From positions 3,574,001 through 3,638,000 of the forward strand of contig NZ_CP047135.1 in NCBI RefSeq assembly GCF_009832905.1: 64,000 nucleotides of DNA, in the 5' to 3' direction. Positions 1 to 64,000 of the stretch are shown here, piece by piece. The stretch comes from Stenotrophomonas sp. 364 (GTDB lineage Bacteria; Pseudomonadota; Gammaproteobacteria; Xanthomonadales; Xanthomonadaceae). Under the pieces are notes generated by a model. The model saw only the letters and a program-made list of their open reading frames with translations, made no database searches and was not told the origin of the DNA. Position numbers and translations under genes: made by a program. Every line of letters starts with the position of its first letter. Within the stretch, counting starts at the first letter, position 1.

Positions 1-1
1 C

Positions 2-685
2 AGCCGGGGCCACGCCGATCCGACCCCGCCGCGCGCGCTGCGCACCGACGAACTGCCCGGCATCGTGGACGACTTCGCGCGCGCGGCCGACAACGCGATC
101 GCCGCCGGTTTCGATGGCATCGAACTGCACGCGGCCAACGGCTACCTGTTCGAACAGTTCCTCAACCCGGTCACCAATGATCGCACCGACGGGTACGGAG
201 GCACGCTGCAGAACCGCGCGCGTCTGATCCTGGAGACCGTCGATGCGATGGCGGCGCGGATCGGGGCGCACCGCGTCGGCGTGCGGCTGGCACCGAACAA
301 CCTGCAGTTCGACATGCCCGAGTACGTCGGCAACGAAGCGGCCTACCTGTACCTGGCGCAGGAACTGGGCAAGCGCGGCCTGGCCTACGTGCACCTCAAC
401 GACAACCACGCGCGCGGTGTGTCGGTGCTGAGCGAGGCGTTCCTGCGCACGTTCAAGCAGAGCTACGGCGGCACCCTGATCCTGGCCGGCAGCCTCACCC
501 GCGAGCGCGCGCTGCGGCTGGTGGACGAGGGCATCATCGACCTGGCCGCGTTCGGCCAGCCGTTCATTGCCAACCCGGATCTGGTGGCGCGGCTGGAGAA
601 CGACGTGGCATTGGCGGTGCCGGATCGGGCCACGTATTACGGCGGTGGGGTGGAGGGGTATACCGATTACCCGGTTGCCCGCTGA
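2..685 (+). CDS. Old yellow enzyme family alkene reductase, 3' part
   Basis: The C-terminal 227 residues of an FMN-dependent NAD(P)H:flavin oxidoreductase of the old yellow enzyme family (NemA/XenB type), which reduces activated C=C bonds or nitro-compounds in the cytoplasm. The reading frame is open from the window edge, so the N-terminal third of the TIM barrel is missing. The family signature GFDGIELHAANGYLF, followed by EQFLNP and NDRTDGYGG, is intact. Late barrel motifs are also present: LILAGSLTR, then DLAAFGQPFIANPDLV, which in the family holds the FMN phosphate. The tail YTDYP is typical. The exact substrate cannot be told. A SMAG hairpin follows about 40 bp after the stop. Confidence 0.93.
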   Translation, partial: SRGHADPTPPRALRTDELPGIVDDFARAADNAIAAGFDGIELHAANGYLFEQFLNPVTNDRTDGYGGTLQNRARLILETVDAMAARIGAHRVGVRLAPNNLQFDMPEYVGNEAAYLYLAQELGKRGLAYVHLNDNHARGVSVLSEAFLRTFKQSYGGTLILAGSLTRERALRLVDEGIIDLAAFGQPFIANPDLVARLENDVALAVPDRATYYGGGVEGYTDYPVAR

Positions 686-725
686 TCGTGGGGCCGGCGC
701 GGGCGTGGTGATTCCGTGGGTGCGG

Positions 726-750
726 GCAGCCACCCGTGGGGTGGCTCTAC
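726..750 (-). repeat. SMAG (GTAG-type REP) hairpin, reverse orientation
   Basis: Reads on the minus strand as GTAG followed by a short stem-loop (agccaccc/gggtggct) and GC, the SMAG layout. It sits between the converging ends of the old-yellow-enzyme gene and the small gene ending at 767. Confidence 0.7.
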
Positions 751-766
751 CGCCCGCCGCGCGCGG

Positions 767-991
767 TTATCGCAGCAGCAGGCCGCGCCATGGGTTGGGT
801 ACGTCGCCCATCAGGGCCACCACCGCCTGGTCCAGTTGCCCGGTGGCGGCCAGGGTCGCCACCGGGTGCGCGCGCAGGTGTGGCGGCAACGTCGGCGGCA
901 CCCGTCCGGCATCCAGCGCCAGCAGATGGTCGGCTAGCTGGCGGAAGTCCGCGTCAGTGAGTGCGGCAGGCTCTGGCATGGCCGCTGTCAT
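767..991 (-). CDS. Small hypothetical protein (74 aa) coupled to the SUKH gene
   Basis: A 74-residue acidic, leucine-rich, helical-looking protein that I do not recognise. Its ATG overlaps the TGA of the upstream SUKH-family gene by the ATGA arrangement at 988-991, so the two are translationally coupled. No signal peptide, membrane segment or cysteine motif is visible. The text PALTDADFRQLADHLLALDAG suggests two short helices, so a partner or accessory role for the SUKH protein is possible but is only inferred from the coupling. Confidence 0.6.
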   Translation of the reverse strand: MTAAMPEPAALTDADFRQLADHLLALDAGRVPPTLPPHLRAHPVATLAATGQLDQAVVALMGDVPNPWRGLLLR

Positions 992-1653
992 GCCTGCACG
1001 TAGGGAATGCGCTCGTTGATGCGCTCGAACCCGATTACCTCGCGGATCAGCGCATCGGCCTGATCTTCGTGCAGTGCGCCGTTGGCGATGGCCTCGGTTT
1101 GCCCGAACCACGTCTCCAGTGCCTGCACCTGGTCGGCACGCAGCCACGCGCGGTGCGTGTCCAGCCAACGCTGCAGGTTGTCGGCCAGCGCGCCGTCGTC
1201 CAGCAGCGAATCCTCCAGGTCCAGCACCGACTCCACCATCTTGCGGAACAGGAAGTCCTGGTAGTTCGCGGCCAGCAGGTCGGCGCGGTCGTCGTCGTGC
1301 CAGACCAGCAGCACCGGCGGTTCGGCAAAGCCCGGTGCGTTGGTCCAGAAACAGTACACATCGCCGGCACCGGTCTCGGCAAACGGCAGCAGCTGCATGT
1401 CCGCGCGCAGCGGGTTGTAGTGGTCGGCGGCGGTCAGGTCCGACCACGCCTCGTGCAGCCGCTCGCGCGCGATCGGCTCGTAGTCGTAGGCATACAGCAG
1501 CACCGGCGGTGCGGCCTGCAGGGCCGGAAACACGACCTTGAACCACTCCGGGTGCGGGCCACCAAAGCCCAGCCGGTCCTCGGCGTCCAGCTGCCGGTAG
1601 AGCGGCGGGAAGACTTGGCCGGTGGCCTGTTCGATATCGGAAAGCGTGTGCAT
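988..1653 (-). CDS. SMI1/KNR4 (SUKH) family-like protein
   Basis: A cytoplasmic 221-residue protein that looks like the SMI1/KNR4 (SUKH) fold. The N-terminal stretch SDIEQATGQVFPPLYRQL matches the typical opening of this family, and LLPFAETGAGDVYCFW matches the central LPF-x-GGD-xCxD-like motif, followed by PPVLLVWHDDD. SUKH proteins often act as immunity proteins against polymorphic or contact-dependent toxins, though others have housekeeping roles. No toxin gene is adjacent here. The start at 1653 (MHTLSD) is preferred over an upstream one because the family homology begins directly after it. It is coupled to the 74-aa gene downstream. Confidence 0.65.
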   Translation of the reverse strand: MHTLSDIEQATGQVFPPLYRQLDAEDRLGFGGPHPEWFKVVFPALQAAPPVLLYAYDYEPIARERLHEAWSDLTAADHYNPLRADMQLLPFAETGAGDVYCFWTNAPGFAEPPVLLVWHDDDRADLLAANYQDFLFRKMVESVLDLEDSLLDDGALADNLQRWLDTHRAWLRADQVQALETWFGQTEAIANGALHEDQADALIREVIGFERINERIPYVQA

Positions 1654-1684
1654 GCGGAATCCATGAAGCTGAAGAAGGACGCGC

Positions 1685-1833
1685 TCAGCGCGCGTTGTAA
1701 CGATAAACCACGCTGGACGAAGAAGGGCTTGCAATCGACTCCCCGGACACAGCGACCACCGGCAGTGCATACCTGCCATCGCGCATCACGCCGGCATTCT
1801 CGAAGCGCGCATGGAATGCGTGCGCCTGCGCGG
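1685..1833 (-). pseudogene. Possible relic of a coding sequence
   Basis: Between the LysR gene and the SUKH gene one minus-strand frame stays open, ends in TGA at 1685 and reads as a natural-looking C-terminus: FENAGVMRDGRYALPVV and then SSSSVVYRYNAR. There is no convincing start, because the frame runs back into the LysR gene out of phase. It may be the decayed end of a lost gene, or chance. Confidence 0.25.
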
Positions 1834-2727
1834 CTAGGCGGCGGTGTCGCGCACCATGTCCACGAACGCGCGCAGCGCCGACGACATCTGCCGTTGCCGC
1901 GGGTAATACAGCACGAAGCCGGGGAATGGTTCGCTCCAGTCCTCCAGCACTGCCACCAGGCGGCCATCGTTCAGGAACGGGCGCGCGGCGTCTTCCAGCA
2001 CGTAGGCCAGGCCAAGCCCGTCGATCACGGCCTGCAGGATGGTGTGCTGGTCGCCCAGGGTGAGCCGGCCGGGTACGTCCACCTCCAGCTCCTGGCCGTC
2101 GCGTTCGAACTGCCACTTGTACAGATGGCCACTGGCGAAACGGAAGCGCACGCACTCATGCTGCGCCAGTTCGCGCGGATGCGCTGGAACGCCGCGGCGC
2201 TGCAGGTAGGACGGCGCGCCCACGATCAGGCCGCGCAACGGCGGGCCCAGCGGCACCGCCACCATGTCTTCGGGCACCGACTCGTGCAGGCGCACGCCGG
2301 CATCGAAACCCTTGGCGACGATATCCACCAGCCCATCGTCCTGCGCCAGTTCAATGCGCACATCCGCATGGGCCTGCAGGAACCGCGCCAGACGCGGGCC
2401 CAGCTGGGTCTGCACGGCGGCGCGGGTGGCATTGATGCGCAGCAGCCCGGCCGGGGCGGCGCGGAAGTGATTCATTTCCTCCAGCGCGTCATGTACCTGA
2501 TCCAATGCCGGCTGCAGCCGTTCGAGCAGGCGCTGGCCGGCCTCGGTGAGGGCCACGCTGCGGGTGGTGCGATGGAACAGGCCCACCCCCAGCCGCTCTT
2601 CCAGCGCGCGGATCGCATAGCTCACCGCCGAGGTGGACAGGGCCAGCTCGGCACCGGCCTTGCGGAAGCTGCGGTGGCGGGCCACGGCCGCGAAGGCGGC
2701 CAGATGGGTCAAATTATCAGTGGCCAT
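1834..2727 (-). CDS. LysR family transcriptional regulator
   Basis: A full-length (297 aa) LysR-type regulator. The N-terminal winged helix-turn-helix is clear (HLAAFAAVARHRSFRKAGAE, then STSAVSYAIRALEERLG and LFHRTTRSVALTEAGQ, about residues 7-62). It is followed by a periplasmic-binding-like inducer domain with the GLVDIVAKGFDAGVRL segment typical of the subgroup controlling oxidoreductases. It is divergent from the zinc alcohol dehydrogenase at 2834 with 106 bp between starts, so it probably controls that gene and itself. The inducer is unknown. Confidence 0.95.
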   Translation of the reverse strand: MATDNLTHLAAFAAVARHRSFRKAGAELALSTSAVSYAIRALEERLGVGLFHRTTRSVALTEAGQRLLERLQPALDQVHDALEEMNHFRAAPAGLLRINATRAAVQTQLGPRLARFLQAHADVRIELAQDDGLVDIVAKGFDAGVRLHESVPEDMVAVPLGPPLRGLIVGAPSYLQRRGVPAHPRELAQHECVRFRFASGHLYKWQFERDGQELEVDVPGRLTLGDQHTILQAVIDGLGLAYVLEDAARPFLNDGRLVAVLEDWSEPFPGFVLYYPRQRQMSSALRAFVDMVRDTAA

Positions 2728-2756
2728 GATTATCCCGTTTCACTTGATGAATCATG
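2725..2756. promoter_or_regulatory. Inverted repeat in the LysR/adh divergent promoter
   Basis: CATGATT at 2725-2731 and AATCATG at 2750-2756 form a 7-bp inverted repeat with an 18-bp spacer, one arm covering the LysR start codon. The position suits an autoregulatory LysR site, but it lacks a clear T-N11-A core, so this is tentative. Confidence 0.25.
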
Positions 2757-2833
2757 CCGATATCCTGACTTTTTGTGCACGGGATCGGGGCGTATTGTAA
2801 AGCGCCTTTCTACAAACCTGCCAAGGATTCCCC

Positions 2834-3892
2834 ATGTCCCTCGCCCATGGTTATGCGGTGCACGACCAGACCGCCCCGCTGGTGCCGTTCTCCTTCGAAC
2901 GTCGCCCGGTCGCCGCTGGCGACGTCCGCATCCAGATTCTGTACAGCGGCATCTGCCACTCCGACCTGCACCAGGCCCGCGACGACTGGGGCAACTCGAA
3001 GTTCCCGATGGTGCCGGGCCACGAGATCATCGGCCGGGTGACCGAAGTCGGCGCCGGTGTCACCGCCTTCAAGGTCGGCGACTTCGCCGGCGTCGGCTGC
3101 ATGGTCGACTCGTGCCGCCATTGCGCGGCCTGTGACGAGTCGCTGGAGCAGTACTGCGAGAAGGGCGCCACCTTCACCTACAACAGCACCGAACGCGACA
3201 CCGGCCAGCCCACCTTCGGCGGTTACTCGGACCACATCGTGGTCGAGCAGCGCTTCGTGGTGAAGGTGTCCGAGAAGCTCGACCTGAAGGCCGCCGCGCC
3301 GCTGCTGTGTGCCGGCATCACCACCTACTCGCCGCTGCGCCACTGGAAGGTGGGCCCCGGCCAGAAGGTAGGCATCATCGGCCTGGGTGGCCTGGGCCAC
3401 ATGGGCGTGAAGTTCGCCAAGGCGATGGGCGCCACGGTGGTGATGATCACCACCACTCCCGAAAAGGGCGCCGATGCTAAGCGCCTGGGCGCCGATGAAG
3501 TGCTGGTCTCGCGCGATCCTGCGCAGATGCAGGCCCACGCCGGCAGCTTCGACTTCCTGCTCAACACCATCCCGGTGAGCCACGACACCAACCCGTACAT
3601 GGGCCTGCTCAAGCGCGACGCCACCATGTGCCTGGTCGGCGTGCTGACCGAACTGGACCCGCCGCTGATGGGCGCTGCGATGATGTTCGGCCGCAAGCAC
3701 ATCACCGGTTCGGCGATCGGTGGCATGGCCGAAACCCAGGAAATGATGGACTTCTGTGCCGAACACAACATCGTCAGCGACGTGGAAGTGATCGACATCA
3801 AGACCGTCAACGAAGCCTGGGAGCGCATGGCGAAGAACGACGTGCGCTACCGCTTCGTGATCGACATGGCCACGCTGGAAAAGGCGGCCTGA
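2834..3892 (+). CDS. Zinc-dependent NAD(P) alcohol dehydrogenase (YahK/CAD type)
   Basis: A 352-residue medium-chain dehydrogenase/reductase that reversibly oxidises alcohols to aldehydes with NAD(P). Catalytic zinc ligands are visible as Cys41 (GICHSD) and His63-Glu64 (PGHE), with a third Cys in LLCAGIT. Structural zinc is held by Cys94, Cys97, Cys100 and Cys108. The Rossmann motif is GLGGLGHMG. The CHSD motif and overall length fit the cinnamyl-alcohol-dehydrogenase/YahK branch of broad-range aldehyde reductases. It is transcribed divergently from a LysR gene and ends in a strong terminator 18 bp after the stop. Confidence 0.95.
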   Translation: MSLAHGYAVHDQTAPLVPFSFERRPVAAGDVRIQILYSGICHSDLHQARDDWGNSKFPMVPGHEIIGRVTEVGAGVTAFKVGDFAGVGCMVDSCRHCAACDESLEQYCEKGATFTYNSTERDTGQPTFGGYSDHIVVEQRFVVKVSEKLDLKAAAPLLCAGITTYSPLRHWKVGPGQKVGIIGLGGLGHMGVKFAKAMGATVVMITTTPEKGADAKRLGADEVLVSRDPAQMQAHAGSFDFLLNTIPVSHDTNPYMGLLKRDATMCLVGVLTELDPPLMGAAMMFGRKHITGSAIGGMAETQEMMDFCAEHNIVSDVEVIDIKTVNEAWERMAKNDVRYRFVIDMATLEKAA

Positions 3893-3909
3893 TCCTTCCG
3901 CACGGCATG

Positions 3910-3940
3910 AAAAAACCCCGGCAATGCCGGGGTTTTTTTT
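3910..3940. terminator. Rho-independent terminator after the alcohol dehydrogenase
   Basis: Perfect hairpin CCCCGGC-aat-GCCGGGG flanked by a run of A on the left and eight T on the right, so it could work in both directions. It ends the dehydrogenase transcript. Confidence 0.93.
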
Positions 3941-4000
3941 CAGCTGTACGCGTGTGGTCGGGCAGTCCAGGCACCGCATGGAACCTGTTGTGTATTCGCC

Positions 4001-4290
4001 CGGGTCTGTCGCGAGCGTGAGGGCCGCGTAGCAGCCGGTAGACCCCTGGCGCAAATGTCCCCCGGCCGCGGGCGGCCTCCTCCTTTATTTTGCCCAGGAG
4101 CCTACCGGCTGCTACGGGGCTCGGCTTGCGGTAAGGAGGGGAAGCCAGTTTTTTCTGGCGCTGTCGGTGGGTCGGGCGCTGGGCGCCCATGCCCTTGGAG
4201 GCAAAATAAAGGAGGAGGAGGTGGCCGCAGGCCGACGCCGGGGGACATTTGCCGGAAAGGGCGTGGGCGCCCAGCGCCCGACCCACCGAC
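4001..4290 (+). repeat. 290-bp structured dispersed repeat, copy A
   Basis: A 290-bp element repeated at 57536-57825 in the same orientation and with the same length, roughly 93% identical by eye. It has two hairpins. P1 pairs 4028-4041 with 4102-4115 (14 bp). P2 pairs 4163-4196 with 4257-4290 (34 bp, one wobble). The loop of P1 contains two blocks (4052-4066 and 4076-4094) that are exact reverse complements of two blocks in the P2 loop (4237-4251 and 4200-4218). It lies between the converging dehydrogenase and gshA genes and has no credible coding frame. Its family name is unknown to me. Confidence 0.8.
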
Positions 4291-4306
4291 TACCGCTTTA
4301 TCCCAC

Positions 4307-5671
4307 TCAGTACGCAAATTCCTTGAACACCGGATCGATGTTGCCGCCCCACTCGCCGTGGAACAGCGCCAGCTTGCGGTCGGCCGGGGTCAGCCCGGAA
4401 TCGACGATCTCCTGCAGCACGTCCAGGAACTTGCTTTCGTCCTGGCCATCGGCGTTGCGCGCGGCGCGGCGCTTGAGGCCGGCCACGGCGATCTTCAGCG
4501 CCTCGCGCGACAGGTCCAGCACGGTGCCGTTGCGGAACGGCAGCTTCAACCCATGCTTCGGCACGCCGTCGCGCAGGACATTGCGCTCGACCAGGCTGAA
4601 ATCACGCACCAGGTCCCAGGCCGCATCCAGTGCGGCATCGTCGTACAGCAGGCCCACCCAGAACGCCGGCAATGCACACAGGCGGCTCCACGGGCCGGCA
4701 TCGGCACCGCGCATTTCTAGGTACTTTTTTAGCCGCACTTCGGGGAAGGCGGTGGTCATGTGGTCCGACCAGTCGCGCAGCGTGGGCAGCTGGCCCGGCA
4801 GCACCGGCAGCTTGCCGACCATGAAATCGCGGAAGCTCTGGCCGCTGGCATCGTTGTACTTGCCATCGCGGTAGGAGAAGTACATCGGCACGTCGAGCAG
4901 GTAGTCGACGTAGCGCTCGTAGCCGAAGCCGTCTTCGAACACGAAGTCGAGCATGCCGGTGCGGTCGTTGTCGGTATCGGTCCAGATGTGCGAGCGGTAG
5001 CTCTGGTAGCCGTTCGGCGCGCCTTCGGTGAAGGGCGAATCGGCGAACAGCGCGGTGGCGATCGGCTGCAACGCCAGCGACACGCGGAACTTCTTCACCA
5101 TGTCCGCTTCGGTGGCGTAGTCCAGGTTGACCTGCACCGTGCAGGTGCGGGTCATCATGTCCAGGCCCAGCGTGCCGACCTTGGGCATGTACTCGCGCAT
5201 GATCTTGTAGCGCCCCTTGGGCATCCACGGCATTTCATCGCGGGCCCACTTGGGCTGGAAGCCCATGCCCAGGAAACCCAGCTGCAGTTCGCCGGCCACC
5301 TGCGCCACTTCATTGAGGTGGGTGCCGGTTTCCACGCAGGTCTGGTGAATGGTTTCCACCGCCGCGCCGGACAGTTCCAGCTGCCCGGCCGGTTCCAGCG
5401 TCACCGAAGCGTTGTCGCGCAGCAGCGCGATGGTGCGGCCGTCTTCCTGCACCGGATCCCAGCCGAAGCGGGTCAGGCCGTTGAGCAGGGCTTCGATGCC
5501 GCGGTCGCCGTCGAAGGTGGGCGGGCGCAGGTCGTCCAGGCGGAAGCCGAACTTCTCGTGTTCGGTGCCGATGCGCCACTGCGCCTTGGGCTTTTCGCCG
5601 GAGGCCAACGTGGCGACCAGTTCATTTCGGTCGGTGATCGGCGTCTCGGCGACGTGGCTGGGGCTCGACAA
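4307..5671 (-). CDS. gshA: Glutamate-cysteine ligase, plant/proteobacterial type
   Basis: Catalyses the ATP-dependent first step of glutathione synthesis, joining glutamate and cysteine. The sequence matches the plant-type (GCS2) class: [12 protein letters not shown] near the N-terminus, then [46 protein letters not shown] and the C-terminal [14 protein letters not shown] chose a TTG start at 5671, giving 454 aa and the N-terminus (M)[10 protein letters not shown], which fits the usual xanthomonad length. An in-frame ATG lies upstream at 5740 and would add 23 residues. Neither start has a strong Shine-Dalgarno sequence. It stands alone, facing the VIT-family gene across a divergent promoter. 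Confidence 0.93.
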
Positions 5672-5872
5672 GGGGAGGCTCGCAGGATTCTGGTCAGGGC
5701 GGGGATGTGGGGTTGCAGCCCCCGCATCGCAAGGGCGCACTATATCGTGGCGTCCCCCACCGTCGCGTCACCGTGACGGTTTTCAGCATCCTATGAAAAT
5801 GGGCTTGACCGGGCCGCAGCGCCGTTGCGACGCATTTCGCCCCGCGCGGCGGGCGCGCCCTACACTGCCCCC

Positions 5873-6571
5873 ATGAGCCGATCCCGACACCCCGAAGTAC
5901 ATCGCTCCGACCGCGCGGGCTGGCTGCGGGCCGCCGTGCTGGGCGCCAATGACGGCATCGTCTCGGTGGCCGGGCTGGTGGTCGGCATTGCCGCCAGCGG
6001 TGCCAGTGCCACCACGATACTGGCCACCGGCATCGCCGGCACCGTGGCCGGGGCCATGTCGATGGCGGCCGGCGAGTATGTGTCGGTGCAGTCGCAGGTC
6101 GATACCGAGCATGCCGACCTGGCGGTGGAGAAACGCGAGCTGCATGAAGACCCGCACAGCGAGCTGGAGGAACTGGCGGCCATTTACCGGCAGCGCGGCC
6201 TGACCCCCGACCTGGCCCACCAGGTGGCGGTGCAGTTGACCGCCCATGATGCCCTGGCCGCGCATGCGCGCGACGAGCTGGGCATCACCGAAGAACTGCG
6301 CGCACGCCCGCTGCAGGCCGCGATGGCCTCGGCCGGTGCCTTCATCTGCGGCGCGGCGCTGCCGGTGCTGACCGCACTGCTGGCCCCGCATGTGTACGTT
6401 GCACAGGTCACCACCGCCGCCACCCTGGTCGGCCTCGGCCTCACCGGTGCGATGGCCGCGCGTGCCGGGGGCGCATCGCCCCTGCGCGGCGCGGTGCGGG
6501 TAATGTTCTGGGGCGCACTGGCGGTGGCGGCCGCAGCACTCATCGGCCAGTTGTTCGATACTGCGCACTGA
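5873..6571 (+). CDS. VIT family (CCC1/nodulin-21-like) Fe/Mn transporter
   Basis: A 232-residue inner-membrane protein of the VIT1/CCC1 family, which moves Fe2+ or Mn2+ out of the cytosol. The family N-terminus is clear: GWLRAAVLGANDGIVSVAGL, then GTVAGAMSMAAGEYVSVQSQ. Next comes an acidic cytosolic stretch rich in Glu (residues about 80-140; the metal-binding region in relatives) and three further membrane helices. The start MSRSRHPEVHRSDR fits relatives. The stop codon overlaps the start of the AraC gene (TGATG), so the two are cotranscribed. Confidence 0.93.
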   Translation: MSRSRHPEVHRSDRAGWLRAAVLGANDGIVSVAGLVVGIAASGASATTILATGIAGTVAGAMSMAAGEYVSVQSQVDTEHADLAVEKRELHEDPHSELEELAAIYRQRGLTPDLAHQVAVQLTAHDALAAHARDELGITEELRARPLQAAMASAGAFICGAALPVLTALLAPHVYVAQVTTAATLVGLGLTGAMAARAGGASPLRGAVRVMFWGALAVAAAALIGQLFDTAH

Positions 6572-7401
6572 TGAACGCCCTCCTCCACCCGACCTCGCTG
6601 CTGGACGACATGGCCAGCCTGGCCACCTGCGCGCGCGCCGAGGGCTACGCCTGCGTCACCGCGCGCCGCGAACACGGGGCCTCGTCGGTGGACATCCCGC
6701 AGCCGCAGTTCGCGATCCTGCTGCAGGGCCGCAAGCAGGTGACCTGTGGCACGCATTCGCTGACGCTCATGCCCGGCGACCTGTTCCTGGTCACCCGGCG
6801 CTGCCGGATCGACGTGGTCAACATTCCCGATCCGCACAGCGGCGTGTACCTCAGCGCGATCGTGCCGCTGTGCAGCGAGGCGCTGGCCGCCGCGCGCGTG
6901 CTCTGGAACGAACCGCTACCCGATGCCGGCGACGCGCTGGCGCGGTTGTCGCTGGACGACCACGGCGACACGCTGCGTCAATGGCGCCACGCGCTGGAAC
7001 ACGCGCGCTACACCGAGGCCCGGCTCGCGCTGGCCGCGCTGGTGCTGGCGTTCTGCCGGCGCGGCCACGGCAGCCTGCTGGTGCCTCCCGAGCCGAGCCT
7101 GGGCGAGCGCATCCGTGACCTGATCGCCGCACAGCCCGAACGCGACTGGCAATCGCGCGACTTCGAAGCGCAGCTGGGGCTGAGTGGTGCGACGCTGCGG
7201 CGGCGGCTGGCCAGCGAGCAGGCCAGCGTGCGTGCGCTGATCGTCGATGCACGCCTGGCGCACGCGATGAACCTGCTGTACACCACGCAGCTGCCGTTGA
7301 AGACCGTGGCCGCGCGCGTGGGCTACCGCTCGCTGGGCAGCTTCAACAAGCGCTTTGCCGCGCGCTATGGGCTGGAGCCGGGGGCAATCGGCAACAGTTG
7401 A
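6571..7401 (+). CDS. AraC family transcriptional regulator
   Basis: A 276-residue AraC-type regulator. The N-terminal cupin-like half has FAILLQGRKQVTCGTHSLTL followed by MPGDLFLVT, the pattern of the AraC N-terminal effector domain. The C-terminal double helix-turn-helix occupies about residues 180-270 (LGLSGATLRRRLASE, then VAARVGYRSLGSFNKRFAARYG). It overlaps the stop of the VIT transporter gene by one base, so it is likely translated from the same message and may sense metal or membrane stress. That link is inferred only from position. Confidence 0.92.
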   Translation: MNALLHPTSLLDDMASLATCARAEGYACVTARREHGASSVDIPQPQFAILLQGRKQVTCGTHSLTLMPGDLFLVTRRCRIDVVNIPDPHSGVYLSAIVPLCSEALAAARVLWNEPLPDAGDALARLSLDDHGDTLRQWRHALEHARYTEARLALAALVLAFCRRGHGSLLVPPEPSLGERIRDLIAAQPERDWQSRDFEAQLGLSGATLRRRLASEQASVRALIVDARLAHAMNLLYTTQLPLKTVAARVGYRSLGSFNKRFAARYGLEPGAIGNS

Positions 7402-7499
7402 GCCGGCGAGCGGATCACGGCGCATTCTGAGCAGTACGCGGCGACGTCCGCGCGCAGCATGGAGACACCGCGGCACCGCCGCCTTGCGTAGACCCTGCC

Positions 7500-8477
7500 A
7501 TGCCGCTTCCCCGCGTTCGCTCACTTGCCGCTGCCCTGTTGCTGGCCACGGCCACCGGCCCGGCGCTGGCCACCACCACGCACACGCCCTCGGCACAGGT
7601 GCCCGGCGTCTACCACCAGCAGATCGGCACGCTGCAGGTCACCGCGCTGTTCGACGGCACCGTGGCACTGGGCCGGCAGGAACTGACCGGGATCGATGCC
7701 GGTGCAGTGACCCGGCTGCTCGACCACCGGTATGTGCCCGAAGACGGCAAGGGCCTGCAGACCGCAGTCAACGCCTACCTGGTGCAGCGGGGCAACCACC
7801 TGACCTTGGTGGATACCGGCACCGCCACCTGCTTCGGGCCCGGCCTGGGCCAGGTGCTGGGCAACCTGCGCGCAGCCGGTTACGACCCGGCCGAGGTGGA
7901 CGACGTGCTGCTCACCCATGCCCACCCGGACCACTTGTGCGGGCTGCTGGATGCGCAGGACAAGGTCGCCTACCCCAATGCCACGGTCTGGTTGTCGGCC
8001 GCCGACGCGGCGTATTGGCTGGACCCGGCCAGCGAAGCCACCGCGCCGCAGGGCGTGCGCTTTGCCTTCGCGCTGGCGCGCAAGGCGGTGGCGCCCTACG
8101 AGGCCGCGGGCAAGCTGCGCCGTTTCAGCCCAGGCCAGGTGCTTCCGGCGGGGGTGACCGCGCTGGACAGCCATGGGCATACGCCGGGCCATGTGTCCTG
8201 GAAGCTGGACACCGGCAACGGCCCGTCGCTGCTGGTGTGGGGCGACATCGTGCATTTCCACGCGGTGCAGTTCGCCCAGCCCCAGGCGGCCTACGAGGCC
8301 GACAGCGAACGCACGGCCGCCGTCGCCAGCCGCCGCGCGATGATGGCGCAGGCCGCGGACGGGGGCTGGTGGGTGGCCGGTGCGCACCTGCCGTTCCCGG
8401 GGCTGGGCCACGTGCGGCGCGAGGGCGAGGCGTTTGCGTGGGTGCCGGGCGAGTTTGCGCCGTTGCCGGGCCGTTGA
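7500..8477 (+). CDS. Exported metallo-beta-lactamase-fold hydrolase
   Basis: A 325-residue MBL-fold protein with a cleavable signal peptide (about residues 1-25, ending PALA). The metal-binding motif THAHPDH gives His140, His142, Asp144 and His145. A later GHTPGH and GDIVHFHAVQF supply the remaining ligands. The family includes beta-lactamases, lactonases and many periplasmic hydrolases. The run GVYHQQIGTLQVTALFDG and the downstream layout resemble the 'MBL fold metallo-hydrolase' group often seen in proteobacteria with unknown substrate. It is monocistronic, and a SMAG pair follows. Confidence 0.9.
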   Translation: MPLPRVRSLAAALLLATATGPALATTTHTPSAQVPGVYHQQIGTLQVTALFDGTVALGRQELTGIDAGAVTRLLDHRYVPEDGKGLQTAVNAYLVQRGNHLTLVDTGTATCFGPGLGQVLGNLRAAGYDPAEVDDVLLTHAHPDHLCGLLDAQDKVAYPNATVWLSAADAAYWLDPASEATAPQGVRFAFALARKAVAPYEAAGKLRRFSPGQVLPAGVTALDSHGHTPGHVSWKLDTGNGPSLLVWGDIVHFHAVQFAQPQAAYEADSERTAAVASRRAMMAQAADGGWWVAGAHLPFPGLGHVRREGEAFAWVPGEFAPLPGR

Positions 8478-8521
8478 CCCTGGGGTGCGCGGCATTCGTT
8501 GGCGGGCCGCGAGCTGACCGG

Positions 8522-8591
8522 GTAGTGGCGGCCGCTGGCCGGCTCCTCTTTCGGCCGGATCTATCGGGAGCCGGCCAGCGGCCGGCACTAC
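8522..8591. repeat. Inverted pair of SMAG hairpins
   Basis: A forward SMAG (8522-8546, GTAG then ggcggccgctggccggc) faces a reverse one (8567-8591, ending CTAC). Each folds alone and the two also pair with each other. It lies between the converging MBL-fold and engB genes. Confidence 0.85.
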
Positions 8592-8693
8592 CGGAATCCG
8601 CGCACCGTTACCGGGCCAGCCAGGGGCCGGAATTACCGGAATGCGTGCGCCGTTGGCCGGTAACCCGGCCCACGGTCACGGGGCCGCACGGTA

Positions 8694-9317
8694 TTACGCG
8701 GTTTCGGGGGCCGGCTTGTTCAGGCCCAGCCAGCCGCCGATGATGCCGCGGGCTTCGTCCACGCCCTGGCGGGCCGGACCGGAGAAGGTCTGCACGCTGA
8801 CGGTGTCGCCGAACGAGGACTGCAGTTCCTTGCGCACCTTCTGCAGGGCAATGCCCTGCTGGCCACGGCCCAGCTTGTCGGCCTTGGTCAGCAGCGCGTG
8901 CGCGGGCAGGCCGCGCTGCACCGCATAGGCCAGCATCTGGCGGTCGTAGTCCTTCAGCGGGTGACGGATGTCCATCACCACCACCAGGCCACGCAGCGCC
9001 TCGCGGGTACGGAAGTACTGGTCGATGAAGGCCTGCCAGTGGGCCTGCAGGTCCAGCGGCACCTTGGCGTAGCCGTACCCGGGCAGATCGACCAGCTTGG
9101 CCTCCGGGGTGACTTCGAAGAACACCAGCTGCTGGGTGCGGCCGGGAGTCTTGGAGACCCGGGCCAGGCTGTTCTGGCGGGTCAGGGCGTTGAGGGCGCT
9201 GGATTTGCCGGCGTTGGAGCGCCCGGCAAAGGCAACTTCGGCCCCGACATCCTCCGGCAATTGCCGGGTGTTGTGGGCCGAAAGCAGATAGTGGGCACGT
9301 TCGAGGAGCAATGACAT
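8694..9317 (-). CDS. engB: Ribosome biogenesis GTP-binding protein YihA/YsxC
   Basis: An essential TRAFAC-class GTPase needed for assembly of the large ribosomal subunit and cell division. At 207 residues it is of standard length. The G1 P-loop is GRSNAGKS (residues 32-39). G2 is PGRTQ, G3 is DLPGYGYA and G4 is TKADKL. A longer open frame continues upstream through the cytochrome and dsbA genes, but homology begins at MSLLLERA. An alternative ATG lies two codons earlier at 9323. It is divergent from cytochrome c4. Confidence 0.96.
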   Translation of the reverse strand: MSLLLERAHYLLSAHNTRQLPEDVGAEVAFAGRSNAGKSSALNALTRQNSLARVSKTPGRTQQLVFFEVTPEAKLVDLPGYGYAKVPLDLQAHWQAFIDQYFRTREALRGLVVVMDIRHPLKDYDRQMLAYAVQRGLPAHALLTKADKLGRGQQGIALQKVRKELQSSFGDTVSVQTFSGPARQGVDEARGIIGGWLGLNKPAPETA

Positions 9318-9470
9318 GCCCATAGGATCGCATGTCCGGGCCGGATCCGCGCTGCCGCGGCCGGTTTTGCTGCACCCTGCGTTGACCGTGGCGTGAAAGC
9401 GCATGGATAATCGGGCGATCCCCGCGGGTGCACCCTGCACCTGCCAGGCCGGTCCACACGGAGCTTCCGC

Positions 9471-10265
9471 ATGCGCCACGCTCGCGTTCTTGCCGTTTCC
9501 GCTGTTGCTGTATCGCTGCTGGCCGCTGTCGCGGTCGCCCAGACCTCGATCACGCCCCTGCCTGACAACGGGCCGATCAAGACCGCGTCGCTGGAGGTCG
9601 ATTTCAGCAAGACCACCTGGGGGGATGCCAAGGCCGGCCAGGCCAAGGCGGCCGCCTGCGCGGCCTGCCACTCGGCCGATGGCAACTCCACCGTGGAGAT
9701 GTATCCCAGCATCGCCGGGCAGAGCGAACGCTATACCGCCCAGCAGATGGCCTTGATCGCCAACGGGCAGCGCACCTCCGGGGCCTCGGCGGCGATGGTG
9801 CCGTTCGTGCAGGACCTCACCCCGCAGGACATGCGCGACATCGGGGCGTATTTCGCAACGCAGAAGGCCAGCGCCGGGCTTGCCGACGATGGCCTGGTGG
9901 GCGAAGGTCCGTACGCCGGCAAGAAGTTCTACGAGATCGGGCAGCAGCTGTATCGCGGGGGCGATGCCGAACGCGGCATCCCGGCGTGCATGGCCTGCCA
10001 CGGTCCCACCGGCGCCGGCAACCCGGGCCCGGCCTACCCGCATATCGGCGGGCAGCATGCGGCCTACGTGGCGCGGCGGCTGCAGGAGTATCAGGCCGGC
10101 ACCACCCAGGAAACCGACAAGGCACACTTCCAGATCATGGCCACCATTGCAAAGCAGCTGACCGAGCAGGAGATCCAAGCCCTGGGCAGCTACCTGCAGG
10201 GCCTGCACAACCGCGCCGACGATGTCGCCTCGGCCACCCCCGCACAACCGGCGAAGGCCCCGTAA
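9471..10265 (+). CDS. Dihaem cytochrome c4
   Basis: A periplasmic dihaem c-type cytochrome (264 aa) that passes electrons toward terminal oxidases. After a signal peptide (about 1-23) there are two homologous haem domains. Haem sites are Cys63-Cys66-His67 (CAACH) and Cys173-Cys176-His177 (CMACH). Distal Met ligands are plausible in GASAAMVPF and in HFQIMATI. Each domain repeats the YPSIAGQ/YPHIGGQ motif typical of cytochrome c4. The next genes are two dsbA paralogues, relevant because cytochrome c maturation and disulfide exchange are linked. A terminator follows. Confidence 0.94.
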   Translation: MRHARVLAVSAVAVSLLAAVAVAQTSITPLPDNGPIKTASLEVDFSKTTWGDAKAGQAKAAACAACHSADGNSTVEMYPSIAGQSERYTAQQMALIANGQRTSGASAAMVPFVQDLTPQDMRDIGAYFATQKASAGLADDGLVGEGPYAGKKFYEIGQQLYRGGDAERGIPACMACHGPTGAGNPGPAYPHIGGQHAAYVARRLQEYQAGTTQETDKAHFQIMATIAKQLTEQEIQALGSYLQGLHNRADDVASATPAQPAKAP

Positions 10266-10322
10266 AGACCGCTCGGCGGCGCAATGGCCGCCCCGCCCCC
10301 GTGGCGGGTTATGTTCACCGCC

Positions 10323-10351
10323 ACGCCGGCACTGGGCCGGCGTTGTTTTTT
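10323..10351 (+). terminator. Rho-independent terminator after cytochrome c4
   Basis: Stem ACGCCGGC/GCCGGCGT with a short loop, followed by TGTTTTTT. It lies 20 bp before the dsbA start, so dsbA needs its own promoter or readthrough. Confidence 0.85.
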
Positions 10352-10370
10352 CCGATGGAGATGGATGTAG

Positions 10371-11015
10371 ATGATGTTGATGCCCCGCCTGATGCTGTTG
10401 CTGCTGGCCCTGAGCCCCCTGTCCACGCTGGCGGCCGCGCCGGTCGCCCTGGTCGAAGGCACCGACTACGAACTGATCGAACAGCCCGGCCCGTATGCGC
10501 CGCTGGCCGGCAAGGTCGAAGTGGTGGAAATGTTCGGCTACACCTGCCCGCATTGCGCGCGCTTCGAGCCGCAGCTGGAAGCCTGGGCCGCCAAGCTGCC
10601 CAAGGATGTGCGCTTCACCCCCGTGCCGGCCGCGTTCGGCGGTGTCTGGGATTCGTTCGCACGCGCCTACTTCAGCGCCGACCAGCTGGGCGTGTCCAAG
10701 CGCAGCCATCGCGCCATGTTCGAGGCGCTGCATGAAAAGAACAGCCTGCCCATGCAGAACGTCTCGCCGGATGAGCTGGCCGTGTTCTACAAGGACTACG
10801 GCGTGGCACCGGAGCGCTTCCTGGCCACCATCAAGGGCGATGCGGTCGAGCAGAAGCTGAAGGCCGCCCGCGCCTTCGCCCAGCGGACCAAGGTTCCCGG
10901 CACCCCGGCCCTGGTGATCAATGGCCGTTACCTGGTCAAGGGTGACTCGTTCGAGGCGCTGCTGCGCAATGCCGACGCCCTCATCGTCAAGGCCCGCAGC
11001 GAACGCACGCGCTGA
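10371..11015 (+). CDS. dsbA: Thiol:disulfide interchange protein DsbA
   Basis: A periplasmic thiol oxidase that introduces disulfide bonds into exported proteins. It has a signal peptide (about 1-23) and a thioredoxin fold with the classical CPHC active site (Cys59, Cys62) within GYTCPHC. The cis-Pro loop KVPGTPALVINGRY is present. At 214 residues it has the usual length. It is followed 124 bp downstream by a second, lipoprotein-type paralogue. The pair beside cytochrome c4 and engB is a recurring xanthomonad arrangement. Confidence 0.95.
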   Translation: MMLMPRLMLLLLALSPLSTLAAAPVALVEGTDYELIEQPGPYAPLAGKVEVVEMFGYTCPHCARFEPQLEAWAAKLPKDVRFTPVPAAFGGVWDSFARAYFSADQLGVSKRSHRAMFEALHEKNSLPMQNVSPDELAVFYKDYGVAPERFLATIKGDAVEQKLKAARAFAQRTKVPGTPALVINGRYLVKGDSFEALLRNADALIVKARSERTR

Positions 11016-11086
11016 GTGCAGGCTCGCTGAACCGTCACACACCGTCCACGCCGGACGCGCGTTGGCGCATGCCATCATTCCCCTCT

Positions 11087-11109
11087 GGCCGGCACCCCGG
11101 GTGCCGGCC
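11087..11109 (+). other. Hairpin between the two dsbA genes
   Basis: GGCCGGCACC and its complement GGTGCCGGCC form a compact hairpin without a following T run. It may stabilise or separate the two dsbA messages rather than terminate. Confidence 0.4.
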
Positions 11110-11139
11110 CCACCATGTTCATCCGCTGGAGATGCCTAG

Positions 11140-11967
11140 ATGAAGACCCGTTTCGCGATTTCGCTGCTGGCCCTGCTGCCGATCCTGGCGGCCTGCAAGG
11201 CCCAGGACGGCACCGCCAACACCACCGCCCCGACCGAACCGGCCACCCCGAGCAGCACCCCGGCCGCCGAGCCGGCCGCGCCGTCCACCGAGGCGCCCGC
11301 TGCCAGCGGTGACACCGCCGCCGCCGAAACCGCCGCTGCTGCCGCGACCACCCCGGCCCCGGCTGCGGCGTCCTCGCGCCCGACCGGCCCGGAGCCGGTG
11401 GCAGGCACCGATTACCTGCTGATCGAAAACGGCCAGCCGTTCCAGCCGGCCGCCGGCAAGATCGAAGTGGCCGAGATCTTCGGTTACGTGTGCCCGGCCT
11501 GCGCCGCGTTCCAGCCGCTGATCGGGCCGTGGAAGGCCGGTCTGCCGAGCGACGTCAACTTCGTCTACGTGCCGGCCATGTTCGGCGGTACCTGGGACAA
11601 CTACGCGCGTGCCTTCTATGCGGCACAGAGCATGGGTCTGCAGGAAAAGACCCATGAAGCGCTGTATTCGGCCATCCATGCCGAGCAGACCCTGAAGGGC
11701 GAGCGCGGTCGTGATTCGGTCGAAGACATCGCCGCCTTCTACGGCAAGCACGGTGCCGACGCCAAGCAGTTCGCCAGCACCATGAGCAGCTTCGCGGTGA
11801 ATGCCAAGACCAATGCCGCCAAGCAGTTCGCCCAGCGCAGCCAGATCACCGGCACGCCGTCGGTGATCGTCAACGGCAAGTACTTGGTCAAGGGCAAGAG
11901 CTTCCCCGACATGCTGCGCATCGCCGATCACCTGATCGCCCGCGAACGCGCCGCCAAGGGCAACTGA
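11140..11967 (+). CDS. dsbA: DsbA-like lipoprotein with Ala/Pro/Thr-rich linker
   Basis: A second DsbA paralogue (275 aa). It has a lipoprotein signal with lipobox ILAAC, so Cys19 would be lipidated. A low-complexity Ala/Pro/Thr/Glu tether of about 60 residues then carries a DsbA thioredoxin domain. The active site is CPAC (Cys118, Cys121) instead of CPHC, which should change the redox potential. The cis-Pro loop ITGTPSVIVNGKY is intact. Membrane anchoring by a long tether would keep this oxidase close to the inner or outer membrane. It is tandem with the soluble dsbA. Confidence 0.92.
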   Translation: MKTRFAISLLALLPILAACKAQDGTANTTAPTEPATPSSTPAAEPAAPSTEAPAASGDTAAAETAAAAATTPAPAAASSRPTGPEPVAGTDYLLIENGQPFQPAAGKIEVAEIFGYVCPACAAFQPLIGPWKAGLPSDVNFVYVPAMFGGTWDNYARAFYAAQSMGLQEKTHEALYSAIHAEQTLKGERGRDSVEDIAAFYGKHGADAKQFASTMSSFAVNAKTNAAKQFAQRSQITGTPSVIVNGKYLVKGKSFPDMLRIADHLIARERAAKGN

Positions 11968-11990
11968 TCCTTACCGAGCCTGCCACCGTC

Positions 11991-12758
11991 GTGAATTCCC
12001 CCACCACGCGGACCCTGCGCCTGCTGACGGCAAACATCCAGGCCGGCAGCAGCACCCGCCGCTACAGCGACTATGTGACCCGCAGCTGGTCGCATGCGCT
12101 GCCGGCGGGGCGCAAGCGCACCAGCCTGGACGCCATTGCCCAGCTGGCGCGCGGTCATGACATCGTCGGCCTGCAGGAGGCCGATCCGGGCAGCCTGCGC
12201 TCGGGCTTCACCAACCAGACCCACTACCTGGCCGAGCGCGCCGGCTTCAATTACTGGAGCCACCAGCCCAACCGCCGCATGGGCGGGGTGGCCTCCAGCG
12301 CGAACGGCCTGCTGAGCAGGCTGGAGCCGGTGGAAGTACAGGACCACGCCCTGCCCGGCCGCATCGGCGGGCGCGGCGTGCTGCTGGCCAAGTTCGGCGA
12401 AGGCAGTGAAGGCCTGGCCGTTGCCGTGGCGCACCTGTCGCTGGGGACCAACTCGCGGATGTCGCAGTTGGCCTTCATTGCCGACCTGCTTACCGACCAT
12501 CCCAACGCGGTGCTGATGGGCGATTTCAACTGCCTGGCCGACCGCCCGGAAATGCAGGCGCTGTACCAGAAGACCACCCTGCAACCGCCGGGCTGCGCGG
12601 TGCCGACGTTCCCGAGCTGGCGCCCGGACCGGGCCATCGACCACATCCTGCTCAGCACCGGCCTGCAGCAACGCAGCGCCGAGGCGGTCCCGGCCGCGTT
12701 TTCGGACCACCTGGCGCTGGCCATGGAAATCGACGTCCCCAGCCACGCGCTGCGCTGA
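11991..12758 (+). CDS. Endonuclease/exonuclease/phosphatase (EEP) family protein
   Basis: A 255-residue cytoplasmic EEP-fold hydrolase. Metal-dependent phosphoesterase motifs occur in order: LLTANIQAGSS (Asn), VGLQEAD (Glu ligand), VAVAHLSLG (His), MGDFNC (Asp/Asn pair) and FSDHLAL (terminal Asp-His). There is no signal peptide, and the substrate (nucleic acid or phospholipid headgroup) is unknown. It begins with GTG, 23 bp after the lipo-dsbA stop, so it is probably in the same operon. The large SMAG array begins eight bases after its stop. Confidence 0.88.
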   Translation: MNSPTTRTLRLLTANIQAGSSTRRYSDYVTRSWSHALPAGRKRTSLDAIAQLARGHDIVGLQEADPGSLRSGFTNQTHYLAERAGFNYWSHQPNRRMGGVASSANGLLSRLEPVEVQDHALPGRIGGRGVLLAKFGEGSEGLAVAVAHLSLGTNSRMSQLAFIADLLTDHPNAVLMGDFNCLADRPEMQALYQKTTLQPPGCAVPTFPSWRPDRAIDHILLSTGLQQRSAEAVPAAFSDHLALAMEIDVPSHALR

Positions 12759-12766
12759 CACGTCCC

Positions 12767-13887
12767 GTAGAGCGGGGCTCTGCCCCGCTGCACTTCGCAT
12801 GCACCCCGACAGCCGGGCAGAGCCCGGCTCTACGCCCAGGTGCAGTGCCGCGCCCTCGCACGTAGAGCGGGGCTCTGCCCCGCTGCACTTCGCATGCACC
12901 CCGACAGCCGGGCAGAGCCCGGCTCTACGCCCAGGTGCAGTGCCGCGCCTTCGCACGTAGAGCGGGGCTCTGCCCCGCTGCACTTCGCATGCACCCCGAC
13001 AGCCGGGCAGAGCCCGGCTCTACGGCCCAGGTGCAGTGCCGCGCCTTCGCACGTAGAGCGGGGCTCTGCCCCGCTGCACTTCGCATGCACCCCGACAGCC
13101 GGGCAGAGCCCGGCTCTACGCCCAGGTGCAGTGCCGCGCCTTCGCACGTAGAGCGGGGCTCTGCCCCGCTGCACTTCGCATGCACCCCGACAGCCGGGCA
13201 GAGCCCGGCTCTACGGCCCAGGTGCAGTGCCGCGCCTTCGCACGTAGAGCGGGGCTCTGCCCCGCTGCATTTCGCATGCACCCCGACAGCCGGGCAGAGC
13301 CCGGCTCTACGCACAGGTGCAGTGCCGCGCCCTCGCACGTAGAGCGGGGCTCTGCCCCGCTGCACTTCGCATGCACCCCGGCAGCCGGGCAGAGCCCGGC
13401 TCTACGCCCAGGTGCAGTGCCGCGCCTTCGCACGTAGAGCGGGGCTCTGCCCCGCTGCATTTCGCATGCACCCCGACAGCCGGGCAGAGCCCGGCTTTAC
13501 GCCCAGGTGCAGAGCCGCGCCTTCGCACGTAGAGCGGGGCTCTGCCCCGCTGCACTTCGCATGCACCCCGACAGCCGGGCAGAGCCCGGCTCCACGCCCA
13601 GGTGCAGTGCCGCGCCTTCGCACGTAGAGCGGGGCTCTGCCCCGCTGCACTTCGCATGCACCCCGACAGCCGGGCAGAGCCCGGCTCTACGCCCAGGTGC
13701 AGTGCCGCGCCCTCGCACGTAGAGCGGGGCTCTGCCCCGCTGCATTTCGCATGTACCCCGACAGCCGGGCAGAGCCCGGCTCTACGTCGCTGCATCAGCC
13801 GGGCAGAGCCCGGCTCTACGTCTCTGCATCAGCCGGGCAGAGCCCGGCTCTACGTCGCTGCATCAGCCGGCCAGAGCCCGGCTCTAC
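12767..13887. repeat. Tandem array of eleven SMAG inverted pairs plus three single SMAGs
   Basis: Eleven near-identical 95-96 bp units start at 12767, 12862, 12957, 13053, 13148, 13244, 13339, 13434, 13529, 13624 and 13719. Each unit holds a forward hairpin (GTAG-agcggggc-tct-gccccgct), a spacer around cttcgcatgcacccc, a reverse hairpin (agccgggc-aga-gcccggct-CTAC) and a spacer gcccaggtgcagtgccgcgcc. After the last unit come three more reverse hairpins about 32-34 bp apart, ending at 13887. That makes 25 SMAG hairpins filling the EEP/betT gap. Open frames across it are products of the repeat, not genes. Confidence 0.95.
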
Positions 13888-13979
13888 GGTTCCGACGGTC
13901 GCGTAAACAGCCCCTCCACAGCCGCTATGCGCTAATGCTCCGGGTCTGCCGAGTTCGGCATTGAGAGCCTTCCCTCCCC

Positions 13980-15959
13980 ATGAGCGCTGTGGAGTCGCCT
14001 CCCTACGAGGTACGCACGCTTCGACCGGTCTTCCTGCTTGCCGCCACGATCGTGGCGGCATTTGCCATTCTGGTCGCCGCGTTTCCCATCCAGTCCGGCA
14101 GCCTGCTGCTGGATGCACAGACCTGGGCGTCGCGCAACGTCGGCTGGTACTACCTGCTGGCGATGACCGTGTACCTGGTCTTCGTGGTCGGCGTGGCCTT
14201 GTCCGGCTACGGCAACGTCAAGCTGGGCGCGGATCATGACGAACCGGAGTTCAGCTATCTGTCCTGGGCCGGCATGCTGTTCGCCGCCGGTATCAGCATC
14301 ACGCTGTTCTTCTTCTGCGTATCCGAACCGCTTACCCATTACCTGCTGCCCCCGCAGGGCGGCGTGGGCGAAGGCGAGGCCAGCGCGCGCCAGGCGATGC
14401 AGCTGCTGTTCCTGCATTGGGGCCTGCACGGCTGGGGCGTATTCGCGCTGGCCGCCATGGCGCTGGCCTACTTCGCCTACCGCCACAACCTGCCGCTGGC
14501 GCTGCGCTCGGCGCTGTATCCGCTGATCGGCAAGCGCATCAACGGGCCCATCGGCTACACCGTGGATGCGCTGGGCATCGTGGCCACCGTGTTCGGGCTG
14601 GGCGCGGACATGGGCTTTGGCGTGCTGCACCTCAACGCCGGGCTCAACACCCTGTTCCCGGTGCCGCATGCGGCCTGGGTGCAGGTGGGGCTGATCGTGC
14701 TGATGATGGGCGCGGCGATTACCGTGGCGGTGTCCGGCGTGGAAAAAGGCGTGCGCTGGATGTCCAACATCAACATGCTGCTGGCGATCGGCCTACTGCT
14801 CTTCATGCTGTTCGCCGGCCCCACCCAGTACCTGCTCAACGCGCTCATGCAGAACATGGGCGACTACCTGGGCAACGTGGTCGGCAAGAGTTTCGATGTG
14901 TATGCCTACGGCGGACGTCCGGACTGGCTGGGCAACTGGACGGTGTTCTACTGGGCCTGGTGGATCGGCTGGGCGCCGTTCGTGGGGCTGTTCATCGCGC
15001 GCATCTCGCGCGGCCGCACCATCCGCGAGTTCGTGCTCGGCGTGCTGCTGATCCCGCTGGGCTTCACCCTGGCGTGGCTGTCGATCTTCGGCAACAGCGC
15101 ACTGGACCAGATCCTGCACCATGGCCACGCGCACCTGGCGCAGATGGCGGTGGATAACCCGCCCACCGTGCTCTACGCGCTGCTGGAAAGCTACCCGTGG
15201 AGCCGTGCGGTCATCGCGGTCACGGTGATCGTCAGCTTCGTGTTCTTCGTCACCTCGGCCGACTCGGGCACGGTGGTGCTGTCCACGTTGTCCTCGCATG
15301 GCGGCGCCCCGGAAGACGACGGCCCGCGCTGGCTGCGCGTGTTCTGGGGCGTGATGACCGCGCTGGTCACCGCCGGGTTGCTGCTGGCCGGCAGCATGGA
15401 CGCGCTCAAGTCGGCGGTGGTTCTGGCCTCGTTGCCGTTCTCGGTGGTGCTGCTGCTGATGATCTGGGGGCTGACCCGCGCCTTGGGCGAGGAGTCGCAA
15501 CGGAAGAAGGCCTCGCAGTATTCACCGATCCCGCTGATCGGGCAGTCGCGGCACCAGCGTGGCTGGCGCCAGCGCATCACCCAGGCCGTGCATTTCCCGG
15601 TGCGCGACGAGGTGTACCGGTTCATGGACACCGACGTGAAACCGGCCATCGAAGCGGTGGCCGCGCAGCTGGGCGAACAGGGCCTGGACGTACAGACGAA
15701 GTTCGAGCCCGGCCAGATGGAACTGACCGTGGACCATGGCGAGCAGCAGGTGTTCACCTACCAGGTGATCATGCGCGGCTACCTCACCCCGTCGTTTGCT
15801 GCACAGCGCTTCCGCAACCTGCGCTACTACCGCGCTGAAGTGCATCTCTATGAAGGTGGACAGGACTACGAGCTGTTCGGCTACAGCCGGCAGCAGATCA
15901 TCAACGACATCATCGACCAGTACGAGCGCCACCTGCAGTTCCTGCATCTGACCCGTTGA
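13980..15959 (+). CDS. betT: BCCT family choline transporter
   Basis: A 659-residue sodium- or proton-coupled transporter of the betaine/choline/carnitine family in the inner membrane, with 12 predicted helices. The signature region [20 protein letters not shown] is intact, as are [12 protein letters not shown] and [17 protein letters not shown]. After the last helix a soluble C-terminal domain of about 140 residues follows, as in osmoregulated high-affinity BetT. It is 34 bp upstream of betB and betA, so choline is the likely substrate for conversion to glycine betaine. The start is ATG; the upstream Shine-Dalgarno is weak. Confidence 0.94.
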
Positions 15960-15993
15960 ACCGCTGGTCTCCCGCTGCAAAGGAGTCATCGAC

Positions 15994-17466
15994 ATGCCTA
16001 CATTCCCCGACCAACAGCTCTACATCGGTGGCCGCTACGTTCCCTCGCAGGGCGGACGCACCTTCGAGGTCGTCAACCCGGCCACCGGCGCGGTGCTGGC
16101 CAAGGTGCACAACGCCAACAGCGACGACCTCGATGCGGCCGTTGAAAGCGCGCAGGCCGGCCAGAAGGTGTGGGCCGCGCTGACCACGGTGGAGCGCTCG
16201 CGCATCCTGCTGCGTGCTGTCGCCCTGCTGCGCGAGCGCAACGACGCCCTGGCCGAACTGGAAACGCTCAACACCGGCAAGCCGCTCAGCGAAACCCGCA
16301 GCGTGGACATCGTCACCGGCGCCGACGTGCTGGAGTACTACGCCGGGGTGATGCACGGGCTGGAAGGCAGCCAGGTGCCGCTGCGCGACGGCAGTTTCTT
16401 CTACACCCGGCAGGAGCCGCTGGGCGTGGTCGGCGCGATCGGCGCATGGAACTACCCGATCCAGATCGCCCTGTGGAAGGCCGCCCCGGCGCTGGCCGCC
16501 GGCAACGCAATGATCTTCAAGCCCAGCGAAGTGACCCCGCTGACCGCGCTGAAGCTGGCCGAGATCTTCACCGAAGCCGGCCTGCCCGATGGCGTGTTCA
16601 ACGTGCTGCCCGGCGATGGCGCGGGCGTGGGCACGGCACTGACCGAGCACCCCGGCATCGAGAAGATCTCCTTCACCGGCGGCACCAGCACCGGGCGCAA
16701 GGTGATGGCCAGCGCCTCCAGCTCCACCCTCAAGGAAGTGACCATGGAACTGGGCGGCAAGTCGCCGCTGATCGTCTGCGCCGACGCCGACATCGCGCTG
16801 GCCGCCGACGTCGCGATGATGGCCAACTTCTACAGTTCCGGGCAGGTCTGCACCAACGGTACCCGCGTGTTCGTACCGCAGGCGCTGCTCACCGACTTCG
16901 AGCAGGCGTTGAGCGAACGGATCGCGCGCATCCGCATTGGCGATCCGTTGAACGAGGACACCAACTTCGGCCCGCTGGTCAGCGCCGCGCACATGCAGCG
17001 CGTGCTGGACCACATCGCCAGCGGCAAGGCCGAGGGCGCGCGCCTGGTCTGTGGTGGCGAGCGGCTCACCGACGGTGCATTGGGCAAAGGCTGCTATGTG
17101 GCCCCCACCGTGTTCAGCGACTGCCGCGATGATATGCGCATCGTGCGCGAGGAGATCTTCGGGCCGGTCCTGAGCCTGCTGGCCTACCAGACCGAAGAGG
17201 AGGCCGTACGCCGCGCCAACGCCACCGAGTACGGCCTGGCCGCGGGCGTGGTCAGCAGCGACCTGAGCCGCGCGCACCGCCTGATCCACCAGTTGGAGGC
17301 CGGCATCTGCTGGGTCAACTGCTGGGGCGAATCGCCGGCGCAGATGCCGGTGGGCGGCTACAAGCAGTCCGGCGTGGGCCGCGAGAACGGCCTGGCCACG
17401 CTGCGCGCCTACACCCGCACCAAGTCCATCCAGATCGAACTGGACCGCTACGCGTCGGTGTTCTGA
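15994..17466 (+). CDS. betB: Betaine-aldehyde dehydrogenase
   Basis: Oxidises betaine aldehyde to glycine betaine with NAD(P), the second step of osmoprotectant synthesis. At 490 residues it has the BetB length. The aldehyde dehydrogenase catalytic Cys286 lies in [15 protein letters not shown], the general base Glu in [10 protein letters not shown] and the nucleotide site in [29 protein letters not shown] near the C-terminus is characteristic of BetB. AAGGAG lies 6 bp before the ATG. It sits between betT and betA. Confidence 0.97.
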
Positions 17467-17491
17467 ACCGGCCTGACAGGAGACCACCGCG

Positions 17492-19162
17492 ATGAAGCGC
17501 GAATACGACTACATCATCATCGGCGCCGGCTCGGCCGGCAACACGCTGGCCGCGCGCCTCACCGAGGACGCCGGCGTGAGCGTGCTGCTGCTGGAAGCCG
17601 GCGGCCCCGACTACCGCCTGGATTTCCGCACCCAGATGCCGGCCGCGCTGGCCTACCCGCTGCAGGGCCGCCGCTATAACTGGGCCTATGAAACCGAGCC
17701 GGAACCGCACATGGACAACCGGCGCATGGAGTGCGGGCGCGGCAAGGGGCTGGGCGGCTCGTCGCTGATCAACGGCATGTGCTACATCCGCGGCAACGCG
17801 CTGGACTTCGACAACTGGGCCCGCTTCGACGGCCTGGAAGACTGGAGCTACCACGACGTGCTGCCGTACTTCCGCAAGGCCGAAACGCGCGACATCGGCC
17901 CCAACGATTACCACGGTGGCGAAGGCCCGGTCAGCGTGGCCACGCCGAAGAACGGCAACAACGTGCTGTTCCACGCAATGGTGGAGGCCGGCGTGCAGGC
18001 TGGCTACCCGCGCACCGACGACCTCAACGGCTACCAGCAGGAAGGCTTCGGCCCGATGGACCGGACCGTGACCCCGCGCGGCCGCCGCTCGAGCACCGCA
18101 CGCGGCTACCTGGACATGGCCAAGGACCGTGCCGGGCTGGAGATCGTGGTGCATGCCACCACCGACCGCATCCTGTTCGCCGGCAAGCGCGCGGTGGGCG
18201 TGCGCTACCTGGCCGGCAATAGCGCCGAGCCGATCGACGCCACCGCGCGCCGCGAAGTACTGCTGTGCGCCGGTGCCATCGCCTCGCCGCAGATCCTGCA
18301 GCGCTCCGGCGTGGGCGCCCCGGCGTTGCTGGCGGCGCTCGGCGTGCCACTGGTGCACGACCTGCCCGGCGTGGGCGAGAACCTGCAGGACCACCTGGAG
18401 GTGTACATGCAGTACGCCTGCAAGAAGCCGGTGTCGCTGTACCCGGCGCTGCAGTGGTGGAACCAGCCGGCCATCGGTGCGGAGTGGCTGTTCGCCGGCA
18501 CCGGCATCGGCGCGAGCAACCAGTTCGAGGCCGGCGGGTTCATCCGCACCCGCGACGAATTCGAATGGCCCAACATCCAGTACCACTTCCTGCCGGTGGC
18601 GATCAATTACAACGGCACCAATGCGGTCAAGGAACACGGGTTCCAGGCCCACGTGGGCTCGATGCGCACGCCCAGCCGCGGCCGCGTGCATGCCAAATCG
18701 CTGGACCCGCATGCGCATCCGTCGATCCTGTTCAATTACCAGTCCACCGACCAGGACTGGCAGGAATTCCGCGACGCCATCCGCATCACCCGCGAGATCA
18801 TCGCCCAGCCCGCGCTGGACGAATACCGGGGCCGCGAGATCAGTCCGAGTGCGGACTGCAAGACCGATGCGGAGCTGGATGCGTTCGTGCGGGCGCGCGC
18901 CGAGACCGCCTACCACCCGTCGTGCTCGTGTGCGATGGGCACCGATGCGATGAGCGTGGTGGATGGCCAGGGCCGCGTACATGGCCTGGAAAGCCTGCGC
19001 GTGGTGGACGCCTCGATCATGCCGCGCATCATCACCGGCAACCTCAATGCCACCACCATCATGATCGCCGAGAAGATCGCCGACCGCATCCGCGGCCGCG
19101 CGCCATTGCCGCGCAGCACCGCGCAGTACTACGTGGCCGGGGATGCGCCGGTAAGGCGCTGA
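17492..19162 (+). CDS. betA: Choline dehydrogenase
   Basis: An FAD-dependent GMC oxidoreductase, peripheral at the inner membrane, that oxidises choline to betaine aldehyde. At 556 residues it matches BetA. The FAD-binding N-terminus reads [20 protein letters not shown] signatures follow: [13 protein letters not shown] and [13 protein letters not shown]. The active-site His is in [10 protein letters not shown], and the C-terminal [18 protein letters not shown] holds the conserved Asn. AGGAG precedes the ATG. The usual regulator gene betI is not adjacent. A SMAG cluster follows directly. Confidence 0.97.
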
Positions 19163-19163
19163 C

Positions 19164-19402
19164 ACGCCGGGCTCTGCCCGGCTGCTCCATGTTCCAACAC
19201 CGCGCGCCGTAGAGCCGGGCTCTGCCCGGCTGCTCCACGTCCCAGCACCGCGCACCGTAGAGCCGGGCTCTGCCCGGCTGCTCTGCGTTCCAGAACCACC
19301 TAGCCGGGCAGAGCCCGGCTCTACGCCGCTGGCACCACCTAGCCGGGCAAAGCCCGGCTCTACGCCGCTGGCACCGCGCAGCCGGGCAAAGCCCGGCTCT
19401 AC
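19164..19402. repeat. SMAG cluster (three forward, three reverse)
   Basis: Three forward hairpins of the type agccgggc-tct-gcccggct (from about 19164, 19209 and 19257) face three reverse ones ending CTAC at about 19324, 19363 and 19402, with variants aaa/aga in the loop. It fills the space between converging betA and rhtA. The last CTAC overlaps the TAG stop of rhtA. Confidence 0.9.
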
Positions 19403-20277
19403 GCGCTTGTGACCGGTACGGCTGGCGCCACCCGCCGTGCCGTTACCGTGCTACCCACCGACGCTACCACCGTGCAGCCAATGGCCGCCCACTGCAGCGG
19501 GGTGAGGTGCTCGGCCAGCAGGCCCATCGCCAGCAACGCGGCCACCGCCGGTTCCATGCTGATCAGGATGCCGAACGTCTCCTTCGGCAGCCGCTTCAGC
19601 GCCATCATCTCCAGCGACATCGGAATCGCGCTGGAGACGATCGCCACGCCCAGCCCGAACAACAGGATCTTCGGGTCCAGCAAGGCCATGCCGGCGTGCG
19701 CGATGCCCACCGGCACCACCACCAGCGCGGCCGCGCACAACCCCAGCGACACCGTGTGCCCGGCATGCAGATGCCCTGCCCGCTTGCCGAAGATGATGTA
19801 CATCGCCCAACAGGCGGCCGCACCCAGCGCGAACATCACCCCCACCGGATCCAGCGGCGCGCCATGGCCCAGCGGCAACAACAGCAGCAGCCCGACCACC
19901 GCGCAGCCCACCCAGACGAAATCGATCGGCCGGCGCGAGGACCACATCGCCACCGCCAGCGGGCCGCAGAACTCGATCGCCACCGCGATGCCGAACGGAA
20001 TCGTGCGCAACGCCATGTAGAACAGCAGGTTCATCACCCCCAGCGTGATCCCGTAACGCAGGATCGCCCCGGCGTCGGCCCGCGTGGTGGTCCAGCGCCA
20101 CGGTCGGAACACCGCCAGCAGCACCAGCGCCGAGAACCCCACGCGCAACGCGCTGGTGCCCTGCGCGCCGATCAGCGGGAACAACTGCTTGGCAAAGGAG
20201 GTGCCCACGGACAGGGCGGTGACCGAGCCGAGCACGGCCAGGACGGGAATGAGCGAAGCGTAGCGGGAGGTCGACAT
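19399..20277 (-). CDS. rhtA: EamA/DMT family exporter, RhtA-like
   Basis: A 292-residue inner-membrane protein with ten predicted helices in two EamA repeats. The N-terminal SFAKQLFPLIGAQGTSALR and FRPWRW closely recall E. coli RhtA, the threonine/homoserine exporter. ISMEPAVAALLAMGLLAEHL in the second repeat is also typical. The TAG stop lies inside the GTAG end of a SMAG hairpin. An Lrp-family regulator is divergent, 40 bp away, which suits control of an amino-acid exporter. Confidence 0.9.
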   Translation of the reverse strand: MSTSRYASLIPVLAVLGSVTALSVGTSFAKQLFPLIGAQGTSALRVGFSALVLLAVFRPWRWTTTRADAGAILRYGITLGVMNLLFYMALRTIPFGIAVAIEFCGPLAVAMWSSRRPIDFVWVGCAVVGLLLLLPLGHGAPLDPVGVMFALGAAACWAMYIIFGKRAGHLHAGHTVSLGLCAAALVVVPVGIAHAGMALLDPKILLFGLGVAIVSSAIPMSLEMMALKRLPKETFGILISMEPAVAALLAMGLLAEHLTPLQWAAIGCTVVASVGSTVTARRVAPAVPVTSA

Positions 20278-20317
20278 CCGGCCAGCATATTGCGTAGCGG
20301 CCGAAGGAGATGCTCAA

Positions 20318-20821
20318 TTGCAGGGGCCTTCCTGCATGTTTCACTCACCCATGACCGCCGCGTACGCTCCCGACGAATTCGACCGCGCCATCCTGGCCAT
20401 CCTGCAGCGCGACAACACCACCGCCCAGCGTGAGATCGCCGAGACGGTGCACCTGTCCGCGCCCGCCGTGCAGCGCCGGATCAAGCGCCTGCAGGAGGCG
20501 GGCTTCATCCGCGCCAATGTCGCCGTGCTCGACCAGAGCCGGCTCGGCCGCCCGCTGACCATCATGGTCGAGGTGCGCGTGAGCAGCGAACAACCGCATC
20601 GTGTGGCCCCGTTCCGCCGCCGCGTGCAGGACGACCCGGCCGTGCAGCAGTGTTATGCGATCACCGGCGACGCCGACTTCCTGCTGATCCTCACCGCCGC
20701 GTCCATGGAGGAGTACGAGGCCATCAGCGAACGCCTGTTCGGCAACGACGACAACATCGAGCGCTACCGCACGGCGGTGGCGCTGAGCACGCTGAAGCGG
20801 GGGCTGGACGTACCGCTGTAG
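20318..20821 (+). CDS. Lrp/AsnC family transcriptional regulator
   Basis: A 150-170 residue feast/famine regulator. The N-terminal helix-turn-helix is clear (DEFDRAILAILQRDNTTAQR, SAPAVQRRIKRLQEAGFI). The C-terminal RAM ligand domain (VQQCYAITGDADFLLIL) would bind an amino acid. The start is uncertain. TTG at 20318 has a good Shine-Dalgarno (GAAGGAGA) 8 bp upstream and gives 167 aa. ATGs at 20336 and 20351 lack one but agree better with family length. It is divergent from the rhtA-like exporter and probably regulates it. Confidence 0.93.
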   Translation: MQGPSCMFHSPMTAAYAPDEFDRAILAILQRDNTTAQREIAETVHLSAPAVQRRIKRLQEAGFIRANVAVLDQSRLGRPLTIMVEVRVSSEQPHRVAPFRRRVQDDPAVQQCYAITGDADFLLILTAASMEEYEAISERLFGNDDNIERYRTAVALSTLKRGLDVPL

Positions 20822-20865
20822 GACGGCCGGCGCGCCCTTGTTGGGTGCACCAGCAACCCGCGTCC

Positions 20866-21354
20866 TCAGGGCACGCGCGTGAAGTGGATCGTCATCAGGA
20901 TCGGCTTGCCGTCCTTGCTGAAAAAGGCCTTCGACTCGGTCATCCGGTTGCCATCGCCGGCCACGGTGTAGATACGCGTGGACGCCGGCGTGCCGTGGTC
21001 CACCAGCTGCATCACCAGCACGTTCGGCGCGGGCATGCTGAGCGAGGCCACGTCGGCGCCGTAGTTGCCCGCGATCGGGCCGGGCGTGCCATCCAGCGGC
21101 AGGGTGCTGTCGGCGGTCATCTTTCGGCCCTTCGGATCGACGATCTCGGCGCGGGTGGTCCAGCGGCCCGCGCCCGCATCCTTGAATTCCAGCAGCACAC
21201 TCTTGGGTCGGTCGGCCGCCGGCATCGGCAGCGTGGCGACATCGATGGCCCAGCGCCCGGCCAGGGGGGACGCGGCAGGCGTGGCGGCAAACAGCGCCAG
21301 AGGCGCGGCCTGCAGCAAGGCCGTGGTCAGGCAGACGGTGAACATCCTCTTCAT
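20866..21354 (-). CDS. Exported protein of unknown function
   Basis: A 162-residue protein with a signal peptide (MKRMFTVCLTTALLQAAPLALFA) and a mature part beginning SPLAGRWAIDVATLPMP. The pattern (L)AGRWxxD near the start, a beta-rich middle and FFSKDGKPILMTIHFTR at the end recalls small lipocalin-like secreted proteins of xanthomonads, but I cannot assign a function. AAGGAG lies 7 bp before the ATG at 21354. An upstream in-frame extension to 21396 is unlikely because the signal peptide begins at 21354. It is 60 bp downstream of the PhnB-like gene on the same strand. Confidence 0.82.
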   Translation of the reverse strand: MKRMFTVCLTTALLQAAPLALFAATPAASPLAGRWAIDVATLPMPAADRPKSVLLEFKDAGAGRWTTRAEIVDPKGRKMTADSTLPLDGTPGPIAGNYGADVASLSMPAPNVLVMQLVDHGTPASTRIYTVAGDGNRMTESKAFFSKDGKPILMTIHFTRVP

Positions 21355-21414
21355 GGAAGCTCCTTCATGGATGAATGCACGACGTGAGCCGTGCACGGGG
21401 CAACGGTGGCAAGG

Positions 21415-21894
21415 TCAGCCCCGGATGGCTGCTTCAATCGCCGCTACATCGATCTTGCGCATGGTCATCATCGCCTCGAATGCGCGCCTGGCCACGCCCG
21501 GATCCTCGCTGGTGACCGCCTCGGTCAACACGCGCGGGGTGATCTGCCAGGACAGGCCCCATTTGTCGCGGCACCAGCCGCAGGCGCTTTCCTGGCCGCC
21601 GTTGCCGACGATGGCGTTCCACAGCCGGTCCGTCTCGGCCTGGTCGTCGGTAGCGATCTGGAAGGAGAACGCCTCGCTGTGCGTGAACGCCGGGCCGCCG
21701 TTGAGGCCGATGCACGGAATGCCGGCCACGGTGAAGTCCACGGTCAGCACGTCGCCCTGCCTGCCCGACGGAAAGTCACTGGGCGCATGGTGCACGGCGT
21801 TGACCGCACTGTCGGGAAAGGTCTGGGCGTAGAACGTGGCCGCGTCCAGCGCGGTGCCGTCGAACCAGAGGCAGATCGTATTCCTGGCCACCAT
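21415..21894 (-). CDS. VOC superfamily PhnB-like protein
   Basis: A 159-residue cytoplasmic protein of the PhnB / 3-demethylubiquinone methyltransferase-like VOC group. It begins ICLWFDGTALDAATFYAQTFPDS, has GGPAFTHSEAFSFQI in the middle, and ends with CGWCRDKWGLSWQITPRVL, all hallmarks of this family. Most members have no proven substrate. It is likely cotranscribed with the exported protein downstream. The start follows directly on a promoter gap shared with the siderophore receptor. Confidence 0.9.
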   Translation of the reverse strand: MVARNTICLWFDGTALDAATFYAQTFPDSAVNAVHHAPSDFPSGRQGDVLTVDFTVAGIPCIGLNGGPAFTHSEAFSFQIATDDQAETDRLWNAIVGNGGQESACGWCRDKWGLSWQITPRVLTEAVTSEDPGVARRAFEAMMTMRKIDVAAIEAAIRG

Positions 21895-22027
21895 GGCGGT
21901 CTCATGCAGCGATCAAGTGCGGCCAGCCTACGACCGGGGATGTTAAGCGGTTGCCCTGCAGGACCGGACCCAGGCGTGGCAAGGCCTTGGGCGATATCCG
22001 GGGGCGGCCCGGCAGAACCGTTCGAAT

Positions 22028-22053
22028 TGCTGATACGACTGATTCGCATTAAC
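22028..22053. promoter_or_regulatory. Possible Fur box upstream of the siderophore receptor
   Basis: The stretch TGCTGATACGACTGATTCGC followed by ATTAAC resembles the AT-rich, imperfectly palindromic Fur sites (TGATAxxxxTGATTCxCATT) found ahead of iron-uptake genes. It stands out from GC-rich surroundings about 170 bp before the receptor start. The rest of the 326-bp gap at 21895-22220 shows no gene. Confidence 0.4.
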
Positions 22054-22220
22054 ATGGCGTTATCCCGTCCGCGCCAGGGAGGCGCTGCGGCGATCAGTGC
22101 CTGCGCCCGCGCCTTGTCCTGCAAGGCCTCCGCGAGCCGCGTGCTGACCCCCCACCCACTGCAGCACGCCAGGCCACCGAGGATGTCGGCCATGTGCGTG
22201 CTGCCGCCCTGGAACCGCCA

Positions 22221-24398
22221 ATGACCCGTTCTTCCGTTGTGCTGCCCCGCCTGCTGCCGCAGGCCCGCCTGACCCAGGCCCTGCTCGCTGCGCTGTGCGC
22301 GCTGGCCGCTGCCCCCGCGTTCGCGCAGGACGCCCCAGCCGACGCCACCACCCTGGACAAGGTGGTGGTCAAGGGCGAGCGCGCCGAAGGCTACTCCGTG
22401 CGCAAGACCTCGGCCGGCACCCGCTTCGACCTGGCCCCGCGCGAGATCCCGCAGTCGGTGAGCATCATCAGCCACCAGCGCATCGAAGATCAGAACCTGG
22501 ACGACATCCTCGACGTGCTGGCCAACACCACCGGCGTCAGCAGCACCCAGTCCGATACCGAACGCACCGAGTTCTACGCCCGCGGCTTCTACATCGACAG
22601 CTACCAGTTCGATGGCCTGCCCACGCAGATGGTGCAGAACTGGAGCTACGGCGATTCCGGCTTGGACCTGGCCCTGTATGACCGCGTGGAAGTGGTGCGT
22701 GGCGCCACCGGCCTGCTCAGCGGCGCCGGCAATCCCTCCGCCTCGGTGAACCTGATCCGCAAGCATGCCGACAGCGCCGAGCTGACGGGCACCGTGTCGG
22801 TCAACGTGGGCAGCTGGGGCCGCACCCGCAGCACGGTGGACGTGACCGCGCCGTTGAACGCCAGCGGCTCGGTGCGCGCGCGCGTGATCGGCAGCTACCT
22901 GGACACCGACGCGCAGATGGACCGCTACAACCAGCATAAGACGCTGGGCTATGCGGTGATCGACGCCGACCTGACCCCGGACACGCAGTTGAGCGTGGGC
23001 TACGACTACCAGCAGAAGCGGGCCAACGGCGCCACCTGGGGTGGCTTCCCGATGCTGTACTCCGACGGCACCTCGACCGGCTACGACGCATCGTTCAACG
23101 CCAGCCCGAACTGGACCTACTGGGACACCACCAGCAAGCGCGCCTTCGCCACGCTGGAACATGGCTTCGCCAACGGCTGGACATTCAAGATCGGTGCAAC
23201 GCACGACGAGAGCAAGGCCGACGACAAGCTGTTCTACCCGGCGTATAACGACTGGACCTCGGGCGCGTCGAACTTCGACAAGACCACCGGTGCCGGCATC
23301 TCGCCGTCGGCCGGCTTCTACAACACCGAGCGCAAGGTCAACGCGGTCGATGGTTTCGTGGACGGTCCGTTCCAGCTGTTCGGCCGCGAGCACCAGTTCA
23401 TGGCCGGCCTCAGTTACAACAAGCGCGAGTACGCCAACTACGGCGACTACCAGGTAGGTGGCGCAAATCTGCCGTGGGATCCCTTCACCAGCTACCTGAA
23501 CTGGAATGGCGACATCGCCGAGCCGAACTGGAATGCGCTTGCACTGGCCAGCCGCGGCACCATCACCCAGAAGGCCGGCTACGCCGCCACCCGCCTGTCG
23601 CTTGCTGACCCGCTGAAGCTGATCATCGGCGCGCGCTACACCGACTGGAAGAGTGAAGGCGAAGACGCCGACCGCTCGCACAAGGTGACCACGCCGTATG
23701 CCGGGCTGGTGTTCGACATCAATGACACCTACTCCACCTATGCGTCCTATACCGAGATCTTCCAGCCGCAGATGCTGAAGAACCGTAACGGCAGCTACCT
23801 GGACCCGGTGGACGGCAAGAGCTACGAAGTGGGCGTCAAGGGTGCATGGTTCGACGACCGCTTGAATGCCTCGCTTGCCGTGTTCCGTATCGAGCAGGAC
23901 AACGTGGGCCAGTCCACCGGCGAACCGGTGGTGGGCGGAACGGGCGGCGAAACTGCCTACATCGCCGCACGCGGCACGGTGAGCCGGGGTTTCGAGTTTG
24001 AAGTGAACGGCGAACTGGCCCCGGGCTGGAACGCCACCTTCGGTGCCTCGCGCTACGTGGCCAAGGACATCAACGACGCGGACATCAATACCAACCTGCC
24101 GCAGACGACGATCAAGCTGTTCACCAGCTACACCCCGCAATCGCTGACGGCGCTGACCGTGGGCGGCGGTGCCAACTGGCAGAACCGCATCTACTACCCG
24201 GTGCCCGCGTACGGCCGCATCGAGCAGGAGGGCTACGCCCTGGTCAGCGCCTTCGTGCGCTACCGCATCTCGCCCGAGTTCAGCGTGCAGGCCAATCTCA
24301 ACAATCTGCTGGACAAGACGTACTTCTCGCAGATCAACGGCTACGGTGCGTACGGCGACGGCCGCAACGGCTCGATCACGTTCAACTGGTCGTTCTGA
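22221..24398 (+). CDS. TonB-dependent siderophore receptor
   Basis: An outer-membrane ferric-siderophore receptor of 725 residues (FpvA/FhuE-like). It has a signal peptide (about 1-34, ending AFAQ), a short TonB-box region (TLDKVVVKG) and a plug domain with REIPQSVSIISHQRIEDQN, ARGFYIDSYQFDGLP and VEVVRGATGLLSGAGNPSA. The 22-strand barrel ends in ITFNWSF with a terminal Phe. The plug wording is the TonB-siderophore class. ATG at 22221 is preferred over a GTG at 22194. A possible Fur site lies upstream and a terminator-like hairpin follows. Confidence 0.94.
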   Translation: MTRSSVVLPRLLPQARLTQALLAALCALAAAPAFAQDAPADATTLDKVVVKGERAEGYSVRKTSAGTRFDLAPREIPQSVSIISHQRIEDQNLDDILDVLANTTGVSSTQSDTERTEFYARGFYIDSYQFDGLPTQMVQNWSYGDSGLDLALYDRVEVVRGATGLLSGAGNPSASVNLIRKHADSAELTGTVSVNVGSWGRTRSTVDVTAPLNASGSVRARVIGSYLDTDAQMDRYNQHKTLGYAVIDADLTPDTQLSVGYDYQQKRANGATWGGFPMLYSDGTSTGYDASFNASPNWTYWDTTSKRAFATLEHGFANGWTFKIGATHDESKADDKLFYPAYNDWTSGASNFDKTTGAGISPSAGFYNTERKVNAVDGFVDGPFQLFGREHQFMAGLSYNKREYANYGDYQVGGANLPWDPFTSYLNWNGDIAEPNWNALALASRGTITQKAGYAATRLSLADPLKLIIGARYTDWKSEGEDADRSHKVTTPYAGLVFDINDTYSTYASYTEIFQPQMLKNRNGSYLDPVDGKSYEVGVKGAWFDDRLNASLAVFRIEQDNVGQSTGEPVVGGTGGETAYIAARGTVSRGFEFEVNGELAPGWNATFGASRYVAKDINDADINTNLPQTTIKLFTSYTPQSLTALTVGGGANWQNRIYYPVPAYGRIEQEGYALVSAFVRYRISPEFSVQANLNNLLDKTYFSQINGYGAYGDGRNGSITFNWSF

Positions 24399-24426
24399 CC
24401 GGTCATTGACCGCAAGCGGACACCAG

Positions 24427-24447
24427 AGCGCCGGGCATTGCCCGGCG
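24427..24447 (+). terminator. Terminator-like hairpin after the siderophore receptor
   Basis: GCGCCGGGC-att-GCCCGGCG hairpin about 30 bp after the stop, followed by TTCTGCGTTCT rather than a pure T run, so termination is probable but not strong. Confidence 0.55.
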
Positions 24448-24478
24448 TTCTGCGTTCTGCACGACGCGCGGGGAATGC

Positions 24479-24503
24479 GCACCCACGCATGGCGTGGCTC
24501 TAC
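24479..24503 (-). repeat. Single SMAG hairpin, reverse
   Basis: On the minus strand GTAG-agccacgc-cat-gcgtgggt-gc, a SMAG variant with a different stem from the others. Confidence 0.65.
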
Positions 24504-24549
24504 CGGCTGCGGCGCGGTGCGTCGCGCGGCCACGCCTGGCCGGGCGCCG

Positions 24550-24625
24550 GTAGTGCCGGCCGCTGGCCGGCAACCTCATGAACGATGACGGTCTTGCCTG
24601 GTTGCCGGCCAGCGGCCGGCACTAC
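24550..24625. repeat. Inverted pair of SMAG hairpins
   Basis: Forward SMAG 24550-24574 (GTAG-tgccggccgctggccggcaac) faces a perfect reverse copy at 24601-24625. The CTAC of the second contributes the TAG stop of the LysE-type gene. Confidence 0.9.
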
Positions 24626-25248
24626 GGTCGGGCGCGCAGCAGCGCCAGCCCGAAGCCGATGAAGATGGTGCCCACCACGCGATCAAACACCTTGCGCAGG
24701 CCCGGGCGCGCCAGATAACTGGCCAGGCCGCGCCCACCGGCGGCGTACACCGCGTACCAGAACATCTCCATCAGCGCGAAGGTGCCTACCAGCACCACGA
24801 ACTGCGGCAGCTGCGGCTGGCCGAGGTCGACGAACTGCGGCAGGAACGCCGACGCGAACAACAGCAGCTTGGGGTTGCTGATGCCGATGATGAAGCCATC
24901 GCGGAACAGGATGCGGCGCTTGCTGGGTGCGATCGCCGCGGTGCTGCCCACATCGATCGGCGCATCGCCGCCACGCCAGGCCTTGATGCCCAGGTAGACC
25001 AGGTAGGCCACGCCCGCATAGCGCAGCACGTCGAACACCAGCGGCGAGGCTTTCAGCACCGCACCCAGCCCGGCCGCGGAGATCGACAGGGCCAGCACCA
25101 GCGCGGTGAGGCAGCCGGCCATGGCCGCCACGCTGCGACGGAAGCCGACCCGCACGCTGCGGGTCATCACGTGCAGCATGTTCGGCCCCGGCGTGCCGCA
25201 CAGGACGAACACGGTGACGGCGAAGATCCACCAGGTATGCAGGTTCAT
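24622..25248 (-). CDS. LysE/RhtB family amino-acid exporter
   Basis: A 208-residue inner-membrane exporter with about six helices. The N-terminus has TVFVLCGTPGPNMLHVMTRS and the later segment GFIIGISNPKLLLFASAFLPQFV is diagnostic of the LysE/RhtB family. The substrate (homoserine, threonine or another amino acid) is not decidable. ATG at 25248 was chosen since the first helix starts there; longer frames run into repeat DNA. Its TAG stop is formed by the GTAG end of the adjacent SMAG element. Confidence 0.92.
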   Translation of the reverse strand: MNLHTWWIFAVTVFVLCGTPGPNMLHVMTRSVRVGFRRSVAAMAGCLTALVLALSISAAGLGAVLKASPLVFDVLRYAGVAYLVYLGIKAWRGGDAPIDVGSTAAIAPSKRRILFRDGFIIGISNPKLLLFASAFLPQFVDLGQPQLPQFVVLVGTFALMEMFWYAVYAAGGRGLASYLARPGLRKVFDRVVGTIFIGFGLALLRARP

Positions 25249-25270
25249 GGCAACTACGTTCGGAAGGGGG

Positions 25271-25452
25271 CAGACCCGGGCTCTGCCCGGCTGCCCATGA
25301 TGCCTGACGCCACCGCCAGCGGCCGTCCCGCCCCACACAATGGCCGGCACGCGCAACAGATTTGTCCGGCTGCGATGGGCACGGCCAGCCACGTAGAGCC
25401 GGGCTCTGCCCGGCTACTGCCAGCATGGACAGCCGGGCAGAGCCCGGCTTAA
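25271..25452. repeat. SMAG elements upstream of the LysE-type gene
   Basis: A degenerate forward hairpin at 25271-25295, then an inverted pair: forward 25393-25417 (GTAG-agccgggctctgcccggct) and reverse 25430-25452, whose terminal CTAC is mutated to TTAAC. The rest of the interval shows no gene. Confidence 0.85.
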
Positions 25453-25510
25453 CGTGGTGCCACCGGCCACGGCCCGAGTGCCGGACCGTGGTCGGTGGGT
25501 CAGCGCCCGA

Positions 25511-28384
25511 TCAGAACCGCAGGTCCGCGCGCAGGTACCAGTAGCGACCACGCGGGATGTCGTAGGTGGACGCGTCGTAGCCGTTGAGCGAGCACGACAG
25601 GCAGATCGGCGGATCCTTGTCGAACACGTTGTTCAAGCCGGCGCTGAGCTGCAGGCCCTTCATCCAGTCCACCTTGTAGCCCACCTGCAGGTCATGGAAG
25701 GTGGTGGCATCAAGCGTGTTGGTGCCCTCCTGCTGGTTGCTGCACACCGGGAAGGCCACCGCGTCGCCGCAGTCCTCGGTCAGCTCGGAGATGTGCCGCA
25801 CGGTCCAGGAGGCGCTCCAGTTGGCCCGGGCCCAGCTCAGCGTCGCGTTGCTGGTCCACTCCGGGATCGAACTGTCGGCCACTTCCACGCCCGGCTTCTG
25901 CGGCTGCCGCTGGCCCGCCGCGCCCAGTGCTTCATAGCGCCCCACGAAAGTGTTCTGCCAGCCCAGCTTGAACTGGCCGATGTCGCTCTGCGGGAACGTC
26001 CAGAACAGGTCCACGTCCCAGCCGTCGGTCTTGATCGAGCCCAGGTTGGTGAGCCGGTTGTTGAAGCTGCTCACCGCACCGGTGGACGCGCGGCTGATGC
26101 CCTCGCAGTAGACCGGATCCAGCGTTTCCACGCACAGGTCCAGCTGGGTCTGCGCGTTGATGGCCTGGATGGCGCCTTCGATGGTGTGGCGGTAGAACGT
26201 CACTTCCACGTCGAAGCGCTCCGACCATGACGCATCATTGCCGAACCACGGGCTCCACACGAACCCGGCGCTGAAGCTGCGCGAACGTTCCGGATCCAGT
26301 TCGGCGTTGCCGCCGGTGGTGACCGAGATCTGCGAGTTGGCCTGTTGGAAGCCGGTCGGTACGCCGAGCGCGGCGCAGTTGGCCGGATTGCCACGCGGTG
26401 CGGTGCCGCCCAGGCCGATCGAGCACGGGTCGAACAGCTGCAGGTCGGCACGCGCCGCCGAGCCATACAGCTCACCGATGGACGGTGCGCGGAAGCCTTC
26501 GGCGTAGCTGGTACGCAGCACGAAGTCATTGGTCACCTGCCAGCGCAGGCCGTACTTGGGGGTGAACTCGCCGCCGAAGGTGGAGTAGTCCGAGTAGCGC
26601 CCGGCCAGGCTCAGGTCGAGCTTCTCGCCGATCGCGCTCTTGGCGAAGATCGGCACGCTCAGCTCCAGGTACGCTTCATTGACGTCGTAGGAACCGGACG
26701 TGGGCAGCGACGGCACGCCGTTGTAATGGCCGATCACCGTGAGCGGATCGGGATCGTAGCGGCCCTCGTACTTGCGGTACTCGTAGCCGGTGGCGAACGA
26801 CACCGGGCCGGCCGGCAGGTTGAACAGGTCACTGCTCAGGTTGGCGGTGAACAGGCTCAACTCGTTCTGGCTGCGGTCGCGCACCACCGGCTGGATCCAG
26901 TCCAGCATCGCCGGGGTGATCGACCCGGCGCCCCCGAAGATGTTCAGCGGCACGCAGCCGGGCGTGGCCGCGCATACCGCCGGGTCGCCCAGGGCCATGT
27001 TCACCTTGAAGATGTCATAGCTGCCGTAGTTGGTCTGCTCGGCCTTGTTCTTGCTGTACATGCCGTTGACGTCCCAGAACCAGCTGCGGCTGCCGGCCTC
27101 GAACTGGCCCACCAGGCCGGTGGCGAAGTACTGGGTGTTGACCTCCTGCTCGAAGATGCGCGCGCCGCCTTCCACCGGGCGCCGGCCGATCAGGCTCATG
27201 TTGCCCGAGGACACCAGGTCGAACCCGAATGGGTTGTATGGGTTGAGTGCGGACACCACGATGTTGTCGGCCAGCGGGTTGCCGGTGGCGCCATCGGGGC
27301 CGAAGAACAGCGGCTCCGGGCCGGCTTGGTTGGTCGATTCGCGGCGGTTGCCCAGCGCCTTGATGTACCACTGGATGTTGTCGGTGATGTCGAAACGGAA
27401 CTGGCCAAAGATGCCCTTACGTTCCGACGGCGTCAGCACCATGTTGTATTCGGCGAAGTTGAAGCGGTCGGCCGAGGTGAAGCAGTGGTAGTCGTCGGTA
27501 CGGCTGCAACCGGCACTGCCGTCGTAGCGTGGGTTGCTCACCCCGGTATTGGGCACGATGTCCTGCTCGGCGCCGGTGTTGGGGTCGACGAAGGCGAAGC
27601 GGCCCTGCGGAATGCCACCGCTGCCGAAGGCCAGCCCGGTGCCCGGGATCGGGAAGCGCGACTGCTCGCGGTCGCGCGCGTACACCGGGTCCTGCTTGGT
27701 CCAGCTGGCGCCCAGGAACAGGGTGTAGCGGTCGCCGCTGGTGCCCCAGGCCAGGTCCACGCCCTTCTGGGTGCCGTCGCCCTTGCTGTACTCGCCGTAG
27801 TTCAGCGTGACCTGGCCGCCATCGAATTCGCGCCGGGTGATGATGTTGACCACGCCGGCGATGGCGTCGGAGCCGTACAACGACGACGCGCCGTCTTCGA
27901 GCACTTCGATGCGCTCGACGATCGCCAGCGGAATGGTATTGAGATCGGTCGCCGCGCCCACGCCGGAGGCCGAGGATTCGTTGACCCAGCGGATACCGTC
28001 CACCAGCACCAGCACGCGTTTGGCCCCCAGGTGGCGCAGATCGACCTGGGCCGAACCGGCGCCCACGCCGCTGCCGTCAGGCGGGAAGCCGAAGTTGCCG
28101 GAGGAATTGAATTTGGCGTTCAGCGCCGACCCGGACCCGGTGAGCTGCTGCAGCACTTCGCCAATGGAGTTCATGCCGGTGCGTTCGATCTCGGCCCGGG
28201 TCAGGGTCTGGATCGGCACCTGGCCTTCCACTTCGGCGCGCTTGATGCGGCTGCCGGTCACCTCGACGCGGTCCAGCTCGGTGGTGGTACGGGGCGCTTC
28301 CTGCGCGCCGGCCAGCGCGGGCACTGCCAACAACAGACACAGCGATACAGCGACCGCCAAGGGGCGGTAGTGCAGGTCGTTCAT
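25511..28384 (-). CDS. TonB-dependent receptor (peptide/carbohydrate-type outer-membrane transporter)
   Basis: An outer-membrane receptor of 957 residues. The signal peptide ends ALAGAQ. The plug carries [20 protein letters not shown], then [11 protein letters not shown] and [20 protein letters not shown], the wording of the large xanthomonad/caulobacter receptor class rather than the siderophore class. The barrel ends YLRADLRF. The substrate is unknown. AGAGAG lies a few bases before ATG 28384. Two exbD genes lie immediately upstream on the same strand, so the energising apparatus may be dedicated to it. Confidence 0.93.
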
Positions 28385-28631
28385 TCGCTCTCTCCACAAA
28401 GGAATGTTGGTCTGGGCTGCCGCACCCCCTGCATGGCGGCAACGTCTCCTTTGTAAACAAACGGTAAACGGGCCGACGTGATGGCCGACACTCTTTCACG
28501 CGGATGCGACAAATCCGAACAGGCAACATGCCCGCCCTGCAAGGCTTTCGAGAGGCCGTCGTCGCTGCGTACCGCGCAACGAGGCGTGGTCTGGAACTGA
28601 CGCAACACGGATCAACGCGCGTGCACGCCGT

Positions 28632-29051
28632 TCAGTCGTCCGAGTCGATCCCCAGGCCCGACATCAGCCCGGCGTTGTCCACGGCAACCATCACCTCGGC
28701 CAGGGCCTGGTAGTCGGTGTCACCGGTGGTGCGCAGCCGCACGGTCGGGCGCTGCTGCGCCGGCAGGGTGGAAAAGGCCTGCAGTTGCGCGGCCACTGCG
28801 CCCAACGGCAGCGGTACGCCGTTCCAGCGCAGGTGATTGGCCGCGTCCAGCGACAGTTCGATCGGGGGCGGATGCGGCGCGTAGGCCTCCGGACCGCACC
28901 ATGTTCCCTGCGGCAATGGCAGGGCCAACGGCCGCTGCAGCATCGGGAACGTGGCCACGACCACCACCAGCACCACCAACATCACATCCACCAACGGCGT
29001 GAGGTTGGGCATGGCGATGGGGCCGCCGGGCCTGTTACCTGGAAAAACCAT
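28632..29051 (-). CDS. exbD: ExbD/TolR-like biopolymer transport protein, divergent
   Basis: A 139-residue ExbD-like inner-membrane protein: short N-terminus, one transmembrane helix with the conserved Asp in [15 protein letters not shown], then a periplasmic domain (PPPIELSLDAANHLRWNGVPL). It is clearly paralogous to the exbD just upstream but more diverged, with an added Trp-Cys segment (GTWCGPEAY) after the helix. The start at 29051 (MVFPGNRPGG) aligns with the MAFRAAA start of the neighbour. No exbB or tonB lies nearby, so it must share these with another locus. Confidence 0.88.
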   Translation of the reverse strand: MVFPGNRPGGPIAMPNLTPLVDVMLVVLVVVVATFPMLQRPLALPLPQGTWCGPEAYAPHPPPIELSLDAANHLRWNGVPLPLGAVAAQLQAFSTLPAQQRPTVRLRTTGDTDYQALAEVMVAVDNAGLMSGLGIDSDD

Positions 29052-29132
29052 CCGCTGCGTCCTGCACCAAGGTGGATGGCCCATCGTGCCATGAAAGCGT
29101 GGCCCGTCCACACGGACAGGCCACGACCGTGG

Positions 29133-29543
29133 TCAGGGACGCACGAAGGCGACGCGCTCCAGGTGCGCGTTGCTGGCAGCCGCCAGCACCTTGGCCATCA
29201 CCGCATACTCGGCGTCGGGGTCGGTGGCGATTCGCAACTCCGGCAGGTTGCCGGCGTGCGCCTGTGCCTGGTCCTGCATGCGTGCCTGCAGGGAGGCGAC
29301 CGGCACCACCTGCCCGTTCCAGGTGACCTGGTTGGACGCATCCACGCGCAGCTCGATCGGCGGCGGTGGCTCGGTGGGCGGCACTACGGTGGTGGTGCGT
29401 TGCGGCAGGTTGACCGGGATGGGCAAGGACACCATCGGGGCGGTCACGATGAAGATGATCAACAACACCAGCATCACATCGACCAACGGGGTGACGTTGA
29501 TCTCGGCCAGTGGTCCAGACGTAGCGGCTGCGCGGAATGCCAT
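29133..29543 (-). CDS. exbD: ExbD biopolymer transport protein
   Basis: A 136-residue component of the TonB-ExbB-ExbD motor. It has the standard N-terminus ([20 protein letters not shown]), the transmembrane Asp needed for proton flow ([15 protein letters not shown]), and a periplasmic domain with [21 protein letters not shown] 29543 was chosen by alignment to the family; the open frame upstream is spurious. It is the first gene of exbD-exbD-receptor on the minus strand. Confidence 0.93.
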
Positions 29544-29687
29544 GCTCTGTCTCTCCCTGGAGCGGGCTGCCCCATGGCCGACACTACGCCGGGCGCGGCC
29601 GGTCTTCACCGCGCTGTGCGGCGCTCGTTCATGATCGAGTCGGCTTGCCCTCACCGCCCTTCACCGTGCGCCGTTATGCTTTCGGCC

Positions 29688-31667
29688 ATGACTCGACTTC
29701 CCCTGTATTTCCTCAGCGCCTCCGTCCTGCTGGCCTGCACCGGGGTCAGCCCGGTGGCCGATGCGCAGAACCTGGATGCGCAGCGCGCGCAGCTCAAGGC
29801 AGCCATCGACAACGCCGAGCGCGGCCAGTACGACCCGGCCCAGGCCGCAGCGCTGGCCAGGCATCCGCTGTACGGCTGGCTGGAATACGCCAACCTGCGC
29901 CGGAACATCGACTCGGTCAGCGCCACGCAGGCGCAGGACTTCCTCAAGCGTTACAACGGCCAGGCCGTGGCCAGCAGTTTCCGCAGCGTCTGGCTGCCCG
30001 CCCTGGCACGCCGCCAGGAGTGGCCCACGCTGCTGGCCAACTGGGTTCCCACCGACAACGTCGGGTTGCGCTGTGCCCAGCTCAACGCACGCCAGGCCAC
30101 CGGCAAGGCCGACGCACAGTGGACCAGCGAGGCCCAGGCGATCTGGCGCAGCACCGGCAAGTCCCTGCCCGATGCGTGCGATGCGGTGTTCGCCGTGCTC
30201 GATGCCAAGGGCGGCCTGAGTGCCGACCTGCGCTGGGCACGCATCGATGCGGCCGCCGACGAGCAGCAGCCGGCGGTGATGCGCAGCGCGGCGCGCGGCC
30301 TGCCCGCCGCCGACCTGGCTCTGGCCAACACCTATGCCGCCTTCGTCGACAAACCCAATGCCAGCGCGTTGAACTGGCCGCGCAATGAGCGCAGCCGGCG
30401 CATCGCCACCGATGGCCTGGCCAAGCTGGCCAAGGCCGACCCGGCCGCCACCGAGCAGCAGCTGCCGCAGTACGCCAACGCGCTGCAGCTGAGCCCGGCC
30501 CAGCAGGCGCAGGTGCTGTACCAGGTGGCGCTGTGGACGGTGGCCTCGTACGGCCCCGAATCGGCTCGCCGCCTCAACGCGGTGCCCGATTCGGCCTACG
30601 ACGAGCGCCTGCACGAATGGCGCGCGCGCGAAGCGATGTCGCGCGGCGACTGGCCGCAGGCGCTGGCCGCGATCCGCAAGATGGGCCCGACCCAGCGCAG
30701 CGACTCGCGCTGGCGCTACTTCGAGGCCCGCATGCTGGAGAAAACCGGCAAGCGCAGCGAGGCGCAGCCGCTGTACCGCGAGGCGGCACGTGCGGCCACC
30801 TTCCATGGCTTCCTCGCCGCCGACCAGCTCGGCCAGTCCACCTACACGCTGTGCCCGTGGGAACCCAATGACAGCGCTCAGGCGCAGGCGGCGGTCGCCC
30901 GCGACCCGGCCATCGTGCGGGCCATGGAGCTGTTCAAGATCGAACGCGCCGGCTGGGCCGTCGCCGAGTGGAATGACGCCCTGAGCCGCTACGACGCCAC
31001 CCAGCGCCGCATCGCGGTGGAAGTGGCGCGCGACAACGGCTGGTTCGACCGTGCGGTGTTCTCGCTGGGCAAGACGCCGGACGAGCAGCGCCTGTATTCG
31101 CTGCGCTTCCCGCTGCATCACGACGACGCCATCCGCCGCGAATCGGCCCGCAACGCGATCGACCCGGCCTGGGTGGCCGCCGAGATCCGCGCCGAGAGCA
31201 TCTTCAACCCGAAGGCGCGCTCCCCGGCCAACGCCATGGGTCTGATGCAGGTGCTGCCGGCCACCGGTGCCAGCGTGGCCAAGTCGATCGGCCTGACCAA
31301 CTACGGCGGCGCCGCCAGCCTGTACGACCCGGACACCAACATCGCTCTTGGCACGGCCTACCTGCGCCAGCTGATGAACAAGTACGAGGGCCTGCCGTAC
31401 ATCACCATCGCCGCCTACAACGCCGGTCCCACGCCAACCGCGCGCTGGCAGACCCAGCGCCCGGGCTTCGACCCGGACATCTGGATCGAGACCATCAGCT
31501 ACAAGGAAACCCGCGAGTACGTCGCGCGCATCCTGGCCTTCAGCGTGATCTACGACTGGCGCTTGAACGGCAACGCCCTGCCGGTGACCGACCGCATGAA
31601 CGGTCGCCTGCAGGCCAAGCGCAAGAATTTCGCGTGTGCGGCCAACGCGGACAAGGGCGGCGACTGA
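29688..31667 (+). CDS. slt: Soluble lytic murein transglycosylase
   Basis: A periplasmic Slt70-type enzyme that cleaves the MurNAc-GlcNAc bond to form anhydro-muropeptides. It has 659 residues: signal peptide (ending VADA), a long alpha-superhelical U/L region rich in Ala-Leu repeats, and the C-terminal SLT domain. The catalytic Glu503 is in AEIRAESIFNP, followed by AMGLMQVLPATG, NIALGTAYLRQL and AAYNAGP. ATG 29688 follows a purine-poor leader; an in-frame ATG at 29676 is possible. It is divergent from exbD and followed by SMAGs. Confidence 0.96.
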   Translation: MTRLPLYFLSASVLLACTGVSPVADAQNLDAQRAQLKAAIDNAERGQYDPAQAAALARHPLYGWLEYANLRRNIDSVSATQAQDFLKRYNGQAVASSFRSVWLPALARRQEWPTLLANWVPTDNVGLRCAQLNARQATGKADAQWTSEAQAIWRSTGKSLPDACDAVFAVLDAKGGLSADLRWARIDAAADEQQPAVMRSAARGLPAADLALANTYAAFVDKPNASALNWPRNERSRRIATDGLAKLAKADPAATEQQLPQYANALQLSPAQQAQVLYQVALWTVASYGPESARRLNAVPDSAYDERLHEWRAREAMSRGDWPQALAAIRKMGPTQRSDSRWRYFEARMLEKTGKRSEAQPLYREAARAATFHGFLAADQLGQSTYTLCPWEPNDSAQAQAAVARDPAIVRAMELFKIERAGWAVAEWNDALSRYDATQRRIAVEVARDNGWFDRAVFSLGKTPDEQRLYSLRFPLHHDDAIRRESARNAIDPAWVAAEIRAESIFNPKARSPANAMGLMQVLPATGASVAKSIGLTNYGGAASLYDPDTNIALGTAYLRQLMNKYEGLPYITIAAYNAGPTPTARWQTQRPGFDPDIWIETISYKETREYVARILAFSVIYDWRLNGNALPVTDRMNGRLQAKRKNFACAANADKGGD

Positions 31668-31676
31668 GCCGCCGCG

Positions 31677-31792
31677 GTATGCCGGCCGCTGGCCGGCTCC
31701 TCGCAATGCCCGAAGATTCCCGCGAGCCGGCCAGCGGCCGGCACTACGTCATTGTGCGGGTTCATGGCGAGCCGGCCAGCGGCCGGCACTAC
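31677..31792. repeat. Three SMAG hairpins (one forward, two reverse)
   Basis: Forward 31677-31700 (terminus mutated GTAG to GTAT), reverse 31724-31747 and reverse 31769-31792. All share the stem gccggccgc-tggccggc, and the two reverse copies have a 45-bp period. They fill the gap between slt and cca. Confidence 0.9.
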
Positions 31793-31832
31793 CGGTTGGC
31801 GTCGCGTTGGCCCACTGCGGCATCATGGGCGC

Positions 31833-33053
31833 ATGAAGATCTATCTTGTTGGCGGCGCCGTACGCGACCGCCTGTTGCAGCAGACCCCCGGTGACCGCGA
31901 CTGGGTGGTGGTAGGCGCCACCCAGGCGCAGATGGAAGCACAGGGCTACAAGGCCGTGGGCCGCGACTTCCCCGTGTTCCTGCATCCGGACACCGGCGAG
32001 GAATACGCACTGGCGCGCACCGAGCGCAAATCCGGGCGCGGCTACCGCGGCTTTGTGGTCGATGCCGACCCGTCAGTGACGCTGGAAGACGACCTGCTGC
32101 GCCGCGACTTCACCATCAACGCAATCGCCTGCGACGAGGCCACCGGTACGCTGGTGGACCCGTATGGCGGTGCGCGCGACATCGAGCAGCGTATCCTGCG
32201 CCACGTGGGCCCCGCGTTCGTGGAAGACCCGCTGCGGGTACTGCGTGCGGCGCGCTTCATGGCGCGCTTTGCGCCGTTCGGTTTCACCGTGGCCCCGGAA
32301 ACCCTGGACCTGATGCGCCAGATCGCCGACAGCGGCGAGCTCGATGCGCTGGTACCCGAGCGGGTGTGGCAGGAACTGCGCCGCGCGCTCACCTGCGCCC
32401 AGCCCTCGGCTTTCCTGCGCACGTTGCACGAGGCCGGCGCGCTGCGGGCGATCCTGCCGGAACTGGAGGCGCTGTATGGCGTGCCGCAACGCGCCGAATT
32501 CCATCCCGAGGTGGATACCGGCGTGCACCAGGAAATGGTCAGCGACATGGCCGCGCGATTGGCGCCAGGCGACGACCTGATCGGCTTTGCCGCGCTTACC
32601 CACGACCTGGGCAAGGGCCTGACGCCGCCGTCGGAATGGCCGCGCCACATCATGCACGAGCAGCGCGGCGTCGCCCCGCTGCATGCCCTGTGCGAGCGCC
32701 TGAAGGTACCGCTGGACCACCGCCAGCTGGCCGAAGCGGTATGCCGCGACCATCTCAATGTGCACCGCATCGACGAACTGCGCGATGCCACCGTGCTGGA
32801 CCTGCTGGCCCGCTGCGACGGTTTCCGCCGCCCGGAGCGCATCGCGCAGATCGCGCTGTGCTGCGAGGCCGACAAGCGCGGCCGACTGGGCTTCGAGGAC
32901 AGCGACTACCCGCAGGGCGCCACGCTCACCCGCCTGCACGAGACGGCACTGGCGATCCAGGCGCGCGACCTGGACCTTACCCACCTGAAGGGGCCGGCAG
33001 TGGGTGAAGCGCTGGCCAAGGCGCGTACGCGGGCGATTGCGGCGGTGCGTTGA
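31833..33053 (+). CDS. cca: Multifunctional CCA tRNA nucleotidyltransferase
   Basis: Adds or repairs the 3' CCA of tRNAs. At 406 residues it is the long class II form with a C-terminal HD domain. The nucleotidyltransferase core begins [12 protein letters not shown], with the catalytic DxD in GDRDWVVVG (about residues 21-23). [10 protein letters not shown] and the downstream [16 protein letters not shown] are class II signatures. The HD motif ALTHDLGKG indicates added 2',3'-cyclic phosphodiesterase/phosphatase activity. It is monocistronic, just downstream of SMAG repeats. Confidence 0.97.
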
Positions 33054-33107
33054 ACGTCTGCGCCCCTACGGCCCGTGCATCAACGGGCCCGCGCGGCGCA
33101 TCCGGTT

Positions 33108-34151
33108 TCAGCGTGCATCCACCACCGCAGCGGCCTGTTTGCAGGCCGGCTGCGCAAGCAGCCATTCGCGCGCCAGCGCGGCCGCGTCCTGCCCTGCGCC
33201 CACCGTGACGTCAGGCTGCAGGCGGTTGCCGTCGCCTACGCCGTTGCGGTCGGCCATCACGCTGCCCGTCAGCAGCAGCATGCTGCCATCGGGCAGACGC
33301 GCCGTGGCATTGGAGGTGGAATAGCCGGCACTGGGCTGGCCGAAGCTGCGCGAGGCTGCCCGGCCGCGGAAGGCCAGCACCGACGCCTCGCCGGAACTGG
33401 CAGTGCGCGGCCCGAACAGGACGGCCACCGGCGCGCCCGGGTGGCGCAGCGTGTACCGCGTGTTGCGCGATCCGACCACCGCATTGCCGTCCGACCAGAT
33501 CGCGCCATCGCGATACGCCCACGGCTGGCGTTTGCCGGCCAGAATGGACATCCCGACCGGATCAGCGCCCTTGGCATCGCCCAGCAACGGGCCCAGGCCA
33601 AGCAGCATCGGCCACATGTTGCCGCCACTGTTGCCGCGCAGGTCGACCACCCAGCCACAGCGATTACCATCGTCCTGTTCCTGGATGCGCGTCTGCAGCG
33701 CAATGGCCGCCTGCTTGCGGGCCTGGTGCTGCACTTCCTGGGGCTGGGTCTGGTCGTCCATGTAGGCGCCTACCGTGATCCACCCCAGCCGCGCTGTCGG
33801 TCCCGTGCTGGCGTCCTCTGTCTGAAGGGGCGCAGCGCCCATCGCTGCCTGCGTGGCCTGTGCGCGTTTCGACGCCGTGCGCTGCTGGTCGGCCGATATC
33901 CAACGCCCGTGCCCGCCACTGCTGCGCTGGATCACATCGTCCAGCAACCGCCGCGTCTGCGCCGGGTCACGCGCAGCCGCCAGCGCCGCGCGGGCCTTGG
34001 ACCAGTCCACGCGGTCGCGATACAGCGACTGCTGCTGCAGCAGATCCAGAATCCGCGCCTGTGCCTCGGCGCTGGGTACGTCCTGTGCGTGTGCAGCGCC
34101 ACTTGCCGTTGCAAGCGCCACCATCAACAGCCAACCACGTCCTGCGATCAT
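33108..34151 (-). CDS. Exported S41-family peptidase-like protein
   Basis: A 347-residue secreted protein with a signal peptide (ending AHA). The core resembles S41 (C-terminal-processing/tricorn-like) peptidases: WVVDLRGNSGGNMWPML, then VAVLFGPRTASSGEASVLAF with the likely nucleophile Ser, then SFGQPSAGYSTSNA. The catalytic Lys of the CtpA group is not visible, as the TFGKG motif is replaced by SFGQPSAG. It may use the S41B-like geometry or be inactive. There is no PDZ domain. It stands alone between cca and the autotransporter. Confidence 0.82.
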   Translation of the reverse strand: MIAGRGWLLMVALATASGAAHAQDVPSAEAQARILDLLQQQSLYRDRVDWSKARAALAAARDPAQTRRLLDDVIQRSSGGHGRWISADQQRTASKRAQATQAAMGAAPLQTEDASTGPTARLGWITVGAYMDDQTQPQEVQHQARKQAAIALQTRIQEQDDGNRCGWVVDLRGNSGGNMWPMLLGLGPLLGDAKGADPVGMSILAGKRQPWAYRDGAIWSDGNAVVGSRNTRYTLRHPGAPVAVLFGPRTASSGEASVLAFRGRAASRSFGQPSAGYSTSNATARLPDGSMLLLTGSVMADRNGVGDGNRLQPDVTVGAGQDAAALAREWLLAQPACKQAAAVVDAR

Positions 34152-34310
34152 CGTGCTACATCCGTGTAGTGAGGAGGCTGCAGCTTAGCGCTGCACGCGG
34201 TCATCGGCACAGTGCACCGTTCGCATTACCAGCGACGCGTGCCACCGCAACGCAGCTGGCATCGCCGATTCCGTCCGGCGTGCCGCCGCGGATGCCCGCC
34301 TGCCGTCGCC

Positions 34311-37304
34311 CTACCAGTCCAGCCGCAGCCCGATATTGCCTTCGATCACCTTGCGTTCCTTGCGTGCGCTGCTTTCCAGGTCACGTGTGTAATCGGCCAC
34401 CGCAAACGCACTGACATTGCTGTTGAAACGCGCCACCACGCCCACGCCCACTTCCAACGCACGCGCATCCTGCTGGTTGAGGATGCGGTTGCTGTCGAAA
34501 TCGATGCGGTCTTCCCCGTCCAGGGTCTGCCAGTAGTTGAGCTTGATGTACGGCTGCCAGCCGTTGCCGGCGATGTCGTAGTCGGCAGCCAGGCGCAGGC
34601 CGACGCGCCCGGTCCAGGCGTTGTCGTTGTCAAAGCGCAGCGCGGACACCGCGTCGCCGGCATCGTCCACCGCCGTGCGCTGCCAGATCACCTGCAACTG
34701 CGGTTCCAGCCACCACGCACTCTGCCCGACGCGCAGCAGCGGCTTGCCCACTTCCAGGGAGGCGGTGGTGCCATCGCCGCGCACGTCGATGCCCAGCCCG
34801 CGCGAGGAGGTTGCGTCGCCGTCGTAGCGGCTCTGCATCACCACCGCATCCAGGTAGCCACCGGCACTGCCGACACGGGTCCAATACAGGCCCACGTGCT
34901 TGTCATCCAGCCGCGTGCGGCCCACCGCAACGTTTTCCCAGCCGATCGCAAAACCGGTCACGTTGCCCTGCGCGCGGGTGCGCCCGACGAATACGCCGAA
35001 CTGGTCGCGATGGCTATCGCCCGCGCTGGCGTACAGGTCCAGGCCGGCCTGGATGCCTTGGATGTCGCCATCGAAGCCGGGCTGCGCGTCGCCGTCCCAC
35101 TGCTGTTCGTGGCTCTGCCCCACCAGCCGCGCCCAGGCCGCGCGCACGCCGCCCTGCCCGGCCAGCAGACGCTGCTCGCCTTGGCGTTCGTGGAAGGTGC
35201 CCAGGCTGGCCAGGCTGGTTTCGCGCAGCAGCGGCGGCACCACCGAGTACAGGCCGGTCTCGAAGCGGTACAGCGGAATGATGTCGCCCTGCGCGGGGCG
35301 CGCACCGGGCGTGGGCGGCACCGCCAGCGGCCCGGGCACCCCCGCCACGTCGGTGGGCACCGGCGGCGGGGTATCGATGGTGGGCGGCGCGACGTCGGCC
35401 GGATCGGCCGGCTCGGGCGGCGGGGCCGGCTCGGGCGCGGCCGGGTTCGGATCATCCGGCGGATTCACGTCCGGCGGCGGCGGCGGTGCCGGCGGCAGGT
35501 CGACCGGCGGCGTGCCGGTGCTCTCCGGCGGCGGCGGTGGCAACGTGGTGCCCCCGCCCGGCGGCGGCGAAGGTGCGGGGGTAACGCTGGCCACCAGGGT
35601 CGAGCGCAGGTACCAGTTCTCGGCCGTGCCGCCGCTGACCCCGCCCTTGAACAGGAAGTACTCATACGCACCGGCGGCGACCGGGTTGTACAGCGCGAAC
35701 GCGGTGGGCGCGGTGGTGGCGCCGTTGATCGCCTGCACCACCAGGATGCCGTCGGCCACGGTGGACGCACCGGCACCGCCGGCGTTGAGGATGCCCACGC
35801 CCGTGGTGCCGCTGGCGCTGCCGGTGGAGATCACCAACTTGTCCGACGCCGAACTGTCGTCGCCCAGCACCGTGTTGAGATACAGCGCGCCGCCATTGCC
35901 AACGTAATTGCCGACCACGGTGAAGGTGTCGCCCACGCCGCCGCCGTTGCTCAGGTCGATACGACCGGCGTTGGTGAGCGTGGCCAGCTGCCCGGCCGTG
36001 AACGGGGCGACGCCGCCGTTGCCGCCACCGCCGAACACCGCACTGGTGGCATCGATGTCCAGGCGACCGGTGCCGCTGGCGCTGTCGCCCAGCACCAGGG
36101 TGCCGTCGAAGGCCAGCTGGGTGTCGTCGCGCAACGCTACCTGTTCCCAGTTGGCAAAGCGCGCCACGCCGCCGGTCTTGACGTTGTCGAAGCCGAGCAC
36201 GTCGTTGCCCAGCCCACCGTCGAACACCGGCAGCGCGCCCAGGTGGGCGCTGTTGAGGTTGGTCAGCTGCGCGACGTCATCGCCGTCGCCGAAATCGATG
36301 GCGCCGTGCACCACGCCGCCGCCGTTCCAGGTCAGGCTGTCGTTGCCGAAACTCATCCGGATTTCACCACGCACGGTGCCGCCGGTGATGGTCACCGCGT
36401 CGTCGCCGCCACTGACGCTGATGTTGCCGCCGATGTAGCCGTCGGACAGCACGATGGTGTCGCGGCCGAAGCCGGTGACCAGGTTGCCATCGATGGTGCC
36501 GCCGGACATCAGGAAGGTGTTGTCGTCCAGCTTCATGTTGACCCGGCCGATGCGTCCGCCAGTCATTTCGGCGTAGTCGCCATCGTCGAACGCGCCGACG
36601 ATGCGCCCGCCGGTCATGCGGAAGCGATCCAGCGCGTCGCCCTGCAGCAGGGCGCCGATGCTGCCGCCGGTCATCAGGAAGGTGTCGATGCCCGACCCTT
36701 GCTGCACGGTGCCGGTCACGCTGCCGCCGCTGATCTCCAGGCTGTCCTCGCCACCGCCCTGGTCGACGCTGTCGATCACGCCGTCGCGGATCACCAGGGT
36801 GTCGTTGCCCGCGCCCTGCAGCACGCCGCCCTGGATGCTGCCGCCGAGCATGTCGATGCGGTCGTTGCCGGCACCGGACACGACCCCGCCGGTACTGCCG
36901 GCAATCGTGCCGCGGTTCACCAGGTAGGTGGTCCCGTTGAGCTGCAGCGCGCGGCCGGCGTTGGCGATGATGCTGCCACTGTTGTTGATGACATGCCCGG
37001 TACCGGCCTGCACGGTGATGGCGTTGCCGCTGGCGATACCGAGCTGCGCGTTGGCCAGCACGTTGATGGTGGTGTTGGACGCGCCACCGGCGGTGACGAT
37101 GGCCACCGGATCCGGATTGGGCGCTGCGCTCGAGCAGGTCACCGTCTGGCCCTGACCGGGCGCGGGGGTGTCACAGCCGGCCCAGGCGGGCGCGCTACCG
37201 GCCAGCAGGACCGTACCCAGCGCGCCGCCACAGCCCCGACGCAGCCAATGTGAGATACGGTCTGCCAGCACAGTGCGTGCCGGCGCAACGGGCATCGAGC
37301 GCAT
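34311..37304 (-). CDS. Type Va autotransporter with repetitive beta-helix passenger
   Basis: A 997-residue autotransporter. The signal sequence ends about residue 42 (SAPAWA). The passenger shows about nine imperfect repeats of 18-22 residues between about 145 and 365, each ending like F-L-M-T-G-G or V-L-S-D-G, for example GSGIDTFLMTGG and GFGRDTIVLSDG, consistent with a parallel beta-helix. A Pro-rich stretch (about 590-700) leads to a C-terminal barrel (about 730-997) ending IGLRLDW. The function is unknown; adhesion or surface display is likely. AGGAAAGG precedes the ATG. Confidence 0.9.
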   Translation of the reverse strand: MRSMPVAPARTVLADRISHWLRRGCGGALGTVLLAGSAPAWAGCDTPAPGQGQTVTCSSAAPNPDPVAIVTAGGASNTTINVLANAQLGIASGNAITVQAGTGHVINNSGSIIANAGRALQLNGTTYLVNRGTIAGSTGGVVSGAGNDRIDMLGGSIQGGVLQGAGNDTLVIRDGVIDSVDQGGGEDSLEISGGSVTGTVQQGSGIDTFLMTGGSIGALLQGDALDRFRMTGGRIVGAFDDGDYAEMTGGRIGRVNMKLDDNTFLMSGGTIDGNLVTGFGRDTIVLSDGYIGGNISVSGGDDAVTITGGTVRGEIRMSFGNDSLTWNGGGVVHGAIDFGDGDDVAQLTNLNSAHLGALPVFDGGLGNDVLGFDNVKTGGVARFANWEQVALRDDTQLAFDGTLVLGDSASGTGRLDIDATSAVFGGGGNGGVAPFTAGQLATLTNAGRIDLSNGGGVGDTFTVVGNYVGNGGALYLNTVLGDDSSASDKLVISTGSASGTTGVGILNAGGAGASTVADGILVVQAINGATTAPTAFALYNPVAAGAYEYFLFKGGVSGGTAENWYLRSTLVASVTPAPSPPPGGGTTLPPPPPESTGTPPVDLPPAPPPPPDVNPPDDPNPAAPEPAPPPEPADPADVAPPTIDTPPPVPTDVAGVPGPLAVPPTPGARPAQGDIIPLYRFETGLYSVVPPLLRETSLASLGTFHERQGEQRLLAGQGGVRAAWARLVGQSHEQQWDGDAQPGFDGDIQGIQAGLDLYASAGDSHRDQFGVFVGRTRAQGNVTGFAIGWENVAVGRTRLDDKHVGLYWTRVGSAGGYLDAVVMQSRYDGDATSSRGLGIDVRGDGTTASLEVGKPLLRVGQSAWWLEPQLQVIWQRTAVDDAGDAVSALRFDNDNAWTGRVGLRLAADYDIAGNGWQPYIKLNYWQTLDGEDRIDFDSNRILNQQDARALEVGVGVVARFNSNVSAFAVADYTRDLESSARKERKVIEGNIGLRLDW

Positions 37305-37422
37305 ACGCCTTTCCTGTTCGACAAGAGGGGGTAGGGCAACGGCCCAGTGCTTCTACGCAGACCGGCGTCAGTACTTTTACCGCTGCACCGTGATGGGGGG
37401 GTAAAAGAAGGTGATGCCAATC

Positions 37423-38490
37423 TTAGATTTTGAGGTAGATGCGCCGCGCGTCCAGCGCCCACACCACGCCCCACCACACCGCCACGAAGCCCACCGCACA
37501 CAGCAGCGAGGCCAGCGCGGGCGCGGTCGGCAGCAGCGTCGATAGGGCGTGATACAGCCATCCCCACGCGCCGCTCGCCATCAGCAGCAGCGCCATCGCT
37601 GAGGAGCCGAGGTACGCGGCAATGGCGTTGACGCCGAAGCGTCGGCCCAGCGCCGGCGCACCCCAGCGATCCACCAGCAGGTGGGCCAGCAGCAAGGCCG
37701 CCACCGATATCCCGCCCGTCCACAGCACGAAACTGGGGGTCCACAGCTGCTTGTTGAGGGGCAGCCACAGCGTCGCTACACCGCCCAGGAACAGGCATGC
37801 CGTGGCCAGCGCCGCCAGCCCACCCACCTGCCCCGCCCGCAGCCACGCGCCCGCACGCAGGCCCAGCAGCGTGCTGGCGAGCGCGCCCAGGCTGCTCAGC
37901 AACCCTTCTGGGTCGTGGCCGAGCCCGGTCAGCGGGTCGTACTTGTAGAGCAGCGGCGCGAACAACGTGGTATCCAGGCGGCTGGCCGGGTTGACCCACG
38001 GTGCCAGCGAATCGGCCCCCAGCAGGATCACCGCGTACGCAAGGAGCAGCCCGACCAGCACCGCCCATTGCGTGCGCGCACGCGTCTGGATCGCGAGCAG
38101 CCCGACCACCGCCACGCACAGCGCAATCCGCTGCAGCACGCCCCACAGCCGGTAGGCCGGCAGGTCCATCAGCCACCACGCCAGCAGGTGCAACACCGCG
38201 CCGGCCACCGCGATGCGCAGCGCACGCTGCAACAGGCCACTGCGCAGGGCCGGGCGCAACGCCGGCTCGCCCGCGCGCGGCGACAGGCTGAAGGCCATCG
38301 ACACACCGGCAATGAACAGGAACAGCGGGAAGATCAGGTCGGTGGGCGTGAAGCCGTGCCAGTCCGCGTGCAGCAGCGGTGCATACACATGGCCCCAGTC
38401 GCCGGGGTTGTTGACCAGCAGCATCGCCGCCACGGTCAGCCCGCGCAGGGCATCGATCGAGCCCATGCGCGGCGATGGGGAGGCGGTCAT
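37423..38490 (-). CDS. nagX: NagX-type membrane protein (DUF5009, HGSNAT-like acyltransferase)
   Basis: A 355-residue inner-membrane protein with about ten helices, homologous to the heparan-alpha-glucosaminide N-acetyltransferase-like NagX of proteobacterial GlcNAc loci. The N-terminus MGSIDALRGLTVAAMLLVNNPGDW is highly characteristic, followed by DLIFPLFLFIAGVSMAFS. In related bacteria nagX clusters with nagA, nagB and nagP. Its exact reaction is unproven; it may acetylate sugars at the membrane. The start codon overlaps the nagA stop (ATGA at 38487-38490), so it is the last gene of the nag operon. Confidence 0.92.
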   Translation of the reverse strand: MTASPSPRMGSIDALRGLTVAAMLLVNNPGDWGHVYAPLLHADWHGFTPTDLIFPLFLFIAGVSMAFSLSPRAGEPALRPALRSGLLQRALRIAVAGAVLHLLAWWLMDLPAYRLWGVLQRIALCVAVVGLLAIQTRARTQWAVLVGLLLAYAVILLGADSLAPWVNPASRLDTTLFAPLLYKYDPLTGLGHDPEGLLSSLGALASTLLGLRAGAWLRAGQVGGLAALATACLFLGGVATLWLPLNKQLWTPSFVLWTGGISVAALLLAHLLVDRWGAPALGRRFGVNAIAAYLGSSAMALLLMASGAWGWLYHALSTLLPTAPALASLLCAVGFVAVWWGVVWALDARRIYLKI

Positions 38491-39635
38491 GCGTCCTCGC
38501 GCTCGCCAGCGATCCAGGTGGCGCGCACCTGCAGTGCGTTGTCGAGCAGCACCAGGTCGGCCTGGTAGCCCTCGGCGATCTCGCCCAGGCGATCGTCCAG
38601 GTTGAGGAACTGCGCCGGGTAACGCGAGGCCATGCGGGCGGCTTCATCCAGCGGCAGGCCGAGCAGGTGCACCGCGTTGCGCACCGCCGTGGCCATGTCC
38701 AGCGCCGAGCCCGCCAGCGAACCGGCGGCATTGCGCACAACGCCGTCCACGGCCGTGATCACTTCGCCATACAGCTCGTAGCTGGGGCTGTCAGCGCCTA
38801 CCGGCGGCATCGCGTCGGTGACCAGCATCACCTTGCCGCGCGGCTTGGCCGCCAGCGCCACGCGCAGGCTGGCCGCATGCACGTGCACGCCGTCGGCGAT
38901 GATGCCAATCCAGCTGTCGCGGTCTTCCAGCGCCGCGCCCACCGCACCCGGCTCGCGCCCGGTCAACGGCGACATCGCGTTGTACAGATGGGTGAAACCG
39001 CGGATGCCGGCGTCCAGCCCGGCGCGCGCTTCTTCGTAACTGGCGGCGGTATGCCCGGCCGCCACGATCACGCCGCGTTCGACCAGCGCGCGGATGCTCT
39101 CCAACGGCACCCGTTCGGGGGCCAGGGTCAACAGGGTCACGCCGTTGTCGAGCGAGGCCGCCATCGCGATCTCGTCGGCGTCGGGCACGCGGAATTTGTT
39201 GGCGTCGTGCGTGCCCTTGCGCGCCGGCGCGATGTACGGGCCTTCCAGGTGGATGCCGAGCACGCCGGGCACGCCCTGCGCGATGGCCGCGCGGGTGGCG
39301 TCGATCGCGCGGCGCATCACCTGCACATCGTCGCTGATCAGCGTGGGCAGCAGCCCGGTGGTGCCGAAGCGGCGGTGCGCGGCAGCCAGCGTGCGCAGGC
39401 TGTCCACGTCGGGCGTGTTGTTGAACAGCACGCCACCGCCGCCGTTGACCTGCGCGTCGATGAAGCCCGGCAGCAGCCAGCCACCGCCCAGGTCCACCTG
39501 TTCGTCGGCGCTGCCCAGTTGCGGGGCCGCGTCGGAGACCAGCGCGGTGATGCGGCCGTCTTCGATCACCACCGCCAGGTCGTCGCGGAACTCATCGCCG
39601 GCCAGGATCCGGGCATTGCGCAGGACGGTTTTCAT
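38487..39635 (-). CDS. nagA: N-acetylglucosamine-6-phosphate deacetylase
   Basis: Removes acetate from GlcNAc-6-phosphate to give glucosamine-6-phosphate. It is a 382-residue amidohydrolase. Metal and substrate motifs in order: LLPGFIDAQVNGGGG, GIHLEGPYIAPARKGTHD with the metal Glu, VAAGHTAASYEEA, GFTHLYNAMSPLTGREPG and VTDAMPPVG with the catalytic Asp. The start at 39635 overlaps the nagB-II stop by one base (TGATG), and its own stop overlaps nagX, so all three are translationally coupled. Confidence 0.97.
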   Translation of the reverse strand: MKTVLRNARILAGDEFRDDLAVVIEDGRITALVSDAAPQLGSADEQVDLGGGWLLPGFIDAQVNGGGGVLFNNTPDVDSLRTLAAAHRRFGTTGLLPTLISDDVQVMRRAIDATRAAIAQGVPGVLGIHLEGPYIAPARKGTHDANKFRVPDADEIAMAASLDNGVTLLTLAPERVPLESIRALVERGVIVAAGHTAASYEEARAGLDAGIRGFTHLYNAMSPLTGREPGAVGAALEDRDSWIGIIADGVHVHAASLRVALAAKPRGKVMLVTDAMPPVGADSPSYELYGEVITAVDGVVRNAAGSLAGSALDMATAVRNAVHLLGLPLDEAARMASRYPAQFLNLDDRLGEIAEGYQADLVLLDNALQVRATWIAGEREDA

Positions 39636-40663
39636 CAGACGGTTTCCGTCACCTTGTTCAGATGCGGCGGCAGGTCCGGGTTGTGCCCGCGGCGCAGCGC
39701 CAGTGCATTGATCGCGCGATAGAACGCCTGCACGGTGAGCAGCGGTGCGCAGGCCGGGTGCGGCGCAACCGGCAGCGCCAGGTCGCCATCGACGTCGGCC
39801 AGCCACACCTGCGCGTCGCGCGCGCCAAACTCCTGCAGCACCGCGCGGGTGCCCGCGCCGGTTTCATCGGGCTGGGCAAACGCCAGCACCGGGAAGCCCG
39901 GGCCCACCAGCGCCATCGGCCCATGCTTCACTTCGGCCGAGCTATAGGCTTCGGCATGCAGGCCGCAGGTTTCCTTGAACTTCAGCGCGGCTTCCTGGGC
40001 CGCGCCCAGGCCCAGGCCGCGGCCAAGCACGAACAGGTTGTGCGCCGGCACCAGGCCGTCGGTCAGCACCGACCAGTCGCTGTTCCAGGCCTGGCGCAGT
40101 GCATCTGGCAGCGCCCGCAGCGCGGCGATCAGTGCCACGTCCTGGCTCCAGTAAGCCACCAGCTGCAGGATCGCCGACAACGAGGCCAGGTAGCTCTTGG
40201 TCGCCGCCACGCTGCGTTCGGCACCGGCTCCCAGCGGAATCACCGTTTCAGCCAGCTGCGCCAGCGGCGAATCCTCCACGTTCACCAGCGCCACCACGCG
40301 CGCACCGGCCACACGCGCGGCCTCGGCGTTGCGCAGCAGGTCCGGGCTCTTGCCCGACTGCGAAATGACGATGTACAGCGCGCCCCGCAGTTTCAGTGGC
40401 GCTTCGTACACCGAGCCCACCGACGGCGAGGCCGAGGCGGTGACCAGGCCCAGCCGGGTTTCCAGCAGGTACTTGGCGTAGGTGGCGGCATGGTCCGAGC
40501 TGCCCCGCGCGCAGGTCACCACGAACGGCGGCGGCGCCGCGCGCAGGCTGGCGGCCAGCGTTTCCACCGCCACCTGGTTGCGCGCGAACTGCGCGGCAAT
40601 CACGTCGGCGGCTTCGGCGGCTTCGCGGTACATCAGGGTGTCGTGGGGGGCAGGCAGGGACAT
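39635..40663 (-). CDS. nagB-II: SIS-domain glucosamine-6-phosphate deaminase (NagB-II type)
   Basis: Converts glucosamine-6-phosphate to fructose-6-phosphate and ammonia. This is the isomerase-half-like NagB-II class with two SIS domains, not the classical NagB. At 342 residues it has TCARGSSDHAATYAKYLLE and VISQSGKSPDLL in SIS1, and FVLGRGLGLGAAQEAALKFKE in SIS2, then KHGPMALV and the C-terminal NPDLPPHLNKVTETV. It lies between the LacI regulator and nagA with minimal spacing. A glutamine-binding N-terminal domain is absent, which excludes GlmS. Confidence 0.95.
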   Translation of the reverse strand: MSLPAPHDTLMYREAAEAADVIAAQFARNQVAVETLAASLRAAPPPFVVTCARGSSDHAATYAKYLLETRLGLVTASASPSVGSVYEAPLKLRGALYIVISQSGKSPDLLRNAEAARVAGARVVALVNVEDSPLAQLAETVIPLGAGAERSVAATKSYLASLSAILQLVAYWSQDVALIAALRALPDALRQAWNSDWSVLTDGLVPAHNLFVLGRGLGLGAAQEAALKFKETCGLHAEAYSSAEVKHGPMALVGPGFPVLAFAQPDETGAGTRAVLQEFGARDAQVWLADVDGDLALPVAPHPACAPLLTVQAFYRAINALALRRGHNPDLPPHLNKVTETV

Positions 40664-40669
40664 GGGAAC

Positions 40670-41737
40670 TCAGGTGGTTTCAGGGGAAGGAGGGCGCGCG
40701 CCGGTCGGGCGCATCGGCGCGGTGGAACCACGCACCACCAGCTGCGGTACGAAGCCCTGGTTCTGCAGCTGCAGCGGTGCGTCGTCGTAGGCATCGCTGC
40801 GCAGCTGCGCGATCAGCAGGCGCGCGGCATGCCGGGCGATGTCTTCGGTGGCCTGCTTGGCGGTGGTCAGCGGCGGCCACGACTGGCGCGAGAATGGACT
40901 GTCCTCGAAGCCGGCAATGGACAGGTCGTACGGCACGTTCATGCCGGCCGACTTGGCCGCGGCCAGCACACCGGCGGCGATTTCATCGTTGGAGCCGAAG
41001 ATCGCGGTGGGCGGTTCGCGCAGCGCCAGCAGCCGACGTGCGCCGCGGAAGCCGTCGTCGAAGGTGTAGTCGCCCTGCACCACCAGGTGCTTGTCGATGC
41101 TCATGCCGTAGTCGCGCAGCGCCGCTTCATAGCCGGCATAGCGTTCACCGCTGGAGCGGTGCGAGGTACCGCCCCAAAGGAAGCCGATGCGCTGGTGGCC
41201 CAACTGGATCAGGTGTTCGGTGATTTCATAGGCCGCTTCGCGGTCATCGACGAACACGCACGCGCCGTCTTCGGGGTCGGCGGTGGCGGCGATGATGCGC
41301 ACCAGCTTGATGCCGCGGGCGGTGAGCGCGGCCACCAGATCCTTGCGCTCGGACATCGGCGCGGTCAGTACCAGCCCGGCCAGGCGCGAACGCTGCACCC
41401 AGTCGGCCAGCTCTTCGGCCAGCATCGGCGAACTGGAATCGCACGGATGGATCTGCAACCCGAAGCCGGTCTCGCGGCAGGCCGCCAGCACGCCGTTCTG
41501 CACGCCGATGATGTGGTACGGGTTGGGGTTGTCGTACACCAGCCCGACCACCAGCGTGGTGCCCGTGCGCAGGTTGCGCGCGGCGGGATCGGGCTCGTAA
41601 TCCAGCTCGGCGATCGCGCGCAGGACGCGCGCGCGGGTGGCCTGCATCACCGACGGTTCGTTGTTGATGACCCGCGATACCGTCTTCAGCGACACCTTGG
41701 CCCGCTCAGCCACATCCTTGATGGTCGCTCTGCGCAT
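40670..41737 (-). CDS. nagR: LacI family repressor of the GlcNAc locus
   Basis: A 355-residue LacI/GalR-type repressor. The N-terminal helix-turn-helix (TIKDVAERAKVSLKTVSRV, hinge RNLRTGTT) precedes a periplasmic-binding-like effector domain. It sits inside the nag operon between nagP and nagB-II, six bases from the latter. By position and by homology to xanthomonad NagR it should repress the nag genes until GlcNAc or a phosphorylated derivative is present. Likely operators are the two palindromes in the nagP/glk intergenic region. MRRATIKD was chosen as the start. Confidence 0.93.
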   Translation of the reverse strand: MRRATIKDVAERAKVSLKTVSRVINNEPSVMQATRARVLRAIAELDYEPDPAARNLRTGTTLVVGLVYDNPNPYHIIGVQNGVLAACRETGFGLQIHPCDSSSPMLAEELADWVQRSRLAGLVLTAPMSERKDLVAALTARGIKLVRIIAATADPEDGACVFVDDREAAYEITEHLIQLGHQRIGFLWGGTSHRSSGERYAGYEAALRDYGMSIDKHLVVQGDYTFDDGFRGARRLLALREPPTAIFGSNDEIAAGVLAAAKSAGMNVPYDLSIAGFEDSPFSRQSWPPLTTAKQATEDIARHAARLLIAQLRSDAYDDAPLQLQNQGFVPQLVVRGSTAPMRPTGARPPSPETT

Positions 41738-41779
41738 GCTCTTTTCCTGCCGATCCGGTTGGACGTCCATGATCGCCGA

Positions 41780-43072
41780 TCACTGGCCGTCGCGGGGCAG
41801 GCCGGCCCGATGGCCGCGCACCGAATAGAACAGGATGTACAGGTAGCACGGCACCATCAGCCCGGCGAACACCCACTGGAAGTCGAAGTGCTGCTTGAGC
41901 ACGGCAAAGGCCTGCGGAATGATCGCGCCGCCGGCAATGGCCATCACCAGCAGCGCCGAGCCGGTTTCAGTGAACCTGCCCAGGCCGCGGATGGCCAGCG
42001 GGAAGATCGCCGGCCACATCATGGCGTTGGCAAACCCCAGCGCGGCCACGAAGCCCACCGACACGTAGCCGTGGGTGAGTAGCGCGCCGATGCAGAACAC
42101 CACGCCCAGCACTGCCGAGACGCTCAGGTAGCGCGACTGCGAAACCACGTGCGGGATCAACGCCAGCCCGGCCAGGTAGCCGACCAGCATTGCGCCCAGG
42201 GTGATCGAGGTGAACATTTTGGTCTGGTCCAGCGGCAGGTCGAAGCCATGGCCGTAGGTGCCGATCGCATCGCCGGCCATCACCTCCACGCCCACGTACA
42301 CAAACAGGCACAGCACGCCCAGCCACAGGTGCGGGAACTGGAAGATGCTGGTGCGTTCGGCGGTGCCGGGCGCGCGCGCCGGGGTGGCGTTGGCTTCGGC
42401 GGTCTTCAGCTCGGGCAGCGGCGAGAACAGCACGCCCACGGCCAGCACCACCAGCAGCCCGGCCATGGCCATGTAGGGCATCTGGATCTTGGCGGCGAAG
42501 GTATCCAGCAGCACGGTCTTGGTGGCCGCATCGGCCACTTTCACCTGCGCGTCCAGGTCGCCGATGCCATGCAGCACCAGCGTGCCGATCAGCACCGGGG
42601 CCAGCATGCCGGCGATCTTGTTGCAGATGCCCATCAGCGCGATGCGCCGCGCCGCAGTCTCGATCGGGCCCAGGATGCTGATGTACGGGTTCACTGCTGT
42701 CTGCAGCAGGGCCAGCCCGCTACCGATGATGAACAGGCCGCTGAGCGCCCCCGGGTACCAGCGCTGCTGGGCGAAGTGGGCAAACACCACCGCGCCGGCG
42801 GCCATCACCAGCAGGCTCAGGCTCAAGCCCTTCTTCATGCCGGTGCGCTTGAGGATCCACGAGGCCGGCAGGGCCAGGAAGAAGTAGGACAGGTAGAACA
42901 CCATCAGCACCAGGAAGGCGCCGACCTCGTCCAGCTCGAAGGCCAGTTTGACGAAGGTGATCAGCGGCCCGTTGAGCCAGGTGAAGAAGCCGATCAGGAA
43001 GAACAGCACGCCGATGATCAGGATCGACGTAAGCACGCTCGAACGCGCGGAGGCAGCAGGCACGGCAGACAT
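41780..43072 (-). CDS. nagP: GlcNAc MFS permease (FucP/GluP-type)
   Basis: A 430-residue inner-membrane sugar:H+ symporter of the fucose/glucose-galactose MFS group, with 12 helices. The motif FFLIGFFTWLNGPLITF opens helix 1, and ALLQTAVNPYISILGP and YVGVEVMAGDAIGTYG are diagnostic. In this setting, as in xanthomonads, it should import N-acetylglucosamine. AGGAGC lies 8 bp before ATG 43072. The longer upstream open frame crosses the operator region and is rejected. It is the first gene of the leftward nag operon. Confidence 0.93.
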   Translation of the reverse strand: MSAVPAASARSSVLTSILIIGVLFFLIGFFTWLNGPLITFVKLAFELDEVGAFLVLMVFYLSYFFLALPASWILKRTGMKKGLSLSLLVMAAGAVVFAHFAQQRWYPGALSGLFIIGSGLALLQTAVNPYISILGPIETAARRIALMGICNKIAGMLAPVLIGTLVLHGIGDLDAQVKVADAATKTVLLDTFAAKIQMPYMAMAGLLVVLAVGVLFSPLPELKTAEANATPARAPGTAERTSIFQFPHLWLGVLCLFVYVGVEVMAGDAIGTYGHGFDLPLDQTKMFTSITLGAMLVGYLAGLALIPHVVSQSRYLSVSAVLGVVFCIGALLTHGYVSVGFVAALGFANAMMWPAIFPLAIRGLGRFTETGSALLVMAIAGGAIIPQAFAVLKQHFDFQWVFAGLMVPCYLYILFYSVRGHRAGLPRDGQ

Positions 43073-43125
43073 CAAGAAAGCTCCTGCATCGGCGGGCCGC
43101 GATGGCGCGCCGGAAGAGTGGCTGG

Positions 43126-43140
43126 GAACAACGTTGTCAC
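43126..43140. promoter_or_regulatory. Likely NagR operator, nagP side
   Basis: GAACAACGTTGTCAC contains the perfect palindrome ACAACGTTGT with a central CG, the usual LacI-family geometry. It is 54 bp before the nagP start and shares its halves with the second site at 43361. Confidence 0.65.
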
Positions 43141-43360
43141 ATTTATTCGTCGCCGCTGCCGGGTTTGTCAACAAGCGGTTTTCATCACGGTGCCGATCCG
43201 CACCGTGCTGCACCTGCGCAGATCGCACGCCCCGCCACGCTTGACGGTCCCCGGCCGCGCCATTTCAGGCAGGTTGCAAAAACATGGCGGGCAAGGGATG
43301 AAAACGTTTTCTGATGACAGCGCCCGCTGCGGCGCAACATCGAAAGTCTGAGGTTATCGT

Positions 43361-43374
43361 TGACATCGTTGTCA
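43361..43374. promoter_or_regulatory. Likely NagR operator, glk side
   Basis: TGACATCGTTGTCA is palindromic apart from one base pair and has a central CG. It lies 67 bp before the GTG start of the kinase gene and resembles the site at 43126-43140, so one repressor could silence both directions. The remaining 368-bp gap between nagP and glk holds no other gene. Confidence 0.65.
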
Positions 43375-43440
43375 GAACGATTACAGACTCCGCCTCAATC
43401 GCCGGGTCGGACCGGTCCTGCACAATCCAAGGGAGCCCGT

Positions 43441-44469
43441 GTGACCGCAGCCGCCCACTCTGTACCGGCCCATGCCCTGCCCGCCGCGGTGCCGCCGTTC
43501 CTGGCCGCCGATGTGGGTGGCACGCATGTGCGGGTGGCCCGGGTGCAGGCCAGCGCCCAGCCGGACCATCCGGTGCAGCTGCTGGAATACCGCAAGTTCC
43601 GCAATGCCGATTACCCCGGGCTGAGCGCGATCCTGGCCGAATTCCTCGGTACCGGCGAGCGCCCGGCGCACTGCGTGGTGGCCACCGCCGGCGTTGCCCG
43701 GCGGGATGGCACCGTGATCAGCGCCAACCTGCCATGGCCGTTGTCGGCGCGCCGGATCGAACAGGACGTGGGCCTGGACCAGGTCTACATCGTCAACGAC
43801 TTTGAAGCGGTGGCCTATGCCGCCGCGCAGGTGGACGCCAGCGGTGTGCTGCAGCTGACCGGCCCGACCAGCGCCCCGCGTGGCCCGACCCTGGTGGTCG
43901 GCCCGGGGACCGGACTGGGCGCGGCGGTGTGGATTCCCACCGCGTACGGTGCGGTAGTGCTGGCCACCGAAGCCGGCCAGCCCACCCTGGCCACCACCAC
44001 CGAACTGGAAATGGCTATCGTGCGCCAGATGCAGCGCGAGCATGCGCATGTGTCGGTGGAACACGCCCTGTCCGGCCCCGGCCTGATGAATCTGTATCGC
44101 GCCCTGTGTGCCCTCAACGGCGTGGCCCCCACGCTGGCCACGCCCGATGCGATCACCGCCGCGGCCATGGCCAACCAGGACCCGCTGGCGCGCGAAAGCC
44201 TGGAGGTGTTCTGCGGCCTGCTCGGCAGCACCATCGGCGACATGGCCCTGCAGTACGGCATCACCGGCGGGGTCTACCTGGCCGGCGGCATCCTGCCGCA
44301 GATCCGCGAATTCCTGTTGAACAGCAGTTTCGTGCGCCGGTACCTCAACAAGGGGCCGATGCGCGAGGCGCTGGAACGCATTCCCGTGAAGGTGGTCGAG
44401 CACGGGCAGCTGGGCGTCATCGGCGCCGCCAGCTGGTACCTCGGCCATAGGGACGACCCGCGCGTCTGA
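43441..44469 (+). CDS. glk: Glucokinase-family (GlcNAc) kinase
   Basis: A 342-residue glucokinase of the Glk group. The phosphate-1 motif FLAADVGGTHVRVARVQ and the substrate segment IVNDFEAVAYA with the catalytic Asp are clear. The ATP/adenosine region is TLVVGPGTGLGAAVW, followed by ITGGVYLAGGI. In this locus it probably phosphorylates GlcNAc (NagK-II role) as well as or instead of glucose. I chose GTG 43441, preceded by AAGGGAG. The longer frame from 43360 would put the operator in the coding region. Confidence 0.92.
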   Translation: MTAAAHSVPAHALPAAVPPFLAADVGGTHVRVARVQASAQPDHPVQLLEYRKFRNADYPGLSAILAEFLGTGERPAHCVVATAGVARRDGTVISANLPWPLSARRIEQDVGLDQVYIVNDFEAVAYAAAQVDASGVLQLTGPTSAPRGPTLVVGPGTGLGAAVWIPTAYGAVVLATEAGQPTLATTTELEMAIVRQMQREHAHVSVEHALSGPGLMNLYRALCALNGVAPTLATPDAITAAAMANQDPLARESLEVFCGLLGSTIGDMALQYGITGGVYLAGGILPQIREFLLNSSFVRRYLNKGPMREALERIPVKVVEHGQLGVIGAASWYLGHRDDPRV

Positions 44470-44607
44470 CGGCGCAGCGGGTACGCAGCAAAAAAGCAGT
44501 ACGTGGCACCCAGGCGCACCCGGCAACGGGGGGCGCGGCAAAGTCGTACCAGACGCAAGAAGACACGCCGTCGCCGGCGAACCATCGGATTGATGAGGAG
44601 AGACATC

Positions 44608-47235
44608 ATGAACCACCGCAAGAGTCTGCTTTCGGCAGCCATTTTCAGCTGTCTGGTGTTCGGCGCGCAGGCGCAGGAAACCGCTACCCCGACCGACCTG
44701 GACACGGTCAGCGTCGTGGGTATCCGCGCCAGCCTGGAAAAGTCGCTGGACACCAAGCGCAACAACGTGACCATTTCCGAGGCGATCACCGCCGAGGACA
44801 TCGGCAAGTTCCCCAGCACCAACGTGGCCGAAGCGCTGTCGCAGCTGCCGGGCATTTCGCTGGATCGTCGCTTCGGCCAGGGTGAGCGCGTCAGCATCGA
44901 CGGCACCGATCCCAGCCTGAACCTCTCGTTCCTGGATGGCCATCCGGTCGCGCAGGCGATCTGGCTGTATGGCGAACAGCCCAACCGTGGCTTCGACTAC
45001 ACGCTGCTGTCGCCGCTGATCCTGGGCCGCATGGAAGTGATCAAGTCCTCCGAAGCGCGCCTGACCGAAGGCAGCCTGGGCGGCACCATCCTGATGCACA
45101 CCCGCCAGCCGCTGGACATGCGCGCCAATGAAGTGGCCGCGTCGGTGGGTTACAGCTACAGCGACCAGGCCAGCGAAGGCAAGCCGAACGCCTCGGCGAT
45201 CTACAGCTGGAAGAACGACGAAGAAACCTTTGGCATCAACGTGGCCGCGCAGCACTATGAAGAGCGCGTGGACCGCCAGGGCATGGAAGTGTTCGGGTAC
45301 GCCAAGGCATCCACGTTCACCAATGCACCGGGCGTGGATCCCAACGCCGACGTGCCCAACTCGGTCAACGCCGCATGGTTCCAGCAGGACCGCAAGCGCG
45401 ACAGCGCCGTGGTCAACCTGCAGTTCAAGCCGACCGACGAACTCGAGTTCAACCTGAGCGGCCTGTACATCAAGGAAAACTTCGACAACTACAACCAGTC
45501 GATGTATTCCTTCCTGACCTGGAACCCGGGTACCGTGGGTGCGGTCAACCAGCTCGGCGACGTGCGCAACGGCGTGGTCAACAGCGGCCATTCCAACGCC
45601 AGCGCCACCGCCAACAGCGGCACGGTGATCTACGACAACAACGTTCGCGAATCCGAAGTGACCACCAAGGGCCTGGACCTGCGCGGCGCGTGGAAGGGCG
45701 AAAGCTGGGGCATCAGCGGCCAGGCCGGCCAGAGCAAGTCCGAGAACAAGGACCTGGCCCAGTACTTCATCGAACCGTTCTACAACGGTGGCTTCAGCTG
45801 GAACCTGGACAAGGGCATCACCTTCGACAACCCCGATGCGGCGCGCAACCCGGCCAACTGGGGTTCGGCCGGCGGCTGGTTCGGCAACAACGGCATTTTC
45901 TCCACGCAGAGCAAGGACACCTACGCACAGCTGGACTTCAACGTGCAGTTCGACAGCATCTTCAACCAGCTGCAATTCGGCGCGCGCCACGGCAAGCATG
46001 AAGAGAGCTTCGACCTGAATGTCTACGGCGGCGTGCGCCCGGGCACCCTGGCCGACGTCGGCACCATCGGCCTGACCGACATCCAGGGCTTCAGCGATGG
46101 CCAGGGCCGCCATGTCCAGGCCGGGCGCAACAACGTGCTGAACTGGGTCAAGGGCAGCCCGCTGGATTACGCCAACCCGGATCCGGCCAGCTACCTCAAC
46201 AACACCTGGGCGCTGGAGCAGACCAACAACGCCGCCTATGCGCAGCTGAACTTCTCCAACGGCCCGGTCCGCGGCAACGTCGGCGTGCGCTATGTCGATT
46301 CCAAGACCGACGGCAGCGGGTTCGTCTACGGTGGCACCCCCACCCTGACCGACCTGGACAGCAAGTGGCAGACCCAGACCAAGAAGGAAGATTTCCTGCT
46401 GCCCTCGGTCAACCTGGTCTACGACACCGCCAATGACTGGGTGTTCCGCTTCGGCGCCAGCAAGGTCATCGCCTGGGCCCCGTACAACCAGATGGTGAAC
46501 AACACGTTCCTCAACGACACCACGCTCAACGGCAGCGGTGGCAACGCCGACCTGTCCCCGTACGAGTCGTGGAACTACAACCTGTCGGCCGAGTACTACT
46601 TCGCCCCGCAGTCGGTGGTGGCCTGGTCGCTGTTCTACAAGAAGATCGACAACTACATCGACAGCAGCGCGGTCATCGAGCGCCAGTACAACTCGATCCG
46701 CGACACCTCGCCGGCCACCTGGGCCAACGTGGTGGGCACCAACGGCTGCACCGCCGACGGCTACTGCGACTACAGCATCCAGCGTCCGCGCAATGCCGGC
46801 AGCGGCCACGTGAAGGGCTTCAACCTCAGCTTCCAGCAGCCCTTCGGCGAAAGCGGGTTCGGCCTGACCGCCAACTACACCTACGCCAATGGCGAGAACA
46901 ACTCCGGCGACCCGCTGCCGTACCAGTCGCGCAACTCGGTCGCGTTCAGCCCGTACTACGAGAAGGGCCCGATCAACGCACGCCTGACCTACAACTGGCG
47001 TGACAGCTACCTGGCCGGCGGCTACGTTGCAGGCTCGGCCCCGGCCAGCGTGGACGATTACGCCGAACTGGGCGCCAGCTTCGGGTACACCTTCAACGAC
47101 AACTGGTCGCTGACCCTGGACGCACAGAACCTGCTGAACGAAGAGTATTTCCAGTACCTTGGCGACAAGGACCACCTGGCCTCGCGCTACAAGAGCGGCC
47201 GCCGCTACATGGCCACGGTGCACTTCAAGTTCTGA
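44608..47235 (+). CDS. TonB-dependent receptor of the GlcNAc locus
   Basis: An 875-residue outer-membrane receptor of the TonB-Xanth-Caul class. It has a signal peptide (ending GAQA), then VVGIRASLEKSLDTKRNNVT, AEDIGKFPSTNVAEALSQLP and a plug with DGHPVAQAIWLYGEQPNRGF and GRMEVIKSSEARLTEGSLGG. The barrel ends YMATVHFKF with terminal Phe. In xanthomonads such receptors belong to carbohydrate-utilisation loci. Placed between the kinase and the hexosaminidase, it likely imports GlcNAc or chito-oligosaccharides. ATGAGGAG precedes the ATG, and a terminator follows. Confidence 0.94.
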   Translation: MNHRKSLLSAAIFSCLVFGAQAQETATPTDLDTVSVVGIRASLEKSLDTKRNNVTISEAITAEDIGKFPSTNVAEALSQLPGISLDRRFGQGERVSIDGTDPSLNLSFLDGHPVAQAIWLYGEQPNRGFDYTLLSPLILGRMEVIKSSEARLTEGSLGGTILMHTRQPLDMRANEVAASVGYSYSDQASEGKPNASAIYSWKNDEETFGINVAAQHYEERVDRQGMEVFGYAKASTFTNAPGVDPNADVPNSVNAAWFQQDRKRDSAVVNLQFKPTDELEFNLSGLYIKENFDNYNQSMYSFLTWNPGTVGAVNQLGDVRNGVVNSGHSNASATANSGTVIYDNNVRESEVTTKGLDLRGAWKGESWGISGQAGQSKSENKDLAQYFIEPFYNGGFSWNLDKGITFDNPDAARNPANWGSAGGWFGNNGIFSTQSKDTYAQLDFNVQFDSIFNQLQFGARHGKHEESFDLNVYGGVRPGTLADVGTIGLTDIQGFSDGQGRHVQAGRNNVLNWVKGSPLDYANPDPASYLNNTWALEQTNNAAYAQLNFSNGPVRGNVGVRYVDSKTDGSGFVYGGTPTLTDLDSKWQTQTKKEDFLLPSVNLVYDTANDWVFRFGASKVIAWAPYNQMVNNTFLNDTTLNGSGGNADLSPYESWNYNLSAEYYFAPQSVVAWSLFYKKIDNYIDSSAVIERQYNSIRDTSPATWANVVGTNGCTADGYCDYSIQRPRNAGSGHVKGFNLSFQQPFGESGFGLTANYTYANGENNSGDPLPYQSRNSVAFSPYYEKGPINARLTYNWRDSYLAGGYVAGSAPASVDDYAELGASFGYTFNDNWSLTLDAQNLLNEEYFQYLGDKDHLASRYKSGRRYMATVHFKF

Positions 47236-47266
47236 TCACCGCCGTACCCTGCTGAACGCCTGATCG

Positions 47267-47293
47267 ACGGGCCCGGACCTCCGGGCCCGTTTT
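47267..47293 (+). terminator. Terminator between receptor and hexosaminidase
   Basis: ACGGGCCCGGA and TCCGGGCCCGT form an 11-bp stem with a tiny loop, then TTT. It lies 38 bp before the hexosaminidase ATG and may attenuate rather than fully stop readthrough. Confidence 0.75.
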
Positions 47294-47331
47294 CACAGGT
47301 GGAACCCGATTCGCTACAAAGGAATGACCCG

Positions 47332-49668
47332 ATGCACACCCGCACCCGTCGTACCTCGCTGTCGCTGCTGTCTTTCGCACTGGCCCTGTCCCTGGCACCG
47401 CTCGCGCACGCCACCGATGCACAGGCGCCCGATGGTCCGCGCGCCCGGCCCGGCGCACTGCCGCTGATCCCCGCACCGGCCCATGTGGAACGCCTTGAGG
47501 GCGCGCCCTTCACGATGGCCGCCAGCACCCCGGTGTGGGCGCGCGGTGAAGCAGCCACGCGCGTGGCCAGCCAGTTCAGCACGCTGTTGCGCAGCAGCGG
47601 CGGCCCCACCCTGCAGGTCAGGAACGGGAACGGCAAGAACGGCGTCAACTTCGTACTGAACACCGCGTTGAAGACCGGTGCGGAGGGATACCAGCTGCGC
47701 TCCAACGGCGATGGCGTGACCGTGGCCGCGGCGACCGAAGCGGGCTTGTTCTACGGTGCGGCGACGTTGTCGCAACTGTTCACCAGCAGCACCGAAGGCG
47801 CCCTGCCGGCACTGCGCATCGACGATGCCCCACGTTTCAGCTGGCGCGGCCTGATGCTTGATTCGGCCCGCCACTTCCAGAGCCTGGACGAGATCAAGCG
47901 CGTGCTCGACGCGATGGCCGAACAGAAGCTCAACACCTTCCATTGGCATCTCACCGATGACCAGGGCTGGCGCATGGAAATCAAGCGCTACCCGAAGCTG
48001 ACCGCGGTGGGCAGCTGCCGCATCCCGGCCGGCGATGGTGGCCGCGATCCTGCCACCGGTGCCGAGCGTCCGTACTGCGGGTTCTACACCCAAGACCAGA
48101 TCCGCGAAGTAATCGCCTATGCAGCCGCGCGCCATATCCAGGTGATCCCCGAGATCGACGTGCCCGGCCACGCCACCGCAGCGATCGCGGCGTATCCCGA
48201 ACTGGGCACGCTGGATACGCCGCTGAAGCCACTCAGCGAATGGGGCGTGTTCCCGAACCTGTTCAATACCGAAGAAAGCACGTTCACCTTCCTGGAAAAC
48301 GTGCTGGAAGAAGTGATTGCGTTGTTCCCGGCCAAGTACGTGCACGTGGGCGGCGACGAGGCGGTCAAGGACCAGTGGGAAGCCTCGGCACGCGTACAGG
48401 CGCGCATGCGCGAGGTGGGCGCGACCAATGAAATGGAAATGCAGAGCCACCTGATCAAGCGCCTGGAGAAGTACCTGGAGCAGCACGACCGGCGCCTGAT
48501 CGGCTGGGACGAAATTCTCGAAGGTGGCCTGCCGCCGGAAGCCACGGTGATGTCGTGGCGTGGCACCGAAGGCGGCCTCAAGGCGGCCAGCGAAGGCCAC
48601 GACGTAGTGATGTCGCCGGTCACCGACATGTACATGGACTACCTGCAGACCACCTCGGACAACGAGCCGCCGGGGCGCCCGCTGGTCACCTCGCTGGCGC
48701 GCGTCTACGGTTTCGAGCCGGTACCCGATGCGCTGGCCAAGGACAAGCAGCAGCACATCCTGGGCCTGCAGGCGAACATGTTCACCGAGCACACGCGCAC
48801 CTACGCGCGCCTGCAGCACAACCTGTTCCCGCGCCTGGCCGCCGTGGCCGAAACCGGCTGGTCGCCGCGCGAACGCCGTGACTACGCCGACTTCCTGGCA
48901 CGCCTGCCCAGCCAGCTGCAGCGCTGGCAGGCCATGGGCATCGCGTATGCACAGACCCCGTTCCAGGTGGAGCAGGACAGCCGCGATGACCGCAAAGCCG
49001 GCACCGCGACGCTGGCACTGAGCACACCGTTGGGCTACGAGATCCACTACAGCGTGGATGGCAGCCCGGTCACCGCGCAGTCGCCGCGCTACACCGCGCC
49101 GCTGACCCAGCCGCTGCCGATCACGCTGCAGGCGGCCACGTTCTTCAACGGCAAGGCCCTGGCCAACGCCGCCAGCCGTTTCAACATCACCGCCACGTCG
49201 CTGCTCACCCGCAACGATCAGCAGCTGGCGATGTGTCCGGGCGAAGGCAAGCTGCTGCTGCGGCTGGAAGATGACGGCCCAGCCGACGGCGAGCGCGCCA
49301 TCTTCAACGTCAACATCTTCAACCCGTGCTGGTTGTGGCAGCAGGCCGACGTGGACGGCATCGCCAGGCTGCGCGTGCGTGCCGGGCAGATCCCGTATTA
49401 CTTCCAGCTGGCCCACGACGAACCGGCGCGGAAATTCAGCCCGGCGCGCAGCGCGCATGGCGAAATGGACGTGCTCAACGGCACCTGCGACGGCAAGCCG
49501 CTGGTCAGCGTGCCGCTGCCGGCCACGCCGGGCGCCGACGGCTTCATCACGCTGGACGCCGCGCTGCCGCGGTCGCTGAAGGGCACCCAGGACCTGTGCG
49601 TGCGCTTCACCGGTGACACCCGCCCGACCATGTGGGTGGTGGATGAGGTGACGTTGCAGCCGCGTTGA
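47332..49668 (+). CDS. nahA: Beta-N-acetylhexosaminidase (GH20)
   Basis: An exported GH20 exo-hydrolase of 778 residues that releases terminal GlcNAc from chito-oligosaccharides or glycans. The signal peptide ends LAHA. A GH20b-type domain (PLIPAPAHVERLEG) precedes the catalytic barrel, which contains RGLMLDSARHFQ, LNTFHWHLTDDQGWR and the catalytic Asp342-Glu343 in HVGGDEAVKDQW. GH20 tail residues follow (NLFPRLAAVAETGWSP), then a chitobiase-like C-terminal domain and a PA14-like end. AAAGGA precedes ATG 47332. It is the last gene of the rightward nag operon. Confidence 0.95.
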   Translation: MHTRTRRTSLSLLSFALALSLAPLAHATDAQAPDGPRARPGALPLIPAPAHVERLEGAPFTMAASTPVWARGEAATRVASQFSTLLRSSGGPTLQVRNGNGKNGVNFVLNTALKTGAEGYQLRSNGDGVTVAAATEAGLFYGAATLSQLFTSSTEGALPALRIDDAPRFSWRGLMLDSARHFQSLDEIKRVLDAMAEQKLNTFHWHLTDDQGWRMEIKRYPKLTAVGSCRIPAGDGGRDPATGAERPYCGFYTQDQIREVIAYAAARHIQVIPEIDVPGHATAAIAAYPELGTLDTPLKPLSEWGVFPNLFNTEESTFTFLENVLEEVIALFPAKYVHVGGDEAVKDQWEASARVQARMREVGATNEMEMQSHLIKRLEKYLEQHDRRLIGWDEILEGGLPPEATVMSWRGTEGGLKAASEGHDVVMSPVTDMYMDYLQTTSDNEPPGRPLVTSLARVYGFEPVPDALAKDKQQHILGLQANMFTEHTRTYARLQHNLFPRLAAVAETGWSPRERRDYADFLARLPSQLQRWQAMGIAYAQTPFQVEQDSRDDRKAGTATLALSTPLGYEIHYSVDGSPVTAQSPRYTAPLTQPLPITLQAATFFNGKALANAASRFNITATSLLTRNDQQLAMCPGEGKLLLRLEDDGPADGERAIFNVNIFNPCWLWQQADVDGIARLRVRAGQIPYYFQLAHDEPARKFSPARSAHGEMDVLNGTCDGKPLVSVPLPATPGADGFITLDAALPRSLKGTQDLCVRFTGDTRPTMWVVDEVTLQPR

Positions 49669-49677
49669 TCCGGGCGC

Positions 49678-49702
49678 GTACCCACCCACGGTGGGTACCT
49701 AC
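49678..49702 (-). repeat. SMAG-like hairpin after nahA
   Basis: On the minus strand GTAG-gtacccac-cgt-gggtgggtac, a SMAG variant with a different stem. It begins 9 bp after the nahA stop. Confidence 0.6.
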
Positions 49703-49760
49703 CCGTGAACCCCGCACCGGCCGCGCGGGTCGGGAGGCGGGGCGACAGCAATGTCACACG

Positions 49761-49783
49761 GGTGACGACCGTTGGTCGTCACC
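49761..49783. terminator. Hairpin between nahA and the VanZ-like gene
   Basis: Perfect 10-bp stem GGTGACGACC-gtt-GGTCGTCACC just beyond the converging stops, with no T run. It may act as a bidirectional transcript end. Confidence 0.45.
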
Positions 49784-49788
49784 GCCGC

Positions 49789-50178
49789 TCACCCGCGCAA
49801 ACGCACCAACAGGTCGCGCAACGGGGTGAAGGTGAGGCACAGGCCGGCGACAACGCCGATGCTGTTGGCCAGCACGTCCATGGGGTCGGCCATGCGGGTG
49901 GCGGTCAGGGCGCCTTGGGCGAACTCGATGCCGATGCCCATACCGACCAGGCCCACGCCCGCCCACACCAGCGCGGCGCGCGTGCGGTAGATCTGCACCG
50001 CCGAGCCGGCCAGCAGGAAGTAGGCCAGGAAGTGTTCCACCTTGTCGCTGTTGTCCGGCAGCGCCATCGGCGGCAGCCGGACCAGGCACACGGCGATGGT
50101 GGCGGCGATGGCCAACCACCACAGCGCCAGCCAGAACCGCGGCCATCGCAGCGGCTTCAACATCCCTGTCGTGGTCAT
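49789..50178 (-). CDS. VanZ-like membrane protein
   Basis: A 129-residue inner-membrane protein with about four helices. The pattern DNSDKVEHFLAYFLLAGSA (acidic residue and His in the first loop), then GIGIEFAQGALTATRMADPMD, is the VanZ-like (DUF2809/phosphotransbutyrylase) signature. The family has no firm general function; VanZ affects teicoplanin resistance in enterococci. The start MTTTGMLKPL lies one base after the stop of the upstream methyltransferase, so they form an operon. Confidence 0.88.
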   Translation of the reverse strand: MTTTGMLKPLRWPRFWLALWWLAIAATIAVCLVRLPPMALPDNSDKVEHFLAYFLLAGSAVQIYRTRAALVWAGVGLVGMGIGIEFAQGALTATRMADPMDVLANSIGVVAGLCLTFTPLRDLLVRLRG

Positions 50179-50179
50179 C

Positions 50180-51364
50180 TCAGAGCCGCCAGGTGAGATC
50201 GCCCAGCGTGAAGGCAGGCTCGAAATCGACATCGCGCTGGAAGCCCATCACCTGGAAGCGCTCCCCCATCGCGGTGGGCAGCGTGAGTTTCTTGACCTGG
50301 TCACGCAGGCGCACCTTGCCGAATTCATCGGTCCGCGCATCGGCCTTGGCCAACAACGCATCCAGGCCATTGCCCAGCAGGAAGTTGGCCTGCGTGCAGT
50401 ACCCGGCCAGTTCGAAGCCCGCACCGGTGCCGGCTTCGGCCAACGCGGTGAAATCCACCGAGGCGGTCAGGTCCTGCAGGCCCGGCCAGCGGTACAGGTC
50501 GTTGTGCACCTGGTGGCGGTAGAACGCGCGCACCGTGCCGTCGTCGCGCTCGTCCTGGTAGTACTCGCCGCGCGGGTAGCCGTAGTCGACGAACAACATC
50601 GCGCCGCGCTGCATGCCGCCGGCCACGGCCTGGATCCAGTACGGCAGCTGCGGCAGCAGTTCGGACCGGTAGCCATCGGCGAACGGCTTCTCGCGGTAAT
50701 GCTCGATATGCCGCACCGCCGCGCTCAGCATGGCGTCGGCCGGCTGCGCGCCGCGCATGAAGGCACCGTCGGCATCCAGCTCCACGGTTTCCTCGAAGAC
50801 CATGCCGTCACGGGCCAGGAAACGCGGGGTGGGCAGCGCGTCGATCACCTCGTTGGCGAACACCATGCCGTCCCAGTCGTCGTCGAACGGGCCGTCCAGC
50901 CATTCCACCAGTGCGAACAGCGGCGGCACCAGTGTTTTTTCCAGACGCTCGCGCTGACGCTCGCGCAGGTCAGCGCTGGGTTCCAGGATCGCGTAGCGGT
51001 CGGGCAGCGCGTCCAGTTCGAGCATGCGCTTGAGCAGCACCTCGGCAAACGCGCCGCTGCCGCCGCCCAGTTCCATGAAACGCGCCTGCGGTCCCAGCTG
51101 CTGCATCACCGGCGCGATCGCGTTGGCCAGGGTGGCGGCGAACAACGGGCCCAGTTCGGGTGCCGTGGTGAAGTCGCCGGATTGGCCGAACTTGCTGGCG
51201 CCCGCGCTGTAGTACCCCAGCCCCGGCGTGTACAGGCTCAGTTCCATGAACCGGGCAAACGGCATGGCACCGCCATTGGCCAGGATTTCAGCGCGCAGTG
51301 CCGCGGCCAGCTGATCGCTGTGGGCCAGGGCGTCGGTATCGGGGGTCGGCAGTGGGGAATGCAT
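50180..51364 (-). CDS. MidA/NDUFAF7-type SAM-dependent methyltransferase
   Basis: A 394-residue class I methyltransferase of the DUF185 family, whose mitochondrial member NDUFAF7 (MidA) methylates an arginine of a complex I subunit. The opening GAMPFARFMELSLYTPGLGYYS is diagnostic, followed by KFGQSGDFTTAPELGPLF. The SAM-binding motif is FMELGGGSGAFAEVLL, then DGMVFANEVIDALPTPRF and LFVDYGYPRGEYYQ. The bacterial target is unknown. MHSPLPTPD was taken as the start. It is divergent from the pteridine reductase. Confidence 0.93.
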   Translation of the reverse strand: MHSPLPTPDTDALAHSDQLAAALRAEILANGGAMPFARFMELSLYTPGLGYYSAGASKFGQSGDFTTAPELGPLFAATLANAIAPVMQQLGPQARFMELGGGSGAFAEVLLKRMLELDALPDRYAILEPSADLRERQRERLEKTLVPPLFALVEWLDGPFDDDWDGMVFANEVIDALPTPRFLARDGMVFEETVELDADGAFMRGAQPADAMLSAAVRHIEHYREKPFADGYRSELLPQLPYWIQAVAGGMQRGAMLFVDYGYPRGEYYQDERDDGTVRAFYRHQVHNDLYRWPGLQDLTASVDFTALAEAGTGAGFELAGYCTQANFLLGNGLDALLAKADARTDEFGKVRLRDQVKKLTLPTAMGERFQVMGFQRDVDFEPAFTLGDLTWRL

Positions 51365-51419
51365 GGTGCAGGCGATTGCGGTGACAATGCACAGCATAGC
51401 CGAGCCCGGAGTACCCCCG

Positions 51420-52157
51420 ATGACCGATACCGCACCCGTCGTGCTGATCACTGGCAGCGCACGCCGGATCGGCGCGGCGATCGCCCGCCAGTTCCATGCC
51501 TGTGGCTGGTCGGTGGTGCTGCACGCGCATACCTCCACCGCCGAACTGCAGCAGATGGCCTTCGACCTGGACATGCTGCGCCCGGGCAGCGTGCTGGCGC
51601 TGCAGGCCGACCTGCGTGACGCCAACGCCCTGCCCGACCTGGTCGAGCAGACCGTGGCCCAGTTCGGGCGGCTGGACGCGCTGGTCAACAACGCCTCCAA
51701 CTTCTACCCCACCCTGCTGGGCCAGATCACCGCCGAACACTGGGACGACCTGTTCGCGGTCAATGCGCGCGCGCCCCTGCTGCTGGCCCAGGCTGCGGCT
51801 CCGCAGCTGCGCCGGCACCAGGGCTGCATCGTCAACCTGACCGACCTGCACGGCACCCAGCCGATGCGTGACCACCCGGTCTACAGCGCGGCCAAGGCGG
51901 CGCTGGAAATGGTGACCCGGTCCCTGGCGCTGGAACTGGCCCCCAAGGTGCGGGTGAACGCGGTGGCGCCCGGCGCGATCCTGTGGCCCGAGCAGGGCAA
52001 GGATGACTACGCCCAGCAGGCCCTGTTGCTGCGCACGCCGCTGGCGCGTACCGGCACCGTGGAAGAGATCGCCGAGGCGGTGTACTGGCTGGTGACCGAC
52101 GCACCGTTCATCACCGGGCATACCCTGCGCGTGGATGGTGGGCGGACGTTGTCCTGA
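51420..52157 (+). CDS. folM: Pteridine reductase (SDR family)
   Basis: A 245-residue short-chain dehydrogenase that reduces dihydrobiopterin/dihydrofolate-type pterins with NADPH (PTR1/FolM class). The cofactor motif is VLITGSARRIGAAIA, with Arg in place of Gly (the pteridine-reductase TGxxxRxG form). ALVNNASNFYPT and the catalytic YSAAKAAL (Tyr, Lys) follow, then NAVAPGAILWPE. Directly beyond it, in convergent orientation, lies folK, so both contribute to folate metabolism. Confidence 0.95.
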   Translation: MTDTAPVVLITGSARRIGAAIARQFHACGWSVVLHAHTSTAELQQMAFDLDMLRPGSVLALQADLRDANALPDLVEQTVAQFGRLDALVNNASNFYPTLLGQITAEHWDDLFAVNARAPLLLAQAAAPQLRRHQGCIVNLTDLHGTQPMRDHPVYSAAKAALEMVTRSLALELAPKVRVNAVAPGAILWPEQGKDDYAQQALLLRTPLARTGTVEEIAEAVYWLVTDAPFITGHTLRVDGGRTLS

Positions 52158-52163
52158 TGGATG

Positions 52164-52189
52164 CGTACCGACCAACGGTCGGTACCTAC
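52164..52189 (-). repeat. SMAG-like hairpin overlapping the folK stop
   Basis: On the minus strand GTAG-gtaccgacc-gtt-ggtcggtac. Its GTAG contributes the TAG stop of folK (52186-52188), and it also ends the folM message from the other side. Confidence 0.7.
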
Positions 52190-52677
52190 CCCGGCAGCAG
52201 GTCCATCGTCTCGAACGTCTCGCCAAACTGGCGGTGCGCGCGCCACAGCGTGGCCAGGTCCAGGCCGCTGACCGGGTCGATGAAGGTCGGTGCGATGTCG
52301 GCCAGCGGCTTCAGCACGAAGGCGTGCTTGAGCTCCGGGCGCGGAATGCGCAGATGGCCGGGGCCCTCCACGATCAGGTCGCCGTAGAACACCACGTCCA
52401 GGTCCAGGGTACGGTCGGAGAAGCGCGGGCCGCTGCGGTCGCGGCCGTGCGCGTCTTCCAGCGCATGCAGCCAGGCATCCAGCGCGTCCAGCGGCAGGTC
52501 GGTCTGGATGGCCACCGCATTGTTGAGGAAATCCGGGCCGTCAAAACCGACGGCGGCGGTGCGGTAGGCCGGGGAGACCGCAATGGCGCCGAAGCGCGCG
52601 CGCAGGGCCTCCACCGCGGCGTGAAGGTGCTGTTGCGGCTGCAGGTTGCTGCCCAGGCTCAGGAGCACAGTGGTCAT
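52186..52677 (-). CDS. folK: 2-amino-4-hydroxy-6-hydroxymethyldihydropteridine pyrophosphokinase
   Basis: Transfers pyrophosphate from ATP to hydroxymethyl-dihydropterin in folate synthesis. At 163 residues it matches HPPK. It begins VLLSLGSNLQPQQHL; later it has GPRFSDRTLDLDVVFYGD with the metal-binding Asp pair, and the substrate motif IPRPELKHAFVLKPLADIAP. The start MTTVLLSLG was chosen by family. The TAG stop falls within a SMAG-like hairpin. It is convergent with folM. Confidence 0.96.
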   Translation of the reverse strand: MTTVLLSLGSNLQPQQHLHAAVEALRARFGAIAVSPAYRTAAVGFDGPDFLNNAVAIQTDLPLDALDAWLHALEDAHGRDRSGPRFSDRTLDLDVVFYGDLIVEGPGHLRIPRPELKHAFVLKPLADIAPTFIDPVSGLDLATLWRAHRQFGETFETMDLLPG

Positions 52678-52761
52678 GGTATTCAGCATGCGTGGGGCGA
52701 ATCCACACCGGGCCAACAGGGCCAGCGCATAGAATCGGGGTGCACATCATAGGACACCGAC

Positions 52762-53499
52762 ATGACCTATTGCGTCGGCATCGAGGTGGACGAAGGCCTG
52801 GTCTTCGCCGCCGACACCCGTACCAACGCGTCGCTGGACGACGTGCGGGTGCATCGCAAGCTGCACGAATTCGAGTTCCCGGGCCAGGCCGCCTTCGTGA
52901 TCATGGCCGCCGGCAACCTGGCCACCACCCAGTTGCTGATCTCGCGACTGCGGCGCGACGTGGAGGAACAGCGCGCGGAGAACCTGCGCGCCTACCGGCA
53001 CCTGTTCGAGGTGGCCGAGTACGTGGGCCGCATCCTGGTCGACAGCCAGGTCAAATCCAGCACGCCCGAGCACGGCCACGACGGCGTCAACACCCAGGCC
53101 ACGCTGATCCTCGGCGGCCAGGTGGGCGGCGAGCAGCCGGGCATGTACATGATCTACCCGCTGGGCAATGCCATCGCTGCCTCGCCGGAAACCCCGTTCC
53201 TGCAGATCGGCGAATCCAAGTACGGCAAGCCGATCCTGGACCGCATCATCCGCCCGCAGACGCGGCTGGAAGACGCGGCGCGCACCGCGATCGTGTCGCT
53301 GGATTCCACCATCCGCTCCAACCTATCGGTCGGCCTGCCGGTGGACCTGGTGTTGGTCCGCACCGGCGACCTGCGCATCAGCCAGCGCATGCGCCTGGCC
53401 GGCGATTCGCCGCTGTACGCCGAAATCCACGGGAGTTGGTCGCACAAGCTGGAACAGGCCGTGGCCAGCCTGCCGGGGTTTCCGTGGGAAGCGGGATGA
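52762..53499 (+). CDS. Anbu-type bacterial proteasome homologue
   Basis: A 245-residue Ntn hydrolase of the Anbu (ancestral beta subunit) family, a relative of HslV and the 20S proteasome. The N-terminus MTYCVGIEVDEGLVFAADTR places the catalytic Thr at position 2 after Met removal. The Asp/Lys relay is in AADTRTNASLDD and HRKLHEF. IGESKYGKPILDRI is an Anbu hallmark. Its usual partners (transglutaminase-like, alpha-E and ATP-grasp-type proteins) are absent here, so its role is open; peptidase activity is inferred from the family. Confidence 0.93.
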   Translation: MTYCVGIEVDEGLVFAADTRTNASLDDVRVHRKLHEFEFPGQAAFVIMAAGNLATTQLLISRLRRDVEEQRAENLRAYRHLFEVAEYVGRILVDSQVKSSTPEHGHDGVNTQATLILGGQVGGEQPGMYMIYPLGNAIAASPETPFLQIGESKYGKPILDRIIRPQTRLEDAARTAIVSLDSTIRSNLSVGLPVDLVLVRTGDLRISQRMRLAGDSPLYAEIHGSWSHKLEQAVASLPGFPWEAG

Positions 53500-53509
53500 C
53501 CGCGCCCGG

Positions 53510-55027
53510 TTACGCCGTCTCCAGCGCCTCGGCGACCGAGCGGAACACCTGCTGCATCTCCAGCGGCTTGCGCAGCACGTGCACGTTGATGATCGGCGGG
53601 AACACCGCCAGCGGCACGGTGACATCGGCCTCTTCCAGCACCAGGGCCGGACCGCGGTAGCCCAGCGTGGCCATCTCGCCCAGCAGGTGACTGGCCGACA
53701 GCAGCTTGGAGCCGGCGTCGGCAATCACCAGCGCCGGCATCGCTTCCTGCTGCATCCAGCGCAGCGCCGCGGCGCCGTCCGATGCCAACTGCAGGTGGTA
53801 GCCCTGGCTGGACAGTGCATTGCCCAGCAGCGACAGCCGCGTGGCTTCGCCATCCACCACCAGGATGGTCTGGCCTGCACCCGCAGCAATCGGCGCGTCG
53901 ATCGCCTCGCCTTCGGCCGGCACTTCGCGCATCGGCAGCAGCAGGTCGAAGCGCGTGCCCACGCCGGGCGTGCTGTCCACGTGGATGGTGCCGTTGGCGC
54001 CTTCCACGATCCGCTTGCACGAGATCAGGCCCAGGCCGGTGCCGTTGGCCTTGGTGGTGAAGAACGGATTGAACAGGTGCGACAAGGTTTCGGCATCCAT
54101 GCCGGTGCCTTCGTCGCTCACCGAAATGCGCAACCACTCTTCCCCCTGCCTGCCCGCGTCGGCAGACGCGCGCAGGGTCAGGCGGCCGCCGCTCGGCATT
54201 GCCTGGATGGCATTCAATGACAGATTCAGCAGCACCTGCTGCAGCTCGGTGTAATTGGCGTCCACGCCGAGGCCTTCGTCGGCCACGTCCAGGTGCAGGC
54301 TGACCTTGTCGGGCAGGTTGCTGCGCAACAGCAGTTCCACGGCCTCGAACAGGTGCGCGATGCAGATGTGCTCGCTCGGCTTGCGCGACCCGCGCACGAA
54401 CGACAGCATCGATTCGGCCATCTCGTGCCCGCGCCGGCCGCACTCGGCGATGATGTCGGCCAGGTGATGCAGCTGCGGGTCGTCGCTGCGCGCCTTGAGC
54501 AGGTCCGGCATGATCAGCAGCGGCTGCAGGATGTTGCGCAGGTCGTGGCTGAGCCCGGCCGCCAGCAGCGACAGGCTTTCCAACCGCTGCGCGCGCATCA
54601 GTTCGGCCTCCACCCGCTGGCGGTCCATCGTGCTGCGTGACTCGCGCACCGCGCGTGCCACCGCCGAAGGCAGCCGCGCCGGCTGGTGCTTGATGATGTA
54701 ATCGTTGGCGCCCTGGTGCAGCGCGGCCACCGCGTTTTCCTCGCCCATCGTGCCGGACACGAAGATGAACGGCACATCGGGATGCCACGCACGCACGATC
54801 CGCAGGGCCTCGTTGCCGGAAAAGCCCGGCATGCTCAGGTCCGACAGCACGATGTCCGGCGAGAAACGGGTCAGGGCATCGCGCAGTTCGCGCGCGCTCT
54901 CCACCCGCTCGAAGCTCGCTTCAAGCCCCGCATCGAGCATCTGCTCGCACATCAGTTCGGCGTCCTCGGGGGAATCTTCCACCAGCAGGACGCGCAACAT
55001 ACCCAGGGAGGGGCCAGTCAGCGGCAT
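53510..55027 (-). CDS. Hybrid receiver-histidine kinase-receiver protein
   Basis: A 505-residue cytoplasmic signalling protein. Receiver 1 (about 10-125) is complete: VEDSPEDAE, phospho-acceptor Asp63 in LSDLSMPG, VSGTMGEE, and IIKHQP. A kinase module follows with the phospho-accepting His161 in LSHDLRNILQPLL, N box LNLSLNAIQAMPSGG, G boxes SDEGTGMD and GTGLGLISCKRIVE. A C-terminal receiver (about 390-500) is degenerate: the acidic pair is DG-E and the switch Thr is missing, though an Asp and the RKP Lys remain. It is the last gene of the phosphorelay operon. Confidence 0.93.
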   Translation of the reverse strand: MPLTGPSLGMLRVLLVEDSPEDAELMCEQMLDAGLEASFERVESARELRDALTRFSPDIVLSDLSMPGFSGNEALRIVRAWHPDVPFIFVSGTMGEENAVAALHQGANDYIIKHQPARLPSAVARAVRESRSTMDRQRVEAELMRAQRLESLSLLAAGLSHDLRNILQPLLIMPDLLKARSDDPQLHHLADIIAECGRRGHEMAESMLSFVRGSRKPSEHICIAHLFEAVELLLRSNLPDKVSLHLDVADEGLGVDANYTELQQVLLNLSLNAIQAMPSGGRLTLRASADAGRQGEEWLRISVSDEGTGMDAETLSHLFNPFFTTKANGTGLGLISCKRIVEGANGTIHVDSTPGVGTRFDLLLPMREVPAEGEAIDAPIAAGAGQTILVVDGEATRLSLLGNALSSQGYHLQLASDGAAALRWMQQEAMPALVIADAGSKLLSASHLLGEMATLGYRGPALVLEEADVTVPLAVFPPIINVHVLRKPLEMQQVFRSVAEALETA

Positions 55028-55030
55028 GGA

Positions 55031-55471
55031 TTATTCGACTTCCGGCGCCTGGTTGATGACGGCCCAGAACTTGCCCAGGGTCTGCACGGCACCGAAGAAC
55101 TGGTCCACGTCCACCGGCTTGACCACGTAGGCGTTCACGCCCATGTCCCAGCTGCGGGCCAGGTCGCTTTCTTCGCGCGAGGACGACAGGATCACCACCG
55201 GCAGGCGCTTGAGCTCGTCGGTGTTGCGGATTTCCTTGAGGACTTCCAGGCCGTCCATGCGCGGCATCTTGATGTCCAGCAGCAGCACCGCCGGCAGGCC
55301 TTCCTCGCGGTTGGCGTAGGCGCCGCGGCGCAACAGGTAGTCCATCGCTTCCACGCCGTCTTCGACGTGCACGATGGGATTGGCCAGACGGGCCTCTTTC
55401 AGGGCATCGACGGCCATCTCGGCGTCGGCAGGGCTGTCCTCGGCGAGGAGGATGGTGCGGAGAGCGGTCAT
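55031..55471 (-). CDS. Single-domain response regulator (Rcp1-like)
   Basis: A 146-residue receiver-only protein. AEDSPADAE supplies the acidic pocket, Asp66 in LLLDIKMPRMDG is the phospho-acceptor, and SSSREESD plus YVVKPVD complete the site. Such receivers, like cyanobacterial Rcp1, commonly act downstream of PAS/phytochrome-type kinases. Its start overlaps the upstream kinase stop (ATGA at 55468-55471), and the hybrid kinase starts three bases after its stop, so it may shuttle phosphoryl groups between the two. Confidence 0.94.
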   Translation of the reverse strand: MTALRTILLAEDSPADAEMAVDALKEARLANPIVHVEDGVEAMDYLLRRGAYANREEGLPAVLLLDIKMPRMDGLEVLKEIRNTDELKRLPVVILSSSREESDLARSWDMGVNAYVVKPVDVDQFFGAVQTLGKFWAVINQAPEVE

Positions 55472-57285
55472 GCGGCAGAGCCTTTATTGATTGCGTCGAG
55501 CGCAGGAGGAAGCAGGAAGTGGAAGGAGGCGCCCTGGTCGACGGCCGATTCAGCCCAGATGCGGCCGCCGTGGCGGGTCAACACGCGGCGCACACTGGCC
55601 AGGCCAATACCGGTGCCCGGATATTCGCTGGCCTTGTGCAGGCGCTGGAACACGCCGAACAGTTTGGCCGCGTAGGCCATGTCGAAACCGGCGCCGTTGT
55701 CGCGCACCGTAAACAGGTGGCCACCGTCGGGTTGTTGCTGGTACTCGACCTCGATCCGGGCCGGATCGCGGTTGGAGGAGTATTTGATGGCGTTGCCAAG
55801 CAGGTTCAACCACACCTGGCGCATCATGTTTTCGTCGGAGACCAGGATCGGCAGCGGCGCGATCTTCCACTCGACATGGCGCGGTACGCCGGTCTCTTCG
55901 GCCTCGGTCTGCAGGTTGGCGTCCAGCATCGCGCGGGTGTCGGCCACCAGCGACTGCATATCCACCGCCTGCATGCGCATCGCCGCGCGGCCCAGCCGCG
56001 AGTAGACCAGCAGGTCGTCGATCAGCGCCGCCATGCGGCGCGCCGAATTGGAGATGACACCCAAGTAGTGCAGCGACTTTTCGTCGGCGTCGTCGCCCAG
56101 GTGGCGCGCAAGCTTGTCCGAGAAGCCGCCGATGTGGCGCAACGGCGCGCGCAGATCGTGCGAGACCGAGTAGCTGAAGGCCTCCAGCTCGCGATTCACT
56201 TCGGACACCTGCTCGACCTTGCCTTCCAGCTGCCGGTTCAGTTCTTCCACGCGCTGCTGCACGGCGCGCTGCACGGTGACGTCGCTGACCGTCATCAGCA
56301 CCACTTCATCGTCCTTGTCGGGCAAGGGCATGCGGCGGGCGTTGATCAACATGGTGCGTACCTGGTCGTCGGCGGTGCGCTGTTCGTGTTCGTAGTCCCA
56401 CAGTTCGCGGCCGCGCAGCAGCACGTCGGTCAAGCGCTGGCGCACCACCGCATCGGTCCAGGCACCGTCGCCGATGCTGTCCAGCGACCGCACTTCGCCG
56501 CTGTCCTCGTCCAGGCCGTAGAGCTCGGCGAAGGCCGGGTTGTGCAGCTGCACCTTCAGGTCGCGATCGAGCAGCACGATCGGTTCGCGCACGGTATGCA
56601 GCACTGACGCGGCACGCGCGGTCGAACGCAACGATGCGCGCTCGGCGGCCGCACGATGGCCGGCCTGGCGATAGAGCAGCCACAGTACCAGGCCCAGCAG
56701 GGCCAGCTGTATGGCCAGGGCAGTCCATGACACGAACTCGCCCCGGCGCTGCTGCTTCTGGAAGGTCGCGGTGCGCTGCGCCAGCAGCTTCTCTTCGCTG
56801 GCCTGCAGTTCCTCGATCAGGCCGCGGATCGGGTAGCGCGTGGTCAGGTCCTGGACCAGCTCGCGCTGGTCGGCATTGGGCGAGGTTTTGGCCAGCTGCC
56901 TGGCCACTTCCATGCGCCGCTCGACCATCGACTGGATGCGTCCGATGCGCACCAGCTGTTCGGGGTTGTCGCGGGTCAGTTCAGCCAGCCGCTGAAGGCG
57001 CTGCGGGATCTCCTTGGCCTTGCCCAGGCGCTCACGCAGGCCTGGTGCGTCGATGCCCTTGGACATCGTCAGCGCGGCCGATTCCACATCGCGCACATCG
57101 GCCTGCAGCTGGTAAACCACCACGCCTACGTCCTGGGTATGGGTGACCCAGCGCATGGCCTCGACATTGTCGTCGGACAGTTGTCGCAGGGTGACCCACG
57201 GCACCACGATGATCGCCGCCGCGGCCAATGCCAACGCCGGTAAACGCCACCGATCCCAGATTTCATCACTGAAAGCCAGCGCCAT
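55468..57285 (-). CDS. Membrane-bound sensor histidine kinase with PAS domain
   Basis: A 605-residue kinase. Two membrane helices (about 15-33 and 186-207) flank a periplasmic alpha-helical sensor resembling CHASE3 (VYQLQADVRDVESAALT). A PAS domain follows (about 225-345, VREPIVLLDRDLKVQLHNPA), then the coiled HisKA region with His376 in SYSVSHDLRAPLRHIGGF, N box LNLLGNAIKYSS, and G boxes VRDNGAGFD and GTGIGLASVRRV. The SYSVSHDLRAPL form is shared with phytochrome-like kinases, but no chromophore (GAF/PHY) domain is present. The signal is unknown. Confidence 0.95.
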   Translation of the reverse strand: MALAFSDEIWDRWRLPALALAAAAIIVVPWVTLRQLSDDNVEAMRWVTHTQDVGVVVYQLQADVRDVESAALTMSKGIDAPGLRERLGKAKEIPQRLQRLAELTRDNPEQLVRIGRIQSMVERRMEVARQLAKTSPNADQRELVQDLTTRYPIRGLIEELQASEEKLLAQRTATFQKQQRRGEFVSWTALAIQLALLGLVLWLLYRQAGHRAAAERASLRSTARAASVLHTVREPIVLLDRDLKVQLHNPAFAELYGLDEDSGEVRSLDSIGDGAWTDAVVRQRLTDVLLRGRELWDYEHEQRTADDQVRTMLINARRMPLPDKDDEVVLMTVSDVTVQRAVQQRVEELNRQLEGKVEQVSEVNRELEAFSYSVSHDLRAPLRHIGGFSDKLARHLGDDADEKSLHYLGVISNSARRMAALIDDLLVYSRLGRAAMRMQAVDMQSLVADTRAMLDANLQTEAEETGVPRHVEWKIAPLPILVSDENMMRQVWLNLLGNAIKYSSNRDPARIEVEYQQQPDGGHLFTVRDNGAGFDMAYAAKLFGVFQRLHKASEYPGTGIGLASVRRVLTRHGGRIWAESAVDQGASFHFLLPPALDAINKGSAA

Positions 57286-57535
57286 AGTTCCTCTTCACCG
57301 TGCGATGCCGTTGCCGGCGGTGCCTGTCGCGGCCGCCTCGGCTTCCTTGGCACGCCGTCGCGGGCGAAGACGTCAATATACCGCAGCGCATTGTGAATAG
57401 GATGCGCCGTATTTTCTGAACAATTAAGCGAACGCGGTTCGTGCGCAGCCGCCGATGAAAAGGTTCTTCCGGCGCGACGCTACGCAGGTGGCCGGGTGTG
57501 TGAAGTCGCTGTTTGGATCGGCTGGTGTCTCCGAT

Positions 57536-57825
57536 CGGGTCGGTCGCGAGCGTGAGGGCCCCGTAGCAGGCGGTAGGCCCCTGGTGCAAATGTCCCCCGG
57601 CCGCGGGGCGGCCTCCTCCTTTATTTTGCCCAGGAGCCTACCGCCTGCTACGGGGCTCGGTTTGCGGTAAGGGGACAAGCCAGGCTTTTCTGGCGCTGTC
57701 GGTGGGTCGGGCGCTGGGGCCCCATGCCCTTGGAGGCGAAATAAAGGAGGAGGGGGCGGCCGCAGGCCGACGCCGGGGGACATTCGCCGGAAAGGGCATG
57801 GGCCCCCAGCGCCCGACCCGCCGAC
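57536..57825 (+). repeat. 290-bp structured dispersed repeat, copy B
   Basis: Second copy of the element at 4001-4290, same length and orientation. P1 here is 19 bp (57558-57576 with 57638-57656) and P2 is 34 bp (57698-57731 with 57792-57825). The complementary loop blocks are 57587-57601 and 57612-57630, matching the P2 loop. One base pair in P1 differs from copy A by a change on both arms. It lies between the kinase promoter and the BON gene; the other 250 bases before it (57286-57535) show no gene. Confidence 0.8.
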
Positions 57826-57882
57826 GGCTGCGCCTGAAAGCGTCAAAGCACGTTTCAGTCTGCCCGCAGAGGGGAGTAAAAC

Positions 57883-57910
57883 AAAAAAAGGCGCGCCCTA
57901 AGGCGCGCCC
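57883..57910 (-). terminator. Rho-independent terminator of the BON gene
   Basis: On the minus strand GGGCGCGCC-tta-GGGCGCGCC followed by seven T, 25 bp after the BON stop. Confidence 0.9.
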
Positions 57911-57934
57911 TGTTACTTGCAACAGCTGCTGGAA

Positions 57935-58312
57935 TCAGCGCTTGGCAGCGGCGGCAGCGACCTTCAGACCGCTGGCATCGACGCTCTTGACGCCCTTGAT
58001 GCCCTTGGTCACGCGCAGTGCCTTGTCATGCTCGGCCTGGCTGGCCACGGTGCCGGTCAGGGTGACGACGCCGTTGACGGTCTCCACTTTGACTTCGGTG
58101 CCCGGCACATTCTTGCTGGTGAGCAGGTCGGTCTTGACCTTGGTGGTGATCCAGCTGTCGGTCACCGGCTCGGCAGAGTCATGCTTGTCCGCATGGGTCA
58201 TGGCGGCATGATCGGTGGTCTTCGGCGGGTCCTTGGCCATGGCCGACGACGTGCCCAGCACCATGCCGAGGGCCAGCGAAGCAGCAAGCAGATTACGGGT
58301 CGTGTTGGTCAT
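57935..58312 (-). CDS. Periplasmic BON-domain (OsmY-like) protein
   Basis: A 125-residue protein with a signal peptide (MTNTTRNLLAASLALGMVLG, ending SAMA), a charged stretch of about 25 residues and one BON domain (SWITTKVKTDLLTSKNVPGT, VETVNGVVTLTGTVASQ, then VKSVDASGL). Such proteins resemble OsmY and are usually induced by osmotic or envelope stress; membrane-surface binding is assumed for BON. AAGGAG lies 9 bp before the ATG. The much longer open frame upstream is rejected because the signal peptide starts at 58312. Confidence 0.92.
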   Translation of the reverse strand: MTNTTRNLLAASLALGMVLGTSSAMAKDPPKTTDHAAMTHADKHDSAEPVTDSWITTKVKTDLLTSKNVPGTEVKVETVNGVVTLTGTVASQAEHDKALRVTKGIKGVKSVDASGLKVAAAAAKR

Positions 58313-58480
58313 GTTCGGTGTCTCCTTGGGTGTGTGGCCAGTCTCCGTGTCGGGCCGTGTGCAGGACGTCGGCAAGACATAACGCCGCCGTGAACCGCTC
58401 AGGTTGATGCACAACCGTTCATGTTCCGCGCTGCAACAACCCACGCTACGCTGTATAGCCCGCACGGTTGGAGCCCCACC

Positions 58481-59524
58481 ATGACCACGCGTCTGCAGGT
58501 TGGATTGATCGGCTACGGCCTGGCCGGCAGCGTGTTCCACGCGCCGTTGATCCAGCACACCCCGGGGCTGGCGTTGCACAGCATCGCCAGTTCGCAGCGC
58601 GACCGCCTTCTGCGCAGCTTCACCGACGTGCGCATCTGCAACCAGCCAGCTGAGCTGTTCAATGATCCCGCGCTGGACGCGGTGGTCATTGCCACGCCCA
58701 ACGCCGAACACGCGCCGCTTGCCATTGCCGCGCTGCAGGCTGGCAAGCATGTGCTGGTGGACAAGCCATTCGCGCTCGACCTGACCGAAGCCGAGGCGGT
58801 GGTGCGCGCCGCGCAGGGCGCCGAGCGGGTGGTCACGGTGTTCCAGAACCGACGCTTCGACGCCGATTTCCTCACCCTGCAGCAGCTGCTGGCCGATGGC
58901 GTGCTGGGCGAGGTGGCCGAATGCCATTCGCACTTCGACCGCTATCGCCCGCAGGTGCGTGACCGCTGGCGCGAGAGCGATGCACCCGGGGCCGGGTTGT
59001 GGATGGACCTGGGCCCGCACCTGCTCGACCAGATGCTGCAGCTGTTCGGCTGGCCGCAGGCCATCAGTGCCGATCTGATGGCGCAACGCGACGGCGCGCG
59101 CAGCGACGACTATTTCCATGCGGTGCTGCACTACCCGCGGCACCGGGCCATCGTGCACGCCGGCTCGCTGGTGGCCGCCGCCCGTCCGCGTTTTGCCGTG
59201 CATGGTGGTCTGGGCAGTTACCTCAAGCACGGTCGCGATGTGCAGGAAGACCAGTTGCGCGAGGGGATCGCCCCGGGCGCGCCGGGCTGGGGGCTGGACC
59301 CGGTGCATGGCCAGCATGTCAGCGTGGATGCCGCGGGCCACGAGCACGCGGCCAGCGTGGACAACGCCCTGGGCGACTACCGGCGCCTGTATGCGGCGTT
59401 CCGCGATGCGATGCTGGGGACCGGCGCGCCTACGGTGAGCGCGGAGCAGGCGCTGCAGCTGATGCGACTGCTGGCGGCGGGCACGGAGAGTGCGCGCAGT
59501 GGCCGGCGGGTGGCGCTGGGGTAG
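58481..59524 (+). CDS. Gfo/Idh/MocA family oxidoreductase
   Basis: A 347-residue NAD(P)-dependent dehydrogenase. The N-terminal Rossmann fold has VGLIGYGLAGSVFHAPLI, followed by VVIATPNAEHAPLAIAALQAG and the cofactor-site GKHVLVDKPFAL. The C-terminal domain continues LWMDLGPHLLDQMLQLFGWP. The GYGLAGSVFHAPLI wording matches the YdgJ/YhhX-like subgroup, whose substrates are mostly unknown sugars or inositols. It is divergent from the BON gene. The TAG stop is followed by a long imperfect hairpin. Confidence 0.93.
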   Translation: MTTRLQVGLIGYGLAGSVFHAPLIQHTPGLALHSIASSQRDRLLRSFTDVRICNQPAELFNDPALDAVVIATPNAEHAPLAIAALQAGKHVLVDKPFALDLTEAEAVVRAAQGAERVVTVFQNRRFDADFLTLQQLLADGVLGEVAECHSHFDRYRPQVRDRWRESDAPGAGLWMDLGPHLLDQMLQLFGWPQAISADLMAQRDGARSDDYFHAVLHYPRHRAIVHAGSLVAAARPRFAVHGGLGSYLKHGRDVQEDQLREGIAPGAPGWGLDPVHGQHVSVDAAGHEHAASVDNALGDYRRLYAAFRDAMLGTGAPTVSAEQALQLMRLLAAGTESARSGRRVALG

Positions 59525-59593
59525 CGCATCCACCGCCCCGCGCGCGTCGGCGCGGGGGTGGGGTTGGACGGGAGCCGGCCAGCGGCCGGCACC
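59521..59593. repeat. SMAG-like remnants after the Gfo/Idh gene
   Basis: The GTAG at 59521-59524 contains the stop codon and precedes the imperfect hairpin ccaccgccccgcgc/gcgcgggggtgg. At 59571-59593 the stem gccggccagcggccggc belongs to a reverse SMAG whose CTAC terminus has decayed. Confidence 0.55.
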
Positions 59594-59611
59594 GGGTGGT
59601 GCGGCCGGGAA

Positions 59612-60517
<906 letters not shown>

Positions 60518-60535
60518 GTATCTCCTTCCAGCGTG

Positions 60536-61813
60536 TCAGTTGTGGTGCGGGGGTGCTGCCGAGGGGGAATCGCACTGGCGAATGCGTGCGTCGATCCAGC
60601 GTCGGTACAGCGTGGTATGCAGGTTGTGCAGGCCCAGTTCGAAGGCAAACGGCGTGCGCGGGTTGCGGTCGAGCAGGCGTGCGATGTGATAACGCACAGG
60701 ACGTATACCGCGAGGATGCACGTAAATCACGAACCCCTGGTAGAACGGATCGTCCAGCAGGGCGTCCAGTTCGGCCAGCAGCGGTTTCTGCTCTGCGGGC
60801 AGGCCATTGCGCCACACCGGGTCACGCTCGATCAGCAGCCGTTCGAAGCGGCGCGGTCCCGGCCCGGGCATGCGCTGGGCCAGCGCCCAGATCTGGCGGT
60901 TGATCGTGTCGTAGTGGGCAAACCCGCCGTGCACGCGCAGCGCCTCGGCGGCCGCGGTGCTGACGTCGACCACCACGAAGTTCTCGGCCTGGTTGTTGAT
61001 GTCGTCCAGGTAGCGCTTGTCGAACACATGCTCGATGAAACCGGGCGCGCCGACGAAGGCCTGTCGACCGAGCTGCGCGGTCTTCACCGCCTTGCCATCG
61101 GCGAGGAACGCGCCGGCGTGGCGGCCGAGCAGGATGCTGTCGGTGTCGTGCAGGGTCAGGAAGGTGCCGATCGACAGTTCGCCGGGGCTGAACTCGGCAT
61201 CGAAGGCCGCATCACCGTAGAGCTCGCGCTGGGTGGCCAGCTGCGCCACCTGCCGCCCTACCCCACATTCGGAGCGGACCCGGCCGTCGTAGAAGTGCTG
61301 CAACGCGGCGCTGTTGGCGCCGGCCGGCTGATAGCCCCGCCCGAAACTGCGGAAACGCTGCCAGCCCTGCGCCTGCGCACCGCGTGCACCGAAGCCGATC
61401 CAGCCCAGCTGCAGCGCCGAGAAGCGGTAGCCGGGGTTGTCCTGCAGCTGCGTGGCGGCCCGGCGCGTGGCCTGGCCCAGTTTGAACATATACGCACACC
61501 GCGTGGCCGGGTCGTCGAACAGCCCGGTCAACCATTCAGCGCGCTGGTCGGCTGTCCACGCCTGTGGCACCTGCACCCGCAGGTCGCCTGCCTGCTGGGC
61601 CAGCGGCAACGTGGCCCGCGTACAGACCGGACCGCCGTGGATCACCGGTGTGGCCACCGGCGCGTCGACGATGCGCCAGCCCAGTTCTTCCAGCAGCGCC
61701 TGGGTGCAGGTCGGCCCAGGCGCGGCAGCCGCGGTGCCGATGGCTGCACACAGCATGGCCGCCAGCACCCGCGTCCAGCGGCGAGGCCTGCGCGTTACGG
61801 TTGGGGATGGCAC
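60536..61813 (-). CDS. Exported protein of unknown function (425 aa)
   Basis: A 425-residue protein with a signal peptide (RVLAAMLCAAIGTAAAA). I do not recognise the family. The mature part has four Cys in the first half (CTQALLEELGW, GGPVCTRATL, RCAYMFKLG, RSECGVGR), suggesting disulfides. It then has DTDSILLGRHAG, FVVVDVSTAAAEALRVHGGF, and several aromatic segments such as FVIYVHPRGIRPVRYHIARL. No lipobox or membrane helix beyond the signal is seen. It lies 13 bp after the lipoprotein gene and 18 bp before gnd, so it belongs to that operon. Confidence 0.8.
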   Translation of the reverse strand: MPSPTVTRRPRRWTRVLAAMLCAAIGTAAAAPGPTCTQALLEELGWRIVDAPVATPVIHGGPVCTRATLPLAQQAGDLRVQVPQAWTADQRAEWLTGLFDDPATRCAYMFKLGQATRRAATQLQDNPGYRFSALQLGWIGFGARGAQAQGWQRFRSFGRGYQPAGANSAALQHFYDGRVRSECGVGRQVAQLATQRELYGDAAFDAEFSPGELSIGTFLTLHDTDSILLGRHAGAFLADGKAVKTAQLGRQAFVGAPGFIEHVFDKRYLDDINNQAENFVVVDVSTAAAEALRVHGGFAHYDTINRQIWALAQRMPGPGPRRFERLLIERDPVWRNGLPAEQKPLLAELDALLDDPFYQGFVIYVHPRGIRPVRYHIARLLDRNPRTPFAFELGLHNLHTTLYRRWIDARIRQCDSPSAAPPHHN

Positions 61814-61826
61814 CCTGCCCGCCTGC

Positions 61827-62462
61827 TCAGTGCGTGGGTACCGGGGTATCGGCCGCCGGTGCGGGGCCGGGCTCGGGCACCGGCGTCGGTGCGGCGGCCG
61901 GCGGCGCGGGCGGGGTTGGCTCGACCGGTGCGGGCGGGGGCGTTGCCGGTACCACCGGCAGGTACTGCTGCAGGCGGTCGAAGAAACGGCGGTAGAACTG
62001 CGCGTCCTGCACGGTGCTGCTGGCCACCTTCACCAGCGAGTCGTCGTTGCTGCCGAACGGCAGCGACACCGAGCCCAGCGCGCCCACGCCGACACTGGCC
62101 GAGGTCGGGCTCTTCTTCAACGCGTAACGGTCCTGCACCGCACTGACGAACACCAGCGCCTGGTCGCCGCGCGGCGCGCAGGAAATCCGCAGCACCAGCT
62201 GTTCGTGCTCCTCGTCGCGCGGCTGGAAGTTCTTGTTGCCCTCCACCGCCGCGGTGTCGGCCCGCGCGATCGCATAGCCCTGGCTGAGCAGGGTACGGCG
62301 CGCCGCCTCGCAGGCCTGCGCCGGGGCACCGGGCACGGTGCGCGAATAGGTGTCGCCGGAATCGAAGGATTCGCGGATCAGGGTGCTGTCGGCGGCGCGG
62401 CCGCCGCAGGCGGTGAGCGACACGGCCAGCAGGCCCGCCGGGATTACGTGGGACAGGCGCAT
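61827..62462 (-). CDS. DUF2242-like lipoprotein with Pro-rich tail
   Basis: A 211-residue lipoprotein: MRLSHVIPAGLLAVSLTACGG contains lipobox LTAC with the lipidated Cys at about 19. The domain with FDSGDTYSRTVPGAPAQACE, then GYAIARADTAAVEGNKNFQP and LVLRISCAP, matches DUF2242 as I remember it. The last 45 residues are a Pro/Ala repeat that may span periplasm or peptidoglycan. The start at 62462 fits the lipoprotein signal. It is first in the group with the 425-aa protein and gnd. Confidence 0.82.
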   Translation of the reverse strand: MRLSHVIPAGLLAVSLTACGGRAADSTLIRESFDSGDTYSRTVPGAPAQACEAARRTLLSQGYAIARADTAAVEGNKNFQPRDEEHEQLVLRISCAPRGDQALVFVSAVQDRYALKKSPTSASVGVGALGSVSLPFGSNDDSLVKVASSTVQDAQFYRRFFDRLQQYLPVVPATPPPAPVEPTPPAPPAAAPTPVPEPGPAPAADTPVPTH

Positions 62463-62526
62463 GCGCGCTCCTGCAGGGACAGACTGCGCCCAGCATAGCC
62501 ACCCCGGCGTATGTGCCGGGTCTAAA

Positions 62527-62556
62527 ACGGCGAAGGGCCGGCACACTGGCCGACCC
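62527..62556 (-). terminator. Terminator after the tail-specific protease gene
   Basis: On the minus strand GAAGGGTCGGC...GCCGGCCCTTC, an 11-bp stem with one wobble, followed by gccgTTTT. It separates the protease from the lipoprotein operon. Confidence 0.8.
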
Positions 62557-62602
62557 TTCGTTGCTTCCGGTTCATGCCCCGCGGTGGGGGCGGCGACCGC
62601 CC

Positions 62603-64000
62603 TCAGTCCGCCCAGCGGCCCACGCCGGTGGACTGCGGCAGCACCTGGGCCGACAGCGGGCGGTCAGTTTCCAGCAGGTTCACCGCGTCGGCCAGGATCG
62701 CAGCCGATTCGCGCAGCAGCGGGTCCGGGCGCTTTTCGGCGGCCTTCTCGCGGGCGGCATCCTTGACGATGTCACGCTCGTTGCCAGTCAGGCCGTCGTC
62801 ATTGCTGTCATCGGCCAGCGGGTCCAGATCCAGGCCCAGCTGCTTGCGGATCACCTGGCGATCCACTCGCTGCTTGTCCTGCTTCTCACGCTCGGCGCGG
62901 CGCTCGGCCTCGTTGAGCGAGATGTACTTCTTGGCCTTCTCGGCACGGAACTGCTCGACGTCCTCGTTCCACCACTGGAACTCCTTGTCGGCCGCGATGC
63001 GCGAGGCATGGCGGGTTTCCAGCTTGGGCAGCAGCGGGCCGAAGTTGCCGTACTGGGTATGCGGCACCGCGGCGATGCGGGTCCACGGCAGCGCGTTGTC
63101 GTAGGTGCTTTCGCCGTACTCGCTGGCGTCCACGCTCGCCGGGAAGGCCAGGTCGGGCACCACGCCCTTGTGCTGGGTGCTGCTGCCGCTGACGCGGAAG
63201 AACTGCGCGATGGTCAGCTTGACCTGCCCATAGCGCTGCGCTTCCCCGGTGGGCCAGCGATCCAGGTCCACGATGTTCTGCACGGTGCCCTTGCCGAAGG
63301 TGGTCTCACCGATCACCAGGCCACGGCCGTAGTCCTGGATGGCGCCGGCGAAGATCTCCGACGCCGAGGCCGAACCGCGGTTGATCAGCACCGCCAGCGG
63401 GCCATCCCACGCCACCGCTTCGCTGCGGTCGCTGTTGACGGTCACGCGGCCGCCGGACTCGCGCACCTGCACCACCGGGCCCTGCTCGATGAACAGGCCG
63501 GTCAGTTCGATCGCCTCGTCCAGCGAACCACCGCCGTTGTTGCGCAGGTCCAGCACCACGCCGTCGAGCTTGTCAGTCTTGAAGCCGGCCAGCAGCTTGG
63601 CCACGTCACGCGTCGCGGACGCATAGTCGGTGGCGTTGCGGCGACGGCCTTCGAAATCCTGGTAGAACGTGGGCAGCTTGATCACGCCCACCTTGCGCGC
63701 CGGTTCCCCGTCCTTGGCCGGAATGGTCAGCGTTTCGCCCTTGGCGGCCTGCTCGGCCAGGCGCACCTTCTGGCGGGTCAGCACCAGCGTGTGGTGCTTG
63801 CCGTCCACGCCTTCCTCGGCCGGAATGAATTCCAGCCGCACCTGGGTGTCGGCCTTGCCGCGGATCTTGGCCACCACGTCATCGATGCGCCAGCCGATCA
63901 CATCCTCGATCGGCCCGGACTTGCCTTGGCCGACGCCGACGATGCGGTCGCCCGCCTTGAGCGTGCCGTTGACCGCCACCGGACCGCCGGCGATGACCTC
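62603..64000 (-). CDS. prc: Carboxy-terminal processing protease (tail-specific), 3' part
   Basis: The C-terminal 465 residues of a periplasmic S41A protease that trims or degrades proteins by their C-termini; the N-terminus lies outside the window. A PDZ domain is visible (GTLKAGDRIVGVGQ, MAVNG upstream). The protease core has VGVIKLPTFYQDFEG, GVVLDLRNNGGGSLDEA, the nucleophile Ser in RGSASASEIFAGA and the Lys in TFGKGTVQN. A long C-terminal helical DUF3340-type region rich in Glu/Lys/Arg follows (AERRAEREKQDK), typical of Gram-negative Prc. Confidence 0.96.
   Translation of the reverse strand, partial: EVIAGGPVAVNGTLKAGDRIVGVGQGKSGPIEDVIGWRIDDVVAKIRGKADTQVRLEFIPAEEGVDGKHHTLVLTRQKVRLAEQAAKGETLTIPAKDGEPARKVGVIKLPTFYQDFEGRRRNATDYASATRDVAKLLAGFKTDKLDGVVLDLRNNGGGSLDEAIELTGLFIEQGPVVQVRESGGRVTVNSDRSEAVAWDGPLAVLINRGSASASEIFAGAIQDYGRGLVIGETTFGKGTVQNIVDLDRWPTGEAQRYGQVKLTIAQFFRVSGSSTQHKGVVPDLAFPASVDASEYGESTYDNALPWTRIAAVPHTQYGNFGPLLPKLETRHASRIAADKEFQWWNEDVEQFRAEKAKKYISLNEAERRAEREKQDKQRVDRQVIRKQLGLDLDPLADDSNDDGLTGNERDIVKDAAREKAAEKRPDPLLRESAAILADAVNLLETDRPLSAQVLPQSTGVGRWAD

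Follow-up and report, generated by a model that had tools for sequence, protein, structure and literature searches.

In REPs one strand of each hairpin is the functional one, and REPINs or BIMEs are inverted REP doublets which are mobilised by RAYTs. In the attC sites of integrons a single strand folds, and the sequence of the stem varies while its structure is kept. For Stenotrophomonas maltophilia, the accessible part of Di Nocera 2013 (PMC3733652) describes TIRYT TIR families, i.e. self-complementary repeats that are often dimers, and names the bacterial MITEs ERIC, NEMIS and RUP.

Here we analysed a 290-base intergenic block of Stenotrophomonas sp. 364 within its window (the whole stretch of 64,000 nucleotides) and found that it represents a worn copy of a DNA repeat element. 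Its best reading, to which we assign a probability of roughly 0.58, is a non-autonomous interspersed DNA element of the REPIN/MITE type, with a G-rich single-stranded DNA hairpin as the likely working form. Among the possibilities raised in a preliminary description of the block, a non-autonomous mobile repeat agrees best with the inverted ends, the filled and empty sites and the tandem copies described below.

Like REPINs, BIMEs and SMAG in Stenotrophomonas, the element is interspersed and intergenic, forms inverted hairpin pairs and occurs in mosaic or tandem copies. In contrast to REPINs and BIMEs, however, its units are several times longer, it carries a conserved tip instead of a GTAG foot, no RAYT lies beside any copy tested, and both Burkholderiales and Xanthomonadaceae carry it. 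With the TIRYT TIRs, as far as the accessible part of their description goes, it shares self-complementarity, frequent dimers and the genus, but the inverted repeats of the Y1 genes here begin with GGGGTCAGATCCCTTTCGC or AAAAAGGGGACGGAGGGGATTAA or are of GTAG type, a difference judged by the Y1 loci examined and not by the published TIR letters. MITEs are likewise short and intergenic, with inverted ends, no visible gene and a presence/absence pattern, whereas for the element no parent transposon was found, its two hairpins covary independently and its tip is conserved over two bacterial orders. The likeness to attC sites lies in the folding strand and the variable stems, whereas the conserved part of the element is at the tip, and no cassette array was noticed in passing. 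Because defining features of REPs, of the TIRYT repeat and of known RNAs were tested and not found, the element is set apart from all three.

The preliminary description knew no named family, and we can corroborate this: neither Rfam nor a literature search, confined mostly to papers outside subscription, yielded a description of the element, and the accessible parts of PMC3733652, PMC6006769, PMC3686654, PMC2267715, PMC4692102 and PMC6479982 do not describe it either. As far as these searches go, the family would be new.

The window copy and its family

The block is situated between two convergent genes ending at 3892 and 4307. Judging from the protein sequences, we take the upstream gene (2834-3892, + strand) to be alcohol-dehydrogenase-like and its neighbour on the opposite strand to be presumably glutamate-cysteine-ligase-like. 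Inverted-repeat analysis recovered both reported hairpins: P1 is a perfect 14-bp stem (4028-4041/4102-4115) nested in a longer one (4023-4056/4087-4120, 82%), and the stem of P2 (4163-4205/4248-4290) is 91% complementary. The loop blocks of 15 nt (4052-4066/4237-4251) and 19 nt (4076-4094/4200-4218) are indeed exact inverted matches. Allowing up to three mismatches, the 19-mer occurs four times in the window, twice in a second copy at 57.5 kb, and not once in 100 shuffles; the hairpins and the matched blocks are not due to chance. As to the reported extent of 4001-4290, the hairpins stand and the limits do not, the element being longer: its diverged left flank reaches the terminator at 3910-3938, and the end search recognised no right end at this first site. 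The features of both copies are collected in Table 1. From the strand analysis of the family (see below), the folded and selected strand would be the - strand for unit A (4011..4131) and the + strand for unit B (4163..4290). Two further, weak matches of the covariance model R1 in the window (8531-8583 and 31688-31781, 23.5 and 20.4 bits) are probably unrelated palindromes.

Table 1 Features of the two element copies in the window (strand "." where a hairpin spans both strands).
Feature	Position	Strand	Basis
Intrinsic terminator of the alcohol-dehydrogenase-like gene (presumed); insertion context	3910..3938	+	Inverted repeat I6 and T run
Diverged left flank, without a recognised GGTTCTTCTCCC end	3941..4010	+	Aligns to left flanks of other copies
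Unit A hairpin (P1); C-rich tip on +	4011..4131	.	Inverted repeat; R1 match 4031-4113 +, 72.2 bits
Conserved tip of unit A, CAAATGTCCCCCGGC-hairpin-CCTCCTCCTTTATTTTGCC	4052..4094	+	Tip alignments
Inter-hairpin spacer	4132..4162	+	Twin alignment
Unit B hairpin (P2); C-rich tip on -	4163..4290	.	Inverted repeat; R1 match 4181-4271 -, 92.9 bits
Conserved tip of unit B; here CAAAT/ATTTTG, usual B form CGAAT/ATTTCG	4200..4251	-	
Second copy, left end GGTTCTTCCGGC, preceded by GATGAAAA	57462..57473	+	
Second copy, unit A hairpin	57546..57667	.	R1 match 57566-57649 +, 77.4 bits
Second copy, unit B hairpin	57698..57825	.	R1 match 57716-57806 -, 93.9 bits
Second copy, degenerate right end GGGAGTAAAACA, merging into the A run of the terminator that follows	57872..57890	+	

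As had been proposed, the two hairpin cores are inverted copies of one another within differing outer stems. P1 and P2 carry the tip, with the consensus ATGTCC(C/T)CCGG-[small hairpin]-CCTCC(T/C)CCTT(T/G)A, on opposite strands, A units having CAAAT/ATTTTG and B units usually CGAAT/ATTTCG. The right half of the tip (up to two mismatches) gave 35 matches in the 4.84-Mb genome of the strain, compared to five for a reversed control pattern. By our own grouping these form about 21 loci, and two more matches look like chance. The loci comprise twins, single A units, single B units and same-direction A+B copies (L111, L112). Distinct pairs less than 250 bp apart (n = 66) were oriented +- in 64 cases, ++ in two and -+ in none, so that the inverted doublet typical of GTAG REPs and REPINs is found here as well (64 of 66 close pairs). 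Tandem twins with a period of 304-332 bp occur in relatives (L107-L109).

In an alignment of 17 sequences of the genome (16 A units and the B unit of the window) conservation extends past the hairpins, reaching to GGTTCTTCTCCC on the left side and to GGGCGAAGAACC on the right. The terminal inverted repeats of the GGTTCTTCTCCC type are imperfect and about 12 bp long. Both ends were recognised in 18 of 32 twin loci of this genome and its near relative G067, at a spacing of 405-491 bp, and 13 of these 18 showed at most three mismatches over both ends (405-469 bp). A or T runs with the same letter flank both ends in seven of the 18 loci, a run is present on one side in nine and on neither side in two, and opposite letters were never seen; the equal runs may reflect target choice. 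Fuller copies are often found at the A/T run of an intrinsic terminator, either inside it or next to it. One locus of the genome (L181) has kept the two ends and lost the hairpins, and the end sequences vary by lineage (GGTTCTTC versus TTGTTCAGGGCG). At L198 (about position 4775281 of the same genome) a terminator precedes a GGTTCTTC end, behind which lies a long palindrome of another kind (beginning with GGGATGGGTGGGACCACGGGAC), as if ends and hairpins were exchangeable. The Variovorax loci L309, L318, L362, L374 and L381 surround the same tip with inverted ends of their own (TTGTTCAGGGCG and variants), which differ from those of Stenotrophomonas.

The genome search suggested earlier, performed as a DNA search with the window block, returned matches in 25 of 61 genomes, all of them in the genus of the window. 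The covariance model R1 matches all 25 supplied loci found by pattern or BLAST. Applied to 200 genomes of the order, it detected units in 15, which represent 4 of the 69 genera and a single family. Among 369 genomes of the class four carried units, and in the family of genome G357 the count was 83 of 200 genomes, or 65 of 141 genera. From the genera named in the pattern scan, the latter family should be the Burkholderiaceae in the GTDB sense. In the window's family four genera carry the tip, mostly as an inverted pair. The pattern scan of named genomes gave at least 120 stretches. The matches listed were mostly from Variovorax, Rhodoferax, Hydrogenophaga, Ramlibacter, Rubrivivax and kin, and also included Luteimonas, Lysobacter, Thermomonas, Pseudoxanthomonas and Stenotrophomonas. 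Three records named Bacillus subtilis SK7B5 (L328, L346, L366) bear Stenotrophomonas-type units; this assembly looks mislabelled or contaminated. The flanking reading frames with a Pfam match (13 of 20) encode ordinary proteins, e.g. RecJ, a LytTR regulator, DctM, HerA and TyrS. A phage origin was dismissed (two viral contigs, and no phage match for a Variovorax copy), as was a plasmid origin: no plasmid matched the window copy, and a Variovorax copy matched three Variovorax replicons without annotation.

Stem pairing and the folding strand

As the preliminary description had proposed, a covariance model (R1) was built and covariation was analysed, based on a structure alignment of 21 non-redundant units out of 142 unit sequences. 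RNAalifold predicted 25 pairs for these units, 20 of which show changes on both sides. Pairing was retained in 89.9% of 525 cells, compared to 67.0% after shuffling and 35-51% when the structure was slid, and the covariation score was 0.567 versus 0.174 for shuffled alignments. Copies that vary without preserving the pairings, which would have spoken against the element, are not what we observe; the stems are variable, yet paired (20 of 25 pairs covary). In a comparison of orthologous copies from two species (28 unit pairs, 1383 stem pairs) we counted 48 double changes against 7.8 expected for independent changes, and 33 of them still pair. Without the L007 site, whose two A units make the partner ambiguous, 31 double changes remain, 21 of them paired. 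Single changes broke the pair in 91 cases and kept it in 21, and because of the 91 broken pairs the constraint on the stems must be called loose.

The tip is far less variable. On the G-rich strand it consists of the runs GG-R-GG-A-GG and GG-R-GG, in which each G is kept in at least 177 of 179 units and only the two R positions vary freely, a conservation that is partly built in, as the units were gathered by their likeness to the tip. The R positions were A/G, G/A or A/A and never G/G, with one C among the 179 units; in the C-rich reading this corresponds to C..T in 141, T..C in 32, T..T in 5, C..G in 1 and C..C in 0 units. We rejected this linked change as meaningful coupling, the left-T forms being confined to B units, where plain linkage may account for it. 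Judged from the letters of the tip, its G runs would be compatible with a two-layer quadruplex next to a duplex, or with contact to a protein.

A C-to-T change in a stem leads to a G.T wobble on one strand and to an A.C mismatch on the other, and a folded strand under selection tolerates G.T better than A.C. On the strand that bears the C-rich tip, A.C outnumbered G.T among isolated stem mismatches by 172 to 38 in 144 units of the genus, by 47 to 9 in 42 units from other genera of the family, and by 215 to 34 in 181 units from the listed loci of the named-genome scan. By unit type the A.C:G.T ratio was 93:25 for A and 65:6 for B, and among the matches listed in the named-genome scan it was 80:6 and 80:13 for the two twin members and 55:15 for other units. 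Since the bias is present in A, in B and in both twin members, the direction of replication or transcription alone is not its cause. Counted unit by unit with ties excluded (41, 58 and 2), A.C exceeded G.T in 84 units versus 9 for the reverse, in 112 versus 11 and in 15 versus 0. As a positive control, the RNA sense strand of 60 intrinsic terminators gave 14 G.T and 3 A.C, while 127 other inverted repeats from 60 listed scan loci gave 30 of each, other mismatch types being equally common; a control with GTAG-REPs comprised two usable stems only. From these mismatches, the G-rich strand (TAAAGGRGGAGG-[mostly c(GNA)g hairpin]-CCGGRGGACAT) is the one whose folding has been preserved, although hairpin-linked deamination on this strand could also produce the bias. 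The cruciform considered in the preliminary description is disfavoured by the same bias as far as a symmetric role in DNA is concerned.

Whether the folded strand acts as RNA or as DNA bears on the best-surviving alternative, namely a structured RNA in which the G-rich strand serves as a 3'-UTR hairpin, a protein sponge or a small RNA in read-through transcripts. Covariation and strand-specific G.U tolerance are as expected for a structured RNA, and to this extent the small RNA suggested earlier is conceivable. Whereas RNA prefers GNRA loops, the prevailing loop here is the c(GNA)g triloop: of 350 units read on the G-rich strand, 262 have a triloop at the tip, 177 of them GNA and 6 TNC, and only 5 of 51 tetraloops are GNRA. 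Within the genus itself GNA accounts for 46 of 95 triloops. Furthermore, single units in codirectional gaps lack an orientation bias (15 ++ and 14 -- of 54 singles, by crude gene calls), many copies lie behind a terminator, and Rfam gave no match at gathering score in 12 loci and none near gathering over 4001-4290 or over the Variovorax copy L362 (7400-7900). A structured RNA therefore appears rather unlikely to us. Single-stranded DNA is the more likely working form, based on the absent orientation bias and on the GNA loops, for which part of our argument is general knowledge. GNA loops give rise to extraordinarily stable DNA minihairpins according to the title of Yoshizawa 1997, as quoted in PMC6479982.

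For the mobile DNA element we propose that the G-rich strand would fold upon becoming single-stranded in replication, in repair or in an R-loop, and that a putative protein would read the folded tip. With one functional hairpin per DNA strand, a twin could work whichever strand is exposed. Such a tip-reading protein may have mobilised the element, the copies may have a role for the host, or both. More tentatively, and with less than even odds in our opinion, the unnamed family of Burkholderiales and Xanthomonadaceae might represent a new single-stranded DNA mobile-element system or a host system of single-stranded DNA signals, in which the G-rich hairpin, a c(GNA)g-capped stem over the purine internal loop GGRGGAGG/GGRGG, possibly forms a quadruplex-duplex hybrid that is read by an enzyme. 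If our reading of the element is right, a structured repeat absent from Rfam is present in dozens of sequenced genera, and its conserved tip must have a reader; the oligonucleotide, the strand and the motif provide a handle for finding the tip-reading protein. In addition, the mismatch-polarity test could reveal the functional strand of any palindromic repeat, which is an open question for REP-like elements.

Site occupancy, mobilisation and gene context

The proposed comparison with empty sites in related strains revealed sites whose occupancy differs by species, the element being present in some and absent from others. At the first site of the window the core was present in 4 of 30 loci, the own genome included. 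In the relatives G069 and G019, for instance, which lack the element, a gap of about 70 nt retains the same terminator (3910-3938), and several other genomes have GTAG-type repeats instead. In G017, G036, G068, G070, G076, G079 and G083 (L138, L130, L132, L120, L133, L139 and L134) about 1.4 kb of coding-looking sequence replaces the element, and in G064 (L126) another reading frame lies between the convergent genes. At the second site 3 of 30 loci contain the core, that of G071 being a single A unit in the opposite direction.

Compared with the near relative G067, 19 of 20 own loci were occupied at the orthologous place (17 with both flanks matched, two with one flank). Of 14 G067 loci without a partner in our genome, eight had both flanks in the stretches retrieved from it, and the core was absent in seven and present in one of them; three were also compared as alignments. 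From the 19 of 20 shared sites and the 7 of 8 empty ones we concluded that the insertions are mostly old but not universal; a recent jump was not caught between these two genomes. Filled and empty sites have diverged to a degree that makes joints and target duplications unreadable.

A mobilising gene was found neither at the Y1 loci nor in the wide unit pairs examined. Y1 (RAYT-type) genes, a part of which were examined, are present in 58 of 61 genomes of the genus, and none of 54 Y1 loci (53 distinct genes, with flanks of up to about 1.5-2.5 kb) contained a convincing unit. These comprised two own loci, 30 of the genus, 14 from unit-rich genomes (one being the L089 gene) and eight from other genera of the family. 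The best unit score there, 23.2 bits, fell on a GTAG repeat, and a tblastn search of 137 loci with 39 Y1 reading frames gave one match, about 5 kb from a unit. Two wide-spaced pairs (L229, L287) were read as candidates for an autonomous copy and turned out to hold host genes. The Y1 genes of the genus (L061-L106) are flanked by palindromes beginning with GGGGTCAGATCCCTTTCGC, by AAAAAGGGGACGGAGGGGATTAAGTCGT-like repeats or by GTAG REPs.

That the element belongs to the GTAG-REP/RAYT or TIRYT systems of Stenotrophomonas is suggested by its inverted pairs, intergenic position and mosaic copies, which resemble REPINs and BIMEs, and by P1, which happens to begin with GTAG. This assignment is nevertheless improbable. 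The GT(A/G)G foot is absent from B units and from the A units of other species, the 54 Y1 loci yielded no convincing unit, the Y1 flanks seen are GTAG REPs or other TIRs, and two genomes that bear units, G165 with 11 and G200 with one, gave no Y1_Tnp match. It is unlikely that the element was mobilised by a RAYT/Y1 transposase whose gene lies next to a copy.

By crude gene calls, convergent gaps are the commonest class among 89 twins (32, versus 7 divergent). In the listed loci of the named-genome scan neither the divergent deficit (6/55 twins versus 71/322 gaps, p = 0.07) nor the convergent excess (19/55 versus 86/322, p = 0.26) was significant, and the same applied to the own and G067 loci (divergent 1/34 versus 5/68, p = 0.66; convergent 13/34 versus 23/68, p = 0.67). 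The apparent preference for 3' ends was consequently rejected as not significant against background gaps, which leaves the bidirectional transcription boundary of the preliminary description without statistical support. A bidirectional terminator between convergent genes, although in keeping with the position of the window copy, the prevalence of convergent gaps and the strong hairpins, is very improbable, as the excess is not significant, no T run follows the stems as read from the sequences, many copies lie beside a separate terminator and the conserved tip would be left unexplained.

Equally remote is a kissing-loop or switch structure in which the loops of P1 and P2 pair together. The 15- and 19-nt perfect inverted matches of the window copy had suggested it, and among the listed matches of the named-genome scan 15 of 62 twins have the same core in both hairpins and another 23 show a single difference. 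However, single units occur, and the identical cores reported for the window copy are not the rule: 63 of 66 distinct twins of the genus differ at two to six core positions and three are identical. As tips that must pair would stay identical, we rejected this structure. In 62 of the 66 twins both bases of one pair differ, with A:T in unit A and G:C in unit B, and this switching pair is kept inside 129 of 132 hairpins; pairing is preserved within the hairpins, whereas matching between them is not. The perfect loop match of the window copy arises from a B unit bearing the A-type pair.
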